Positions 1-51,167 of a stretch of DNA of 51,167 bases are shown here, piece after piece. The stretch's first letter is position 1. Every line of letters begins with the position of its first letter. The position numbers and the translations under genes were made by a program. Where the stretch lies: the NCBI RefSeq assembly GCF_917563915.1, contig NZ_CAKJTI010000026.1:1-51167 (forward strand), given 5' to 3'. The notes under the pieces were generated by a model, which saw nothing but the letters and a program-made list of their open reading frames with translations, did not search any database and was not told the origin of the DNA. The stretch is from Bacillus rhizoplanae. GTDB lineage: Bacteria > Bacillota > Bacilli > Bacillales > Bacillaceae_G.

Positions 1-44
1 TATTATTATTGTTATTATTATATCCTTTTAATTTTGACAAAAAT

Positions 45-82
45 AAAAAGCATTTCTCATTACAAAGAAACGCTCTTATTTT
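45..82 (-). terminator. Intrinsic terminator (minus strand)
   Basis: Read on the minus strand, GAGCGTTTCT and AGAAATGCT can pair around a short loop and are followed by TTTTTATTTTT. It lies just beyond the transposase relic, which reads the same way, so it may be the old element's terminator. Confidence 0.5.
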
Positions 83-162
83 AAAATGTTAAATTTACAA
101 CTTGTTCAACAAAACTTCCCAATAGTTTAATAAAGTAAATCAACAACGAAAGATAACAGAAC

Positions 163-417
163 CTACTTAAAATAAATATTATCCTTCATCGTAAATTGTT
201 TATCGGCAATTCCCAATCTTTGAGCTGGTGTAGCCTTCACTTTATCCCATGAATTGTATGGCAAACAGAAGTTGTAGAAAGTACGAAGGATGGTTAAAGC
301 ATATTCACAGTAAAAATCACATGATAATTCACAGTTAAATTCACACTGTACAATAATTATTTCCATATTCGATAATTGGTATGCGAAATCCTGCTTTAAT
401 TTTAATAAAAACATCAA
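163..417 (-). pseudogene. C-terminal relic of a DDE-type transposase
   Basis: The last 40 or so residues read like the tail of an integrase-core transposase: LRTFYNFCLPYNS, then TPAQRLGIADKQFT, the usual 'TPA..LGI' ending. No DDE catalytic region is present and the first 35 residues do not resemble a transposase. I infer an old insertion sequence reduced to its 3' end. The family cannot be named from so little sequence. No convincing ribosome binding site precedes the ATG. Confidence 0.5.
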
Positions 418-586
418 AGAGTGTAGTAATATAAAGGAAATAAAAAACGTGAATTCACGTTAAAAATGTATTGTGAAATTGATTTTTGCACCCCAAAAGA
501 GAACCCGTTAAACATATAAGCACTCTCTTTTTTGTTTTTGATGGGGATTTTTTAGAGATAATCCTCTTCGTTTTTTATCATTTTTA

Positions 587-638
587 ATAAAGTGAAACTT
601 CCATCAGTGGGGGGGACTGCCCAATAATGCGGGATAAA
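587..638 (-). repeat. bcr1 element, internally deleted (52 bp)
   Basis: Both ends of the bcr1 repeat are present in reverse orientation: GTGAAACTTCCATCAGTGGGG at the left and AATGCGGG at the right. Each end carries the ATAAA (TTTAT) duplication. About 100 bp of the interior found in the full copy at 3952-4107 is missing. It lies upstream of the ABC transporter promoter. Confidence 0.75.
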
Positions 639-712
639 GTATATAAGTTGAAAATGAAAAGTCTAGGATATTAATAATTAATAAATCTAAAAAGTTATAA
701 AAATCTAAAAAT

Positions 713-727
713 GTATTATGCTATAAT
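713..727 (+). promoter_or_regulatory. Extended -10 promoter of the ABC exporter operon
   Basis: TATGCTATAAT is an extended -10 (TGN before TATAAT, 722-727). The -35 region is A-rich and weak. It sits about 40 bp before the ABC ATPase start. Confidence 0.4.
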
Positions 728-769
728 TAGGTAGTGATTATTGGAAAACCAGGGAAGGAATGGATACTG

Positions 770-1495
770 ATGATTGAAATTGTTAATGTATCAAAGAGCT
801 ATAATGGTAGTAAATTTGCGGTAAAAAATTTGGATTTAACAGTGCCGAGTGGAGAGATATTTGGTTTTTTAGGTCCAAACGGTGCGGGGAAATCAACGAC
901 AATTAAGATGATAACGGGTGTTCACTCTCTTGATAGCGGGACGATTTCTGTAAATGGAAAAGACATTACAAAAGAGCCGCTTGAAGCGAAAAAGTTATTT
1001 GGGTATGTTCCTGACAGTCCCGATATGTTTTTACGCTTAAGAGGGATTGAATATTTAAATTTTATGGCGGATATGTACGATGTTCCGAAAGATGTGCGTC
1101 AAGAAAAAATTCGAACACTAGCAGAACGTTTTAGTTTGTACGAAGCATTGTCTGATCAAATTCAAAGTTATTCGCATGGGATGCGCCAAAAAATTATTAT
1201 AATTGGAGTCCTTTTGCATGATCCAGATGTATGGATATTAGACGAACCGATGACAGGATTAGATCCCAAGTCAGCATTTATATTAAAACAAATGATGCGT
1301 GAACATGCTGATAAAGGGAAAACGGTGTTTTTTTCGACGCACGTGCTAGAAGTGGCTGAAAAGTTATGTGATCAAGTTGCGATTATTAATAAAGGAACAC
1401 TTCAATTTCGAGGGAATTTAGCAGAAATGCGAGAGCATTTTGAATCTAATGAATCTCTTGAAAAAATGTTCTTGGAGATGACGGAAAATGAATAA
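770..1495 (+). CDS. ABC transporter ATP-binding protein
   Basis: This 241-residue ABC ATPase energises export through the membrane protein encoded directly downstream. Visible motifs are the Walker A GPNGAGKS (about residues 35-42), a signature region SHGMRQK in place of strict LSGGQ, and the Walker B/D-loop WILDEPMTGLD followed by the switch histidine in FFSTHVLE. It resembles the CcmA/EcsA class that works with ABC-2 type permeases. I chose the ATG at 770, after AGGGAAGG; a GTG at 734 is in frame but has no good binding site. Its end overlaps the permease start by 8 bp, so the two are translationally coupled. The substrate is unknown. Confidence 0.9.
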   Translation: MIEIVNVSKSYNGSKFAVKNLDLTVPSGEIFGFLGPNGAGKSTTIKMITGVHSLDSGTISVNGKDITKEPLEAKKLFGYVPDSPDMFLRLRGIEYLNFMADMYDVPKDVRQEKIRTLAERFSLYEALSDQIQSYSHGMRQKIIIIGVLLHDPDVWILDEPMTGLDPKSAFILKQMMREHADKGKTVFFSTHVLEVAEKLCDQVAIINKGTLQFRGNLAEMREHFESNESLEKMFLEMTENE

Positions 1496-3143
1496 GATTT
1501 GGATGTTAACAAAAATATTATTAAAAATGAATTATGCTGACATGTTAACCGATAAGAAGAAGCGTGCTGTATATTTGTTTTCATTTTTAGGCCTTATGTG
1601 TGTTGGATTTTTGTTTATAGGTCCGCTTGCATATGGAATGTATGGGGGATTAAAACAAGTTGGTCAGGAAAACTTACTTATTGGCATGGGGTTATCGATT
1701 GGAAGTATATGGGTGTTTGTGGTTAGTATTACGACAATTTTAACAGTATTTTATTATAATGATGACGTTGAAATGTTATTACCATTACCACTTCAGCCAG
1801 CCCATATTATTACTGCAAAGTTTATTACGGTATTAATTACACAATATGTGATGGCTTCTTTTGTTTTATTTCCAATCTTTATTGTGTATGGGTTGCAAAG
1901 TAGTGCTTTTATTACATATTATGTATATGCTCTAATTGTTTACATATTTTTCCCAATCATTCCGTTAGTTCTTGCTTCGCTTCTCATGACAGTAATTATG
2001 CGTTATACAAATATCGCAAAAAATAAAGATCGAAGTAATATGTTAATGGGTTTATTTACTTTGTTGATGGTTGTAGGCATTAATGTATTTATTCAATGGA
2101 AAAATAGAAGTGCTGCTTCCGGACAAATGGCAGCAGACTATTTTGCAAATAATCAATCTTCGTTTCTAGTAGAAATGACAAACTATTTTCCGACAACATA
2201 TTTTGGGGCAATGGCGTTAATAGAAAGTGTTTCGTGGAAAGGAATTTTATATTTACTTCTTTTCGCTGCCATTTCATTTGCGTTTTATGTACTGTTTTTC
2301 TATGTTGCGGAGCGTACATATTTAAAAGGAGTTATTGGACTTTCGAATAGTACTGCGAAAAAAGAAGTGATTTCTTCTGAGAATTTTAATAAAGCTACTG
2401 TACAAAATTCGCATTGGAAAGCATATGTGAAAAAAGAGTTTCATATTTTGATTCGCACACCACAATTCTTTATTAACTGTATTGTGCAAACATTTGTTAT
2501 GCCAATTATGTTTTTCTTTATTATTTTTGTTCAAGACGGCAACTTAGCTTGGTTAAATAAATTTGCAAAAGATAGCGAAACAGCAAGTCTTGCGCTTGGT
2601 CTTGCTTTTTGTGCAGGTATGTTTTTAATGGGATCAAACGTTATTGCGACAACATCTTTTTCAAGAGAAGGTCGCACCTGGTTTATCAATCGCTATTTAC
2701 CAGTCAAGGCAGACGGTATTTTCTTTGCGAAAGTATTTACAGCTTGGCTAATTAATATCACTATTTTAGCTATCTTTGGTCTTGTGCTTATCATAATAGG
2801 TGGTGTGTCGCCAGTATTTATCTTACTTTGGTTCTTACTTTGTGCAAATGGGTTATGGTTAAACAATTTAATTGGTACACGCTGGGATGCGCAAACAGCT
2901 GATATTCATTGGGATTCCGAACAAAAAATGTTTAAAGGTCGTTATACTACGCTTTGGAATTGGCTTGTTAATGTATTATTAGTTGGTATTACTGTTGGTG
3001 GAGTATGTGCGTTATTTTTCTTATTAGGAATTGGAATGTGGGGTATGTTTTTAAGTATCCTAGTTGTTTTTACTATTGTAAATGTTATTGTATCTCGTAG
3101 TTTACAACTTGGTGCTGAACGTATCCTAGCAAATATTAAATAA
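1488..3143 (+). CDS. ABC-2 type transporter permease
   Basis: This 551-residue membrane protein has about twelve hydrophobic segments in two halves separated by a hydrophilic stretch around residues 285-320. It begins inside the end of the ATPase gene, so it is the partner of that protein. The arrangement matches the large 'putative ABC exporter' permeases of Bacillus rather than the short ABC-2 proteins. The sequence gives no clue to substrate. A hairpin follows the stop codon, so the transcription unit probably holds just these two genes. Confidence 0.85.
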   Translation: MNKIWMLTKILLKMNYADMLTDKKKRAVYLFSFLGLMCVGFLFIGPLAYGMYGGLKQVGQENLLIGMGLSIGSIWVFVVSITTILTVFYYNDDVEMLLPLPLQPAHIITAKFITVLITQYVMASFVLFPIFIVYGLQSSAFITYYVYALIVYIFFPIIPLVLASLLMTVIMRYTNIAKNKDRSNMLMGLFTLLMVVGINVFIQWKNRSAASGQMAADYFANNQSSFLVEMTNYFPTTYFGAMALIESVSWKGILYLLLFAAISFAFYVLFFYVAERTYLKGVIGLSNSTAKKEVISSENFNKATVQNSHWKAYVKKEFHILIRTPQFFINCIVQTFVMPIMFFFIIFVQDGNLAWLNKFAKDSETASLALGLAFCAGMFLMGSNVIATTSFSREGRTWFINRYLPVKADGIFFAKVFTAWLINITILAIFGLVLIIIGGVSPVFILLWFLLCANGLWLNNLIGTRWDAQTADIHWDSEQKMFKGRYTTLWNWLVNVLLVGITVGGVCALFFLLGIGMWGMFLSILVVFTIVNVIVSRSLQLGAERILANIK

Positions 3144-3148
3144 ATTGT

Positions 3149-3180
3149 AAATCCTCTGTTACTATACAGAGGATTTATTA
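3149..3180 (+). terminator. Terminator-like hairpin after the ABC exporter operon
   Basis: AAATCCTCTG and CAGAGGATTT form a perfect 10-bp stem with an 8-base loop. The tail is ATTATAT rather than a clean T run, so termination may be partial. Confidence 0.55.
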
Positions 3181-3200
3181 TATGAGGGGGAGAAGTCGCT

Positions 3201-3995
3201 ATGAGGAAAATTGCAATTGTCACAGGTGCAACTCGGTTACATGGTATTGGAGCAGCGGTTTGCAAAGAATTAGCTCAGAAAGGGACAGATATCTTTTTTA
3301 CTTATTGGCCTCGCTATGATAAAACAATGCCTTGGGGGATGGAAAGAGATGAGCCGTTTTTATTAAAAGAAGAAGTTGAAAGTTTTGGCGTACGTTGTGA
3401 TATGGCTGAGATTAATTTGGCGCAGTCTTATGCGCCGAACCGTTTGTTATATATGGTATCAGAACGCTTCGGAGAGCCGACAATTTTAGTAAATAATGCT
3501 GCGTATTCTATAAATACAAATTATGAGTCAATCGATGTGGAAAAGTTAGATTCGCATTATACAGTAAATGTAAGAGCGCCGATTTTGTTAAGTACACTAT
3601 TTATGAAGTACTTTACAAAAGAAAAAGGCGGAAGAATTATTAACCTTACGTCGGGGCAATCATTAGCGCCGATGCCAGATGAACTTGCATATGCCGTAAC
3701 AAAGGGTGCAATCGAAACATTTACGGTTTCGATTGCACCAGCTGCTGCGAAAAAGGGGATTACAGTAAATGCGGTTAATCCAGGACCAACCAATACAGGG
3801 TGGATGAATGAAGAAATGAAGCAATATTTTGCAACAAGGTTTCCAACAGGAAGAGTTGGGGAGCCGAAGGATGCAGCTCAGTTGATTGCTTTTTTAGTAA
3901 GTGAAGAAGCAGCATGGGTGACGGGGCAGGTTATTCATTCGACAGGAGGATTTTATCCCGCATTAACGGACAGTAAGACCCTCACCTCAAGATGA
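3201..3995 (+). CDS. Short-chain dehydrogenase/reductase with bcr1-derived C-terminus
   Basis: This is a 264-residue NAD(P)-dependent SDR oxidoreductase. It shows an N-terminal TGATRLHGIG dinucleotide-binding loop (with a two-residue insertion compared with TGxxxGxG), NNAAYS, the catalytic YAVTK, and NPGPTNTGW after it. The start follows GAGGGGGAG. Family members normally stop shortly after the 'TGGF' motif. Here the frame runs on into a bcr1 element, adding PALTDSKTLTSR. Removing the element restores GGA TTT TAT TGA, so the ancestral protein probably ended GGFY. The substrate is unknown; it may be annotated as a 3-oxoacyl-ACP reductase. Confidence 0.88.
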   Translation: MRKIAIVTGATRLHGIGAAVCKELAQKGTDIFFTYWPRYDKTMPWGMERDEPFLLKEEVESFGVRCDMAEINLAQSYAPNRLLYMVSERFGEPTILVNNAAYSINTNYESIDVEKLDSHYTVNVRAPILLSTLFMKYFTKEKGGRIINLTSGQSLAPMPDELAYAVTKGAIETFTVSIAPAAAKKGITVNAVNPGPTNTGWMNEEMKQYFATRFPTGRVGEPKDAAQLIAFLVSEEAAWVTGQVIHSTGGFYPALTDSKTLTSR

Positions 3996-4107
3996 AGAAA
4001 AAAGCGAAGAAGATAGGTGGGGGCTAACTGTCCGTAAAAGCCCGATTGGTTCAACTAACCATCAGTGGGGGATGAAAAAACCCCCACTGATGGAAGTTTC
4101 ACTTTAT
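3952..4107 (+). repeat. bcr1 element, full length (156 bp)
   Basis: The element is flanked by TTTAT at 3952-3956 and 4103-4107. It has two internal inverted-repeat pairs: ACGGACAGT/ACTGTCCGT, and CCATCAGTGGGGG/CCCCCACTGATGG near the right end. Length and TTTAT duplication match what is known of bcr1, the small mobile repeat of the B. cereus group. It overlaps the last 44 bp of the SDR gene. Confidence 0.85.
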
Positions 4108-4205
4108 TGAGAAATTTGTGTTTGTAATAAATAATAAAAAGGAATTTTTGGGAGGATATAGAAAACTATTTGGGAGGCGAAATTGTAATATTTAGGAGGC
4201 TTATT

Positions 4206-4802
4206 ATGAATTTGAAAAAAATATCGATTGCTTCATTGGCGATTGGAGCGATGCTCTCCATTACAGCTTGCGGTACCTCGACAGAAAAAGAACAAGCAAA
4301 TCAAAGTAAAAAGGAACAAACAAACGCTCAAGAAGAAGCGAAAACAACAAGTGCAGAACAAACAAATACGAGTAAAAATGAGGAGAAGGACTCAAAAACA
4401 ACAAGTGCAGATGGGAAAACTGAAGCGACATCAACGAATACAGAACAAACGAAAAATGAGAAAAACGGAACAAAAGAAACAAAATCAACAAATGCAAAGC
4501 AAAATGCTAGTATGAAAAACGGAGTAACAGAAGTTGTACAGTTAATAGAAGAAGTGGACAAGCAATTGAAAGCAAATCCGAAACAAGAAACTGTAAATAA
4601 ACTAGGAAAGCAGATTGCTGATAAATGGGATGTAGTTGAGAAAGAAGTTGAAACAAAACATCCATCCGATTATAAAACAATCGAACAAAATTTATACCCA
4701 CTAATTGTTGAAATGGAAAAACAAAAGCAGGACTTAAAAAAGTTAAAAACGTTAACTACGAAAACAAAGCAAGATTTGAATCAATTTTTAAATAAGCTTT
4801 AA
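4206..4802 (+). CDS. Lysine/threonine-rich lipoprotein
   Basis: This 198-residue secreted protein has a lipobox: a charged start (MNLKK), a hydrophobic core and SITAC, with the lipidated cysteine at residue 22. Next comes a long low-complexity linker of K, E, T, N, Q and S (about residues 23-100). A C-terminal domain of about 95 residues follows that looks all-helical, with regular charged heptads. I do not recognise the domain; some Bacillus lipoproteins of this layout are annotated only as hypothetical. The ATG follows AGGAGG at 4193. It is monocistronic and ends ahead of a bidirectional terminator. Confidence 0.8.
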   Translation: MNLKKISIASLAIGAMLSITACGTSTEKEQANQSKKEQTNAQEEAKTTSAEQTNTSKNEEKDSKTTSADGKTEATSTNTEQTKNEKNGTKETKSTNAKQNASMKNGVTEVVQLIEEVDKQLKANPKQETVNKLGKQIADKWDVVEKEVETKHPSDYKTIEQNLYPLIVEMEKQKQDLKKLKTLTTKTKQDLNQFLNKL

Positions 4803-4852
4803 TAAAAAATCAAGTTGAAATTAAATCTTATCTTATATATAACATATGTAAT

Positions 4853-4893
4853 AAAAGGAGAAACGTAGCAGATGTGTACGTTTCTCCTTTTAT
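4853..4893. terminator. Bidirectional intrinsic terminator
   Basis: AAAAGGAGAAACGTA pairs with TACGTTTCTCCTTTT (15 bp, perfect). A-rich and T-rich flanks allow it to serve both the lipoprotein gene (plus) and hisS (minus). Confidence 0.8.
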
Positions 4894-4961
4894 GATTAGT
4901 TGCAACAAATACATAACACAACTTTTTAATAAAAAATATGGTATGTGCGGGAATGGTTCGA

Positions 4962-6260
4962 TTAACGATATAAATATTGTTTTAAAGTGCCATTTTCAAT
5001 ACAAGCAAGAGGTATATTTTGTTCAGTTCCTTCCTTCATATTTCGTAAAACAGCTACATTGTTATTTATTTCTTCTTCACCAACAATAAGTACATACGGA
5101 ATGTTTTCTTTGTTTGCATAGTTAAGGGTACGTTTTAATTTACGATTTGTTAGTTCAAGTTCTACTTTTAAATTTTCATTTGTTCGCAATGTGTGTGCAA
5201 TTTTTAAACATTTTGCCTGCGTTCCGAGTGGAATGACAAAGATATCGACAGAAGAGGAGGCACGTTCTTTTTGTATAAGAGCAGTATAAATGACGTCTAA
5301 ACCAAAGGAAATTCCAACTGTCGGATAAGATTTATTATCATTTCGAAATGCACCAATAATATGATCATAACGACCACCGCTACCAATGCTAGAGGTGATG
5401 CTACCATCCGTTAAAAAGATTTCATAAATCGTTCCGGTATACATTGTAAGACCTCTTGCGAGAAAAGGAGAAAATACTGTATTAGATTCAATTCCAAGTG
5501 CAATTAAGTATTGCTTAAGTTCTTGGAGTTCAGTAACGCCTTCCTTTACAAGTGGATTAGAGAATACTTTATCAAATTCAGAGAGCTGCATAGACATACA
5601 TGTTTCCAACGCCTTACATAATCTATCGATTGTTTCACTTTGTAATCCTCGATTTATTAAATCATTTCTTACACCTTCAATACCGATTTTCTCAAGCTTA
5701 TCTACAGATAAAATAACATCTTGTATTTGTGATTCAGGTATTTGTATGGCTTGTAATATTCCTGTTAATAGCTTTCGGTTGTTATATTGAATAGTTACAT
5801 CTAGGGTTAATTTTTTTAATATATCGAGAGCCATTACCATTAATTCTGCTTCCGCTATAATGGATTCAACTCCAACAATATCTACATCGCACTGTACAAA
5901 TTCTCGAAATCTTCCTTGTTTAATTGGGCCATTACGAAATACTTTCCCAATTTCATAACGTTTAAACGGAAGACGGATTTCTGGATTCATAGCTACAACT
6001 TTTGCGAAAGGAATTGTTAAATCATAACGCAGTGCAAGTTCACGATTGCCTTGATCACGAAGGGTATACATTTCCTTTAAAATTTCAGCGCCTCCTCCAT
6101 ATTTATAAGCCATTAAATCGTACATATTCAAAATGGGTGTTTCTAATGGCTTACAGCCGTAAGCTTCAAATGTTTCTTCACAAGTCCGTTTAATTGTATT
6201 ACGCAGTAATTGTTCTTCTGGTAAATAGTCTTTTGTTCCTTTTACGTTTTGTAAGTTCAT
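4962..6260 (-). CDS. hisS: Histidyl-tRNA synthetase
   Basis: This 432-residue class II synthetase charges tRNA-His. It opens with NVKGTKDYLPEE, typical of HisRS, and has the class II motif 2 region RYEIGKVFRNGPIKQGRFREF followed by QCDVDIVG. It also has SGGRYDHI in the motif 3 region, and a C-terminal anticodon-binding domain from about residue 325. B. cereus group genomes usually carry a second hisS beside aspS under T-box control. This one stands alone, so it is probably the extra copy. I chose the ATG at 6260, eight bases after AAGGAG; a GTG at 6269 overlaps the binding site. The upstream region looks like a leader-peptide attenuator. Confidence 0.95.
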   Translation of the reverse strand: MNLQNVKGTKDYLPEEQLLRNTIKRTCEETFEAYGCKPLETPILNMYDLMAYKYGGGAEILKEMYTLRDQGNRELALRYDLTIPFAKVVAMNPEIRLPFKRYEIGKVFRNGPIKQGRFREFVQCDVDIVGVESIIAEAELMVMALDILKKLTLDVTIQYNNRKLLTGILQAIQIPESQIQDVILSVDKLEKIGIEGVRNDLINRGLQSETIDRLCKALETCMSMQLSEFDKVFSNPLVKEGVTELQELKQYLIALGIESNTVFSPFLARGLTMYTGTIYEIFLTDGSITSSIGSGGRYDHIIGAFRNDNKSYPTVGISFGLDVIYTALIQKERASSSVDIFVIPLGTQAKCLKIAHTLRTNENLKVELELTNRKLKRTLNYANKENIPYVLIVGEEEINNNVAVLRNMKEGTEQNIPLACIENGTLKQYLYR

Positions 6261-6285
6261 GTTTATCACTCCTTTTTGAAATAAA

Positions 6286-6323
6286 AAAAGCTATGTAGGT
6301 ATAAAAATACCCACATAGCTTTA
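6286..6323 (-). terminator. Attenuator terminator of hisS
   Basis: Read on the minus strand, AAAGCTATGTGGGTAT pairs with ATACCTACATAGCTTT around TTTT, followed by a T run, 26 bp before the hisS start. Its 5' arm contains GTGGGTA, which can alternatively pair with TACCCAC in the preceding hairpin (6330-6366). Confidence 0.75.
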
Positions 6324-6329
6324 TAGTCG

Positions 6330-6389
6330 CTTCGTGGGTAACAGGAATAGCCCTGTACCCACGAAGAAAAAATTCTTCGGATACAAGGC
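6330..6389 (-). promoter_or_regulatory. Alternative hairpins of the hisS attenuator
   Basis: Minus-strand CTTCGTGGGTACAGG and CCTGTTACCCACGAAG form one strong hairpin (6330-6366). The segment right after the leader stop, GCCTTGTATCCGAAGAA (about 6373-6389), can instead pair with the 5' arm, TTCTTCGTGGGTACAGGGC. The two structures are mutually exclusive, as in amino-acid operon attenuators. Confidence 0.6.
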
Positions 6390-6390
6390 G

Positions 6391-6435
6391 TTATATATGA
6401 TGATGAAGTTGGAAAGAAGTATTACGATTTAACAT
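6391..6435 (-). CDS. Histidine leader peptide (14 residues) of hisS
   Basis: An ATG ten bases after AAGGAG opens a short frame, MLNRNTSFQLHHHI, ending in TAA. Three consecutive CAT histidine codons sit next to the stop. It lies between a strong promoter and a set of competing hairpins ending in a terminator, ahead of the gene for the histidine-charging enzyme. This matches the layout of classic leader-peptide attenuation, where a ribosome stalled for lack of charged tRNA-His would change RNA folding. I see no T-box AGGGTGGNACCGCG motif. The peptide itself probably has no other role. Confidence 0.7.
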   Translation of the reverse strand: MLNRNTSFQLHHHI

Positions 6436-6462
6436 AAGCAATCTCTCCTTAAATTTTTTTAT

Positions 6463-6491
6463 ATCATACCAAAATTAATTTGAATTATCAA
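6463..6491 (-). promoter_or_regulatory. SigA promoter of the hisS leader
   Basis: Read on the minus strand, TTGATA (6486-6491) and TATGAT (6463-6468) are separated by exactly 17 bp. The start point would fall about 20 bp before the leader peptide ATG. Confidence 0.75.
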
Positions 6492-6587
6492 ACATTTTTT
6501 CACCCTGTTACTTAAGGGCATTAAGCTCTCTGCTGATAAAAGCTACACTTTTTTAAAGCTTGAGGTATGGAAAAGTTTAGTGAGGAT

Positions 6588-6619
6588 GAAAAAACTGCCT
6601 CATGTATGAGACAGTTTTT
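6588..6619 (-). terminator. Terminator of the YbaK gene
   Basis: Read on the minus strand, AAAAACTGTCTCAT and ATGAGGCAGTTTTTT form a stem with one mismatch followed by T residues. It starts immediately after the YbaK stop codon. Confidence 0.7.
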
Positions 6620-7093
6620 TCATGAAGTAATAGATGTAAGTGTTCCATTACTTATTTTAATAAAGTCTGCACCATTAATAAAGATTTGTAATCCTCTTTT
6701 TCCAGCGCTAATACTGATTGGATTTAAATTTTCAGCAGATTCGTCAATAAAGAGCGGATAATTTTTTTTCACGCCAAGAGGTGAAACACCGCCACGTATG
6801 TATCCTGTTAATCCAAGTATTTCCTTCATTGGAACCATCTCTACTTTTTTATTTTTACTTGCAGACGCTAATGCTTTTAAGTTGAGTTCTTTATGTGAAG
6901 GTATACAAGCCATAATTACCCCAGTTTTATCTCCGCGAAGGACGAGGGTTTTGAAGACTTGTTCTAATTGTAAATCAACTTGTTCAGCAACGTGTTTTGC
7001 ATCTAAATTTTCCTCATCCCACTCATATTCATGTATTGTATATGGAGTTTTATACTTATCTAATAAACGACAAGCGTTTGTTTTACTACTCAT
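6620..7093 (-). CDS. ybaK: YbaK/EbsC family Cys-tRNA(Pro) deacylase
   Basis: This 157-residue editing protein belongs to the YbaK/ProX family, which hydrolyses cysteine mischarged on tRNA-Pro in trans. The whole length fits the family. Conserved features are QVFKTLVLRG around residue 45, with the conserved lysine, and the glycine-rich GYIRGGVSPLGVKK near residue 100, then SAGKRGLQI. It is transcribed divergently from the RraA-like gene and ends at its own terminator. Family assignment is firm; exact tRNA specificity is inferred. Confidence 0.9.
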   Translation of the reverse strand: MSSKTNACRLLDKYKTPYTIHEYEWDEENLDAKHVAEQVDLQLEQVFKTLVLRGDKTGVIMACIPSHKELNLKALASASKNKKVEMVPMKEILGLTGYIRGGVSPLGVKKNYPLFIDESAENLNPISISAGKRGLQIFINGADFIKISNGTLTSITS

Positions 7094-7214
7094 TTTCTAC
7101 ACTTCCTTTTTTGGTTCTTATTTTTAGTATACAAAATTTTGCAAAATAAGACAGGGAAAATGAGAAAGGACAAGAATATGTAACATATATTTTGAAAAGA
7201 AAAGAGGGAAAAAG

Positions 7215-7700
7215 ATGTGGAGAACAACTGATCTTTATGATGCATATGAAACTGAAGTGGAAGTATGTAAGCCTCTGTTTCAATCATACGGAAAGAAAAA
7301 GCAGTTTCACGGAAAAATTGCAACGGTGAAAGTAAAAGATGATAATGTACTTGTGAAGCAAGCGCTAGAAACGTTACCTGAGGGTACAGTATTAGTTGTG
7401 GACGGAGAAGGCTCAACAAATTGTGCGTTACTTGGTGATAATTTAGCAAACATTGCAAAGGAACGAAATTTAGCAGGTATTATTATATATGGCTGTGTTC
7501 GTGATTGTGTAGAGCTTAGTAAAATTGAGCTTGGTATTTTAGCGATTACAACGATGCCAAAGCGAAGCGTGAAAGAAGGGAATGGAGAAACAAATATTCC
7601 TGTGTCCTTTGGAGGGGTTTCTTGGATTCCAGGAGATTATGTCTATGTTGATGAAGATGGTGTCATTGTATGTAAAAAAGAAATTCATCATGAGTCATGA
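7215..7700 (+). CDS. RraA-like protein (HMG aldolase/RNase E inhibitor fold)
   Basis: The 161-residue protein matches the RraA fold: TTDLYDAY at the start, the glycine-rich middle [28 protein letters not shown], and [21 protein letters not shown] near the end. In Proteobacteria RraA inhibits RNase E. In Bacillus these proteins are generally annotated as putative 4-hydroxy-4-methyl-2-oxoglutarate aldolases, and the conserved GCVRD motif supports a metal-dependent aldolase or decarboxylase site. Its role here is unknown. It has no operon partner. Confidence 0.85.
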
Positions 7701-7831
7701 TGTGAAGAAAAGGAAATTTGAATGTAAATAGTGATAGAAATATTTTCAGATACAAATGCACATTAATATAAGGCTTTAAAAAGAGAGTTACAAGAATATT
7801 GGTATTCTTAAAAAGCAAATACGAGAAATGA

Positions 7832-7860
7832 TAGACAAAAAAATATAAAAATAGTAAAAT
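7832..7860 (+). promoter_or_regulatory. Promoter of the ECF/cobalamin leader
   Basis: TAGACA (7832-7837) and TAAAAT (7855-7860) are 17 bp apart, upstream of the riboswitch-like leader. Between 7701 and 7831 I see nothing else. Confidence 0.5.
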
Positions 7861-7887
7861 AGTACAGAATTTTGTAATATTGTGAAT

Positions 7888-8078
7888 TGTATAGGAGTAT
7901 AGTGTTTCACTAGGTAAAAAAAGAGGAAGTTCGGCGGAGTTTCAATGTTATTCCGCTACTGTAAATGAGAAGACTTTTTACATTTTTTATCAGAAAATGC
8001 AAAAAGTCATTGTTTCATAAACTGGGTACCTTACCTATGCAAATACAATAACCTATGGAGATAGAGGTGCTGTGCATC
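7888..8078 (+). promoter_or_regulatory. Cobalamin (B12) riboswitch-like leader
   Basis: Several blocks resemble the B12 element in the right order: AGAGGAAGTTCGGCGG (compare AGGGAAnnnGGTG), CCGCTACTGTAA (consensus CCGCAACTGTAA, one difference), AAAGTCATTGTTTCATAAACTGGG (compare GCCACTGnnn..GGGAAGG), and AACCTATGGAGATAGAGGT (compare the AGTCAGGAGACCTGCC region). The last block is the poorest match. It precedes an operon whose products look like a cobalamin uptake system. A covariance-model search is needed to confirm it. Confidence 0.6.
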
Positions 8079-8083
8079 CGTTG

Positions 8084-8132
8084 AACGCTTGTTTGAAGCG
8101 TGTTTATGCGCGCCCTTTGAGGGTATTTTTTT
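8084..8132 (+). terminator. Riboswitch expression platform/terminator
   Basis: ACGCTT-GTTTG-AAGCGT is followed by GCCCTTTGAGGGT and TTTTTTT at about 8109-8132, between the riboswitch-like aptamer and the first gene. This suggests transcriptional control; the last stem is short. Confidence 0.5.
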
Positions 8133-8166
8133 ATGCGATTTTTAGGAAAGGGGAGGAATAAATAGT

Positions 8167-9819
8167 ATGGCAAACATGAAAAAATGGTTATTCATGTCAT
8201 TCATGACGATTGCATTAGTTTTCTTGTCTTTTGCAAATACCGTACATATTGCCTTTGCTGAAGGCAAAACAGCAACGTTAGCAATTGTTGGAGATTCACA
8301 AAAAGGGATTATGCTATGTCCAAAAGAAGTTGCAATTCAAGACGGAGAAACGGCTTATAGTTTACTGCAAAAAGAAATGGGGAGTAAAGTAACGGCAGAA
8401 AACACGAAGTATGGTGTATACGTTAAAGGCATTGATGGATTAATGGCTAGTGAAACGAGCGGTTGGTCTTATGAAGTCAATAACAAATCACCGATGGTTG
8501 GGGCAGATAGCTATAAGCTAGAAGTTGGAGATGTTGTAGCTTATCGTTTTGTTTCAGACTGGAACAATATGAGTCAACAAACTTTGCAGCAAGTATTAGA
8601 TGAACTTGGTACATGTAAGAAACAGCCTGATACAGAAAAACCAGGTACAGGCAAACCTGATGCAACAAAACCGCAAGAACCTACAACAGGTGATGTAACG
8701 AAGAAAGTTGATGGAGCAATTGTAAAAACTGCTCAAAAGATGATGAAAGATGGTATAGATAGTGACTGGGTAGTGATTGGTCTAACTCAATCAGGTCAAG
8801 AAGTTTCTAAAGAGATAAAATCAAACTATTTACAATCATTAGAAGAGCGTATTAAAGAGAAGGAAAACAGATTCTCTTCCACTGAGTTAGCACGTACAAT
8901 TTTAGCAGTTTCAGCGGTAGAAGGTGATCCAACAAATATTGCTAGTAATAACTTAATTTCAAAATTATATAACTTTGAGAAAATAGATTCTATTACGGGA
9001 TATACTTTTAGTTTACTTGCATTAGATACAAAAAAATATGACGTGCCAGCTGATGCGAAATGGAACCGCGATACATTAGTAAATGCAATTTTAAAATCAC
9101 AGCATACAGATGGCGGATGGGCGTATATGGGGAAATTAGAGGAACCAAGTGATGCTGATGTAACTGGCATGGTTTTCTCAGCATTAGCACCATATCAAGA
9201 TCAAGCGGAAGTAAAGCAAGCATTAGATAAAGCGAAGCAATATTTAGCGAGTATACAGACAGATAAAGGTGGATTTACATCCGGCGGTGTAGAAAATGCC
9301 AACAGTGTAGCGGAAGTTGTTCTTGGACTTGCAGCAGCTGGCATAGATCCAACAAGTACTACATATACAAAAAATAATTATAATGCGGTTCAAAATTTAC
9401 TATCTTATCAATTAGAGAATGGTGGATTTAAATGGTTGCCAAACGATACTGAGGAAGATAGTATGGCAACTGAGCAAGCGATGTTAGCGCTTGTTCAGTA
9501 TAAGAACTATTTAAATGGTAAAGGTTCTATTTTCGATTGGACAAACGCTTCAACACCAACCAATGAAGGGAATAACTCAACGGAAGAGCCGAAACAACCA
9601 ACTGGTGATGAGCAATCTGTAACAGAGGAACCTCAAAAACAAGCGGATAAACAGTCAATTGTAGCTGCAGAAGATCAAGCTGAACAAAAGGAAGCGAAAG
9701 TAGAAAAACATAGTTTACCAGAAACAGGTATGTCTCGATTAAATACTGCTATGCCAGCTGCATTTGGCGTACTGTGCATTGGCGCTGCATATGTATTATG
9801 GAGAAGAAAAGCGGCTTGA
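8167..9819 (+). CDS. LPXTG-anchored DUF4430 plus alpha/alpha-barrel protein (transcobalamin-like)
   Basis: This 550-residue surface protein has a signal peptide cleaved near AFA-E (about residue 32). A DUF4430 domain spans about residues 36-130, with YGVYVKGIDGL and SGWSYEVNN. A Pro/Lys/Thr linker follows, then a helical repeat domain of the prenyltransferase/squalene-cyclase type (about residues 175-455), with repeats such as DGGWAYMG, KGGFTSGG and NGGFKWLP. It ends with LPETG, a hydrophobic segment and RRK, so sortase should attach it to peptidoglycan. DUF4430 and an alpha/alpha barrel are the two domains of animal transcobalamin and intrinsic factor, here in reversed order. Together with the leader and ECF genes, this suggests cobalamin capture; the ligand is inferred. 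Confidence 0.85.
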   Translation: MANMKKWLFMSFMTIALVFLSFANTVHIAFAEGKTATLAIVGDSQKGIMLCPKEVAIQDGETAYSLLQKEMGSKVTAENTKYGVYVKGIDGLMASETSGWSYEVNNKSPMVGADSYKLEVGDVVAYRFVSDWNNMSQQTLQQVLDELGTCKKQPDTEKPGTGKPDATKPQEPTTGDVTKKVDGAIVKTAQKMMKDGIDSDWVVIGLTQSGQEVSKEIKSNYLQSLEERIKEKENRFSSTELARTILAVSAVEGDPTNIASNNLISKLYNFEKIDSITGYTFSLLALDTKKYDVPADAKWNRDTLVNAILKSQHTDGGWAYMGKLEEPSDADVTGMVFSALAPYQDQAEVKQALDKAKQYLASIQTDKGGFTSGGVENANSVAEVVLGLAAAGIDPTSTTYTKNNYNAVQNLLSYQLENGGFKWLPNDTEEDSMATEQAMLALVQYKNYLNGKGSIFDWTNASTPTNEGNNSTEEPKQPTGDEQSVTEEPQKQADKQSIVAAEDQAEQKEAKVEKHSLPETGMSRLNTAMPAAFGVLCIGAAYVLWRRKAA

Positions 9820-9820
9820 C

Positions 9821-9852
9821 AAAATTAGGAGCAAATATTTGCTCCTAATTTT
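9821..9852 (+). terminator. Intra-operon hairpin after the LPXTG gene
   Basis: AAAATTAGGAGCAAAT and ATTTGCTCCTAATTTT form a perfect 16-bp palindrome ending in T residues. It lies between the anchored protein and the lipoprotein and may lower expression of downstream genes or protect the upstream mRNA. Confidence 0.7.
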
Positions 9853-9874
9853 ATTGCGAAAGGTGTGAGAAATT

Positions 9875-10648
9875 ATGAAAATGCTGAAATGGCTTGTGTT
9901 GTTTGTTTTCTCATTTAGTTTAATCACTGGGTGTAGTCAAAATGAGGTAAAGACAGATAAAAAGACAGACGCAAAACAAACAGAGCAAAAAGATGAAAAG
10001 AAACAGGAACAGCAAACTTCAGAAGAACAGAAACAAGAACAGAAACAAGAAGAGAAATCTCAAGAAGAAAAAGCTGCAGATTCAAAATCTATCGAACAGA
10101 ATCCAGCACAAAAACAAAATATAGAACAATCACAAAATCAAGAGCAAAAAGTACAGTCTCAAGAAAAATCCAAAGTTGTAAATGAGCCAAAAGAAACGCC
10201 GAAGCAGGAAAATACACAACAAACATCTGAAAACCAACAGTCGGCACAGGTTCATTCTGAAGGGACTCCTTCACCAATAACCCCTGCTCCAGAGGCAAAA
10301 TCGGAACCGAAACAAGAGGTAAAGACGGTTACGTTATCAGTACGTGATGATCAAAGCACGATTTTAGGGGGAACGGAAGTAGAACTTCAAGATGGAGATA
10401 CAGTTTTTAAAGTATTGGCTCGTACAATGAAGCAAAAAGGGATTCAAATGGAAGCTAGTGGATCTGGAAGTAGTGTATATGTTCGCGGGATAAATAACTT
10501 ATATGAAAAAGATAAAGGCGACCTAAGTGGTTGGATGTATAGTGTAAATGGAGTTAATGCCAATATAAGTGCAGGCAAGTATAAAGTGAAACAAGGAGAT
10601 AAAATTGAATGGTTTTATGCGTTAGATTATAGGAAGGGAAATCGGTAA
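9875..10648 (+). CDS. DUF4430 lipoprotein
   Basis: This is a 257-residue membrane-tethered protein. The lipobox LITGC puts the lipid-modified cysteine near residue 20. A long Q/E/K-rich linker (about 25-145) would span the inner wall. The C-terminal DUF4430 domain (about 150-257) shares VYVRGINNL and SGWMYSVNG with the same domain of the upstream anchored protein. It probably acts as the membrane-proximal ligand receptor that passes substrate to the ECF transporter encoded next. The gene lies 55 bp after the LPXTG gene, beyond a hairpin, and 6 bp before ecfT. Confidence 0.85.
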   Translation: MKMLKWLVLFVFSFSLITGCSQNEVKTDKKTDAKQTEQKDEKKQEQQTSEEQKQEQKQEEKSQEEKAADSKSIEQNPAQKQNIEQSQNQEQKVQSQEKSKVVNEPKETPKQENTQQTSENQQSAQVHSEGTPSPITPAPEAKSEPKQEVKTVTLSVRDDQSTILGGTEVELQDGDTVFKVLARTMKQKGIQMEASGSGSSVYVRGINNLYEKDKGDLSGWMYSVNGVNANISAGKYKVKQGDKIEWFYALDYRKGNR

Positions 10649-10654
10649 CAAGTA

Positions 10655-11533
10655 ATGAGATTAGCATTTTCTTCTATGCATCCGCTCGTCAATTTTCTGT
10701 ATTATGTAGGGGTGATTATACTATGTATGGTATGTCTTCACCCTGTTTTTTTAATTGGTGCAATTTGTATGATTCTTATATTAAATATCATACAAGGTAA
10801 TGGAGAAAAAATGAAAAAAATGTTACCAAGTTCACTTTTTTTCGCTCTTATTATTACAATTATAAACCCGTTATTAACACACCGAGGCAGTACAATTTTA
10901 TTTTATATAGGTTATAATCCGATTACATTAGAAGCAGTGACATATGGATACACAATGGCGTTATCATTGTTTGCGATTTTGTTTACGTTTGCTTCTTATA
11001 ATGAAATGATATCAAGTCATAAGTTTTTATATTTATTTTCTCGTATTTCTCCGAAAGTAGCATTGCTTACAATGATTACAGTTCGCTTTGTACCTTTATT
11101 TATGAGACGTCTCACTCATATTACACTTGTGCAAAAGACAAAAGGAGTTCGAGTGGATGCGGGTTCTCTGAAAGAAAGAGCACAGAACGGCATGAAGCTT
11201 TTGCAAGTATTATTAGTTTGTTCATTAGAAGAAGCACTTCAAACCGCTGATTCTATGCAGGCACGCGGATTTGGAGTGACAAAACGAAGTACATATATTC
11301 GATACCGTATGGAACATAGAGATTGGCTTGTCCTTACTTTGTTAGTAATTTTATTTGTATATTGCTTTTGCGGAGTAAGTAAAGGATATGGTGTTTTAAC
11401 GATTTATCCAAAAGTAGAATCACTCCTTTTGCAACAAAATGATCTGTTTTTGTTTATTCCATTTCTTATGTATATAAGTCTACCAATTTTAGTAGAAGGG
11501 AGGGAGTGGTTATGGTGGCGCATGCAGAAATAA
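10655..11533 (+). CDS. ecfT: ECF transporter transmembrane subunit EcfT
   Basis: This 292-residue membrane protein is the energy-coupling T subunit that joins the ATPases to the substrate-binding S component. About six hydrophobic segments surround a cytoplasmic helical region. The coupling motif MQARGFG, the EcfT A-R-G signature, follows the helix KGVRVDAGSLKERAQNG (about residues 165-215). Its 3' end overlaps the ATPase gene by about 20 bp. The fused ATPase and a single S gene next to it indicate a dedicated (group I) ECF importer rather than a shared one. Confidence 0.9.
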   Translation: MRLAFSSMHPLVNFLYYVGVIILCMVCLHPVFLIGAICMILILNIIQGNGEKMKKMLPSSLFFALIITIINPLLTHRGSTILFYIGYNPITLEAVTYGYTMALSLFAILFTFASYNEMISSHKFLYLFSRISPKVALLTMITVRFVPLFMRRLTHITLVQKTKGVRVDAGSLKERAQNGMKLLQVLLVCSLEEALQTADSMQARGFGVTKRSTYIRYRMEHRDWLVLTLLVILFVYCFCGVSKGYGVLTIYPKVESLLLQQNDLFLFIPFLMYISLPILVEGREWLWWRMQK

Positions 11534-13164
11534 AACAGCTTTCATTTACATATTCAGACGAGGAGTCTGCCGCTTTATGTAATGTATCTTTATCTGTTTC
11601 CCATGGAGAATTTGTCGTGTTAGCAGGACGTTCTGGTTGCGGCAAGACGACGTTATTAAAACATTTCAAAAAAGAACTTCTCCCAATTGGAATGAGAGAA
11701 GGCAGCATGTATTATGATGGAGAATCTTTACATACAATACCAGATTTATTATCGGCTCAAGAAATCGGCATGGTATTCCAAAACCCAGAGAATCAGCTTG
11801 TGATGGATACTGTTATTCAAGAGCTTGCATTTTCTCTTGAGAATGTCGGCTATGAAACAACTGTCATTCAAAAAAGAATTGCTGAATTAATCAGTTTTTT
11901 AGGATTTCAAGATATGTTACATCAATCTGTACATACGTTATCTGGAGGACAAAAGCAGCTTGTAAATTTAGCTGCTGTACTTGTTTTACAGCCTAAATTG
12001 TTGCTATTAGATGAACCGACAGCACAGCTAGATCCAATTGCAGCAAAAGATTTTTTAGGGTTATTGAAACGAATTCATGAAGAATTAGGAATTACAATCA
12101 TTATGAGTGAACATCGTTTAGACGAAGTGGTTCCTCTGGCAGACCGAATCGTTTTTATGGATGAAGGTACAATTGTTTATGATGGAAACCCAAGTGAAGT
12201 AATTCTAGAAATGTGGAAAGTAGAAGAGTTCCGACCATATATTCCGCAAATTCCACGTTTGTTTTTAGAATGGAAGGCTGAACAAGTTCCATTTACAGTG
12301 CGTGATGCACAGAAACAAATTCGCCCTATTTTAAATGAAATTCAGTATGATATACCATCGCAGCATACAGAAAAGGTATATGTATTATTACAAGCAAAAC
12401 ACGTTTCATTTCAATATGAAAAGCATGGATCGTTTATTTTACAGGATTTGATGTTGGCGGTTAAACAGGGACAATGGACAGCACTTGTTGGGAAAAATGG
12501 TACTGGAAAATCAACTTTATTAACGCTTTTAGCAGGGCTGCAAAAATGTCGCAGAGGAAAAGTCATTTGGGAAGGTAAGTTAATTCATAAAACAGAAGTA
12601 ACAGAGCGCTTTAAGAAAATCGGTTATGTATCGCAGCACCCTTACTATCATTTTACACATGATACTGTTTGGGACGAACTTTTTAGCCGTGCGCAAGAAT
12701 TATATAAAAAAGAAGCGAATGAAAAAGTAGAAGAAATGCTTCGGAAGTTTTCACTCTTGCATATTCGTAATCGCCATCCGCATGATTGTAGCGGCGGAGA
12801 ACAGCAATTAATCGCTCTTTGTACAGTGTTATTATCAAAGCCGAATCTATTATTATTAGATGAACCTACAAAGGGACTAGACCCAGGAAAGAAAGAACAG
12901 CTTGGCGAGTTATTTCAGCAATTACAAAAAGAAGGAACGACGATTGTTATGGCGACGCATGATATTGAGTTTGCAGCAAAATATGTGGATAACTGTATCA
13001 TGTTATTTGATGGGAAAATTATTATGGAAGACACACCGGCCCGCTTTTTTAGTGAGAACTTTTTTTATACAACGTCTGTTAATCGTTTTATTCGTAAACA
13101 ACTGCCGTATGCTTTAACATGGGAGGATGTGTTTGAGGCGTGTCCAAAAGATATGCTGGTATAG
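11512..13164 (+). CDS. ecfA: Fused ECF ATPase (EcfA-EcfA')
   Basis: One 550-residue protein carries two ABC ATPase domains that normally form the EcfA/EcfA' pair. The first domain has GRSGCGKT (residues 39-46), LSGGQKQLV and LLLLDEPTAQLD. The second, from about residue 295, has GKNGTGKST, a slightly divergent CSGGEQQLI, and LLLLDEPTKGLD. It powers uptake through EcfT and the S protein. I prefer the ATG at 11512, after GGGAGGG; an in-frame GTG lies at 11506. The end overlaps the next start by 25 bp. Confidence 0.92.
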   Translation: MVAHAEIKQLSFTYSDEESAALCNVSLSVSHGEFVVLAGRSGCGKTTLLKHFKKELLPIGMREGSMYYDGESLHTIPDLLSAQEIGMVFQNPENQLVMDTVIQELAFSLENVGYETTVIQKRIAELISFLGFQDMLHQSVHTLSGGQKQLVNLAAVLVLQPKLLLLDEPTAQLDPIAAKDFLGLLKRIHEELGITIIMSEHRLDEVVPLADRIVFMDEGTIVYDGNPSEVILEMWKVEEFRPYIPQIPRLFLEWKAEQVPFTVRDAQKQIRPILNEIQYDIPSQHTEKVYVLLQAKHVSFQYEKHGSFILQDLMLAVKQGQWTALVGKNGTGKSTLLTLLAGLQKCRRGKVIWEGKLIHKTEVTERFKKIGYVSQHPYYHFTHDTVWDELFSRAQELYKKEANEKVEEMLRKFSLLHIRNRHPHDCSGGEQQLIALCTVLLSKPNLLLLDEPTKGLDPGKKEQLGELFQQLQKEGTTIVMATHDIEFAAKYVDNCIMLFDGKIIMEDTPARFFSENFFYTTSVNRFIRKQLPYALTWEDVFEACPKDMLV

Positions 13165-13826
13165 TTGTAGTCGTTTTTATAGTGTTGATTAGTACACTTT
13201 TATTTACGTCGTTTGTGACGGATCAATATTATATATGGTGCAGTCTTTTCTTTTTAATTGTGATTATGTTGCCATTTTATGTACGTTTCGAGAAAAAAGC
13301 TTTTGTTTCGCGTGAAATTGTGATTGTAGCTGTCCTAGCGGCAATTGCTGCAATTAGTCGCGTTCCATTTTCCATCATTCCGAGTGTACAACCAACTTCG
13401 TTTGTTATTATTGTATCAGCAATTGTATTTGGTAGTGAAACGGGTTTTCTTATCGGTGCAACAGCTGCGTTAGTTTCTAATATATTCCTAGGACAAGGAC
13501 CTTGGACCCCGTGGCAAATGTTTTGCTGGGGTATGATGGGTTTTTCAGCAGGGCTGCTGCGTCATACGTGGATGATGAAAATGTTATGGGGAAGAGTTCT
13601 CTTTGGATTTATAGCAGGATTTGCTTTTAACTGGATTATGAATTTATGGTTTCTTATTGGCTTTTTGAAAGAACTGACATGGGATACTTTTATAAAAGCA
13701 TACATTACAAGTTTTTATTTTGATCTTGCACATGCACTTTCCAATGTATTTTTTCTTTGGGTGTTTAGCACATCTTGGATTAAAATATTGGCACGCTTTA
13801 AGAAGAAGTACGGTATATTAGAATAA
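13140..13826 (+). CDS. ECF transporter S component (probable cobalamin specificity)
   Basis: A 228-residue integral membrane protein with about six to seven hydrophobic segments. It has the S-component features AAIAAISRVPFSIIPSVQP and SAIVFGSETGFLIGATAALVSN, followed by LGQGPWTPWQMFCWG, common in vitamin-binding S proteins. It should be the membrane receptor of this importer. The start is a GTG inside the end of the ATPase gene, 13 bp after GGGAGG, so translation is coupled. Cobalamin as substrate is inferred from the leader and the DUF4430 proteins, not from this sequence alone. Confidence 0.8.
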   Translation: MSKRYAGIVVVVFIVLISTLLFTSFVTDQYYIWCSLFFLIVIMLPFYVRFEKKAFVSREIVIVAVLAAIAAISRVPFSIIPSVQPTSFVIIVSAIVFGSETGFLIGATAALVSNIFLGQGPWTPWQMFCWGMMGFSAGLLRHTWMMKMLWGRVLFGFIAGFAFNWIMNLWFLIGFLKELTWDTFIKAYITSFYFDLAHALSNVFFLWVFSTSWIKILARFKKKYGILE

Positions 13827-13930
13827 AGAAATGTAATGTACGTTTTCTCAAGTAAATAGGGAATAAGTTTTTCTTATAAGACATAAATATATACTGTAGG
13901 ATCGCGACTTACATATTCGTTCGCCTTTTG

Positions 13931-13966
13931 AGACACTTCTTACATCTTGTAAGGGTGTCTTTTTTA
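13931..13966 (+). terminator. Terminator of the ECF operon
   Basis: AGACACTTCTTACA pairs with TGTAAGGGTGTCT and is followed by TTTTTTATTTAT. The first tnpB element begins in the distal part of this T tract. Confidence 0.75.
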
Positions 13967-14135
13967 TTTATCGAAAAATTGGCAAGAAAACTCCATCTTC
14001 AAAACGTGTAGGGCATAGCCCAGTTTAAGGTGGAGATGAATTGCCATCGCATTTGTAAAAATATTTTCGTAGCATGGCGAATGTATGTTCCTTTTGACTA
14101 CTTTGTAGTATCATGAAGGAAAGAAGGAGGTGAAC

Positions 14136-15590
14136 ATGATGACAAAAGAAAAAGAATATGCAACCTATCAAATTTGGATCAAGAAAGGTCATAAATTGCA
14201 CGTCTACTTCATGGAAATGTGTCAAAATGCAAAAAATCTCTACAATACAACAAACTTCTACATTCGCCAAGTGTATACGGCTTTACGTACAGAGAAAACT
14301 TTACAGCCCCTTCAACAAAAAGTTCTCCATACATTACAAACACATATTGAAACCATGAATGAAAATCAACTTCATGCGTATCAAAAACGTGTACAAAAAC
14401 AAAAAGAAAAACCTGTTAAAGAACAGAAAGACATAAAATGTAACTTGTTTACATTCCCGACAAAAGAGAAATCTTTTCTATCCTATAATTTTCTAGATTG
14501 TTTGTTTAAAACAATGAAACAACAAGATTATATGAATTTGCCATCGCAAACGAATCAAGCAGTTATGAAGAAGTTATATCAAAATTGGAAATCATTCTTT
14601 GCATCCATTGAGGCATACAAGAAACATCCTTCCACTTTTACTGGCAAACCTCACATTCCCAAATATATCAAATCATCTATGAAAGAAATTGTATTCACCA
14701 ATCAAGTGTGTAAACTCCAAGATAAATACATTCGTTTTCCAAAAACAAGCATAAAATTAAATATTGGTAAATTGTTCGGATATATCGAAAATCTGAAAGA
14801 GGTACGTGTTTCTCCTGCTTACGGGAAGTTTAAAGTGGAAATTGTGACAGAACAATCTGAGCCAGTACCTGAGTATGTCGACAATAATCGCTATATGAGT
14901 GTTGATTTAGGAATCAATAACATTGCAACTATCACAACGAATACAGGGGCCATTCCTGTGTTGGTAAAGGGCAATGTGATTAAAAGCATTAATCAATATT
15001 ACAACAAGCAAAGGGCTTATTTACTGGGTATTCTTCGTCATGGAAAAGAACCAAAAGAAGGACCACATACATCAAACCGCTTAGAGAGGCTTCATGAGAA
15101 GCGGTTTCTTAAGATAAAAGATTTCTTTCACAAAATCAGTTACCACATTGTTTATTTCGCAGTTCAACATGAGATCTCTATGATTGTGATTGGGAAAAAT
15201 ACATCATGGAAACAAAACAGTGAGATGGGAAAACGACAGAATCAATTGTTCTGCCATATCCCACACAATCTCCTCATTGAAATGATCATCTATAAAGCAA
15301 AACGAAAAGGCATTCCTGTACAAGTCGTAGAAGAATCGTATACAAGCAAGGCATCCTTTCTAGACAATGATGCGATCCCCACTTACGGTGAGGAAGACAT
15401 TCCTGTATTCAGTGGAAAACGTATCAAACGTGGCTTGTATCGTACGAAAGAGAATAAACTACTGAACGCAGATGTGAATGCTTCCTATAACATCTTAAAA
15501 AAAGCAGTTCCAAAGGCGTTTGCCGATGGAATAGAGGGGTTGTGCCATCTGGCAGCTGTGTCAACTCCACTCGTGTTAAGCATCTCTTGA
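14136..15590 (+). CDS. tnpB: TnpB RNA-guided nuclease, variant without zinc ribbon
   Basis: This 484-residue protein is the OrfB/TnpB product of the element; TnpB proteins cut DNA guided by an RNA made from the element's right end. RuvC-I is MSVDLGINN (Asp about 257) and RuvC-III is LNADVNASYN (Asp about 446). At the RuvC-II position, where a VLEDL-like glutamate is expected, it reads IVIGKNTSWKQ with glycine. A conserved VVEESYTSKASF lies about 45 residues later. The CxxC zinc ribbon normally found before RuvC-III is absent. I chose the ATG at 14136, after AAGGAGG; a GTG at 14130 and an ATG at 14139 are alternatives. Confidence 0.88.
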   Translation: MMTKEKEYATYQIWIKKGHKLHVYFMEMCQNAKNLYNTTNFYIRQVYTALRTEKTLQPLQQKVLHTLQTHIETMNENQLHAYQKRVQKQKEKPVKEQKDIKCNLFTFPTKEKSFLSYNFLDCLFKTMKQQDYMNLPSQTNQAVMKKLYQNWKSFFASIEAYKKHPSTFTGKPHIPKYIKSSMKEIVFTNQVCKLQDKYIRFPKTSIKLNIGKLFGYIENLKEVRVSPAYGKFKVEIVTEQSEPVPEYVDNNRYMSVDLGINNIATITTNTGAIPVLVKGNVIKSINQYYNKQRAYLLGILRHGKEPKEGPHTSNRLERLHEKRFLKIKDFFHKISYHIVYFAVQHEISMIVIGKNTSWKQNSEMGKRQNQLFCHIPHNLLIEMIIYKAKRKGIPVQVVEESYTSKASFLDNDAIPTYGEEDIPVFSGKRIKRGLYRTKENKLLNADVNASYNILKKAVPKAFADGIEGLCHLAAVSTPLVLSIS

Positions 15591-15652
15591 GGGTGATACA
15601 CGAGAAACCCCCACTTCAAGATCCGAAGGAGATAAGTGGCGGGAGTTTTCAT
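15480..15652 (+). ncRNA. Predicted omega-RNA region of tnpB copy 1
   Basis: The 3' end of tnpB through the right end is nearly identical in both copies and holds the CCCCCACTT...AAGTGGCGGG hairpin. In TnpB systems the guide is the host sequence immediately after the right end, here GAGTTAAGTGCATTTC from 15653. The 5' limit is approximate. Confidence 0.5.
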
Positions 15653-15997
15653 GAGTTAAGTGCATTTCTAATTAACTATTTAGGAATTAGAATTCAATTC
15701 ATACTTTGTTTCTCATACTATGGTATTACATTCATAGATAGAAAGATGATACAACAGATGGATGTTGTAATAAGGATATCTCTATATACTGTTAGTGATA
15801 AAGAGAGTGATATTACAGATTTTTCCCTTTTGTATATAAATTCCCTATCGTAAAATTGAGAGAAAACAAGGGGGGGAGATGAGTGATAACTGTTGGCTTG
15901 GCACAGGCAATGGCTGCAACTAATTAACGCATGGGGGAAAATGCTCATTGACAGCAGTTAGAATTTATTGCATTAGTACGAAGAAGGGATGTAAAAC
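15653..15997. other. Intergenic stretch with no intact gene
   Basis: 345 bp between the first tnpB element and the VOC gene. From about 15882 a frame reads LAQAMAATN-stop-RMGENAH-stop-QQLEFIALVRRRD, which looks like protein sequence broken by two stops, so it may be a decayed gene fragment. I cannot assign a family. Confidence 0.3.
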
Positions 15998-16462
15998 ATG
16001 ATAAAGAGTATATATGAAACACATTTGCATGTAAGAGATTTAGAGAGAGCAATTGATTTTTATCAAAATAAACTTGGATTAAAGCTAGCAAGAAAATCAC
16101 CCGAAAGGAAAGTAGCCTTTTTTTGGGTAGGAGAAGTTAGACAACAAATGCTGGGATTATGGGAAGTGCCAACTGATGCTTCTATTCAGCTCAATCATTT
16201 CGCTTTTGAGGTAGAATTGAATTTCTTAATGCAGTCCAAAATATGGCTTGAAGAGAGAGGAATAGAAGTAATCGGAAGCCAAGGAAAAGGGAATCAAGAA
16301 CCTATTGTCCAAAGCTGGATGCCGGCAGCAAGTGTTTATTTTCTCGATTATGATGGAAATAAGCTGGAGTTTATTTCTTTATTATCTGATGAACCAAATG
16401 AACTTGGATATGTACCATACTTAAGTGAATGGGAAAAAGAAATGGTTATTAGAAACGTTTAG
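15998..16462 (+). CDS. VOC (glyoxalase/bleomycin resistance) family protein
   Basis: This 154-residue protein has the paired beta-alpha-beta-beta-beta units of the vicinal oxygen chelate superfamily. Likely metal ligands are the histidine in YETHLHV near the start, the histidine in QLNHFAFEV (about residue 68), and the glutamate in NKLEFIS (about residue 128). The family includes glyoxalase I, dioxygenases and thiol transferases such as FosB. Nothing here fixes the substrate. AAGGGA precedes the ATG. It appears monocistronic. Confidence 0.85.
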   Translation: MIKSIYETHLHVRDLERAIDFYQNKLGLKLARKSPERKVAFFWVGEVRQQMLGLWEVPTDASIQLNHFAFEVELNFLMQSKIWLEERGIEVIGSQGKGNQEPIVQSWMPAASVYFLDYDGNKLEFISLLSDEPNELGYVPYLSEWEKEMVIRNV

Positions 16463-16603
16463 AAACAAAATTCTAATGGTGTAGAATGTGAAAATGTGGA
16501 GATGTACGGTGTGTGTTGTGAATGAATTCTTTAATTTTCAAAATGTTTAATTATAGACAAAATTTCCTCGGAAACAGCAGGATTGATTATATATAATAAA
16601 CAT

Positions 16604-16618
16604 TGAGAATCATTTTCG
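16604..16618 (+). promoter_or_regulatory. Fur-box candidate upstream of the YwiC-like gene
   Basis: TGAGAATCATTTTCG matches the 7-1-7 Fur consensus TGATAATNATTATCA at 12 of 15 positions (two substitutions in the arms and one at the end). It lies just downstream of a TATAAT-like sequence and 17 bp before the start codon. Confidence 0.45.
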
Positions 16619-16634
16619 AAGTTGAGGTGTCTAT

Positions 16635-17360
16635 ATGATAAAGCCAGTGATTCCAAAACAGCATGGTGCATGGGCGATGCTTCTTATCCCGTTTTTGCTT
16701 AGTGCTTTAATTGGCAAAGCGACATGGCAGCACATACCACTTTTTTTAGCATGGCTATTTGTCTATTTAGCAACATATCCCTTTTTAATGTATGTGAAAC
16801 AAATGCGGCAAAAGCGCTATTTACATTGGACGCTCATATATTTTAGTCTCGCTATTTTGTTTGGTATAGTTCCACTTACATACGAATGGCGAATTCTTTT
16901 TTTTGCAATATATATGCTTCCATTATTTTTTGTAAACATTTTTTTTGCTCGTCAAAAGAATGAACGAGCATTACTGAATGATGTTAGTGCTATTATCGTT
17001 TTTTGTATTGGCGGAATGATCAGTTATTATTTCACAATGAAAACAATTGATGAAACGGCATGGCTAATCGCACTTGTTTCATTTTTGTACTTTCTGGGAA
17101 GTACGTTCTATGTGAAAACGATGATTCGAGAAAAGAAAAATCCAACATATCGTTGGATTTCATGGGGATACCATTTATCACTTGTAGTCGGTACGTTCAT
17201 TGTGTCTCCTTGGTTTGTCATTGCGTTTATTCCAAGTTGCATTCGCGCTATTGTGCTGTATGGTAAAAAAGTAACTGTTTTAAAAGTTGGTGTGTGGGAG
17301 ATCGTCAATTCAGTTTATTTTTTCATTGCTACTACAGTATTATTTCAATTTAAGGGTTGA
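16635..17360 (+). CDS. YwiC-like family membrane protein
   Basis: A 241-residue membrane protein with about eight hydrophobic segments. The opening MIKPVIPKQHGAWAMLLIPF, with its conserved KQHGAWAM motif, is the hallmark of the YwiC-like family of Bacillus. The function is unknown; in B. subtilis ywiC lies near the nitrate respiration genes. GAGGTG precedes the ATG. A Fur-box candidate covers the promoter area, so iron regulation is possible. It ends at a bidirectional terminator shared with the next gene. Confidence 0.8.
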   Translation: MIKPVIPKQHGAWAMLLIPFLLSALIGKATWQHIPLFLAWLFVYLATYPFLMYVKQMRQKRYLHWTLIYFSLAILFGIVPLTYEWRILFFAIYMLPLFFVNIFFARQKNERALLNDVSAIIVFCIGGMISYYFTMKTIDETAWLIALVSFLYFLGSTFYVKTMIREKKNPTYRWISWGYHLSLVVGTFIVSPWFVIAFIPSCIRAIVLYGKKVTVLKVGVWEIVNSVYFFIATTVLFQFKG

Positions 17361-17376
17361 TATTAAATTAATGAAT

Positions 17377-17412
17377 AAAAAGTAAGCATGATTCATACGT
17401 GCTTACTTTTTA
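17377..17412. terminator. Bidirectional terminator
   Basis: AAAAAGTAAGCA pairs with TGCTTACTTTTT, with A and T flanks, between the convergent YwiC-like gene (plus) and the 63-residue gene (minus). Confidence 0.75.
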
Positions 17413-17426
17413 TTGTTAGGAATTGT

Positions 17427-17618
17427 TTATTCTTGAAATAAAATGTTTGCCGTACTATCGCACTGTTGCAGCGCATGTTGGACAGCTTGTAAAGATTGTT
17501 CAATACGTTGACGATTATCTGCTTTCTCGACTGTTTGCAAGGCGTTTTGTAAACAGTTTTTTGCTTCATGTAAAGCTTGGCAAGAATCTTGAACATGACC
17601 ACGTGCATTTTTTTGCAT
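17427..17618 (-). CDS. Small helical protein, 63 residues, unknown
   Basis: The frame opens with ATG seven bases after AAAGGAGGTG, a near-perfect ribosome binding site, which makes it a real gene. The protein is predicted all-helical, with repeated motifs such as ALHEAKNCLQNALQ and SLQAVQHALQQCD that would form an antiparallel helical hairpin. It has three cysteines and no signal peptide. I do not recognise the family. Several Bacillus small proteins of this type are expressed during sporulation, but nothing here shows that. Confidence 0.7.
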   Translation of the reverse strand: MQKNARGHVQDSCQALHEAKNCLQNALQTVEKADNRQRIEQSLQAVQHALQQCDSTANILFQE

Positions 17619-17716
17619 GATTGCACCTCCTTTGGTCTATACATTTGTAGTATGAGCAAAACGAAACAAAATATAATAATTTTCTAAAAAATGAATCCTG
17701 ATAATTCTTATAAGAA

Positions 17717-17745
17717 TTGACTTTTTTGGTTATATTCATTATAGT
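17717..17745 (+). promoter_or_regulatory. SigA promoter of the SAM riboswitch transcript
   Basis: TTGACT (17717-17722) and TATAGT (17740-17745) are 17 bp apart, and the S-box aptamer starts 21 bp after the -10. Confidence 0.7.
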
Positions 17746-17766
17746 AAGGGATAAAGTGAATATTTT

Positions 17767-17861
17767 CTTATCCAGAGAGGTGGAGGGACTGGCCCGATGA
17801 AACCCAGCAACCGCAATGCAGGTGCTAATTCCAGCAGAACATTTTTGTTCTGAAAGATAAG
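17767..17861 (+). promoter_or_regulatory. SAM-I (S-box) riboswitch aptamer
   Basis: All hallmark blocks are present in order: CTTATCCAGAGAGGTGGAGGG, ACTGGCCCGATGAAACCCAG, CAACC, GGTGCTAATTCCAGC and GTTCTGAAAGATAAG. The closing helix P1 pairs CTTATC (17767-17772) with GATAAG (17856-17861). It should switch off the downstream gene when S-adenosylmethionine is plentiful. Confidence 0.93.
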
Positions 17862-17907
17862 AAGGAAGAGATATGTTCCGCTTCTTCTTATCGAAGAGGT
17901 TTTTTTA
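17856..17907 (+). terminator. S-box antiterminator/terminator
   Basis: CTTCTTC-TTATC-GAAGAGG followed by seven T residues (17881-17907) is the terminator. Its 5' arm can instead pair as CTTCTTATC with GATAAGAAG (17856-17864), which contains the 3' strand of P1. That competition is how SAM would favour termination. Confidence 0.85.
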
Positions 17908-17964
17908 TTGTTAAAAAACCGATAATGAAAGATGGACAACGAGAAGAAAGGAGTGGACATAGCT

Positions 17965-18234
17965 GTGACAATTGAGAAATATATTACATTGCGAAGTGCA
18001 ATTTACGAATATATGGAAGAACAAGAAGAGCCAATTACGTTATTGGATATTCAAGAGTATATTGCTTCTGAACATAAGGGGAAATTTGCAAAAAAGATGC
18101 TTCAGCAATTTTATTTATTACGGTTACTTGATGAATTAAAACTGGATGGGAAAATTACTTTAGCAGAGCCGCACCAATATATAGATGATAAGGGGATTTA
18201 CTACATAGTAAAAGAGAAAAGAAGAGGGAGTTGA
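17965..18234 (+). CDS. Unknown 89-residue protein under SAM riboswitch control
   Basis: I do not recognise this protein. It is acidic at the start (RSAIYEYMEEQEEPITLLDI) and has a helix-rich middle (KGKFAKKMLQQFYLLRLLDELKLDGKITLAEP) with a possible winged-helix-like beta end (KGIYYIVKEKRR). The pattern could be a small winged-helix fold, but that is a guess. I prefer the GTG at 17965, after AAAGGAG; an ATG at 17932 lacks a binding site. It is the only gene after the S-box and ends before a terminator, so it is probably linked to methionine or SAM metabolism. Confidence 0.65.
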   Translation: MTIEKYITLRSAIYEYMEEQEEPITLLDIQEYIASEHKGKFAKKMLQQFYLLRLLDELKLDGKITLAEPHQYIDDKGIYYIVKEKRRGS

Positions 18235-18292
18235 TCTCTCTTTTTATGTTATAATTTGTTTGAAAATTCACTTATTTTAGAGGTATGTAGAT

Positions 18293-18319
18293 AAAAAGAC
18301 TGTACTATGCAGTCTTTTT
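18293..18319 (+). terminator. Intrinsic terminator
   Basis: AAAAAGACTG and CAGTCTTTTT form a perfect 10-bp stem, about 60 bp after the riboswitch-controlled gene. Confidence 0.75.
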
Positions 18320-18397
18320 ACAAGGAAATGGTGCTGAGTGTGTAGTGTTCAAAAATTTAATGTGCCCCGAAAGATGGGCATTCTCGGCTAACAAATA

Positions 18398-18430
18398 AAA
18401 AAGACACCATCGCCGAATAGGTGTCATTGT
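18398..18430 (-). terminator. Terminator-like hairpin (minus strand)
   Basis: GACACCT and ATGGTGTC pair on the minus strand, followed by TTTTTTATTTG. No minus-strand gene leads into it, so it may be a remnant or may only protect an RNA 3' end. Confidence 0.4.
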
Positions 18431-18523
18431 TTTGTAAAAGGGGCTTGCCCTTTGACATGTATTAGAATAGCATGTGAATCCAATAAAAGTCAAAAGGAAA
18501 TTAAAGGAAAGGTGTTGTTTACA

Positions 18524-18904
18524 ATGAACATATTGATTGTATACGCGCATCCAAACTCGTCAAGTTTCAACGCTGCTATTTTGAAACATGTGGAACAAGG
18601 ATTACAAAAAACAAATCACTCTGTAACTGTTCTTGATCTGTATAAGGAACAATTTAATCCTGTTCTAACCTTTAATGAGACAAAAAAGAGAAGAGATTTA
18701 GTGCATGAGGAAGAAACAGGTGAATATAGGAAATTAGTTACGGAGGCAGATTACTTCATTTTTATTTACCCAGTTTGGTGGTGGAGTATGCCGGCAATAT
18801 TAAAGGGATTTATTGACCGAGTATTTGTTTCAGGTTTTGCCTATAAATATGAAGGGATAATGCCTAAAGGATTACTTACAGGAAAACAAGCATGGGTGAT
18901 TTGT
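18524..18904 (+). pseudogene. NAD(P)H quinone reductase, 5' part, split by tnpB element 2
   Basis: The first 127 residues of a flavodoxin-fold NAD(P)H dehydrogenase of the MdaB/YwrO type are intact: MNILIVYAHPNSSSF (FMN or FAD phosphate loop), then FIFIYPVWWWSMPAILKGFIDRVF, the family signature. The frame continues past GKQAWVI into the left end of the second tnpB element and stops at about 18961. The missing C-terminus resumes at 20593. I chose the ATG at 18524. The enzyme would reduce quinones or similar electrophiles; the split makes it very probably inactive. Confidence 0.85.
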
Positions 18905-19075
18905 CAGAAAATGGGCAAAAAAACCCCATCTTCAAAACGCGCAGAGCATAGCCCAGTTTAAGGAGGGGATGAATTGCCTTTGAATTTGTAAAAAAATTTC
19001 CTGAGTCGATACGAATGTATGTTCTTTTTTGGCCTTTTTGTATTATCCTGAAGGTAAGAAGAGTGAGAGGTGAAA

Positions 19076-20530
19076 ATGATGACGAAAGAAAAAGAATATG
19101 CAACCTATCAAATTTGGATTAAGAAAGGTTACAAATTGCACGCCTACTTCATGGAAATGTGTCGAAACGCAAAAAATCTCTACAATACAACGAATTTCTA
19201 TGTTCGCCAAGTGTATACGGCCTTACGTACGGATCAACCATTACAACCACTTCAACAAGAAGTTCTCCATACATTACAAGCACATATTGAAATCATGAAT
19301 GAAAATCAATTCCATGCGTACCAAAAACGCGTGCAAAAATAGAAAGAAAAACCTGTTAAAGAACAAAAAGAAATGAAATGTAACTTGTTTACATTCCCGA
19401 CACAAGAGAAATCGTTCCTATCGTATCATTTCTTAGATTGCTTGTTTAAAACAATGAAACAACAAGATTATATGAACTTGCCAGCGCAAACGAATCAAGC
19501 AGTTATGAAGAAGTTGTATCAAAATTGGAAATCATTCTTCGCTTCCATCAAGGCATACAAGAAACATCCTTCCACCTTTACTGGCAGACCTCGCATTCCC
19601 AAATATATCAAATCATCTATGAAAGAAATTGTATTCACAAATCAAGTATGCAAACTCCAAGACAAATATATTCGCTTTCCAAAAACAAGCATGAAATTAA
19701 ATATTGGTAAATTGTTTGGGCGTATCGAAAATCTCAAGGAGGTACGCGTTTCTCCTACTTATGGGAAATTTAAGGTGGAAATTGTGGCAGAACAACCCGA
19801 GTCAGCACCTGAGCATGTGGACAACAACCGCTATATGAGTATTGATTTAGGAATCGATAACATTGTAACTATCACAACAAATACAGGAGCCATTCCTGTG
19901 TTAGTAAAGGGCAATGTCATCAAAAGTATCAATCAATACTACAACAAGCAAAAGGCTTATTTACTGGGTATTCTTCGTCATGGGAAAGAACCAAAAGAAG
20001 GACCACACACATCAAAGCGTTTAGAGAGACTTCATGAAAAACGGTTTCTTAAAATAAAAGATCTCTTTCATAAAATGAGTTATCACATTGTCGAGCTGGC
20101 GATTCAACAGGAGATTTCTTTGATTGTGATTGGGAAAAATACATCATGGAAACAAAACATTGAAATGGGGAAACGCCAGAATCAAACGTTCTGTCATATC
20201 CCGCATAATCTACTCATTGAAATGATCACCTATAAGGCAAAAAGAAAAGGTATTGCTGTACAAGTTGTAGAAGAATCGTATACAAGTAAAGCATCCTTTT
20301 TAGACAATGATGCAATCCCCACTTACGGTGAGGAAGACTTTCCTCTATTCAGTGGAAAACGGATCAAACGTGGATTGTATCGTACGAAAGAGAATAAACT
20401 ACTAAACGCAGATGTGAATGGTTCCTATAACATCTTAAAAAAAGCAGTTCCAAAGGCGTTCGCCGATGGAATAGAGGGGTTGTGCCATCAGGCAGCTGTG
20501 TCAACTCCACTCGTGTTAAGCATCATTTGA
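19076..20530 (+). pseudogene. tnpB: TnpB copy 2, interrupted by an amber stop
   Basis: It is closely related to the first TnpB along its length, with the same RuvC-I (MSIDLGIDN) and RuvC-III (LNADVNGSYN) motifs, the same glycine at the RuvC-II position (IVIGKNTSWKQ) and VVEESYTSK. The codon that is CAA in copy 1 is TAG here (19340-19342), splitting the frame into about 88 residues and a 385-residue part that could restart at the ATG at 19373. The restarted part holds all three RuvC motifs but lacks the N-terminal wedge region, so it is probably inactive. Confidence 0.8.
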
Positions 20531-20592
20531 AGGTGATATACGAGAAACCCCCACTTCAAGATCCGAAGGAGATAAGTGGCGGGAGTTTTCAT
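20420..20592 (+). ncRNA. Predicted omega-RNA region of tnpB copy 2
   Basis: Right-end region nearly identical to copy 1, ending TTTTCAT. The guide read from the adjacent host DNA would be ACACTAGATTCTCCTTTATG (20593-20612), which is quinone reductase coding sequence. Confidence 0.5.
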
Positions 20593-20788
20593 ACACTAGA
20601 TTCTCCTTTATGGTACGCTGCTCTTTCATACCGATCAGCTGAATGGATTGTGATGAAGAAAGGAATATTGTATTTTTGTGGGTAACATAAAGCGTTCTGT
20701 ATTTCAATCTGTGAAAAATAGTAAACAAGAAAAAAGAGAGAAATGGCTGTAAAAGGTATATGAAAAGGCAGGGGAATTATGGAAAATA
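20593..20788 (+). pseudogene. NAD(P)H quinone reductase, 3' part, decayed
   Basis: The frame starts right at the tnpB right end with TLDSPLWYAALSYRSAEW and continues MKKGILYFCG, the expected continuation of GKQAWVI-Y. A one-base shift occurs near 20684 (FCG, then NIKRSVFQSVKNSKQEKREKWL in the next frame). A TAA at 20750 precedes KVYEKAGELW. The decay after the insertion shows that the gene is no longer selected. Its last bases overlap the next gene's start. Confidence 0.75.
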
Positions 20789-21147
20789 GGGAGCAGATTT
20801 ATAAAATTATGAATGTATGTAAAAGAGAAGATGATTTGTTTTATTCTTATCTTTCTTGTTTATCTAGGATAAAAGAGAATAGCAAGCAATTTTCTAAAGT
20901 TAAACAAGAAGTGCGGGAAGAATATCTTATAAGGGGTATTTGTGAGAGAGAAGTAGACATTTTAGTAGAGCAAAATAAACAGGTTGCAGATTTATATATA
21001 CCTAAGTTGCTCCGATGGGAATTTTTACAGGCAAATGTCCATTATATAGAAGATTTGTGTTCGATGGTATTTCAGTTAGAACCTTTATGTTTTTCAGAAG
21101 AACAATGGAAAAATGTAATTACAATTATAGAGAAAGAGCTGCCGTGA
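20779..21147 (+). CDS. Unknown cytoplasmic protein, 122 residues
   Basis: I do not recognise this protein. It is predicted largely helical and is rich in charged residues (KREDDLFYSYLSCLSRIKEN, then REEYLIRGICEREVDILVEQNKQ), with four or five cysteines and no signal peptide or membrane segment. The ATG follows GGCAGGGGAAT and a strong terminator sits just after the stop, which supports a real gene. Its start overlaps the decayed tail of the split quinone reductase gene, so the two were once adjacent. Confidence 0.6.
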   Translation: MENREQIYKIMNVCKREDDLFYSYLSCLSRIKENSKQFSKVKQEVREEYLIRGICEREVDILVEQNKQVADLYIPKLLRWEFLQANVHYIEDLCSMVFQLEPLCFSEEQWKNVITIIEKELP

Positions 21148-21160
21148 GACAGCTCTTTTT
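21133..21160 (+). terminator. Intrinsic terminator
   Basis: AAAGAGCTG and CAGCTCTTTTT pair around CCGTGAGA, overlapping the stop codon of the 122-residue gene. Confidence 0.8.
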
Positions 21161-21192
21161 GTAACAAAAACTTTGAGAGTTTAAGTCTAATT

Positions 21193-22446
21193 TTAGTGTT
21201 TTTGTAAATACTTAGCGATTTGTAAATACATATCTCTATATGCGGATTGTATTTCTCCGTTATGATTAGCATTTGATGAAAAGTGAACGATAACCATATT
21301 TGCAGTTGGATCGATATATAATCGTTGTCCATAACTGCCAAGTACTTCGAATGCGCCATTTACGTTATGCGGGATCCACCATTGATTATGATAAGAATAT
21401 GCTTCACCATCTCCAACTGGAAGTTCGTCTTTTTTAATATTCTTAATTTCATCAATGATAGAAGAAGAAATAATTTGCTTTCCATCATATACGCCATTGT
21501 CTACAATCATTTTTCCGAACCTTGCCATATCTCGAGCGGTCGCATTTAATCCTGCGCTGGCTTGTTCCACCCCTGTTTCATCAACGACATAATAAGCATC
21601 CTCTTCTGCTCCAATTTGTGACCAAAAACGTTCACTTACCATGTCTGCTAGGGATTTTCCTGTCACAGTACGAATTACCCACCCAAGTGTTTCAGCGGAA
21701 CCGTTATTATATGAAAAATTCTCTCTAGGAGCAGCAGTTTCGTTTGCTTCTAGTAACATGTCATAAATTTTTAACGGCCCATCATAGTTTTTGCCGCGAG
21801 GAAGAAGATTACTCGCTAAATATAATTGTGCATCTTGATTATCTAATCCAGCCTGTTTAAAGCCATGAGTTGGGTATTCTACTGAAACCTGCATATCTAG
21901 TAGTTGCTGAATTGTTGCCTTTCCAAATGGTGTTCCTTGTAATTCTTTTATGTAAGTTTCTGCAGTTATATCGGGTTGTAGCTTTCCTTCTTCAATGAGT
22001 TCGCTAATGAGAAATCCTGTAAATACTTTCGATAACGAAGCCATACCGTGTGGTTCATTTTCTTTATATCCATCAAAATATCGTTCATATACAACCTTAT
22101 CATCGTGCAGGACAATGAAAGCATCTGTTTTGTATTTTTCTAATAATTGCAGAACGGTCGTATTATCATTATTTTCATCTGTAATATGTAAATCATCTAA
22201 ATTTTCTAAGTTAGTTGGAAGGGGAGATACATAATTTTGATTTTTAGCGACAACTTTTGTGGAAGCAAATTCTCGCATATGTGAATACGACCAACGAAGA
22301 TATGGATCATTTAACCAGTTTTTTTTCGTTACTGTTTGTTTTGAGGAAAACCCTTTATTTTGTTTGAATAACGTAAAATTCATACCGATTAACATAAATA
22401 AAAAAATAAAAACGATTAAAATTAGAGGGGATTTTTTGAATCTCAT
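21193..22446 (-). CDS. Serine hydrolase of the beta-lactamase/NylB type
   Basis: A 417-residue extracytoplasmic enzyme of the class C beta-lactamase/penicillin-binding fold. An N-terminal hydrophobic segment (about 6-28) with no clear cleavage site suggests a membrane anchor. The catalytic SxxK is SLSK (Ser137, Lys140) and the second motif is YNN (Tyr246, Asn248). The overall sequence, with ENFSYNNGSAETLGWV, is closest in feel to 6-aminohexanoate oligomer hydrolases (NylB) and related esterases. The start at 22446 follows AAGGAGGC. The substrate is unknown. Confidence 0.85.
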   Translation of the reverse strand: MRFKKSPLILIVFIFLFMLIGMNFTLFKQNKGFSSKQTVTKKNWLNDPYLRWSYSHMREFASTKVVAKNQNYVSPLPTNLENLDDLHITDENNDNTTVLQLLEKYKTDAFIVLHDDKVVYERYFDGYKENEPHGMASLSKVFTGFLISELIEEGKLQPDITAETYIKELQGTPFGKATIQQLLDMQVSVEYPTHGFKQAGLDNQDAQLYLASNLLPRGKNYDGPLKIYDMLLEANETAAPRENFSYNNGSAETLGWVIRTVTGKSLADMVSERFWSQIGAEEDAYYVVDETGVEQASAGLNATARDMARFGKMIVDNGVYDGKQIISSSIIDEIKNIKKDELPVGDGEAYSYHNQWWIPHNVNGAFEVLGSYGQRLYIDPTANMVIVHFSSNANHNGEIQSAYRDMYLQIAKYLQKH

Positions 22447-22499
22447 AACAAGCCTCCTTATGATTTCATTATAAGGTATAAGTTTCTTAATGAGCAAAA

Positions 22500-22533
22500 A
22501 AAAGAGAGTAAACATAGAAGTTTACTCTCTCTT
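22500..22533 (-). terminator. Terminator between the MFS gene and the hydrolase
   Basis: AGAGAGTAAAC and GTTTACTCTCT form a perfect 11-bp stem, followed on the minus strand by a long T run. It ends the MarR/MFS operon. Confidence 0.8.
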
Positions 22534-22539
22534 ATATCA

Positions 22540-23739
22540 TTAAGCAGATAATTTTCCTTGTGTTGTTTGCTTTTTGAACTTTTGTTTTCGCCCGTGAAGA
22601 AAATAATAAATAAGTAATGTAAATGCAACGATAATAGAAGAGATAAAATACATATTATGATAGCTTGAATGTGCTGCGATAATACCTAGTACGAAAGATC
22701 CGATACCCATACCTGTATCAAAAAATGAGAAATAAGTAGCTGTTGCAGATCCGCGTCGATGGTGCGGAGCGACACTAATTGCAATTGTTTGGAAGCTCGG
22801 AATTAAGGTTCCGTATCCTATACCGATAAGTACACCGGCAGCAAGTAACCAAAATGGCGTTTGCGCTTGACTTAAAGTGAACATTCCAATCATAAATATC
22901 ATAATAGAGGGATAAATGAGAACATTTTCTCCGAATCGATCAAATATTTTACCTGAAAATGGACGAGAAATAACAACTACAATTGCATATACGACAAAGA
23001 AATAACTTGCAATATCAGCCATGCCAAGTTCCTTTGCATAAATCGGGATAAATGAAAGGATACCGCTATAGGAAAAGGAAAGTACGCAGCCTGTGATAGC
23101 AATTGGAATTGTTGAAGGCTCGATTAAATCTTTCCATTGCATATGTTTCTTTTCCTTCTTTACAGTTGTTTTTTCGTCAGGAATATTTACTAGTAGTCCG
23201 CATAGAAAAGCAAGCATAGAAAATATAGAACAAACAATGAATAAAACTGTAAACGAAAATTCAGAAATGATAGTTAATCCTAAAAAAGGACCAATAACCA
23301 TTGGTAAACTCATAAATACTCCATAATAACCGAGCGCTTCACCGCGTCGATGGGCCGGGGCTACATCTGTTACGATTGTACCAGTAGCTGTCGTTGCCAT
23401 CCCAAATCCGATACCATGTAAGAAGCGCAAAGCGAGTAATAAAAATAAACTTTGAGCACCAAAATACATTACTGTTGCAGCTAAAAAGAGTGAAAGAGAG
23501 ATAAATAATATTTTCTTTCTTCCTAAATCATCGAGCCATTTACCTGTAAATGGTCGGCATAGTACAGAAGAAATTAGAAACACTGTTGCAACAAGACCCA
23601 TTTCTCCAGGTTTTCCTTTTAGTCCGTCGATGACATATATGGGTAAGGTTGTCATGAGCATATAAAATGTTAAAAAGAGAAATAGACTACTCAAACATGT
23701 TCCGATGAAGTCTTTCGTCCAAAGTCTTTGACTTTTCAT
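22540..23739 (-). CDS. MFS efflux transporter
   Basis: A 399-residue major facilitator protein with twelve hydrophobic segments in two halves. The loop between segments 2 and 3 reads GKWLDDLGRKK, the MFS motif A, and a related GKIFDRFGE occurs in the second half. It is close to the YwoG/YfkF drug-efflux-like group. The gene follows the MarR gene by 17 bp on the same strand, an arrangement typical of repressor-controlled efflux. I chose the second ATG, six bases after GGAGGG. The substrate is unknown. Confidence 0.88.
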   Translation of the reverse strand: MKSQRLWTKDFIGTCLSSLFLFLTFYMLMTTLPIYVIDGLKGKPGEMGLVATVFLISSVLCRPFTGKWLDDLGRKKILFISLSLFLAATVMYFGAQSLFLLLALRFLHGIGFGMATTATGTIVTDVAPAHRRGEALGYYGVFMSLPMVIGPFLGLTIISEFSFTVLFIVCSIFSMLAFLCGLLVNIPDEKTTVKKEKKHMQWKDLIEPSTIPIAITGCVLSFSYSGILSFIPIYAKELGMADIASYFFVVYAIVVVISRPFSGKIFDRFGENVLIYPSIMIFMIGMFTLSQAQTPFWLLAAGVLIGIGYGTLIPSFQTIAISVAPHHRRGSATATYFSFFDTGMGIGSFVLGIIAAHSSYHNMYFISSIIVAFTLLIYYFLHGRKQKFKKQTTQGKLSA

Positions 23740-23756
23740 AGTCATCCCTCCAATTT

Positions 23757-24173
23757 CTAATCAAGATTACGAATTGCTTTTTGTAGTACGTGAAAAGCAC
23801 GACGAAGTTCTTCATCGTTAATATCTTGCAGTGCTTTTTCCTCAAATGAGTCTACCTCTTCTTGCCACATTGGAATCATTGCTAGTGCTGTTTCTGATAA
23901 AGAAATGAGCTTCTCGCGTCGATCCGTTCCTTCTTTTCTAATGATCCAGCCTATCGATTCCATGCGTGTTAAAGTGCGAGTCATTGTTGGTGATTCAACA
24001 TTTAAATATTGGCATAATTCAGTTTGTGTGCAAGGTCCAGTCTGATGCAATCTGAAGATTACAGCCCACTGTGCACTGTATAAACCAGTTGGAGAAACAC
24101 GTTCATTAAACTTTTTGGAAAATTTCCGAGAAGTTTGACTGACGACGTGAAAAAAATGTTGTTTTTCGTCCAT
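23757..24173 (-). CDS. MarR family transcriptional regulator
   Basis: This 138-residue winged-helix regulator has the MarR core: SAQWAVIFRLHQTGPCTQTELCQYLNVESPTMTRTLTRMESIGWI (recognition helix in VESPTMTRTLTRM), then the wing RKEGTDRREKLISLSE. It probably represses its own operon with the downstream MFS transporter and is released by a small ligand. A palindrome over its -10 box is the likely operator. Confidence 0.9.
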   Translation of the reverse strand: MDEKQHFFHVVSQTSRKFSKKFNERVSPTGLYSAQWAVIFRLHQTGPCTQTELCQYLNVESPTMTRTLTRMESIGWIIRKEGTDRREKLISLSETALAMIPMWQEEVDSFEEKALQDINDEELRRAFHVLQKAIRNLD

Positions 24174-24191
24174 ATATTTCTTCCTTCCTAA

Positions 24192-24235
24192 TTAGTTACC
24201 TAGCTAACTATATCCCTTTTTTTCTGAATTGTCTA
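24192..24235 (-). promoter_or_regulatory. Promoter and operator of the MarR/MFS operon
   Basis: Read on the minus strand, TAGACA (24230-24235) and TATAGT (24207-24212) are 17 bp apart. An inverted repeat with arms TTAGTTA and TAACTA (24192-24210) overlaps the -10, as expected for a MarR autorepressor site. Confidence 0.6.
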
Positions 24236-24281
24236 GTAGTCTGTGCGCCATGCTTATGTTAAAAGTACGTTAATTTTTAGA

Positions 24282-24310
24282 TTGAGAACGTATATTCTGT
24301 ATGATATTAT
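24282..24310 (+). promoter_or_regulatory. Promoter of the alpha/beta hydrolase gene
   Basis: TTGAGA (24282-24287) and TATTAT (24305-24310) are separated by 17 bp, about 60 bp before the start codon. Confidence 0.5.
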
Positions 24311-24372
24311 AAAGTTGAGAATTTTCTGTCTTTTGAATTATATGTTATTGATAATTTTGAGGGGGAAAGAGG

Positions 24373-25269
24373 ATGATTAAACCTACAATCATGAAGTCAG
24401 TAGTATTATCAAACGGCGAAACAATTGCCTATCAAGAAGTGGGAAGTGGAACAGAAGTATTAGTGCTTATTCACGGGAATATGACATCTTCACAGCATTG
24501 GGATTTAGTTATAGAACAGTTACAAGATTCTTATCATATTTATGCTCTTGATTTACGTGGTTTTGGTTTTTCAACTTACCATCAGCCTATTGATTCATTA
24601 AACGATTTTGCGCAAGACGTAAAGTTGTTCGTGAATGAATTGCAATTGAAAAATTTTTCATTGGTAGGATGGTCAATGGGGGGAGGAGTTGCTATGCAGT
24701 TTGCAGCTTCTTATCCGATGGATGTGAAAAAGCTCATACTAGTTGAATCTGTAGGGATGAAAGGATATCCGATTTTTAAGAAAGATATAAACGGTCAGCC
24801 AATTGTTTCAAACTTATTAAAAACAAAGGAAGAAATTTCTCAAGATCCTGTTCAAATTGTACCTGTTGTTGAAGCTTTAGAACAAAAGAATAAGCAATAT
24901 TATCGCACGATATGGAATTTGCTTATCTACACCCAGCATCAACCTCAGCCAGAGCGGTATGAAAAATATCTTGATGATATGTTAACGCAGCGTAATTTTG
25001 TTGATGTAAATTATGCGCTTGTAACATTCAATATATCAGATGAACATAACGGAGTTGTAGCTGGGAATAGGAATATTAATCGCATTCAAGTACCAACATT
25101 AGTTCTCCAAGGTGATCGTGATTATGTTGTTCCAAAAGCGGTTGGTGAAGAGCTAGCAAAGCATCTGCCAAATGCAAAATTAGTCGTGCTAGAAGATTGT
25201 GGACATTCTCCATTTATTGATTGTTTAGAGGTAATTGTAAACGAAGTAATTACGTTTTTGAAAGGGTAA
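24373..25269 (+). CDS. Alpha/beta hydrolase
   Basis: This 298-residue hydrolase shows the oxyanion-hole HGNMTSS, the nucleophile elbow GWSMGG (Ser101), the acid region LQGDRDYVVP and the catalytic histidine in CGHSPF. There is a cap region of about 100 residues between strands 6 and 7. The ATG follows GAGGGGGAAAGAGG. No signal peptide is present, so it acts in the cytoplasm. The family covers esterases, haloperoxidase-like enzymes and C-C hydrolases, and the substrate cannot be told from sequence. It is monocistronic. Confidence 0.88.
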   Translation: MIKPTIMKSVVLSNGETIAYQEVGSGTEVLVLIHGNMTSSQHWDLVIEQLQDSYHIYALDLRGFGFSTYHQPIDSLNDFAQDVKLFVNELQLKNFSLVGWSMGGGVAMQFAASYPMDVKKLILVESVGMKGYPIFKKDINGQPIVSNLLKTKEEISQDPVQIVPVVEALEQKNKQYYRTIWNLLIYTQHQPQPERYEKYLDDMLTQRNFVDVNYALVTFNISDEHNGVVAGNRNINRIQVPTLVLQGDRDYVVPKAVGEELAKHLPNAKLVVLEDCGHSPFIDCLEVIVNEVITFLKG

Positions 25270-25347
25270 TAAATTATTCTTATTTACTTCCTTTTGTCAA
25301 TAAATAACATATAATGTAGCGTTATTGTTTCTAAAAGGAGAAGAATT

Positions 25348-25656
25348 ATGGATATTTTTTTTATGGAACCAGTTGCGTGCATATCAAAAATTATTCCAAG
25401 AGCAACTGTTTACCCATCTATTAGTTATGGAACTGTACAAAAGCATCCTTTGTTAAACGGAACTAATACGCATATTCAGAAATTATATTTTCAAACATTC
25501 CCTCCAGTATATGGAACGAAATATTATGTGACTTATTCCTATTCGCATCCAGTGCAAGGTGTAGTTGTGCAGTATCCCACTTTCTATGCCCCAAAAGTAA
25601 AATCATATGTAAATCATATGCAGTCATATGTAAAAGCTCATATATGGGACGGCTGA
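25348..25656 (+). CDS. Unknown 102-residue protein rich in Tyr, His and Val
   Basis: I do not recognise this protein. It has no signal peptide or membrane segment. Aromatic-rich stretches such as LYFQTFPPVYGTKYYVTYSYSHPVQGVVVQYPTFY suggest beta structure, and the composition is reminiscent of some spore coat proteins, but that is only an impression. AAAGGAGAAG precedes the ATG and a perfect terminator follows the stop, so it is a genuine single-gene unit. Confidence 0.6.
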   Translation: MDIFFMEPVACISKIIPRATVYPSISYGTVQKHPLLNGTNTHIQKLYFQTFPPVYGTKYYVTYSYSHPVQGVVVQYPTFYAPKVKSYVNHMQSYVKAHIWDG

Positions 25657-25657
25657 G

Positions 25658-25688
25658 AGCTAGAAGTTTGGACTTCTAGCTTGATTTT
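25658..25688 (+). terminator. Intrinsic terminator
   Basis: AGCTAGAAG and CTTCTAGCT form a perfect 9-bp stem, followed by TGATTTTT. Confidence 0.75.
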
Positions 25689-25767
25689 TGTGAAAATTGA
25701 GAGTATACGATTTATGGATAAAACAGCTATAATAAAGGATGTGAGTTCAAAGAGGGAGCGTAATGAA

Positions 25768-26943
25768 ATGGGGAGAAGGTATACATTTTGGGTTATGATT
25801 GGAATTGTTGCAATATCTGGACTTTCACAAGGTATGTTGTTGCCAGCAATTGCAATGATTTTTGAAAAGGAAGGGATTAGCTCAAGTTTTAATGGTATTC
25901 ATGCTACGGCATTATATATTGGTATTCTTGTTATTTCACCTTGGCTTGAGAAACCGATGCAAAAGTTTGGGATGAAGCCTCTTATTGTAATTGGGGGCTT
26001 TATTGTTGTTGGAGCACTATTTTTATTTACACAAACATTTTCTTTTTGGGTGTGGTTTGTTCTTCGTTTTTTAGTTGGAGTAGGAGATCATATGCTTCAT
26101 GTCGGGACGCAAACATGGATTACAACGACTGCAAGCCCGCATAAAGTAGGAAAACAAGTTTCCATTTACGGAGCATTTTTCGGTATTGGTTTTGCAATTG
26201 GACCATACCTAGCAAGTACAGTACAATATGGGATTACAACTCCGTTTATTGTATCGACAGTTCTTTGTTTAATAGGCTGGTTATTATTGATTCCGACGCA
26301 AAATACATTCCCGGATCAAGGTGAAGTGAATCAAGAAAGTGAATCTTCTTTGCAGCGCTATAAAAAAGTGTTGATGATTGGCTGGATTGCACTGCTTGCA
26401 CCATTAGCTTATGGAGCATTGGAAGCGATGCTTAATAGTAATTTGCCTGTATACGCAATGCGGAAAGGTTGGTCAGTTGAACAAATTTCATTTTTATTAC
26501 CAGCATTTGCTATAGGTGGAATTGTTACGCAAATTCCACTTGGTATGCTTAGCGATCGATTTGGAAGGGAGCGTATTCTAACATGGTCGTTTAGCATTAG
26601 TACATTGATTTTTCTATTAGCAGCTGTATTTGATGAGTATTATGGGTTTGTATTTGCGTTTATGTTAATTGGGGGTATGGTCATTGGATCATGTTTTTCA
26701 CTGGGGCTCGGTTATATGACAGATTTATTACCAAGGCACTTACTACCAGCAGGAAACATTTTGTGCGGAATTGCTTTTAGTGTCGGAAGCATTACGGGTC
26801 CTGTATTAGGTGGACTGTTTATAGAGAAAATACAGTATACAAGCTTTTTTCTTGCTGTTATGATCGTCATGGCAGTTATATCGATTATTTATATGACATA
26901 TATGAGAAGTCAATCAATGGTAAGGAAAGTAGAAAGTAGGTAA
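25768..26943 (+). CDS. MFS transporter
   Basis: A 391-residue major facilitator protein with about twelve hydrophobic segments. [11 protein letters not shown] (about residue 255) is the motif A-like loop of the second half; the first-half loop is poorly conserved ([13 protein letters not shown]). [20 protein letters not shown] near the start is common in Bacillus YitZ/YfkF-type transporters. I chose the ATG at 25768, nine bases after GAGGGAG; upstream in-frame codons overlap the preceding terminator. It forms an operon with the NETI protein 4 bp downstream. The substrate is unknown. Confidence 0.85.
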
Positions 26944-26947
26944 AACA

Positions 26948-27148
26948 ATGACAAAACAATTAAAAAAGAAAAAATTTGAAGTATTACCAGATGAAACAAT
27001 TGCGCAGTGTTTAGAGAGGATGGAAAAAGAAGGATATACACCTTCTCGTCGAATGGAAGAGCCTATTTTTCATGAGGTGAAAAGGGATGGGAAAACGGTT
27101 GTAGAGCCGTGTGGACGAAAAATAGTATTTGAAGGAAAGGTAAGATAG
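26948..27148 (+). CDS. NETI motif-containing small protein
   Basis: This 66-residue basic protein matches the NETI-motif family of Bacillus (B. subtilis YebG type): [36 protein letters not shown], then [10 protein letters not shown]. The eponymous motif reads DETI here. The function of the family is unknown. It sits 4 bp after the MFS gene, so the two are co-transcribed, and a terminator follows. Confidence 0.85.
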
Positions 27149-27178
27149 AAAGGTCTTGCAAAGGATCTTTCTATTTTT
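27145..27178 (+). terminator. Intrinsic terminator
   Basis: AGAAAGGTC pairs with GATCTTTCT, followed by ATTTTTATTTT. It ends the MFS/NETI operon. Confidence 0.7.
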
Positions 27179-27323
27179 ATTTTCTGAGTGGTATAAACAA
27201 GGTTATTTCTCGTTAATGCTGGATAAATAATTCTTTATAGAAAAAAATGTGCAAGTTTAAGAATTTACCACATATAATATATCGAAAGATCTTTCACCAT
27301 TTTTCACCGAGGGGGCAATCATA

Positions 27324-27515
27324 ATGAAATTTTTGTCTTACCTTACAGCAATTCTGGTGATTATTGGCGGTTTGAATTGGTTGTTTGTTGCGCTAGATTT
27401 TAATCTCGTAGAAAAACTTTTTGGTTCTGTACCAGCACTTGTTGACACCGTTTATTGGCTTTTTGGTCTTTCAGCACTGTATCAAATCTATGACCGTTTT
27501 TTTGCAAGTAATTAG
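27324..27515 (+). CDS. DUF378 (YuzA-like) membrane protein
   Basis: A 63-residue protein with two hydrophobic segments (about 5-27 and 38-57). It has the DUF378 signature GGLNWLFVALDFNLVEKLFG, then YWLFGLSALYQIYD. B. subtilis YuzA is a homologue of unknown function. GAGGGGGC precedes the ATG and a strong terminator follows. It is monocistronic. Confidence 0.88.
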   Translation: MKFLSYLTAILVIIGGLNWLFVALDFNLVEKLFGSVPALVDTVYWLFGLSALYQIYDRFFASN

Positions 27516-27535
27516 CAATTATACAATTATCATTC

Positions 27536-27569
27536 AAAGTGTTAAGCAGACGTGCTTAACACTTTTTTT
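27536..27569 (+). terminator. Intrinsic terminator
   Basis: AAAGTGTTAAGCA and TGCTTAACACTTT form a 13-bp perfect stem followed by TTTT. Confidence 0.85.
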
Positions 27570-27604
27570 GTATTTTGATTCGCCTGTTTCAATGTTTAGA
27601 AGGA

Positions 27605-27694
27605 TAGAAGGTGGAGGGGCTGCCCGTAAAAGTCCGATTTGTTAACCATCAGTGAGGGATGAAAAAACTCCCACTGATGGAAGTTTCACTTTAT
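27605..27694 (+). repeat. bcr1 element, 5'-truncated
   Basis: The 3' half of bcr1 is present, with GCCCGTAAAAGTCCGATT and the CCATCAGTG(A)GGGATG...CTCCCACTGATGG hairpin, and it ends with TTTAT at 27690-27694. The 5' part is degraded. It abuts a full copy that shares this TTTAT. Confidence 0.7.
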
Positions 27695-27844
27695 CCCGCA
27701 TTAACGGACAGTAAGATCCTCACCTCAAGATTGTGAGGAACTCGAGGAAGATAGGTGAGGAGAACTGTCCGTAAAAGCCCGATTGGTTCAACTAACCATC
27801 AATGGGGGATGAAGAAACCCCCATTGATGGAAGTTTTACTTTAT
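27690..27844 (+). repeat. bcr1 element, full length (155 bp)
   Basis: TTTAT at 27690-27694 and 27840-27844 bound a complete copy, similar throughout to the one at 3952-4107. Its left duplication is the right end of the preceding truncated copy, so it inserted into an older bcr1. It lies upstream of the serC promoter. Confidence 0.85.
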
Positions 27845-27902
27845 GAAAAATTACTTGTGCGAACGGTTCCAATACGTCTTAGAATAAAATGAGAAAAACA
27901 GT

Positions 27903-27931
27903 TTGACCGAGTATTTTATATGCGTTATAAT
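27903..27931 (+). promoter_or_regulatory. SigA promoter of serC
   Basis: TTGACC (27903-27908) and TATAAT (27926-27931) are 17 bp apart, about 50 bp before the serC start and downstream of the bcr1 copies, which therefore leave it intact. Confidence 0.8.
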
Positions 27932-27978
27932 TCAGAAAGTTTAAAAATTTTTAAATATAAAAGAAAGAGGAGAATGAG

Positions 27979-29061
27979 ATGCATCGAGTATACAATTTTT
28001 CAGCTGGACCATCTATACTTCCAACACCTGTTTTAGAGCAAGTACAAAAAGAATTATTGAACTATCATGAAACAGGTATGTCTGTAATGGAAATGAGTCA
28101 TAGATCTACAGCATTTCAGGACGTTATAGACGAAACGAAAACCCTACTTTGTGAATTAATGAATATCCCTAAAAATTATGAAGTGCTTTTTATACAAGGA
28201 GGCGCATCTTTACAATTCTCCATGATTCCACTAAATTTAATGCACCGACATCAGCAAGCAGCATATGTGCATACAGGTTCTTGGTCAAAAAAGGCGATTC
28301 AAGAAGCGGAAAAAATCGGAACTGTTTCGGTTGTTGCATCTTCAGAAAATGATCAATTTAAATCCATTCCAGAGATAAATAGCACACTTTTCTCTCGAAA
28401 AATAGATTATGTGCATATTACAACGAACAATACAATTGAAGGTACACGTTATGTTAATATTCCCGAAACAGGAGAAATCCCACTTGTTGCTGATATGTCT
28501 TCAAATATTTTATCCGAAGAGTATGATATAACAAAATTCGGCCTTATTTATGCCGGAGCACAGAAAAATTTAGGGCCTGCAGGATTAACAGTTGTTATTG
28601 TTCGTAAAGATTTAATCGGCTCTGCGAATTCTGCTTGTCCGACGATGCTAAACTATGAAACTTACAGTAAACATAATTCACTTTATAATACTCCACCATC
28701 TTTTAGCATTTATGTAACAAAGTTAGTTTTACAATGGCTGAAAGCGCAAGGCGGTGTGCAGGCAATAGAGAAAAGAAATCACGAAAAAGCAGCAATTTTA
28801 TACAACTTTATAGATGAATCAAGTTTATTCACTTCACCAGTAAATGCTACGTATCGATCTTTAATGAATATTCCATTTACAACATCTTCAAATGAACGGG
28901 ATGCATTGTTTATACAAGAAGCAAAAAAGCTTGGTTTTGAAACATTAAAAGGGCATCGTTCTGTTGGCGGTATGCGTGCTAGTATTTATAACGCAATGCC
29001 AATAGAGGGCGTACAAGCGCTTGTGGATTTTATGCATATATTTGAAAAGAAACACAAATAA
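27979..29061 (+). CDS. serC: Phosphoserine aminotransferase
   Basis: This 360-residue class V aminotransferase converts 3-phosphohydroxypyruvate and glutamate to phosphoserine in serine synthesis. It begins with VYNFSAGPSILPTPVLEQ, has MSVMEMSHRS and FIQGGASLQF (cofactor phosphate contact), and the PLP lysine lies in YAGAQKNLGPAG (Lys196). GSANSACPTMLNY and the C-terminal GHRSVGGMRASIYNAMP are typical of SerC. It begins the serC-serA unit, 12 bp before serA. Length is normal. Confidence 0.96.
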   Translation: MHRVYNFSAGPSILPTPVLEQVQKELLNYHETGMSVMEMSHRSTAFQDVIDETKTLLCELMNIPKNYEVLFIQGGASLQFSMIPLNLMHRHQQAAYVHTGSWSKKAIQEAEKIGTVSVVASSENDQFKSIPEINSTLFSRKIDYVHITTNNTIEGTRYVNIPETGEIPLVADMSSNILSEEYDITKFGLIYAGAQKNLGPAGLTVVIVRKDLIGSANSACPTMLNYETYSKHNSLYNTPPSFSIYVTKLVLQWLKAQGGVQAIEKRNHEKAAILYNFIDESSLFTSPVNATYRSLMNIPFTTSSNERDALFIQEAKKLGFETLKGHRSVGGMRASIYNAMPIEGVQALVDFMHIFEKKHK

Positions 29062-29073
29062 GGGGATGAAGAA

Positions 29074-30246
29074 ATGTTTCATATTCAAACGTTAAATCAA
29101 ATTGCTGAAAAAGGGATTTCTACTTTTTCAACAGATACATATAGAGTAGGAGAAACAATTGAGCAGCCTGATGGTATTTTATTGCGAAGCTATTCATTGC
29201 ATCATGAAGAGTTTTCTGAGCAGTTAAAAGCCATCGCCAGAGCAGGTGCAGGTGTAAATAACATACCAGTTGAGCGCTGTACAGAGAAAGGAATTGTTGT
29301 TTTTAATACACCAGGGGCTAATGCGAATGCGGTAAAAGAACTTGTGCTTGCAAGTTTAATTATGTCCTCTCGTAATATTGTAGATGGGGTTGTGTGGACA
29401 AAAGACTTGCAAGGGGAAGAGGTACCACAGCTTGTCGAGAAAGGAAAAAAGCAATATGTTGGTTCAGAGATTGCAGGAAAGCGACTTGGGATTATTGGAC
29501 TAGGAGCAATTGGAGCTCTTGTTGCAAATGATGCTCTATCATTAGGAATGGATGTTGTTGGCTATGATCCATATGTTTCTGTTGAAACAGCTTGGCGGTT
29601 ATCGAGACAAGTACAGCGGGCATTCAGTTTAGAGGAAATTTTTGCAACATGTGACTATATTACTTTGCACGTTCCGTTAGTAGAACAAACGCGAGGCATA
29701 ATAAATGAACATGCATTTCAAGTAATGAAAAAGGGAGCTCGTATTTTAAATTTCTCTCGTGGAGAGCTTGTTGATGAAACGGTGTTAGAACAAGCACTTG
29801 AGGCGGGTATAGTGAAGCATTATATAACAGATTTTCCAAACGAGCGTGTGCTACAAATGAAAAACGTCATTGCAACGCCGCATCTCGGAGCATCTACGTC
29901 TGAGTCAGAAGAAAATTGTGCGGTTATGGCGTCTCGGCAGCTGCGAGACTTTTTAGAAACTGGAAATATTCGTAATTCGGTTAATTATCCCAATGTAGAA
30001 CTGCCTTACATTGGAAAGAAACGGATTACAATTGCGCATCAAAACATTCCGAACATGGTGGGTCAAATTACAGCATGTTTGGCAGAGCATCATATTAATA
30101 TTGCTGATATGATTAACCGTAGTAAAGGCTCTTTTGCATATACAATGATTGATATTGATAATGGTATAGATGAGTTTATTAAAGAAGATGTTGTTGCAAC
30201 AATTAGAAACATTGCAGGTGTCGTAGCAGTTCGGATGATTGTATAA
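29074..30246 (+). CDS. serA: D-3-phosphoglycerate dehydrogenase (short form with ACT domain)
   Basis: This 390-residue NAD-dependent dehydrogenase performs the first step of serine synthesis. The binding loop is GLGAIGALV (about residue 140). ARAGAGVNNIPVE, the NFSRGELVDE region and TPHLGASTSESEENC carry the catalytic arginine, glutamate and histidine pattern. A C-terminal ACT domain (about 320-390, from KRITIAHQNIPNMVGQI) is probably the serine sensor; the intervening ASB domain of long SerA is missing. Its stop codon overlaps the target duplication of a bcr1 element. Confidence 0.93.
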   Translation: MFHIQTLNQIAEKGISTFSTDTYRVGETIEQPDGILLRSYSLHHEEFSEQLKAIARAGAGVNNIPVERCTEKGIVVFNTPGANANAVKELVLASLIMSSRNIVDGVVWTKDLQGEEVPQLVEKGKKQYVGSEIAGKRLGIIGLGAIGALVANDALSLGMDVVGYDPYVSVETAWRLSRQVQRAFSLEEIFATCDYITLHVPLVEQTRGIINEHAFQVMKKGARILNFSRGELVDETVLEQALEAGIVKHYITDFPNERVLQMKNVIATPHLGASTSESEENCAVMASRQLRDFLETGNIRNSVNYPNVELPYIGKKRITIAHQNIPNMVGQITACLAEHHINIADMINRSKGSFAYTMIDIDNGIDEFIKEDVVATIRNIAGVVAVRMIV

Positions 30247-30333
30247 AGTGAAACTTCCATCAGTGGGGGCTTCATCCTCCACTGATGGTTAGTTGAACCA
30301 ATAAGGCTTACTACCCGCCAATAGCGGGATAAA
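30243..30333 (-). repeat. bcr1 element, internally deleted (91 bp), in the serA-DUF1015 gap
   Basis: A reverse-orientation bcr1 lacking the segment around the ACGGACAGT inverted repeat. ATAAA duplications lie at 30243-30247 and 30329-30333. The left copy contains the serA stop codon and the right copy leads into the ribosome binding site AAAGGAGAG of the next gene. Confidence 0.75.
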
Positions 30334-30345
30334 GGAGAGATTTCA

Positions 30346-31593
30346 TTGGCAACAATTAAACCATTTCAGGCAATTCGCCCTGTACAAGAGCGCGCAAAAG
30401 AAGTGGCTGCTCTTCCATATGATGTACTCAATAGTAGTGAGGCAAGAGAAATTGCAAAAGATAATCCTTATTCATTTTTGCATATTGATAAGGCTGAAAT
30501 TGACTTAAGTTCATCTATTTCACCTTATGATAACGCTGTGTATGAGAAAGCAAAGAAAAATTTACAACATATGGTTGAAACAGGTGTGCTTATACAAGAA
30601 GAGAAAGCATGTTTTTATATTTATGAACTTACAATGAATGGTCGTTCTCAAACTGGACTTGTTGTTTGTACATCGATTGATGAATATATGAACGACACCA
30701 TTAAGAAACATGAGCGGACGAGAGCTGAAAAAGAAAAAGATCGCATTCGTCATGTTGATGTATGTAATGCTCATACAGGACCCATCTTTGTAACATATCG
30801 TGGGAAAAGTGAAATTGCAAATGTAATTGCGAATTGGAAAGCAACGCATAGTCCGGTTTATGAATTTACAGCAGACGATGCAATTAGGCATAAAGCATGG
30901 ATTATTCATGAAGAAAGAGTCATCGCTACATTAATAGAACATTTTGAGGAAATACCTTCTTTATATATTGCTGATGGTCATCACCGCTCAGCATCTGCTG
31001 TGAAGGTTGGAATGATGCGCCGCGAAGCATATTCCAATTATACAGGTGATGAAGAATTTAATTACTTTTTATCTGTACTTTTCCCGAAAGATGAATTATC
31101 AATTTGGGATTATAATCGCATTGTAAAGGATATAAACGGATTATCAGAAGAACAATTCTTACAAGAAATATCTCAAGCTTTTTATGTAGAAAAAGCAAAA
31201 GTGGTACCATATAAACCAGCAGAGCGTCATACATTTGGGATGTATTTGAATAAGGTATGGTATAAGCTGACTGCAAAAGCAAACGTGTTTAATGCATATG
31301 ATGTTGTAAAAAGATTAGATGTATCAATCTTACAAGAACAGTTGTTATATACAATTTTACAAATTGATGATCCTAGTACAAATGACAGAATTGATTTTGT
31401 AGGAGGAATACGCGGACTGAAAGAGCTAGAAAGAATGGTTGATGAAGAAGGGTGGACTGTTGCTTTTTCCATGTATCCAACAACAATGGAAGATTTACTG
31501 GATATTGCGGATGCGGGAGAAGTTATGCCGCCAAAGTCAACGTGGTTTGAACCGAAGCTTCGCAGCGGTTTATTTATTCATTCGTTAGAGTAG
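30346..31593 (+). CDS. DUF1015 family protein
   Basis: This 415-residue protein belongs to DUF1015. It shows the opening KPFQAIRPVQERAKEVAALPYDVL and the conserved IADGHHRSASA near residue 210. It is commonly next to serC and serA in Bacillus, as here, which suggests a role in serine or phosphoserine metabolism, but no biochemical function is established that I know of. The start is TTG at 30346, six bases after AAAGGAGAG; no ATG fits. A small bcr1 remnant separates it from serA. Confidence 0.88.
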   Translation: MATIKPFQAIRPVQERAKEVAALPYDVLNSSEAREIAKDNPYSFLHIDKAEIDLSSSISPYDNAVYEKAKKNLQHMVETGVLIQEEKACFYIYELTMNGRSQTGLVVCTSIDEYMNDTIKKHERTRAEKEKDRIRHVDVCNAHTGPIFVTYRGKSEIANVIANWKATHSPVYEFTADDAIRHKAWIIHEERVIATLIEHFEEIPSLYIADGHHRSASAVKVGMMRREAYSNYTGDEEFNYFLSVLFPKDELSIWDYNRIVKDINGLSEEQFLQEISQAFYVEKAKVVPYKPAERHTFGMYLNKVWYKLTAKANVFNAYDVVKRLDVSILQEQLLYTILQIDDPSTNDRIDFVGGIRGLKELERMVDEEGWTVAFSMYPTTMEDLLDIADAGEVMPPKSTWFEPKLRSGLFIHSLE

Positions 31594-31689
31594 AAGAGGG
31601 GGCAGATTGCTTTCTCTTTTTTTCTTGCATATTTTGTATCAATCTTATAATGTAAAGTCGTACTAACTGAAGGAAAGGACTCGAGATAT

Positions 31690-32361
31690 ATGATACATAT
31701 TTTATTAGCGGATGATGATTTACATATAAGAGAACTTCTACGTTATCACCTTCAAAAAGAAGGTTATACAGTGTGGGAAGCTGAAGATGGAAAAGTAGCA
31801 CAGTCTATATTAGAGAAAGAAACAATTCATTTGGCGATTGTTGACATTATGATGCCGCATATGGATGGTTATACACTTTGTGAAGAAATTAGAAAATATT
31901 ATGATATACCAGTTATTATGTTAACGGCAAAAGATCAATTAATAGATAAGGAAAAGGGCTTTTCTGTTGGAACGGATGATTATATTGTGAAACCGTTTGA
32001 GCCGGCGGAAGTATTATTTCGAATGAAAGCATTGTTACGTCGTTATCAAATGTTAAATGCAGATATTATTCAATTACATGGAACGACAATCGATCGGAAA
32101 AGCTATGAAGTACGTTGTCAAGAACAAACTATTTTATTACCGCTAAAAGAATTTGAGTTATTATCACAGCTTGCGAGTTATCCGGGACGAATTTTTTCTC
32201 GGGAAGAATTGATTGAACTTGTATGGGGAGTTGATTTTGCGGGAGATGAACGTACCGTAGATGTACATATTAAGCGATTGCGTGATCGTTTTTCTAAACG
32301 GACAGATGATTTTCAAATTAAGACGGTGCGTGGTCTTGGATATAAATTGGAGTTGAAATAA
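31690..32361 (+). CDS. hssR: Two-component response regulator (HssR-like, OmpR family)
   Basis: A 223-residue regulator with a receiver domain (DDD at 8-10, phospho-acceptor Asp52 in VDIMMPHMDG, Thr79, Lys101 in VKPF). A winged-helix domain of the OmpR/PhoB type follows (about 130-223), with REELIELVWG and ERTVDVHIKRLRDRF. The partner kinase gene starts 1 bp after its stop. Assignment as HssR rests mainly on the kinase's sensor region; HssR activates heme efflux genes hrtAB in staphylococci and B. anthracis. No hrtAB lies in this window. Confidence 0.85.
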   Translation: MIHILLADDDLHIRELLRYHLQKEGYTVWEAEDGKVAQSILEKETIHLAIVDIMMPHMDGYTLCEEIRKYYDIPVIMLTAKDQLIDKEKGFSVGTDDYIVKPFEPAEVLFRMKALLRRYQMLNADIIQLHGTTIDRKSYEVRCQEQTILLPLKEFELLSQLASYPGRIFSREELIELVWGVDFAGDERTVDVHIKRLRDRFSKRTDDFQIKTVRGLGYKLELK

Positions 32362-32362
32362 G

Positions 32363-33742
32363 ATGCGATCATTATATTCACGATTTGTTATGATTTCTAT
32401 TGTTATTATGTTAGCCAGTAGTGTAGTTGGTTTTTTATTATCGAATGTGTATTATCATATTTATTTGAAACCATATAACAGTGAAAAGATTTTAAAATAC
32501 GCTCAAGAAGTTAAACATTTATATGAAAAGTCTGATGAACATAGTCGAGAGGAGTATTTACAATCTATTTCTAATCTTGGTTTTGAAATTTATGTTGTAG
32601 ATGATCAAAAACAAGGGAAGCGATATGGGAATGCATTTCGAAAAATTAATGTGAATGAAGAAACAATAGAGAGTGTATTAAAAGGGCACACATATAATGG
32701 TATTTCAACGTACCCTGCACGGTTATTTATAACCGGTTTTTTTGATAATGAGCTTTTAAATAGTATTGGGATTCCGATTCAACATGATGGGAAAAACTAT
32801 GCGCTCTTTATTCGTCCTGATATTCAACAGCAATTTGGAGAAATGCGCATTTTCTTTGCTGTATTAATATGTTTAACTGTTGGATTAAGTATTATTTGTA
32901 TTGTAATTGCAGCACGGTTTATTGTACGTCCTATTCAACTTTTTACGAGTGCAACTAAGAAAATTGCAAATGGAGAGTATGAAATAGCCCTGCCAGAATA
33001 TCGAAAAGATGAAATTGGAACACTGGCTGTCAGTTTTCGTAAAATGGCAAAAAGCTTAAAGGACTTAGATCGGATGCGGCAAGAGTTTGTTTCAAACGTT
33101 TCGCATGAGTTTCAATCACCTCTTGCGTCAATTCAAGGATTTTCGAAGACCTTACAAACAAATGATATGAGTGAATCAGAACGTAAGCGTTATTTGAAAA
33201 TTATTGAATCAGAAAGTAGACGTATGTCTAGTTTGTGTAAACAATTATTAACGCTTGCATCTTTAGATAAAGAAGAACAAGTTTTGGATAAGAAAATGTT
33301 TGATGCTGGAAAGCAAATAAGAGATGTTATTTTTATGTTAGAGTGGCAATGGCGTGAAAAAGATGTCGCGATTGAATTGGATGTTCCAAGTATACAAGTA
33401 TGTGGAGATGAAAATTTGCTTCATCAAGTGTGGACAAATTTATTGACGAATAGCATTAAATTCACAGAAAGTGGCGGGACCATTTCATTTTACGGAGAAG
33501 AGAAAGAAACGGAATTATATTTTTCTATCTCTGACACAGGACTAGGTATGAGTGAGGAGGAGATAGAAAAGGTTTTTGAGCGATTCTACAAAGTTGATGA
33601 AGCACGAAATAGAACAATAGAAGGAAGTGGACTAGGTCTTTCAATTGTGAAAAAAATTGTTGATCTTCATGAAGGAACTATTACTGTACATAGTATAAAA
33701 GGAGAAGGTACCACGTTTACAATTCAGCTTCCAAAAGCGTAA
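32363..33742 (+). CDS. hssS: Sensor histidine kinase, HssS-like (heme sensing)
   Basis: This 459-residue membrane kinase has two transmembrane segments (about 8-29 and 163-187), an extracellular domain of about 130 residues, HAMP (about 188-240), an H-box with His248 in FVSNVSHEFQSPL, and an ATPase domain (NLLTNSIKF, DTGLGMS, GSGLGLSIV). The sensor region resembles HssS: SNVYYH after the first helix, YNGISTYPARLFITGFFDN, and ALFIRPDIQQQFGEMR before the second. The H-box has EFQSP rather than ELRTP. Heme or membrane stress caused by heme is the probable signal. Confidence 0.85.
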   Translation: MRSLYSRFVMISIVIMLASSVVGFLLSNVYYHIYLKPYNSEKILKYAQEVKHLYEKSDEHSREEYLQSISNLGFEIYVVDDQKQGKRYGNAFRKINVNEETIESVLKGHTYNGISTYPARLFITGFFDNELLNSIGIPIQHDGKNYALFIRPDIQQQFGEMRIFFAVLICLTVGLSIICIVIAARFIVRPIQLFTSATKKIANGEYEIALPEYRKDEIGTLAVSFRKMAKSLKDLDRMRQEFVSNVSHEFQSPLASIQGFSKTLQTNDMSESERKRYLKIIESESRRMSSLCKQLLTLASLDKEEQVLDKKMFDAGKQIRDVIFMLEWQWREKDVAIELDVPSIQVCGDENLLHQVWTNLLTNSIKFTESGGTISFYGEEKETELYFSISDTGLGMSEEEIEKVFERFYKVDEARNRTIEGSGLGLSIVKKIVDLHEGTITVHSIKGEGTTFTIQLPKA

Positions 33743-33837
33743 AAGGATTCTACAAATTATGTAATGGTTTCGATTTGAAGATACAAATAATAACTAAGTG
33801 TACCATTTAGCAGTACATGATTCACTTAGCTAACAAT

Positions 33838-33868
33838 AAAAAGGAGCAAATTGTGCTCCTTTTTTATT
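33838..33868 (+). terminator. Terminator of the two-component operon
   Basis: AAAAAGGAGCA pairs with TGCTCCTTTTTT around AATTG, about 95 bp after the kinase stop. Confidence 0.75.
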
Positions 33869-33987
33869 TTGGTATGTATCTACGGGTAATAAAAATAATG
33901 AGAATTCCGGATTTTGATAAGGGGTATTTGGATAAAAATACTATGTATTGTTAGTTCTAGATACAGAGGATATGAGAAATCATGATA

Positions 33988-34085
33988 TTATATTCTTTTG
34001 TAAATGAATTCACGATATAGTTCAAATCCATTTTTTGCGTAAAATTGTTTTGCCGTAGTATTAGCAAGCCCGTAGTCTAGTTCTT
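33988..34085 (-). pseudogene. GNAT acetyltransferase, C-terminal relic
   Basis: Read on the minus strand, an open stretch gives ELDYGLANTTAKQFYAKNGF followed by ELYREFIYKRI and a stop. This is the standard end of a GNAT protein (NTTAKQFYAKNGF is the beta-5/alpha-4 motif). The rest of the gene is absent; upstream sequence is unrelated. It occupies the gap between the kinase and helicase genes. Confidence 0.6.
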
Positions 34086-34215
34086 TCTATTATATTTTAT
34101 TTGGAGTTAAAGGATAAAGCTGTTAATGAAACAGCAATAGGAATTTTGTCAATTAAAGCTATAATGTATGGTATAGTGAGAAAGTATGTTTGCAGAAGAG
34201 GAAGGAGATATAAAC

Positions 34216-36498
34216 ATGATTACATCTGCGCAAACTCCTTCATTAACAGAGACGATGAAAGAGTGGCATCAAGCGTTAACATATGAAATTAAACATTGGA
34301 AAACAATTGGTGGAAGTAAACTATCCATTATAAATGGACGTTTTTTATATACAGACTATGAAAGTAGTGTATATGTATTTCAGCTTATTTCTGAAGTGAG
34401 TTTACCAGACGGAACACCAATTCGAATTGAATTTGACGGTGAGGAAGCAACTGGAGAAGTATTATCTGTTCAAGGGCTAGACATTGAAGTGAAACTCAAT
34501 TGTTATATGCAGCAACATATACAAGAAGCGGCGTTATATAGTGAACCATGGCAACTGTTAGAACAGTTGCAAGAGCGTTTAAAAGAAGTGAGAAAGGATA
34601 AACAAAGACGTCAGCGCGTGAAACGGTTATTACGGGGTGATAGTGAGCCAAAGCATATTGTGAAAATGAAAAAAGTGAAAAATGAACTTGCATATCGTGC
34701 TTTTTATAATGCAACAACGTACATCTGGGGACCTCCGGGTACAGGGAAATCATATAATTTATCGCGAATTATTGCAGCTCATTATCAAAGTGGAAAATCT
34801 GTTCTTGTATTAGCTCATAGTAATGCTGCGGTTGATGTATTAATGAGTGAAGTAACAAAGCAAATTGAGAAAAAAGAGAAGTGGGTACCAGGAGACGTTA
34901 TTCGTTATGGTTTTAGTCAAAATGAACAAATCTGGAATCATGAAACGTTACTTACTACGCGATTAGTTGAATCAACAAATGAAGATTGGGAAGAAGAGCG
35001 GCTGTATTTAGAAGAATTAAGACAAGAATTAAGACAAAAAATCCTCTCTTATAAAGCAACTTCTTCCGAAAAACGAAGAATGCAAGAAATAGAAGGAGAA
35101 CTTCGGAAGCAAAAAGCAAAAGTGAAGGAAGTTGAAAAAGAGTATATTGAAAATGCAAAAGTCATTGGGGCGACATTATCGAAATGTGCAATCGATTCAC
35201 TTGTTTATGAAAGAACATTTGATCTTGTGGTCGTCGATGAAGTAAGTATGGCATATGTTCCGCAAATAGCATTGGCAGCTTCTTTAGGAAAGCGGATTGT
35301 CGTTTGCGGAGACTTTCTACAATTACCACCGATTGCTTTATCAAATCATGAGCTTGTGAATAAATGGTTAAAAGAAGATATGTTTTATCATGCAGGTATA
35401 GTAGAATCCGTAAACGAGCACAAAAAGCATCTGAATTTATACATGCTGCAAGAGCAGCGTCGCATGCATCCGCATATTTCAAGTTTTACAAATGAGTTTA
35501 TTTATAAAAATGAAGTGTTCGACCATCCATCTGTTGCAGCACGAAACGATATTGCAAATTTACAGCCTTTCATGAAGGAAGCGGCAGTTTTAATGGATAC
35601 AAGTAGTATCGGTGCTTATTCATTAAAAGATGTTGCATCTAGCTCACGTTATAATATTTTTTCTGGACTATTAGCGATGCAACTTGTGTTAATTGGTTTA
35701 GTGGATGGAATACCGTCAATTGGTATCGTTACACCATACCGTGCTCAGGCACGTTTTTTATCAACGTGTATCCGAGAATTTCTTCAAAAAACAAAGTTCA
35801 AAAATGCACCTGTACTAGCAGCGACAGTTCACAAATTTCAAGGGTCTGAACGTGATATGATTTTATTCGATACAGTTGATAGTTATCCGCAAGAACGGCC
35901 AGGTGTATTATTCTTTGATCAAAAAAACCATCGACTCGTTAATGTTGCAGTAACGAGAGCGAGAGGGAAATTTATTCAGTTATCAGATTGCCAATATATG
36001 AAGCGAAATCTTTCACGAAAACAAGCCTTATCTTATTTAACACAGCACTTACAAAAGCAAGGAGATGTGTATGATCGTACAACATCAAGAACGTTTCTAG
36101 AGCGGAAGATTACAAAAAGATTACGTTGGTTTGTACAAACGAGTGCTGAAGAACCGAGGGCATTATTAAAAGACATTGTTTCAGCAAAAAAGAAAATTAT
36201 TGTATCCATACCGAATTCAAGCCGCATGGATAAGAGGATTTGGCAAGCATTAGCACATGCAGAAGCAAGTGTTATCCTATATACAGAAGGTGCAATTCCG
36301 ATAAAAAACGTACAAGCGCGTCGTCAAAACAAAGTAATGCCATTCATTATCATTGACGATGAAATAATGTGGGCAGGTGCTCCATTAACAGCTCATATGA
36401 TATTTGATGGTAGTCCAGAATTTCCATATATAACAGCGAGACTACAAGCTCCGCAAACAATTGGAGTATTAAAAGGATTTTTAGATATAAAAATATAA
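34216..36498 (+). CDS. Superfamily I helicase (UPF1/IGHMBP2-like) with degenerate PLD-like tail
   Basis: This 760-residue helicase of the AAA_11/AAA_12 type has Walker A GPPGTGKSYNL (about residue 172), motif II VVVDEVSMAY, motif III CGDFLQLPP, motif IV region EQRRMHPHISSF, motif V ATVHKFQGSERD and motif VI NVAVTRARGKF. A charged helical insertion lies between motifs Ia and II (about 260-310). From about residue 625 a C-terminal domain reads like a phospholipase D-type fold (KKKIIVSIPNSSRMD, then FIIIDDEIMWAGAPL), but the HKD residues are not visible. I chose the ATG after AAGGAGA; the role may be RNA or DNA unwinding. Confidence 0.88.
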   Translation: MITSAQTPSLTETMKEWHQALTYEIKHWKTIGGSKLSIINGRFLYTDYESSVYVFQLISEVSLPDGTPIRIEFDGEEATGEVLSVQGLDIEVKLNCYMQQHIQEAALYSEPWQLLEQLQERLKEVRKDKQRRQRVKRLLRGDSEPKHIVKMKKVKNELAYRAFYNATTYIWGPPGTGKSYNLSRIIAAHYQSGKSVLVLAHSNAAVDVLMSEVTKQIEKKEKWVPGDVIRYGFSQNEQIWNHETLLTTRLVESTNEDWEEERLYLEELRQELRQKILSYKATSSEKRRMQEIEGELRKQKAKVKEVEKEYIENAKVIGATLSKCAIDSLVYERTFDLVVVDEVSMAYVPQIALAASLGKRIVVCGDFLQLPPIALSNHELVNKWLKEDMFYHAGIVESVNEHKKHLNLYMLQEQRRMHPHISSFTNEFIYKNEVFDHPSVAARNDIANLQPFMKEAAVLMDTSSIGAYSLKDVASSSRYNIFSGLLAMQLVLIGLVDGIPSIGIVTPYRAQARFLSTCIREFLQKTKFKNAPVLAATVHKFQGSERDMILFDTVDSYPQERPGVLFFDQKNHRLVNVAVTRARGKFIQLSDCQYMKRNLSRKQALSYLTQHLQKQGDVYDRTTSRTFLERKITKRLRWFVQTSAEEPRALLKDIVSAKKKIIVSIPNSSRMDKRIWQALAHAEASVILYTEGAIPIKNVQARRQNKVMPFIIIDDEIMWAGAPLTAHMIFDGSPEFPYITARLQAPQTIGVLKGFLDIKI

Positions 36499-36544
36499 AA
36501 TTATTATTGAAGAATCATTATTAGAATAAGATTAAACGAGAATT

Positions 36545-36574
36545 CCTCAGACGAAAAATTGTCTGAGGTTATTT
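36545..36574 (+). terminator. Intrinsic terminator
   Basis: CCTCAGAC and GTCTGAGG pair perfectly around GAAAAATT, followed by TTATTTT. Confidence 0.7.
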
Positions 36575-36651
36575 TCGTTGATTATTATTTTGAAAATTCG
36601 TAAGATTAATATTATTATATAGTTGAGACGAAAAGAAATGAGGATTGTCCT

Positions 36652-36977
36652 GTGAAGATAGTATATAACCGAGCAATATTACAATTATTATCTGTAAAAG
36701 ATGCACGTTTATTGTATTCTATTATTGAAAAACACCCAGATATTTGGACATATTTAATAACAAATTACATGTACAATTTAAAACAGATACTCACAATGAA
36801 AACTCACAGCGGGCTATTGAAAGATTAGGTGCAGTAAAAGAAGGTATTCTGTGAAATGAACACCAACTTCCAAATGGATATGTGAGGGATGCTGTTGTGT
36901 ATAGTGTTATCTCAGAAGATTGGTCAAGTGTAAAAGAACGATTAGAAAATAAATTAATGAGTGTAAAATGTAAGTAG
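36652..36977 (+). pseudogene. GNAT (RimJ/RimL-type) acetyltransferase, decayed
   Basis: The start codes MKIVYNRAILQLLSVKDARL (GTG, weak binding site). After about 36 residues the sequence jumps to the end of a RimJ-type GNAT in another frame: VQFKTDTHNENSQRAIERLG, then AVKEGIL, an in-frame TGA at 36852, and LPNGYVRDAVVYSVISEDW. The middle with the acetyl-CoA loop is missing. A deletion, a frameshift and a nonsense codon make it non-functional. An intact GNAT gene follows. Confidence 0.75.
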
Positions 36978-36987
36978 GAGGAAACAG

Positions 36988-37485
36988 ATGCCATATATAG
37001 AAACAGAACGCTTAAAAATGATATCTTTCACATTAGAATTAGTAGAGGCTACAATAAAAGGGACTGAAGAGCTTTCAAAAATAATCCCTTACCAAATTGC
37101 TAGTCAATGGCCAATGCCTGATTATGCGGAAATTTTACCGTGGAAAGCAGAACGATTACTTAAAAATCCAGATAGTAGTCAATGGAGTGGTCTTATTATT
37201 CATAAAGAAGATCAGACAATTATTGGCGATATGGGATGTAAAGGTAGTCCGGATGTGAATGGGATCGTTGAAATTGGATATAGTATTGTCCCAGATTACC
37301 AAGGAAAAGGCTATGCTACAGAAATGACAAAAGGCCTTGTACAATGGTTATTAAACCAGCAAAATGTAACGACGATTAAAGCGGAATGTTTAACAAGTAA
37401 CACTGCTTCTGCAAGAGTGTTAGAGAAATCAGGTTTTTGTTGTGTATTACAGGAAAAACATATGAAATATTGGATTTTGAAATAG
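36988..37485 (+). CDS. GNAT family N-acetyltransferase
   Basis: A 165-residue acetyltransferase of the RimJ/RimL type. It has METERLKMI-like opening IETERLKMISF, motif A in IVEIGYSIVPDYQGKGYATEM (acetyl-CoA pyrophosphate loop QGKGYA) and motif B region SNTASARVLEKSGF. AGGAGG lies six bases before the ATG. The substrate is unknown; relatives acetylate protein N-termini, antibiotics or small amines. It lies directly after a decayed relative, so the pair may descend from a duplication. Confidence 0.88.
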   Translation: MPYIETERLKMISFTLELVEATIKGTEELSKIIPYQIASQWPMPDYAEILPWKAERLLKNPDSSQWSGLIIHKEDQTIIGDMGCKGSPDVNGIVEIGYSIVPDYQGKGYATEMTKGLVQWLLNQQNVTTIKAECLTSNTASARVLEKSGFCCVLQEKHMKYWILK

Positions 37486-37514
37486 TAGTTCAAGAGAAAT
37501 GCCTTCTAATCAAT

Positions 37515-37620
37515 TTATCAAGACCTAAAATATAAAAAGTCATAAAAATAAGGGGTGTTACATATTATACATGACTAATATGTATCATCCCTTTACTTCT
37601 TGTTCCACAAACGCGCCCGA
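37515..37620 (-). repeat. Hairpin repeat, copy C (reverse)
   Basis: On the minus strand it reads ATCGGGCGCG, then an imperfect hairpin GGGATGATACATATTA/TAATATGTAACACCCC, T-rich sequence and TTTTAGGTCTTGATAA. The same order of blocks occurs at 38845-38943 and 51043-51146. I do not recognise the family. Confidence 0.65.
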
Positions 37621-37648
37621 TTGTGGAAGGTTACAATAAGTGTTCATT

Positions 37649-37706
37649 GATAGGTTATGTGTATATCGACACGTGAAGCAGCTGCAGATATAAAAATATT
37701 GAGAAG
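37649..37706 (+). pseudogene. Possible serine resolvase N-terminal relic
   Basis: ATAGGTTATGTG followed, one base out of frame, by ATATCGACACGTGAAGCA reads IGYV / ISTREAAADIKIL, like the IGYxRVSTxEQNxDRQ start of Tn3-type resolvases. It is too short and broken to be certain. The remainder of the 37486-37866 gap holds repeat C and nothing else I can identify. Confidence 0.3.
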
Positions 37707-37866
37707 TTAGTATGGTGAGAGATGATGACTAAGGATAAGGTAATGTCGCAAATTGTTACTGATTCGTAATTTTGGGATATATTTTTATTTTCTTAATAAA
37801 AACAGTAAATAAATATGGTAAAATTCACCTGGGAAGAACTTTAATTTAAAAGGAGGGTGACAAAAT

Positions 37867-38118
37867 ATGAATAAGAATTACATATGGATAGCTTTAATTA
37901 TAAGTTTCTTAGTGGTTGCACCATTTAATTGGTTTCTTCCAAATACTTCTCTATTCCTAGTGATTATCAGAATGTTAACTAAATTATTCTTGTATTTCTT
38001 TGGAATATTGCTAACACTTAACTTACTACAATATTTAAAAAATAGAACAAACCACGAGAAACAAATTATTAAACTTCTTGAAGAAATTAAGAATTCAATA
38101 GGGCATAAAGAGAAATAA
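37867..38118 (+). CDS. Small membrane protein, 83 residues, unknown
   Basis: Two hydrophobic segments (about 5-25 and 30-52) are followed by a charged amphipathic tail (NRTNHEKQIIKLLEEIKNS). The ATG follows AAAGGAGGGTGAC, a strong binding site. I do not recognise the family. The gene precedes a broken TetR regulator on the same strand, which may once have controlled it. Confidence 0.6.
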   Translation: MNKNYIWIALIISFLVVAPFNWFLPNTSLFLVIIRMLTKLFLYFFGILLTLNLLQYLKNRTNHEKQIIKLLEEIKNSIGHKEK

Positions 38119-38119
38119 T

Positions 38120-38599
38120 CCTCCGATAAATTGAAAAAGCCCGTAGAGCTCAAATTGTGGAATGTGCGATTGAGACAATTTGCTGAAGTGGGTTATGCAC
38201 AAGCCTCTTTAGGACAAATCGCTAAACGCGCAAAAATAAGTAAGGGGATTATTTCTTATCACTTTACAAACAAAGAGGAACTTCTCGAGCAAGTTGTAAC
38301 TAATTACTATATAGCTTGCCAGTCCTTTATTTGTCCTCAAATTGAAGCTCAAACGTCCCCAAGAAAGAATGCTTCAAACGTATATTGAATCCAATCTGAA
38401 ATTTATAGATGAAAATCGAAAGCATGTATTCGTTGTTATAGAAATTGTTTCGAATGAAAGAACAGATGAAGGCAAACTTCGGTTTGCAGCAGACCATGAT
38501 GAAACTATTTTTCTTCCCATTGAAAATATAAATCCCGATCTTAACGTTAAAGATTACACTAAAGAGCTTATCACAATCTTTGAGCAGGCATCACCCTAG
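38120..38599 (+). pseudogene. TetR family regulator, frameshifted
   Basis: Three frames together rebuild a TetR regulator. First comes EKARRAQIVECAIETI with no start codon. After one extra base near 38183 it continues AEVGYAQASLGQIAKRAKIS and KGIISYHFTNKEELLEQVV (helix-turn-helix). A second shift near 38355 leads to MLQTYIESNLKFIDENRKHV and the ligand-domain start. No complete frame exists, so the protein is not made as a whole. The break may have freed a target gene from repression. Confidence 0.8.
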
Positions 38600-38612
38600 G
38601 GAGGGGAAGTAC

Positions 38613-38777
38613 ATGATATTTTATGAGGTTATTTGTTTTTGTTGTAAAAATGTATTTCGGGTATATGAAGGAACTGAAAAATATAAGCAATTCAAGAAAA
38701 ATCCGAAAGGGAAATATTGTTGTGACGAATGTAATCATAAAATACAACTTGAAGCAATAAAACATTTTTTTAGATAG
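38613..38777 (+). CDS. Small zinc-ribbon protein (DUF2197/YlaI-like)
   Basis: This 54-residue protein has two knuckles, CFCCKN near residue 8 and CCDEC near residue 41, spaced as in the DUF2197 family (B. subtilis YlaI), so it probably binds one zinc ion. The ATG is well placed after GGGAGGGG; a longer frame from 38580 lacks a binding site. The role is unknown. Confidence 0.7.
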   Translation: MIFYEVICFCCKNVFRVYEGTEKYKQFKKNPKGKYCCDECNHKIQLEAIKHFFR

Positions 38778-38844
38778 TGGTAATATCTACTACTCAATTT
38801 TGCTAGTATATATAATGTCCAATTGTTTCCCATTTTTGTTACGC

Positions 38845-38943
38845 TAACGGGTGCTTTAATTGAATAAAGGACAATACATAGTAGTCATATACAATATGTA
38901 TTGTCCTTTATTTATTTGGATTTTTTAAATTTAGGTCTTGATA
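38845..38943 (+). repeat. Hairpin repeat, copy A
   Basis: AACGGGTGCTTTAATTGAAT is followed by a perfect hairpin (GGACAATACATA/TATGTATTGTCC), TTTATTTATTTGGATTTTTT and TTTAGGTCTTGATAA. It is inverted relative to copy C, 1.2 kb to the left. The hairpin and T run could also end transcription of the zinc-ribbon gene. From 38944 to 39237 I see no gene. Confidence 0.65.
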
Positions 38944-39261
38944 ACTGCATTAGAAGCCATTTTTTCTTACAAAACTATTACGTATTTTATATACTTTTGT
39001 TTCAGCGTTCCATTCTGTAAAAAAATTCGCTACAATATAGAAGTATGAGAATTTGAGAGAAATATAAGTTGTTATTATTATAAGTAGACCACGAATGTAA
39101 GTGTGAAATATAAAAACCACTTTTTTATTGAAAAGCCTTTTATAAAACTGCTATGAGGAAAAACACCTTCTTTCAAATCAATTCAAATAATAAATTGAAC
39201 AAACATTCGATTATATGAATTTTTATATAAAGTATGTATGAAATACGGGGGCTGTAATGTT

Positions 39262-39888
39262 ATGAAGAAAAAAAGAAGTATAAAAATAAGGGTGGTACAG
39301 GCACTCTTATTTATACTTGGTTCAATTATTGTCTTTGTCAGCTATGCGGCGTATGATATTTGGCATTATCGTTCTAAGACAGATCAAGTTGATACGGATG
39401 CTGCAATTGTATTAGGAGCCGCGTCGTGGAATGGAAAACCGTCTCCAGTATTTCGTGAGAGAATTAATCATGCCATTTCTCTTTATCAGAATGGGAACGT
39501 TAAAAAAATTATTTTTACAGGTGGTACGAAATTTGAAACGGAATTAGAAGAAGCGCGTACTGCGAAAATATATGCATTAAAGCATAATGTAAAAGAGGAA
39601 GATATTTTAATTGAAACGGAATCACGTTATACAGAAGAGAATTTAAAAAATGCTCTGCAAATTGGAAACGAACATGGCTTACAGACTTACACAATTGTAA
39701 GCGATCCACTTCATATGAAACGAGCGATGCAAATTGCAAAACATCTTGGTATGGATGCATATTCTTCACCAACGCCAACGTCTGCTTATCGTAGTCTAGA
39801 CACAGAGTTACCTTTCTTTTTCAAAGAGCTATGCTCTTATATTGGTTATGTTGCATCCTTGCCTGTTCGCTTTTTAAAAGGTGATTAA
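39262..39888 (+). CDS. DUF218 (YdcF/SanA-like) membrane protein
   Basis: A 208-residue protein with one N-terminal transmembrane segment (about 10-32) and an extracytoplasmic DUF218 domain. It has AAIVLGAASWNGKPSPVFRERI, IIFTGG and ESRYTEENLKNAL, then VSDPLHMKRAM. DUF218 proteins such as E. coli SanA and ElyC affect envelope integrity or vancomycin sensitivity; the biochemical reaction is unsettled. I chose the ATG at 39262, ten bases after GGGGG. A terminator follows the stop. Confidence 0.85.
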   Translation: MKKKRSIKIRVVQALLFILGSIIVFVSYAAYDIWHYRSKTDQVDTDAAIVLGAASWNGKPSPVFRERINHAISLYQNGNVKKIIFTGGTKFETELEEARTAKIYALKHNVKEEDILIETESRYTEENLKNALQIGNEHGLQTYTIVSDPLHMKRAMQIAKHLGMDAYSSPTPTSAYRSLDTELPFFFKELCSYIGYVASLPVRFLKGD

Positions 39889-39891
39889 AAA

Positions 39892-39928
39892 GGAAGATTT
39901 CCTAATGTTTTTAGGAAATCTTTTTTGT
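39892..39928 (+). terminator. Intrinsic terminator
   Basis: AAGATTTCCTAA and TTAGGAAATCTT pair perfectly around TGTTT, followed by TTTTG. Confidence 0.8.
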
Positions 39929-40003
39929 GTTTAAAGCATTGTTTTTTCATCGGAATAGTGTAATAATTGAAATGCAGATTAATATGTTTAAGGGAAAGAA
40001 TGT

Positions 40004-40056
40004 ATATAGTGAAACATCCATCAGAGGGGTTTTTACAGTTCATTAGTGTGGGATAA
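40004..40056 (-). repeat. bcr1 remnant, heavily decayed
   Basis: TATAGTGAAACATCCATCAGAGGGG and GTGTGGGATAA recall the two ends of bcr1 in reverse orientation, with mismatches and a large internal deletion. The TTTAT duplications are no longer recognisable. Confidence 0.5.
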
Positions 40057-40119
40057 CTAAAGTAGCTAAAGAGAACAGTGTGCATATAATTTTAGCATGA
40101 AATAGAGGGGGCTGATGAA

Positions 40120-41274
40120 ATGGAGTTTGTAAGAACGAGAGAGCAACGAGAGCGATTAAGTAAATTACAACCATATATCACTCTATTCTCAAATAGAGAA
40201 CAGCAGTTAGATGAATTATATTCATTTCCTTTTGAAAATATAGAAGATTTAAAAGGGATTGGATATACAGCATGGACTGTTCCGCATGACGAAGGCGGGG
40301 CAGGGATATCTCTGTATGATTTTTTACTATTTCAAGAATATATTGCACAAGGTGATGGGGCAACAGCATTATGTATGGGCTGGCATCTTGGAATTATACA
40401 AGAACTTTCAGAAAATCGCTCATGGGATAAGAAGCTGTTTTCTTGGCTTTGTGAGAAAGTGAAAGACGGGGCCCTTGTAAACCGAGCAGCAACGGAACGA
40501 AATACGGGCAGTCCAACACGAGGAGGAAAGCCGGAGACAACAGCTATTCAAAAGGGAGATACCTGGATGATTTCTGGTAGGAAAACATTCACAACAATGG
40601 CACCGGTATTAGATTACTTTCTCGTTTCAGCATTTATAGAAGGGACAGAGGAAGTAGGGGAATTTCTTGTCCCGCGTAATACAGAGGGTGTTTCAATTGA
40701 AGAAACGTGGGATAGTGTAGCTATGCGCGGGACAGCAAGTCATGATCTAATTTTAGAACAAGTAGTGGTTCCGCATAAATACTTTGTAGAGATTATTTCT
40801 CCGCGTAGGATGACAAAGAGAAGAGGATGGCTGCTGCATATTCCAGCTTGTTATCTTGGCATTGCACAAGCTGCACGTCGGTATGCCTTGCAATTTGCAG
40901 CAACGTATCAACCGAATAGTTTACAAGCACCTATAGCAACGGTGCCAAATGTTCAAAGATTAATAGGAGAAATGGAATTAGAAATGATGCAAGCCCGTTC
41001 TTTCTTATATAGTGTTGCAAAGCAGTATGAAGAAGGAAGTAAAGAAAGTTTGCAAGCAGAGATGGCCGCGGTGAAGTATACTGCGACAAATACGGCAATT
41101 TCTATTGTAGATAAAGCGATGCGTATTGTCGGAGCCAGAAGTTTATCTGAGAAAAATCCGTTACATCGCTATTACTTACACGTACGTGCTGGACTTCATA
41201 ATCCTCCGATGGATGATGCGACAATTTCACTATTAGCGCAGTATGCCTTGCAAGATTTTGAAACTGAAAAATAG
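40120..41274 (+). CDS. Acyl-CoA dehydrogenase family protein (YdbM-like)
   Basis: This 384-residue flavoprotein has the acyl-CoA dehydrogenase layout. A helical N-terminal domain contains TVPHDEGGAGISLYDFLLF. The beta domain has AATERNTGSP and SGRKTFTTMAPVLDYFLV. A C-terminal helical domain starts near residue 235. B. subtilis YdbM is a similar protein of uncertain substrate. It would oxidise an acyl-CoA or a related compound in the cytoplasm. The ATG follows GAGGGGGC. No fatty acid degradation genes are nearby. Confidence 0.88.
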   Translation: MEFVRTREQRERLSKLQPYITLFSNREQQLDELYSFPFENIEDLKGIGYTAWTVPHDEGGAGISLYDFLLFQEYIAQGDGATALCMGWHLGIIQELSENRSWDKKLFSWLCEKVKDGALVNRAATERNTGSPTRGGKPETTAIQKGDTWMISGRKTFTTMAPVLDYFLVSAFIEGTEEVGEFLVPRNTEGVSIEETWDSVAMRGTASHDLILEQVVVPHKYFVEIISPRRMTKRRGWLLHIPACYLGIAQAARRYALQFAATYQPNSLQAPIATVPNVQRLIGEMELEMMQARSFLYSVAKQYEEGSKESLQAEMAAVKYTATNTAISIVDKAMRIVGARSLSEKNPLHRYYLHVRAGLHNPPMDDATISLLAQYALQDFETEK

Positions 41275-41334
41275 GCACTGTTTTTCCTTTTCGTATATAA
41301 TAAGGGCAAGTGATGTATGAAAAGGAGAATACAT

Positions 41335-42015
41335 ATGTTAGAAGTCATTGCAACATGTTTAGAAGATGCAAAACGGATTGAACGTGGTGGTGGAGAACGG
41401 ATAGAGTTAATTACAGCATTTACAGAAGGCGGGCTTACACCAAGCTATGCATTAATAAAAAATGTAATAGAAGCCGTTACCATTCCTGTACATGTAATGA
41501 TTCGTCCACATGCAAAATCTTTCGTATATTCTAAAGAGGAAATTGAGTTAATGAAAGAGGATATTCGTATCGCAAAACAACTTGGCGCAACTGGTGTTGT
41601 TTTAGGTGTTTTGAATGGAGATAATAAAATTGATGAAGAAAAATTAGGACAGTTATTAGAAGTAGTAGATGAAATGAATGTGACGTTTCACCGAGCAATT
41701 GATGAAATGACGGATTTAGTAGGAAGCGTAAAAATATTGCGGAAATTTAATAAGATTACACATATTTTAACATCTGGTGGACAAGGGAAAATAGAAGATA
41801 ACATTTCTGTTTTACGTGGTATGAATCAAGCAAGTGAGGGACAAATACAAATCGTTGTTGGCAGTGGTGTGACGAAAGAGAATGTGCAGCAATTGTTACA
41901 CGATACTGGAATTACACAAGCTCATGTTGGTACAGCAGTGAGAGAAGGAAAATCGTGTTTTGGTGAAGTTGTCGTTCAAAATGTACAAGAAATTGTAAAA
42001 CTGACTAGTTGTTAA
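41335..42015 (+). CDS. cutC: CutC family protein
   Basis: This 226-residue TIM-barrel protein belongs to the CutC family, linked to copper homeostasis in some bacteria, although the exact role is disputed. It shows MLEVIATCLEDAKRIERGGGERIEL at the start, the conserved VHVMIRPH (about residue 50), VTFHRAIDEM (about residue 120) and LTSGGQ. The ATG at 41335 lies six bases after AAAGGAGA. It is 13 bp upstream of the signal peptidase gene, so the two may be co-transcribed. Confidence 0.92.
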   Translation: MLEVIATCLEDAKRIERGGGERIELITAFTEGGLTPSYALIKNVIEAVTIPVHVMIRPHAKSFVYSKEEIELMKEDIRIAKQLGATGVVLGVLNGDNKIDEEKLGQLLEVVDEMNVTFHRAIDEMTDLVGSVKILRKFNKITHILTSGGQGKIEDNISVLRGMNQASEGQIQIVVGSGVTKENVQQLLHDTGITQAHVGTAVREGKSCFGEVVVQNVQEIVKLTSC

Positions 42016-42028
42016 AGGAGATATCTAG

Positions 42029-42571
42029 ATGAAAAAGAATGAGATCGTGTCATGGGTTAAAAGTATAGCTCTAGCTTTGGTTATTGCATTTGTTTGTCGT
42101 GCATTTTTGTTTACACCGTCGCTTGTGCAGGGAGAATCCATGATGCCAACGCTAGAAAATAATGAGAGAATGGTTGTGAATAAAATTGGATATAGTCTAC
42201 AAGGATTAGATCGTTTTAATATCATTGTCTTTCACGGGAATGAAGGTCATGATTTAGTAAAACGAGTAATTGGTTTACCTGGAGATACAATTGAGTATAA
42301 ACATGATGTTTTATATGTAAATGGTAAGCCAGTTGCTGAACCATATTTAGATGAATATAAAAAGCAACTATCTGGAGGGGAGCTAACTCCTGACTTTACG
42401 TTAGAAGAGATAACTGGAAAGAAAACAGTTCCTGAAGGTTATGTATTTGTACTGGGAGATAACCGTCAAGTATCTAAGGATAGCCGAGCATTTGGTTTTG
42501 TTTCTGAAAAACAAATTGTTGGGAAAGGTTCAGTGGTATTTTGGCCACTGCAGCATGCTAGAGCATTATAG
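42029..42571 (+). CDS. lepB: Signal peptidase I
   Basis: This 180-residue membrane protease removes signal peptides from exported proteins. One N-terminal transmembrane segment (about 11-29) precedes the catalytic GESMMPTL (Ser37) and VKRVIGLPGD (Lys78); the later box GDNRQVSKDSRAFG is also conserved. Length and single membrane anchor match SipS-type Bacillus enzymes, of which several paralogues are usual. AAAGGAGAT precedes the ATG. Confidence 0.95.
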   Translation: MKKNEIVSWVKSIALALVIAFVCRAFLFTPSLVQGESMMPTLENNERMVVNKIGYSLQGLDRFNIIVFHGNEGHDLVKRVIGLPGDTIEYKHDVLYVNGKPVAEPYLDEYKKQLSGGELTPDFTLEEITGKKTVPEGYVFVLGDNRQVSKDSRAFGFVSEKQIVGKGSVVFWPLQHARAL

Positions 42572-42580
42572 TAGTTTATA

Positions 42581-42622
42581 AAAAAAGCAACTAAACTCAT
42601 TTAGAGTTTGATTGCTTTTTTT
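42581..42622 (+). terminator. Intrinsic terminator
   Basis: AAAAAAGCAAC.TAAACTC pairs with GAGTTTGATTGCTTTTTT, nearly perfect, with a T tail. Confidence 0.8.
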
Positions 42623-42653
42623 ATTTTTATTAATAATAAAGATAAAAAATGTA

Positions 42654-42682
42654 TTGTTTGAATTAAGAGAATATTTTATAAT
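42654..42682 (+). promoter_or_regulatory. SigA promoter of the 5-oxoproline operon
   Basis: TTGTTT (42654-42659) and TATAAT (42677-42682) are 17 bp apart, 67 bp before kipR. Confidence 0.65.
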
Positions 42683-42699
42683 TTAAAACAGATATTTCA

Positions 42700-42736
42700 T
42701 TTCGAAAATCGGAATAAGCGTTCTGAAATACGGAAC
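42700..42736 (+). promoter_or_regulatory. Tandem operator candidate for the IclR regulator
   Basis: Two similar partly palindromic sites lie between promoter and start codon: TTTCGAAAATCGGAA and GTTCTGAAATACGGAAC. IclR-type regulators bind GGAA/TTCC-like palindromes, so these are likely autoregulatory operators. The second abuts the ribosome binding site. Confidence 0.5.
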
Positions 42737-42749
42737 GGAGGGGGACTTC

Positions 42750-43517
42750 ATGAGTTATAACAAAACAGCAGTGAAAACAATGAACATTTTAGAATTATTT
42801 TATGAGCATGACACGTTAACATTAGCTGAGATGGTGAGATTGACTGGTATGCCTAAAACATCAGTACATCGTCTTATTGGATCTCTTGAAGAAATGGGTT
42901 TGTTGCAAAAAACAATAGATGGTGCATACAAGTTAGGATTTGTTTTTTTACGATTTGGTCAGCTTGTTTCAGAGCGGTTATCTTTACGGAAAATTGCGAA
43001 GCCTTATATGGAAAAATTACAAAAAGAAATTGGACAAGCAGTTAATTTAATTATTCAAGATGGTGATGAAGCCATTTATATTGAAAAAATTGACGGGGAT
43101 CAACCTGTACGTGTATATACAGCAATTGGACGGCGAGCTCCGCTGTATGCTGGAGCGTGTCCACGTATTTTACTTACATATTTTTCAAAAGAAGAACAAG
43201 AAAATTATATAAAAAATACAACATTTGTTGCACTTGCAAAGGGCACGGTTACAGATGAAAATGAACTACGTGATATGCTGCAAACTGCAAAGGATAACGG
43301 TTATACCATTAGTTATTCAGAACTTGAAAATCATACAGCGGCTATAGCTGCTCCGATTTTTGGAAGTGATGATATGATAGTTGGTGGTATGAGTATTTCG
43401 GGTCTAGAAGCTGAGTATGATGAAACAGTAATTATAAAATGGATTGAAAATCTTATTCGAACAACGAAACAAGTATCAATAGAATTAGGGTGGAGAGAAA
43501 AGAAAGTAGGGGAATAA
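42750..43517 (+). CDS. kipR: IclR family regulator (KipR-like)
   Basis: This 255-residue regulator has an N-terminal winged helix (TLTLAEMVRLTGMPKTSVHRLIGSLEEMGLL) and a C-terminal IclR effector domain (about 80-250) with YIEKIDGDQPVRVYTAIGRRAPLYAGA. In B. subtilis KipR controls the kipI-kipA-ycsF operon. Here it is the first gene of the equivalent operon, with its TAA overlapping the pxpB ATG, so it probably controls its own operon in response to 5-oxoproline or a related compound. Confidence 0.9.
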   Translation: MSYNKTAVKTMNILELFYEHDTLTLAEMVRLTGMPKTSVHRLIGSLEEMGLLQKTIDGAYKLGFVFLRFGQLVSERLSLRKIAKPYMEKLQKEIGQAVNLIIQDGDEAIYIEKIDGDQPVRVYTAIGRRAPLYAGACPRILLTYFSKEEQENYIKNTTFVALAKGTVTDENELRDMLQTAKDNGYTISYSELENHTAAIAAPIFGSDDMIVGGMSISGLEAEYDETVIIKWIENLIRTTKQVSIELGWREKKVGE

Positions 43518-44224
43518 TGGAGTTTTCAGCATTAGGTGATCAAGCGATTGTCGTTACATTTGGACAGAAAATCAATATGGAAACTTATAAGCAAGTACAA
43601 TCTTTATTTGAAGCGTTACAAAACGTACCGTTTGTTGGGATGATAGAATGTGTTCCTTCTTATACATCTGTGACAATTTATTATGATGCCTACACATTGT
43701 ATAGGGAGAAAAAGATAAATGATTCGCCGTATGACTATGTTTGTTATCATGTGCAGTCACTTTTACAAGGTGAGAATGATAAGAAAATAAAAGAATATGA
43801 ATATATATCCATTCCGGTTTGTTACGGAGGGGAATATGGTCCTGATTTGGAAGAAGTAGCAAAGTATCATGGGCTAACAATAGAAGATGTAATTCGTATT
43901 CATAGTGAATCCACTTATTTTGTTTATATGCTCGGTTTCACACCAGGATTTCCTTATTTAGGAGGTATGCCGCAACGGATTGCAACTCCACGAAAGCATA
44001 CACCGCGATTAAAGATTCCAGCTGGATCTGTTGGAATCGGTGGAAGTCAAACAGGTATATATCCACTTGAAACACCAGGCGGATGGAATATTATCGGACG
44101 CACACCGCTTTCCTTATTTCGTCCTCAAAAAGTACCGCCTACTTATCTACAAAGTGGTATGTATTTACGTTTCATCCCCATAACAGAAACAGAATTTCAA
44201 CAATGGGAGGATGAGAATGTATGA
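43517..44224 (+). CDS. pxpB: 5-oxoprolinase subunit B (KipI family)
   Basis: A 235-residue subunit of the ATP-dependent PxpABC 5-oxoprolinase, which opens 5-oxoproline to glutamate. It shows the AHS1 (KipI) features FSALGDQAIVVTFG at the start, VCYGGEYGPDLEEVA, and the cyclophilin-like C-terminal block FTPGFPYLGGMP with PRLKIPAGSVGIGGSQTGIYP. The ATG overlaps the kipR stop and the end overlaps pxpC by 4 bp. In B. subtilis, KipI also inhibits the sporulation kinase KinA. Confidence 0.94.
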   Translation: MEFSALGDQAIVVTFGQKINMETYKQVQSLFEALQNVPFVGMIECVPSYTSVTIYYDAYTLYREKKINDSPYDYVCYHVQSLLQGENDKKIKEYEYISIPVCYGGEYGPDLEEVAKYHGLTIEDVIRIHSESTYFVYMLGFTPGFPYLGGMPQRIATPRKHTPRLKIPAGSVGIGGSQTGIYPLETPGGWNIIGRTPLSLFRPQKVPPTYLQSGMYLRFIPITETEFQQWEDENV

Positions 44225-45219
44225 GCATAGAGGTGCTACAACAAGGAATGTTGACAACTGTACAAGATTTAGGAAGACATACATATCAACAATACGGTGT
44301 ACCAGTTGGCGGAGCGATGGACATATTTGCACTTAGAATTGCAAATATGTTAGTTGGAAATGCAGAAGGAGAAGCTGGATTAGAAATTACGATTATTGGG
44401 CCGAAACTGTTAATAAAGCAGACGACATTAATTGCAATTGGCGGTGCGAATATGGAACCACTTTTAAATGGAAAACGAGTTCCATTGTGGCGCCCGGTAT
44501 TAGCAAAAGAGGGAAGTATGCTTTGTTTTAAGAAGATTCAGTCAGGATGTAGAGCATATGTAGCATTTGCTGGTGGAATTCATGTTCCAGATGTAATGAA
44601 GAGCAAAAGTACGTATATGCGAGCTAATTTAGGTGGATTGGAAGGTCGTGCTTTACAAAAGGGTGATCAATTCCAAATAGGTTCACCTTCTCTTTGGGCA
44701 AAACGTGTTATTCAGCAGCTTGTAAATGAAAAACGAGATACAACGATGTGGGGAGTAAATTCTAGTTGTTTACCAAACTATCATCATTGTCCGAAGATTC
44801 GTGTCGTGGAAGGATTAGAGTTTGAAAAGTTTACGGAAGAGAGTCGTCATACTTTTTTTACAAAGCAATTTAAAGTTTCCAATTATGCAGATCGAATGGG
44901 GTACCGTATAGATGGGGAGCAGGTAACGGTAGAGGGGAAATTAGAGTTGCTATCAGATACTGTGACGCATGGGACAATCCAAGTACCACCTGAAGGACAA
45001 CCTATTATATTAATGGCAGATCGTCAAACGACAGGTGGATATCCGCGAATTGCCAATGTAATTTCAATTGATATACCGCTGCTTGCACAATTAAAGCCAG
45101 GAGATTATCTTTCGTTTTCGAAAATTTCAGTAATAGAAGCACAGCAGCTATATATAAAACAAGAACAAACAATGTATCTTTTAAAAATGTTCATTAAGCT
45201 TAAAGGAGAAAAAGCATGA
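44221..45219 (+). CDS. pxpC: 5-oxoprolinase subunit C (KipA family)
   Basis: This 332-residue AHS2 (KipA) subunit is a partner of PxpB. Typical stretches are TTVQDLGRHTYQQYGVPVGGAMD at the start, IGGANMEP, AFAGGIHVPDVMKSKSTY and the later DRMGYRIDG and GQPIILMADRQTTGGYP. Length is normal. The start ATGA overlaps the pxpB stop, and its stop overlaps pxpA by 4 bp, so the three subunits are tightly coupled. Confidence 0.94.
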   Translation: MSIEVLQQGMLTTVQDLGRHTYQQYGVPVGGAMDIFALRIANMLVGNAEGEAGLEITIIGPKLLIKQTTLIAIGGANMEPLLNGKRVPLWRPVLAKEGSMLCFKKIQSGCRAYVAFAGGIHVPDVMKSKSTYMRANLGGLEGRALQKGDQFQIGSPSLWAKRVIQQLVNEKRDTTMWGVNSSCLPNYHHCPKIRVVEGLEFEKFTEESRHTFFTKQFKVSNYADRMGYRIDGEQVTVEGKLELLSDTVTHGTIQVPPEGQPIILMADRQTTGGYPRIANVISIDIPLLAQLKPGDYLSFSKISVIEAQQLYIKQEQTMYLLKMFIKLKGEKA

Positions 45220-45971
45220 ATGTAGTGGATTTAAATTGTGATTTAGGAGAAAGTTTTGGAGTATATAACATAGGAAATGATGATGCGATTCTACCTTATG
45301 TTTCATCGGTAAACATTGCTTGTGGATTTCATGCTGGTGATCCTTCAGTTATGCATAGTACTGTTGCAAAAGCGCTAGAACATAATGTTTCAATAGGTGC
45401 ACATCCAGGCTTACCAGACCTTATTGGTTTTGGAAGAAGAATGATGCGTGTTTCACCAGATGAAGTGTACGATTATATGATTTATCAAATCGGGGCATTA
45501 GATGGGTTTATTCGTGCATTGGGTGGAAAAATGAATCATGTTAAACCGCACGGTGCGCTCTATAATCTAGCAGCAGTAAATTCAGAAATCGCAGATGCTA
45601 TTGCAAAAGCTATTTATAAAGTAAATCCAGATCTGCTTTTATTCGGATTAGCAAGTAGTGCATTTTTGCGTGCAGGAGAAAAATATAACCTTCGTGTTGT
45701 ACAAGAGGTATTTGCAGATCGAACATATCAAAGTAATGGGACCTTAACAAATCGTGCAGAATCGAATGCATTGATTACAAATAAAGAAGATGCAATAAGA
45801 CAAGTATTGCAAATGGTACAAAAAGGTAATGTTCAGGCTGTTGATGGGACTATCGTTTCAATTGCAGCACATACAATTTGTATTCATGGGGATGGCGTGC
45901 ATGCTGTTGATTATGCGAAAAGCATTTACAATGCACTGCAGCAAGCACAAATTAACATTTGTGCACCGTAA
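45216..45971 (+). CDS. pxpA: 5-oxoprolinase subunit A (LamB/YcsF family)
   Basis: This 251-residue subunit completes PxpABC. The LamB/YcsF signature is clear: VDLNCDLGESFGVY at the start, NIACGFHAGDP, IGAHPGLPDLIGFGRR, HVKPHGALYN and the late CIHGDGVHAV. It has a polysaccharide-deacetylase-like TIM barrel. It follows pxpC by overlap and precedes the transporter genes. Confidence 0.95.
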   Translation: MNVVDLNCDLGESFGVYNIGNDDAILPYVSSVNIACGFHAGDPSVMHSTVAKALEHNVSIGAHPGLPDLIGFGRRMMRVSPDEVYDYMIYQIGALDGFIRALGGKMNHVKPHGALYNLAAVNSEIADAIAKAIYKVNPDLLLFGLASSAFLRAGEKYNLRVVQEVFADRTYQSNGTLTNRAESNALITNKEDAIRQVLQMVQKGNVQAVDGTIVSIAAHTICIHGDGVHAVDYAKSIYNALQQAQINICAP

Positions 45972-45998
45972 CACGTAAAAAAGATAGGGGGTTTATAT

Positions 45999-46694
45999 AT
46001 GGTGAAATTGATTGGAATTTTACTTGTAGCAGTTGGTTTTTTATTTCGACTTAATACATTGTTAGTTGTTATGGTAGCTGGAATTGTAACAGGGATGGTA
46101 TCCGGTATGTCATTTCATGAAGTGATAAGTCTATTTGGAAAATTCTTTGTAGAAAATCGATATATGTCTATGCCAATTTTATTAACACTTCCAGTTATTG
46201 GGATTTTAGAACGTTACGGATTGAAAGAACGAGCGGAAGCACTGATTACAAAATCAAAAGGAGCAACGACGGGACGCGTTCTTCTATCGTATTTTACCAT
46301 TCGCGAAGCAACTGCAGCGATTGGGCTTAACATTGGAGGACATGCACAAACAGTAAGACCACTTGTTGCACCAATGGCAGAAGGAGCAGCGCAGGCTCGT
46401 TATGGAAAACTTCCAGAGAAGTTAAAAGAAAAAATTAAAGCATCTGCAGCAGCTGCAGAAAATACAGCATGGTTTTTTGGAGAAGATATTTTTATTGCAA
46501 CAGGAGCTATTTTATTAATGAAAGGATTTTTTGATTCTGTCGGCATGCATGTTGATGTGTGGGATATGGCACTTTGGGGGATTCCAACAGCAATTTCCGC
46601 ATTTATTGTAAGTTGGATTCGTTTTCGTCAAATTGATAGACATATAGACGACGTCATGAAACAAGAAGCGAATCAAAATAAGGAGGCGATGTAG
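45999..46694 (+). CDS. 5-oxoproline transporter, DUF969 subunit
   Basis: A 231-residue membrane protein with four to five hydrophobic segments, including a start of two close segments and the conserved PILLTLPVIGILERYGLKERAE. It also has REATAAIGLNIGGHAQTVRPLVAPMAEGAA. DUF969 and DUF979 proteins occur as a pair and are annotated as subunits of a 5-oxoproline transporter because they lie in pxp operons. Gene order here supports that. It ends 1 bp before its partner. Confidence 0.88.
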   Translation: MVKLIGILLVAVGFLFRLNTLLVVMVAGIVTGMVSGMSFHEVISLFGKFFVENRYMSMPILLTLPVIGILERYGLKERAEALITKSKGATTGRVLLSYFTIREATAAIGLNIGGHAQTVRPLVAPMAEGAAQARYGKLPEKLKEKIKASAAAAENTAWFFGEDIFIATGAILLMKGFFDSVGMHVDVWDMALWGIPTAISAFIVSWIRFRQIDRHIDDVMKQEANQNKEAM

Positions 46695-46695
46695 C

Positions 46696-47658
46696 GTGAA
46701 ATTAATTACACTTGATACAATTTATTATCTACTTGGTATTATTGTTGCTTTTATTGCAATTCGTGTTGCTTTTGATCGTCAACATCCGAACCGTTTTGGC
46801 TCTAGTTTGTTTTGGGCGTTGTTTGCTATTACATTTTTATTTGGAAGTATCATGCCCTCGTTTTATGTCGGTTGTCTCGTTTTAATTATGGTTATTTTAG
46901 CATCATTAAACAAAGTAACAAAATCAAATGAACAAGAAGCACCAGTAGAAGAGCGTGTAAAACATGCAGCAAAATTAGGAAATAAAATTTTCATGCCAGC
47001 TATTTTAATTCCTTTGTTTACTATTATCGGAACGCTCACTCTTGGGAAGCTGAAGTTTGGAAATATATTTGTTGTGGATCCTGAAAAAGTAACACTAATT
47101 GCACTAGCATTAGGTGCATTAGTTGCCTTTGCTTTTGCGATGGCCATTACAAAAGCAAAAGTGACAGAGCCAGTTCAAGAAGGAAGTCGTTTACTACAAG
47201 CGGTCGGATGGGCCGTTATTTTACCACAAATGCTTGCTGCTCTTGGCGGTATATTTGCTAAGTCTGGAGTTGGACAGGTAGTGGCGGATTTAGTTGGACA
47301 AGTATTGCCGACTGAATATCCATTCGTGGCTGTCATGGCATATTGCTTAGGAATGATGTTATTTACAATGGTAATGGGAAATGCGTTCGCTGCTTTTGCT
47401 GTTATTACAGGTGGGATTGGATTGCCTCTTATTGTTCAAATGCACGGAGGAAACCCAGCAATTATGGCAGCGCTTGGTATGTTTGCTGGTTATTGCGGCA
47501 CATTGTTAACGCCGATGGCTGCTAACTTTAACATTGTTCCGGCAATGTTGTTAGAGCTTAAAGATAAAAATGCTGTTATTAAAGCGCAAGCGCCAGTTGC
47601 CGTCGCTATTTTTATAATTAACATGCTTGTTATGTACGTACTTGTATATCGATTTTAA
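46696..47658 (+). CDS. 5-oxoproline transporter, DUF979 subunit
   Basis: This 320-residue integral membrane protein has about nine hydrophobic segments. [22 protein letters not shown] and [22 protein letters not shown], then [24 protein letters not shown], are DUF979 hallmarks. It starts with GTG, after GGAGGCG. With the preceding DUF969 protein it should import 5-oxoproline for PxpABC. The experimental basis for the substrate is mainly genomic context. Confidence 0.88.
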
Positions 47659-47672
47659 AGGAGGGAGGATTG

Positions 47673-48320
47673 ATGAAAAAAATTTTATTAACAGGATTTG
47701 AACCATTTGGAGGAGAAAAAATCAATCCTGCTTGGGAAGTTGCTAAACAACTTGATCAAAAGAGAATAGGTGAATATACAATCGTTAGTAAACAAATTCC
47801 TACTGTTTTTCACACATCCTTACAAATGTTAGAATTTTATATTGATGAAGTAGATCCAGCTCGTGTGGTGTGTATTGGACAAGCAGGAGGACGTTCCGAT
47901 ATTACAGTGGAGCGCGTTGCAATTAATGTAGATGATGCAAGAATTCCTGATAATAAAGGAAATCAGCCGATTGATATACCAGTGATTGAGGATGGTCCAG
48001 TGGCGTATTGGTCAACACTTCCCATAAAAGCAATTGTGAAGCAACTTCGTGAAGGGGGAATTCCAGCATCTGTTTCCCAAACAGCAGGGACGTTTGTCTG
48101 TAATCATCTTTTTTACGGACTTATGCACATACTAGCAAAAAGGGAAAATCGTATTTCTGGTGGTTTTGTACATATTCCGTTTTTACCAGAACAGGCGAGT
48201 GCGTATCCTGGACAACCGAGCATGTCGCTTTCTAACATTACAAAAGGAATAGAGCTTTTAATACAAACAGCTTTGGAAGTAGAAATAGATATAGTAGTAG
48301 CAGAAGGTACAACGCATTAA
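47673..48320 (+). CDS. pcp: Pyrrolidone-carboxylate peptidase
   Basis: This 215-residue cysteine peptidase (family C15) removes N-terminal pyroglutamate from peptides, yielding 5-oxoproline. It begins [18 protein letters not shown]. Catalytic residues are visible: Glu in [14 protein letters not shown], Cys in [13 protein letters not shown] and His in GGFVHIPF. It is the last gene of the oxoproline operon and supplies substrate for PxpABC. ATG at 47673, after AGGAGGGAGG; a TTG lies one codon earlier. Confidence 0.96.
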
Positions 48321-48389
48321 GAGAAAATTTCCAAGTTGCTGCATATGCCTGTTATAATGAAAGAAGAAATATACATAGAGGTGAATGTT

Positions 48390-49133
48390 GTGCAGCATTA
48401 TGGAGAAGTGCGTTCTATCATTGACAATGCTAAGAAGATTACGGTGTTAACTGGAGCAGGTGCAAGTACAGAGAGTGGGATTCCAGACTTTCGATCAGCA
48501 AACGGTTTGTATGCGGATGCAAAAGTAGAAATGTATTTATCAAGAGGATATTATAATCGCAACCCGAAAGATTTTTGGGAACATTATAAAGCAATCTTTC
48601 AAATCGAAACATTTCATCAATATAAACCGAATAAAGGACATACGTTTGTTGCACAGTTAGAAGAAAGTGGAAAAGATGTTGTTGTTTTAACACAAAATAT
48701 TGATGGACTTCATCAATTGAGCGGGAGTAAACGTGTCATTGATTTACATGGTACACTGCAATCTGCTCATTGTCCGAAGTGCGGTATAAAGTATAACTTG
48801 CAATATATGATTGAACATGAAGTGCCGCGTTGTGAGAAGTGTAATTTCATTTTAAATCCTGATGTTGTGTTATATGGAGACACATTGCCTCAATTTCAAA
48901 CAGCTGTTGAACGCTTGTATGAAACAGATGTATTGCTTGTGATGGGAACATCATTAAAAGTACAGCCTGTAGCGTCATTCCCACAAATAGCGAAACGAGA
49001 GATAGGGGCAACGACGATCCTTATTAATGACGAGCGAACAGGACAAGAGTCGTATTTTGATTATACGTTTCATGTAACAATAGGCGAATTTGTGAATGGA
49101 TTTTTAGCAGGTGGAGTAGACAAGGAAGAGTAA
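48390..49133 (+). CDS. cobB: NAD-dependent protein deacylase (sirtuin)
   Basis: This 247-residue sirtuin removes acyl groups from protein lysines, using NAD. Motifs are GAGASTESGIPDFRS, TQNIDGLHQ, the catalytic DLHGTL (His about 110) and a zinc site CPKC...CEKC. It is similar to B. subtilis SrtN. I prefer the GTG at 48390, seven bases after GAGGTG; an in-frame ATG at 48357 would add eleven residues without a good site. It follows pcp by 69 bp with no terminator between, so it may be read from the same transcript. Confidence 0.92.
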   Translation: MQHYGEVRSIIDNAKKITVLTGAGASTESGIPDFRSANGLYADAKVEMYLSRGYYNRNPKDFWEHYKAIFQIETFHQYKPNKGHTFVAQLEESGKDVVVLTQNIDGLHQLSGSKRVIDLHGTLQSAHCPKCGIKYNLQYMIEHEVPRCEKCNFILNPDVVLYGDTLPQFQTAVERLYETDVLLVMGTSLKVQPVASFPQIAKREIGATTILINDERTGQESYFDYTFHVTIGEFVNGFLAGGVDKEE

Positions 49134-49231
49134 ATGAAACTAAGGCTAAAAAAGTGTATGCCAAATTAGTTTTAAAAGGATATATAGTGCCCAACTAGCG
49201 AATGTATTAACCTAAGAGAATAAGAAGCAGT

Positions 49232-49281
49232 AACAAATAACGCATGGTTGTTTCCTTTATCCATGCGTTATTTGTTCTTTT
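49232..49281 (+). terminator. Strong terminator after cobB
   Basis: AACAAATAACGCATGG and CCATGCGTTATTTGTT form a perfect 16-bp stem, followed by CTTTTATTT. Confidence 0.85.
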
Positions 49282-49333
49282 ATTTAGGAATCAATTCACA
49301 ATAAGAGAGTTGCTTATTATGAAAATCAAGTTT

Positions 49334-49414
49334 TTTATCCCATAAAAGCTCGATTGGTTCAACTAACCATCAGTAGGGGATGAAAAAAACCCATCGATGG
49401 AAGTTTCACTTTAT
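49334..49414 (+). repeat. bcr1 element, internally deleted (81 bp)
   Basis: TTTAT duplications at 49334-49338 and 49410-49414 bound a copy that keeps AAAAGCTCGATTGGTTCAAC and the 3' hairpin, but has lost most of the 5' half. Its right end lies one base from the stop codon of the YqkB-like gene. Confidence 0.75.
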
Positions 49415-49415
49415 A

Positions 49416-49718
49416 TTATTTTTTTAGCGATAAACCATAAACAATCGTTTCACTTGGTGTTGTAATTTTAAAGCCTGTGCTGTAATCTAGCGTCATTGTA
49501 TTTCCGATATAATCTTTTGTGAAGTCATTGATTTGAATAACAAGTTGTTCGTCTTCAAATACGACATCATTTGCATGATATTCATCGACAATTAAATCGA
49601 TATTCACATAGACAGTACAAGTGTTGCCTATACTTCCTCTTACTCTAATAATTGTTTTACCTTCGTTTTGTAATTGTTGCAGTTTTTCTCTTGCTGTATT
49701 TGTAACACAAATGTTCAT
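49416..49718 (-). CDS. YqkB-like iron-sulfur biosynthesis fold protein
   Basis: This 100-residue protein has the HesB/IscA-like beta fold of the Bacillus YqkB group: VTNTAREKLQQLQNEGKTIIRVRG, then VYVNIDLIVDEYHANDVVFEDEQLVIQINDFTKDYIGN. The C-terminal CxC pair needed by IscA for cluster binding is missing and only three cysteines occur early, so classic scaffold function is unlikely. GGAAGGGATTGC precedes the ATG on the minus strand. Its 3' end abuts a bcr1 remnant. Confidence 0.8.
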   Translation of the reverse strand: MNICVTNTAREKLQQLQNEGKTIIRVRGSIGNTCTVYVNIDLIVDEYHANDVVFEDEQLVIQINDFTKDYIGNTMTLDYSTGFKITTPSETIVYGLSLKK

Positions 49719-49822
49719 GCAATCCCTTCCTTTTCTTAAATACTCATTCTATTATGGCAAAAATATAATAAACCGGCTACTCGGACACATAAGAAAACCT
49801 ATCAACTTTCGTTAAACATACT

Positions 49823-50029
49823 ATGATAATAAGAGGATATTATGTCTATTATGAAGGCATTCCTGTAATCCCTGTGATAAAGTACCTTAAGTATCTGGAT
49901 GTCACAGGGAAAAGTAGCAGCACACAGAAGAAATACTGTTATTCGTTAAAACGGTATTTCCTGTATTTGCAGGATACAGGGAATGGGTCGAAAAAATTGA
50001 AAGCCAAGACACAGGGCATGCACCTATAA
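49823..50029 (+). pseudogene. Tyrosine recombinase, N-terminal relic
   Basis: The first 68 residues match the core-binding domain of a phage or Tn554-type integrase: PVIPVIKYLKYLDVTGKSSS followed by TQKKYCYSLKRYFLYLQDTG. The catalytic domain (R-K-H-R-Y) is absent; after about 50000 the frame degenerates and the next gene begins. I infer a truncated element. Confidence 0.6.
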
Positions 50030-50081
50030 TCTTTTTAAGAATATGCTAAATCACATATAACCGAAGGGGGGCTGGCTTATT

Positions 50082-50972
50082 ATGTCTGAGCATTTTGGGT
50101 TTGTAGAAAAGTGCGATACAGTTCCAATCGAATTTCCCCCGCAATACCAACCTCAGCAGCCGGGTATTGAATCTTTGATGATTCCAAGACCTATCTCCGA
50201 AAATCCTAATTATTCTGGAAGCAACAAACTATTGAACAAAGTCGCCATCATTACTGGGGGAGACAGCGGGATCGGCCGGGCTGTCTCCATTGCTTTCGCA
50301 AAAGAAGGGGCGGATATTGTAATTGTTTATTTAAATGAGCATGGGGATGCATCCGAAACAAAAGACAGAGTGAACCAATTGGGCAGACAATGCCTGACAA
50401 TCGCAGGTGATATTGGGGATGACGGGTTTTGTCATTATGTCGTTAAAAAGACAATAGAAGCATTTGGCCATCTTGAAATCCTGGTCAATAATGCGGGAGA
50501 AGGACATGCACAAGCAAGTATCAGCGACATTTCAGCAGAGCAGCTCAAACGTACTTTTAAAACAAACATTTTTTCATATTTTTATTTAACACAAGCAGCC
50601 ATGCCCTATTTAAAAAATGGAAGCTCTATTATCAATACGGCTTCACTCGCCGCATACAATGGACTTGAGCCCGCAATTGATTATGCCGCTTCCAAGGGGG
50701 CTGTCGTTGCATTTACCCGCTCGTTAGCATTATCAGTCATTAATCAAGGAATCCGGGTCAATGGCGTTGCTCCAGGGCCTGTATGGACTCCTCTTATCCC
50801 TTCAAGCACTCCGCCGGAAATTTATGCAACATTTGGAAGCATTACGCCAATGAAACGTACTGCACAACCTTTTGAACTGGCCCCTGCCTATGTTTATTTG
50901 GCGTCGGACGACTCCTCATATATGACAGGACAAATTCTTCATGTAAACGGTGGAGTGATTATAAATGGATAA
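50082..50972 (+). CDS. Short-chain dehydrogenase, GSP39/YhdF-like
   Basis: This 296-residue SDR of the 'extended N-terminus' type (general stress protein 39, YhdF, YhxC) begins with about 45 residues rich in proline (FPPQYQPQQPGIE). The Rossmann loop GGDSGIGRA, NNAGEGH, the catalytic YAASKGA and APGPVWTPLIP follow. The substrate is unknown. Base composition is visibly richer in G and C than neighbouring genes, and it lies between a recombinase relic and a repeat, so it was probably acquired. GAAGGGGGG precedes the ATG. Confidence 0.88.
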   Translation: MSEHFGFVEKCDTVPIEFPPQYQPQQPGIESLMIPRPISENPNYSGSNKLLNKVAIITGGDSGIGRAVSIAFAKEGADIVIVYLNEHGDASETKDRVNQLGRQCLTIAGDIGDDGFCHYVVKKTIEAFGHLEILVNNAGEGHAQASISDISAEQLKRTFKTNIFSYFYLTQAAMPYLKNGSSIINTASLAAYNGLEPAIDYAASKGAVVAFTRSLALSVINQGIRVNGVAPGPVWTPLIPSSTPPEIYATFGSITPMKRTAQPFELAPAYVYLASDDSSYMTGQILHVNGGVIING

Positions 50973-51042
50973 GAGTAAATCCCTTCGATTCAAACGATAT
51001 TAAACCTGCCAGCAGATTGTGAAGAAATGTACTTAAAATAAC

Positions 51043-51146
51043 GGGTGTTTTTGTTTAATGCCAGATAAAAGGAGAACACATATTATACATGAATAATATG
51101 TGTTCTCCTTTATTTTTAAGGATTTTTATAATTTAGGTCTTGATAA
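51043..51146 (+). repeat. Hairpin repeat, copy B
   Basis: ACGGGTGTTTTTGTTTAATG, then a perfect 16-bp stem (GGAGAACACATATTAT/ATAATATGTGTTCTCC), TTTATTTTTAAGGATTTTTATAA and TTTAGGTCTTGATAA. The stem differs from copy A at paired positions. It can also act as terminator for the SDR gene. Confidence 0.65.
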
Positions 51147-51167
51147 TAAATTTTGATAGGTTGTTAT

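What the first reader, a model, noticed from the sequence alone, without database searches (positions are those of the whole stretch)
8167..13826. Bacterial transcobalamin-like surface protein linked to a dedicated ECF importer
Seen: an LPXTG protein combining DUF4430 with an alpha/alpha-barrel repeat domain, a DUF4430 lipoprotein, then EcfT, fused EcfAA' and an S component in one overlapping operon. Known: animal intrinsic factor and transcobalamin consist of an alpha/alpha barrel and a DUF4430-like beta domain that clasp cobalamin. Inference: the wall-anchored and membrane-anchored proteins form a relay that captures cobalamin or a precursor and hands it to the importer.
Basis: partly seen in the sequence, partly recalled or inferred. 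Interest (0 to 1): 0.8.

Follow-up and report, generated by a model that had tools for sequence, protein, structure and literature searches.

The report
Vitamin B12 scavenging operon, decayed riboswitch
A Bacillus-type bacterium carries a five-gene set that probably catches vitamin B12 at the cell wall with relatives of our own B12 carrier proteins and imports it; this kind of operon was predicted in 2007, but here its B12-sensing RNA switch has decayed.

Summary
In detail: a sortase-anchored DUF4430 + alpha/alpha-toroid protein, a DUF4430 lipoprotein, EcfT, fused EcfAA' and an S component in one compact operon. The S component is a homologue of CbrT, the solved B12 ECF S component (E 3e-16). 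Relatives of the operon mostly sit behind a cobalamin riboswitch: 39 of 40 genomes by the Rfam model, 63 of 80 loci inside the fetched stretch by my own model. The idea is not new: Burroughs et al. 2007 described these SLBB + toroid surface proteins and their CbiO/CbiQ operons as B12 scavengers. New here: the window's own leader is a homologous but degenerate cobalamin riboswitch (23 of 38 invariant bases kept; no Rfam match). A transcobalamin-like clasp is not shown: domain order is beta-alpha with a disordered linker, and a co-linear relative matches transcobalamin domain by domain but with the domains placed differently. Main rival: heme, reported for the Latilactobacillus sakei system (recalled); the Lactobacillaceae rows examined have no riboswitch over the cut-off and branch apart from the window.

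The parts
7832..7860 (+). sigma-70-like promoter for the operon (candidate)
   Evidence: TAGACA-17-TAAAAT, 10 of 12; 3 sites found in the region against a mean of 2.3 in shuffles, so weak alone; the stretch from the second hexamer on aligns with relatives' leaders
7913..8044 (+). degenerate cobalamin riboswitch aptamer
   Evidence: best match of model R1 in 51 kb, 26.1 bits, E 1e-4, next 10.6 bits; 0 of 300 shuffles reach the similarity to L089, L090 or L091; 23 of 38 invariant and 12 of 22 near-invariant positions kept; no Rfam match
7972..8008 (+). long hairpin (two 8-pair helices with one mismatch between) at the place where relatives have the ligand-contacting core
   Evidence: predicted fold; seen as a 15-pair inverted repeat on the other strand; alignment
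8053..8128 (+). expression platform: antiterminator-like pairing and intrinsic terminator (stem 8112-8124 then T run)
   Evidence: terminator-like site (2 such sites in the region against 0.1 in shuffles); aligned with the L089 platform (0 of 300 shuffles), not significant against L090 and L091 (14 and 30 of 300); the platform alone does not fold better than shuffles (z -0.90, 34 of 200)
8167..9819 (+). wall-anchored surface protein: signal peptide, SLBB/DUF4430 beta domain, alpha/alpha toroid, LPETG sorting signal
8344..8547 (+). SLBB (DUF4430) domain, residues 60-127
   Evidence: TM 0.75 by target length to transcobalamin beta domain 5np4
8695..9537 (+). alpha/alpha toroid domain, about residues 177-457
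9715..9729 (+). LPETG sortase motif
9875..10648 (+). lipoprotein with C-terminal SLBB (DUF4430) domain on a charged, Q/E/K-rich stalk
   Evidence: lipobox LITGC read from sequence; a stand-alone beta-domain protein lies upstream of S in 79 of 82 loci with such domains, 51 of the 79 with a lipobox-like motif
10655..11533 (+). EcfT (CbiQ family) transmembrane component
   Evidence: PF02361 E 3.1e-10
11506..13164 (+). fused EcfA-EcfA' ATPase
   Evidence: two ABC_tran stretches; TIGR04520 375.9 bits over cut-off 315
13140..13826 (+). S component, CbrT homologue
   Evidence: PDB 6fnp_A E 3.3e-16, residues 54-225; PF12822 E 1.4e-12

Best explanation
A cobalamin/corrinoid scavenging system of the SLBB-CbrT kind. 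The LPETG protein displays an alpha/alpha toroid and a transcobalamin-type beta-grasp domain in the wall and catches corrinoids; the DUF4430 lipoprotein on the membrane takes over the ligand and presents it to the CbrT-like S component, which EcfT and the fused ATPase power. Ancestrally the operon was switched off by adenosylcobalamin through a riboswitch that controls a terminator. In this genome the promoter region and terminator remain, but the aptamer core is degraded, so B12 repression is probably lost or strongly altered. Shown: gene content, CbrT homology, domain kinship, riboswitch association in relatives, divergence of the window's aptamer. Inferred: ligand, capture, hand-over and loss of repression.
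For: S component homologous to CbrT (6FNP), which transports cobalamin and cobinamide and was not inhibited by hemin (PMC5997447, passages seen). RF00174 in the leader of 8 of 8 relatives. Of 40 relatives' genomes searched with RF00174, 39 have a match on the right strand from overlapping to 1.15 kb before the first SLBB/toroid ORF (four of these, L012, L027, L032, L038, lie at or beyond the edge of the fetched stretch and rest on coordinates of unnamed contigs). Own model: 63 of 80 loci. Another Bacillales draw: 8 of 9 orthologue-bearing genomes, 6 of 7 without the two whose leaders trained the model. Beta domain to transcobalamin-1 E 1.4e-6. Window S next to riboswitch-bearing L089-L091 (weak support). 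Leader homology.
Against: No ligand was measured. The window's own riboswitch is degenerate, so the strongest regulatory argument rests on relatives. A five-gene ECF system of L. sakei is reported to take up heme (recalled; citation and summary seen), and its close kin L. curvatus carries the same five genes with a 56-57% identical S component. Three riboswitch-bearing loci (L007, L008, L011) have no toroid protein in the fetched stretch, so the wall protein is not part of every such operon. PF01122 (animal cobalamin-binding family) stays below its cut-off and is hit at E 0.01 by only 3 of 30 (window included) and 0 of 21 aligned proteins. By VIA-align the toroids are closer to terpene cyclases than to transcobalamin. 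The window's place in the S tree has weak support (82/50).
Confidence: 0.75

Rival explanations
1. Heme importer: the same five-gene ECF architecture captures heme, as reported for L. sakei Lsa1836-1840; loss of the B12 riboswitch in the window would mark the switch of substrate.
For: Same gene order in L. curvatus, S component 56-57% identical. Four Lactobacillaceae rows (L001, L056, L071, L072) show no cobalamin riboswitch in the locus; the L. curvatus plasmid record and the genomes of L056 and L071 have none at all and that of L072 one weak match below the cut-off. They form one clade (99/94). The window shares the lack of an intact riboswitch. Heme work seen only as citations and summary.
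Against: The window's S component falls outside that clade, next to riboswitch-bearing L089-L091 (weakly supported). Its aptamer remnant shows ancestry under B12 control. No Fur-box-like site in the leader. CbrT was not inhibited by hemin.
Confidence: 0.12
2. Corrinoid-precursor or lower-ligand importer (cobinamide, alpha-ribazole or dimethylbenzimidazole) rather than complete cobalamin.
For: CbrT itself takes cobinamide; a cobalamin riboswitch can control salvage of precursors (general knowledge).
Against: Nothing here separates cobalamin from cobinamide; the CbrT homology favours whole corrinoids over lower ligands.
Confidence: 0.15
3. Cobalt importer: cobalamin riboswitches also control cobalt ECF systems.
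For: A review (PMC11477304, passages seen) names a cobalamin-riboswitch-controlled ECF operon for cobalt import in another Firmicute; EcfT and EcfA here belong to the CbiQ/CbiO families.
Against: The S component matches CbrT, and SLBB + toroid capture proteins make little sense for a metal ion.
Confidence: 0.03
4. The window's leader is not decayed but a changed aptamer: a cobalamin-riboswitch scaffold that now responds to another ligand or works without one.
For: The aptamer has diverged more than its flanks; the leader as a whole still folds better than shuffles (z -2.96, 0 of 200); a second genome (L104) also lacks the same part of the core.
Against: 15 of 38 invariant bases differ, many of them in the core that contacts the ligand; simple loss of function needs no new selection. 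The platform alone folds no better than shuffles.
Confidence: 0.1

Closest known systems
SLBB superfamily, transcobalamin-like clade in Gram-positive operons (Burroughs, Balaji, Iyer, Aravind 2007, PMC1796856; passages and first part of section 7 read)
   Same: Secreted or wall-anchored SLBB + toroid protein (toroid N- or C-terminal, a Bacillus example named for the C-terminal order), second extracellular SLBB protein, CbiO ATPase and CbiQ permease in one operon; predicted to scavenge B12 or precursors.
   Different: Its main text holds no 'riboswitch', 'CbrT' or 'ECF'; the window adds an S component homologous to CbrT and a degenerate cobalamin riboswitch.
ECF-CbrT of Lactobacillus delbrueckii (PDB 6FNP; PMC5997447, passages seen)
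   Same: Homologous S component (E 3.3e-16 over residues 54-225), ECF energising module.
   Different: Assayed there without surface capture proteins; here T, A and S are in one dedicated operon with two SLBB proteins.
Animal transcobalamin, haptocorrin and intrinsic factor
   Same: An alpha/alpha toroid and an SLBB-type beta domain.
   Different: Window order is beta-alpha, the linker is disordered, PF01122 is below cut-off; clasp geometry unproven.
Latilactobacillus sakei Lsa1836-1840 heme ECF system (recalled; cited in PMC7299338 and PMC7872071, passages seen; the paper itself not held)
   Same: Five-gene ECF operon; the sister species L. curvatus has the same five genes as the window.
   Different: In L. 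curvatus: no cobalamin riboswitch found; toroid and beta domain on separate proteins; other clade of S components. Reported substrate of the L. sakei system: heme.
Annotation 'additional lipoprotein component of putative cobalamin ECF transporter' (Lacticaseibacillus rhamnosus, table of PMC9963975, passages seen)
   Same: A lipoprotein assigned to a cobalamin ECF system by annotation; the same paper mentions a DUF4430 protein gene next to a ribonucleotide reductase gene, rtpR.
   Different: Annotation only; sequence not compared here.

Membership tests
SLBB/transcobalamin-like B12-scavenging operon (Burroughs 2007) | secreted or wall-anchored SLBB domain fused to an alpha/alpha toroid | tested here: met
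SLBB/transcobalamin-like B12-scavenging operon (Burroughs 2007) | second extracellular SLBB protein plus CbiO ATPase and CbiQ permease in the same operon | tested here: met
SLBB/transcobalamin-like B12-scavenging operon (Burroughs 2007) | binds B12 or a precursor | not testable with these tools
   no ligand assay; riboswitch context of relatives is indirect support
CbrT-type ECF S component | sequence homology to CbrT over the membrane domain | tested here: met
   6fnp_A E 3.3e-16; next hit 4hzu_S E 0.21
CbrT-type ECF S component | transports cobalamin | not testable with these tools
   needs transport assay
Cobalamin riboswitch RF00174 (window leader) | score over the family cut-off | tested here: not met
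   no match, even at E 5 on 651 bases
Cobalamin riboswitch RF00174 (window leader) | descent from such a riboswitch | tested here: met
   (26.1 bits, E 1e-4, best of the window)
Cobalamin riboswitch RF00174 (window leader) | conserved ligand-contacting core | tested here: not met
   23 of 38 invariant positions; in a leave-one-out test the lowest relative kept 38 of 41
Animal transcobalamin / intrinsic factor | Pfam PF01122 over cut-off | tested here: not met
   17.8 bits against 25
Animal transcobalamin / intrinsic factor | alpha domain N-terminal to beta domain | tested here: not met
   window is beta-alpha; alpha-beta order with 5-33 residues between is present in 23 proteins of relatives
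Animal transcobalamin / intrinsic factor | two domains closed over one corrinoid | tested here: inconclusive
   window model: linker 121-141 under pLDDT 50; L052 model (pTM 0.90, no ligand) has transcobalamin-family chains as the first 13 Foldseek matches but rmsd 18.5-20.1 A over both domains
L. sakei-type heme ECF system | same five-gene composition | tested here: inconclusive
   L. curvatus homologue has it; L. sakei sequences not seen
L. sakei-type heme ECF system | S component in the Lactobacillaceae clade | tested here: not met
   the four Lactobacillaceae rows form a clade (99/94) without the window
L. sakei-type heme ECF system | heme as substrate | not testable with these tools
   no assay

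The most novel reading that the evidence does not exclude
A split transcobalamin: the wall-anchored toroid and the membrane lipoprotein's beta domain close over one corrinoid in trans, so that forming and opening a clasp shared by two proteins is itself the hand-over step from wall to importer; animals would later have used a fused version. In the window's lineage this importer has in addition escaped B12 repression through loss of its aptamer.
Probability: 0.2. Interest if true: 0.68.

Novelty: new member of a known kind. Interest (0 to 1): 0.42.

Why it matters
How Gram-positive bacteria move B12 across a thick wall is, as far as I know, largely untested. The operon class, predicted in 2007 as B12 scavenging and as kin of the bacterial source of animal B12 carriers, is here tied to cobalamin riboswitches and to CbrT across many Bacillota, which makes the prediction directly testable in harmless species. 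The reported heme uptake of the Lactobacillus branch and the decayed riboswitch in the window raise a sharp question: has substrate or regulation switched within one transporter family?

Tried and rejected

Rows and limits. Of 80 loci, 63 have the riboswitch inside the stretch; the other 17 are 5 with one at or just beyond the edge by contig coordinates (L012, L027, L032, L038, L064), 6 cut contigs (L006, L021, L035, L061, L077, L080), L070 (opposite strand), L076 (none inside), and 4 with none in the stretch (L045, L056, L071, L072). In one search the coordinates alone give 40 of 40, but the L006 place must lie on another contig, as the L006 locus itself has no match; hence 39. Model R1 was trained on 50 leaders, 47 of them from these 80 loci and three from L089-L091, so its hits there are partly circular; RF00174 is not, and of the nine genomes two (G057 = L059, G094 = L089) were in the training set. 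One search used stricter filters and a capped list. Alignment A4 took 29 of 32 candidate relatives (L039, L092, L020 left out), A5 21 of 23 (L038, L020 left out). In the tree L093 was labelled as lacking a riboswitch by oversight; it has three upstream. L002, L083-L088 and L094-L101 were left out of the domain survey.
Full report
What is there. The window encodes, on the + strand, an LPETG-anchored protein with an N-terminal DUF4430 domain and an alpha/alpha toroid (8167-9819), a DUF4430 lipoprotein (9875-10648), EcfT (10655-11533), a fused EcfA-EcfA' ATPase (11506-13164) and an S component (13140-13826). Neighbouring genes are 6-55 nt apart or overlap by 25-28 nt. No whole genome is held for the window. 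SerC of the window is at most 67% identical to that of the 19 genomes in the family of G011, where the closest operons were found (18 of 19 have it). From memory the gene content looks like the Bacillus cereus group, but no call names the organism.

The S component. Against all PDB chains it has one significant relative, 6FNP chain A, at E 3.3e-16 over residues 54-225. The paper on 6FNP (passages seen) identifies it as CbrT of L. delbrueckii, shown to carry cobalamin and cobinamide, with no competition by hemin.

Riboswitch context. Rfam's cobalamin riboswitch stands in the operon leader of 8 of 8 loci scanned (107.6-121.2 bits). Of 40 genomes searched with RF00174, 39 have a match on the correct strand between overlapping and 1.15 kb before the first SLBB/toroid ORF (contigs are unnamed there, so this rests on coordinates and strand; 35 of the 39 are also seen inside the locus). 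The fortieth, L006, is a contig that starts inside the operon. With a model built from 50 leaders (R1), 63 of 80 loci have a same-strand riboswitch upstream of S inside the fetched stretch (69.7-148.5 bits, median 122.6; median distance 154 nt to the next SLBB/toroid ORF) and 5 more at or just beyond its edge. In a draw of 61 Bacillales genomes, nine carry a close S orthologue; in 8 of 9 a riboswitch lies 5.2-8.4 kb upstream of S on the same strand, or 6 of 7 without the two whose leaders trained the model. The ninth, L104, has a riboswitch that keeps its 5' half and lacks much of the rest (38.3 bits). These genomes carry few such riboswitches in all (1-8 in 39 of the 40, 18 in one), so the placement is far from chance.

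The window's own leader. Rfam finds no riboswitch there, even at E 5. Aligned with the three closest relatives found (S identity 62-69%), the leader is clearly homologous. R1 with filters off gives 26.1 bits (E 1e-4), the best place in 51 kb, with the next at 10.6 bits. No shuffle of 300 reaches the aptamer's similarity to any of the three relatives; for the platform this holds only for L089, while 14 and 30 of 300 shuffles reach it for L090 and L091. Only 23 of 38 bases invariant in 50 relatives are kept, against at least 38 of 41 for any relative left out in turn, and a long hairpin at 7972-8008 takes the place of the ligand-contacting core. Aptamer identity to the relatives is 49-53% where L090 and L089 share 67%; the 5' part shows 55-73% against 65%, the platform 41-48% against 51%. 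So the aptamer lost most. The whole leader folds better than shuffles (z -2.96), the platform alone does not (z -0.90). The five ORFs are intact.

Heme or B12. The L. sakei Lsa1836-1840 system is reported as a heme ECF importer (recalled; cited in PMC7299338 and PMC7872071, passages seen). The L. curvatus homologue has the same five genes, an S component 57.5% identical to the window's and no cobalamin riboswitch in its locus or plasmid record. Four Lactobacillaceae rows without an over-cut-off riboswitch form one clade of S components (99/94), and the window groups, weakly (82/50), with L089-L091, which have riboswitches. I therefore keep B12 as best reading for the window and heme as the main rival.

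Which part is the core. A stand-alone SLBB protein lies upstream of S in 79 of 82 loci with such domains (51 of the 79 with a lipobox-like motif), a toroid protein in 74 of 82; three loci (L007, L008, L011) have riboswitch, lipoprotein and ECF genes without a toroid protein in the stretch. In 7 loci the toroid is not fused to a beta domain and the beta domain is on its own protein (one of them, L046, may be a split reading frame). This makes a clasp shared by two proteins conceivable, and is the ground for the novel case. Wall attachment is conserved by different means: 31 of 84 toroid proteins end in a sortase-type signal, 26 of them LPXTA-like, and many others end in SLH-like repeats (SLH by eye).

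Known or new. Burroughs et al. 2007 (passages and first part of section 7 read) state that these SLBB + toroid proteins, often with a second extracellular SLBB protein, lie in operons with CbiO and CbiQ, that the two domains probably cooperate in binding B12, that the hosts usually lack key B12 synthesis enzymes, and that animals got the protein from Gram-positive bacteria. What I add is the CbrT link, the riboswitch counts, the decayed riboswitch of the window and the contrast with the Lactobacillaceae branch.

Noticed in passing
window 17765-17863 (+): SAM riboswitch (94.7 bits) upstream of a 100-aa ORF at 17932-18234 of unknown function.
   Followed up: no
window 14130-15590 and 19373-20530: Two closely similar TnpB-type ORFs (IS605 OrfB, for the first; the second by sequence likeness), the second shorter, both downstream of the operon.
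   Followed up: no
L104 7639-7730 (- strand): A second, separate case of a damaged cobalamin riboswitch in front of this operon type: 5' half kept, core missing.
   Followed up: partly
L093 1135, 1568, 1986 (+): Three cobalamin riboswitch copies in tandem, about 420-430 nt apart, in front of one SLBB/toroid operon.
   Followed up: no
L038 173-5596: An 1807-aa surface protein with nine SLBB domains, eight of them in tandem at the N-terminus (repeats of like score every 285 nt).
   Followed up: no
L007, L008, L011: Riboswitch followed by lipoprotein + EcfT + EcfAA' + S without a toroid surface protein in the stretch: a minimal form of the system.
   Followed up: no
toroid proteins of Bacillaceae loci: 26 of 31 sortase-type signals read LPXTA-like (LPDTA, LPNTA and the like) rather than LPXTG, hinting at a dedicated sortase class; the window has LPETG.
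   Followed up: no
L001 (CP117684.1): The L. curvatus operon lies on a 592-kb record named a plasmid; its surface protein carries toroid + MucBP domains and no SLBB domain, which is on the second protein only.
   Followed up: partly
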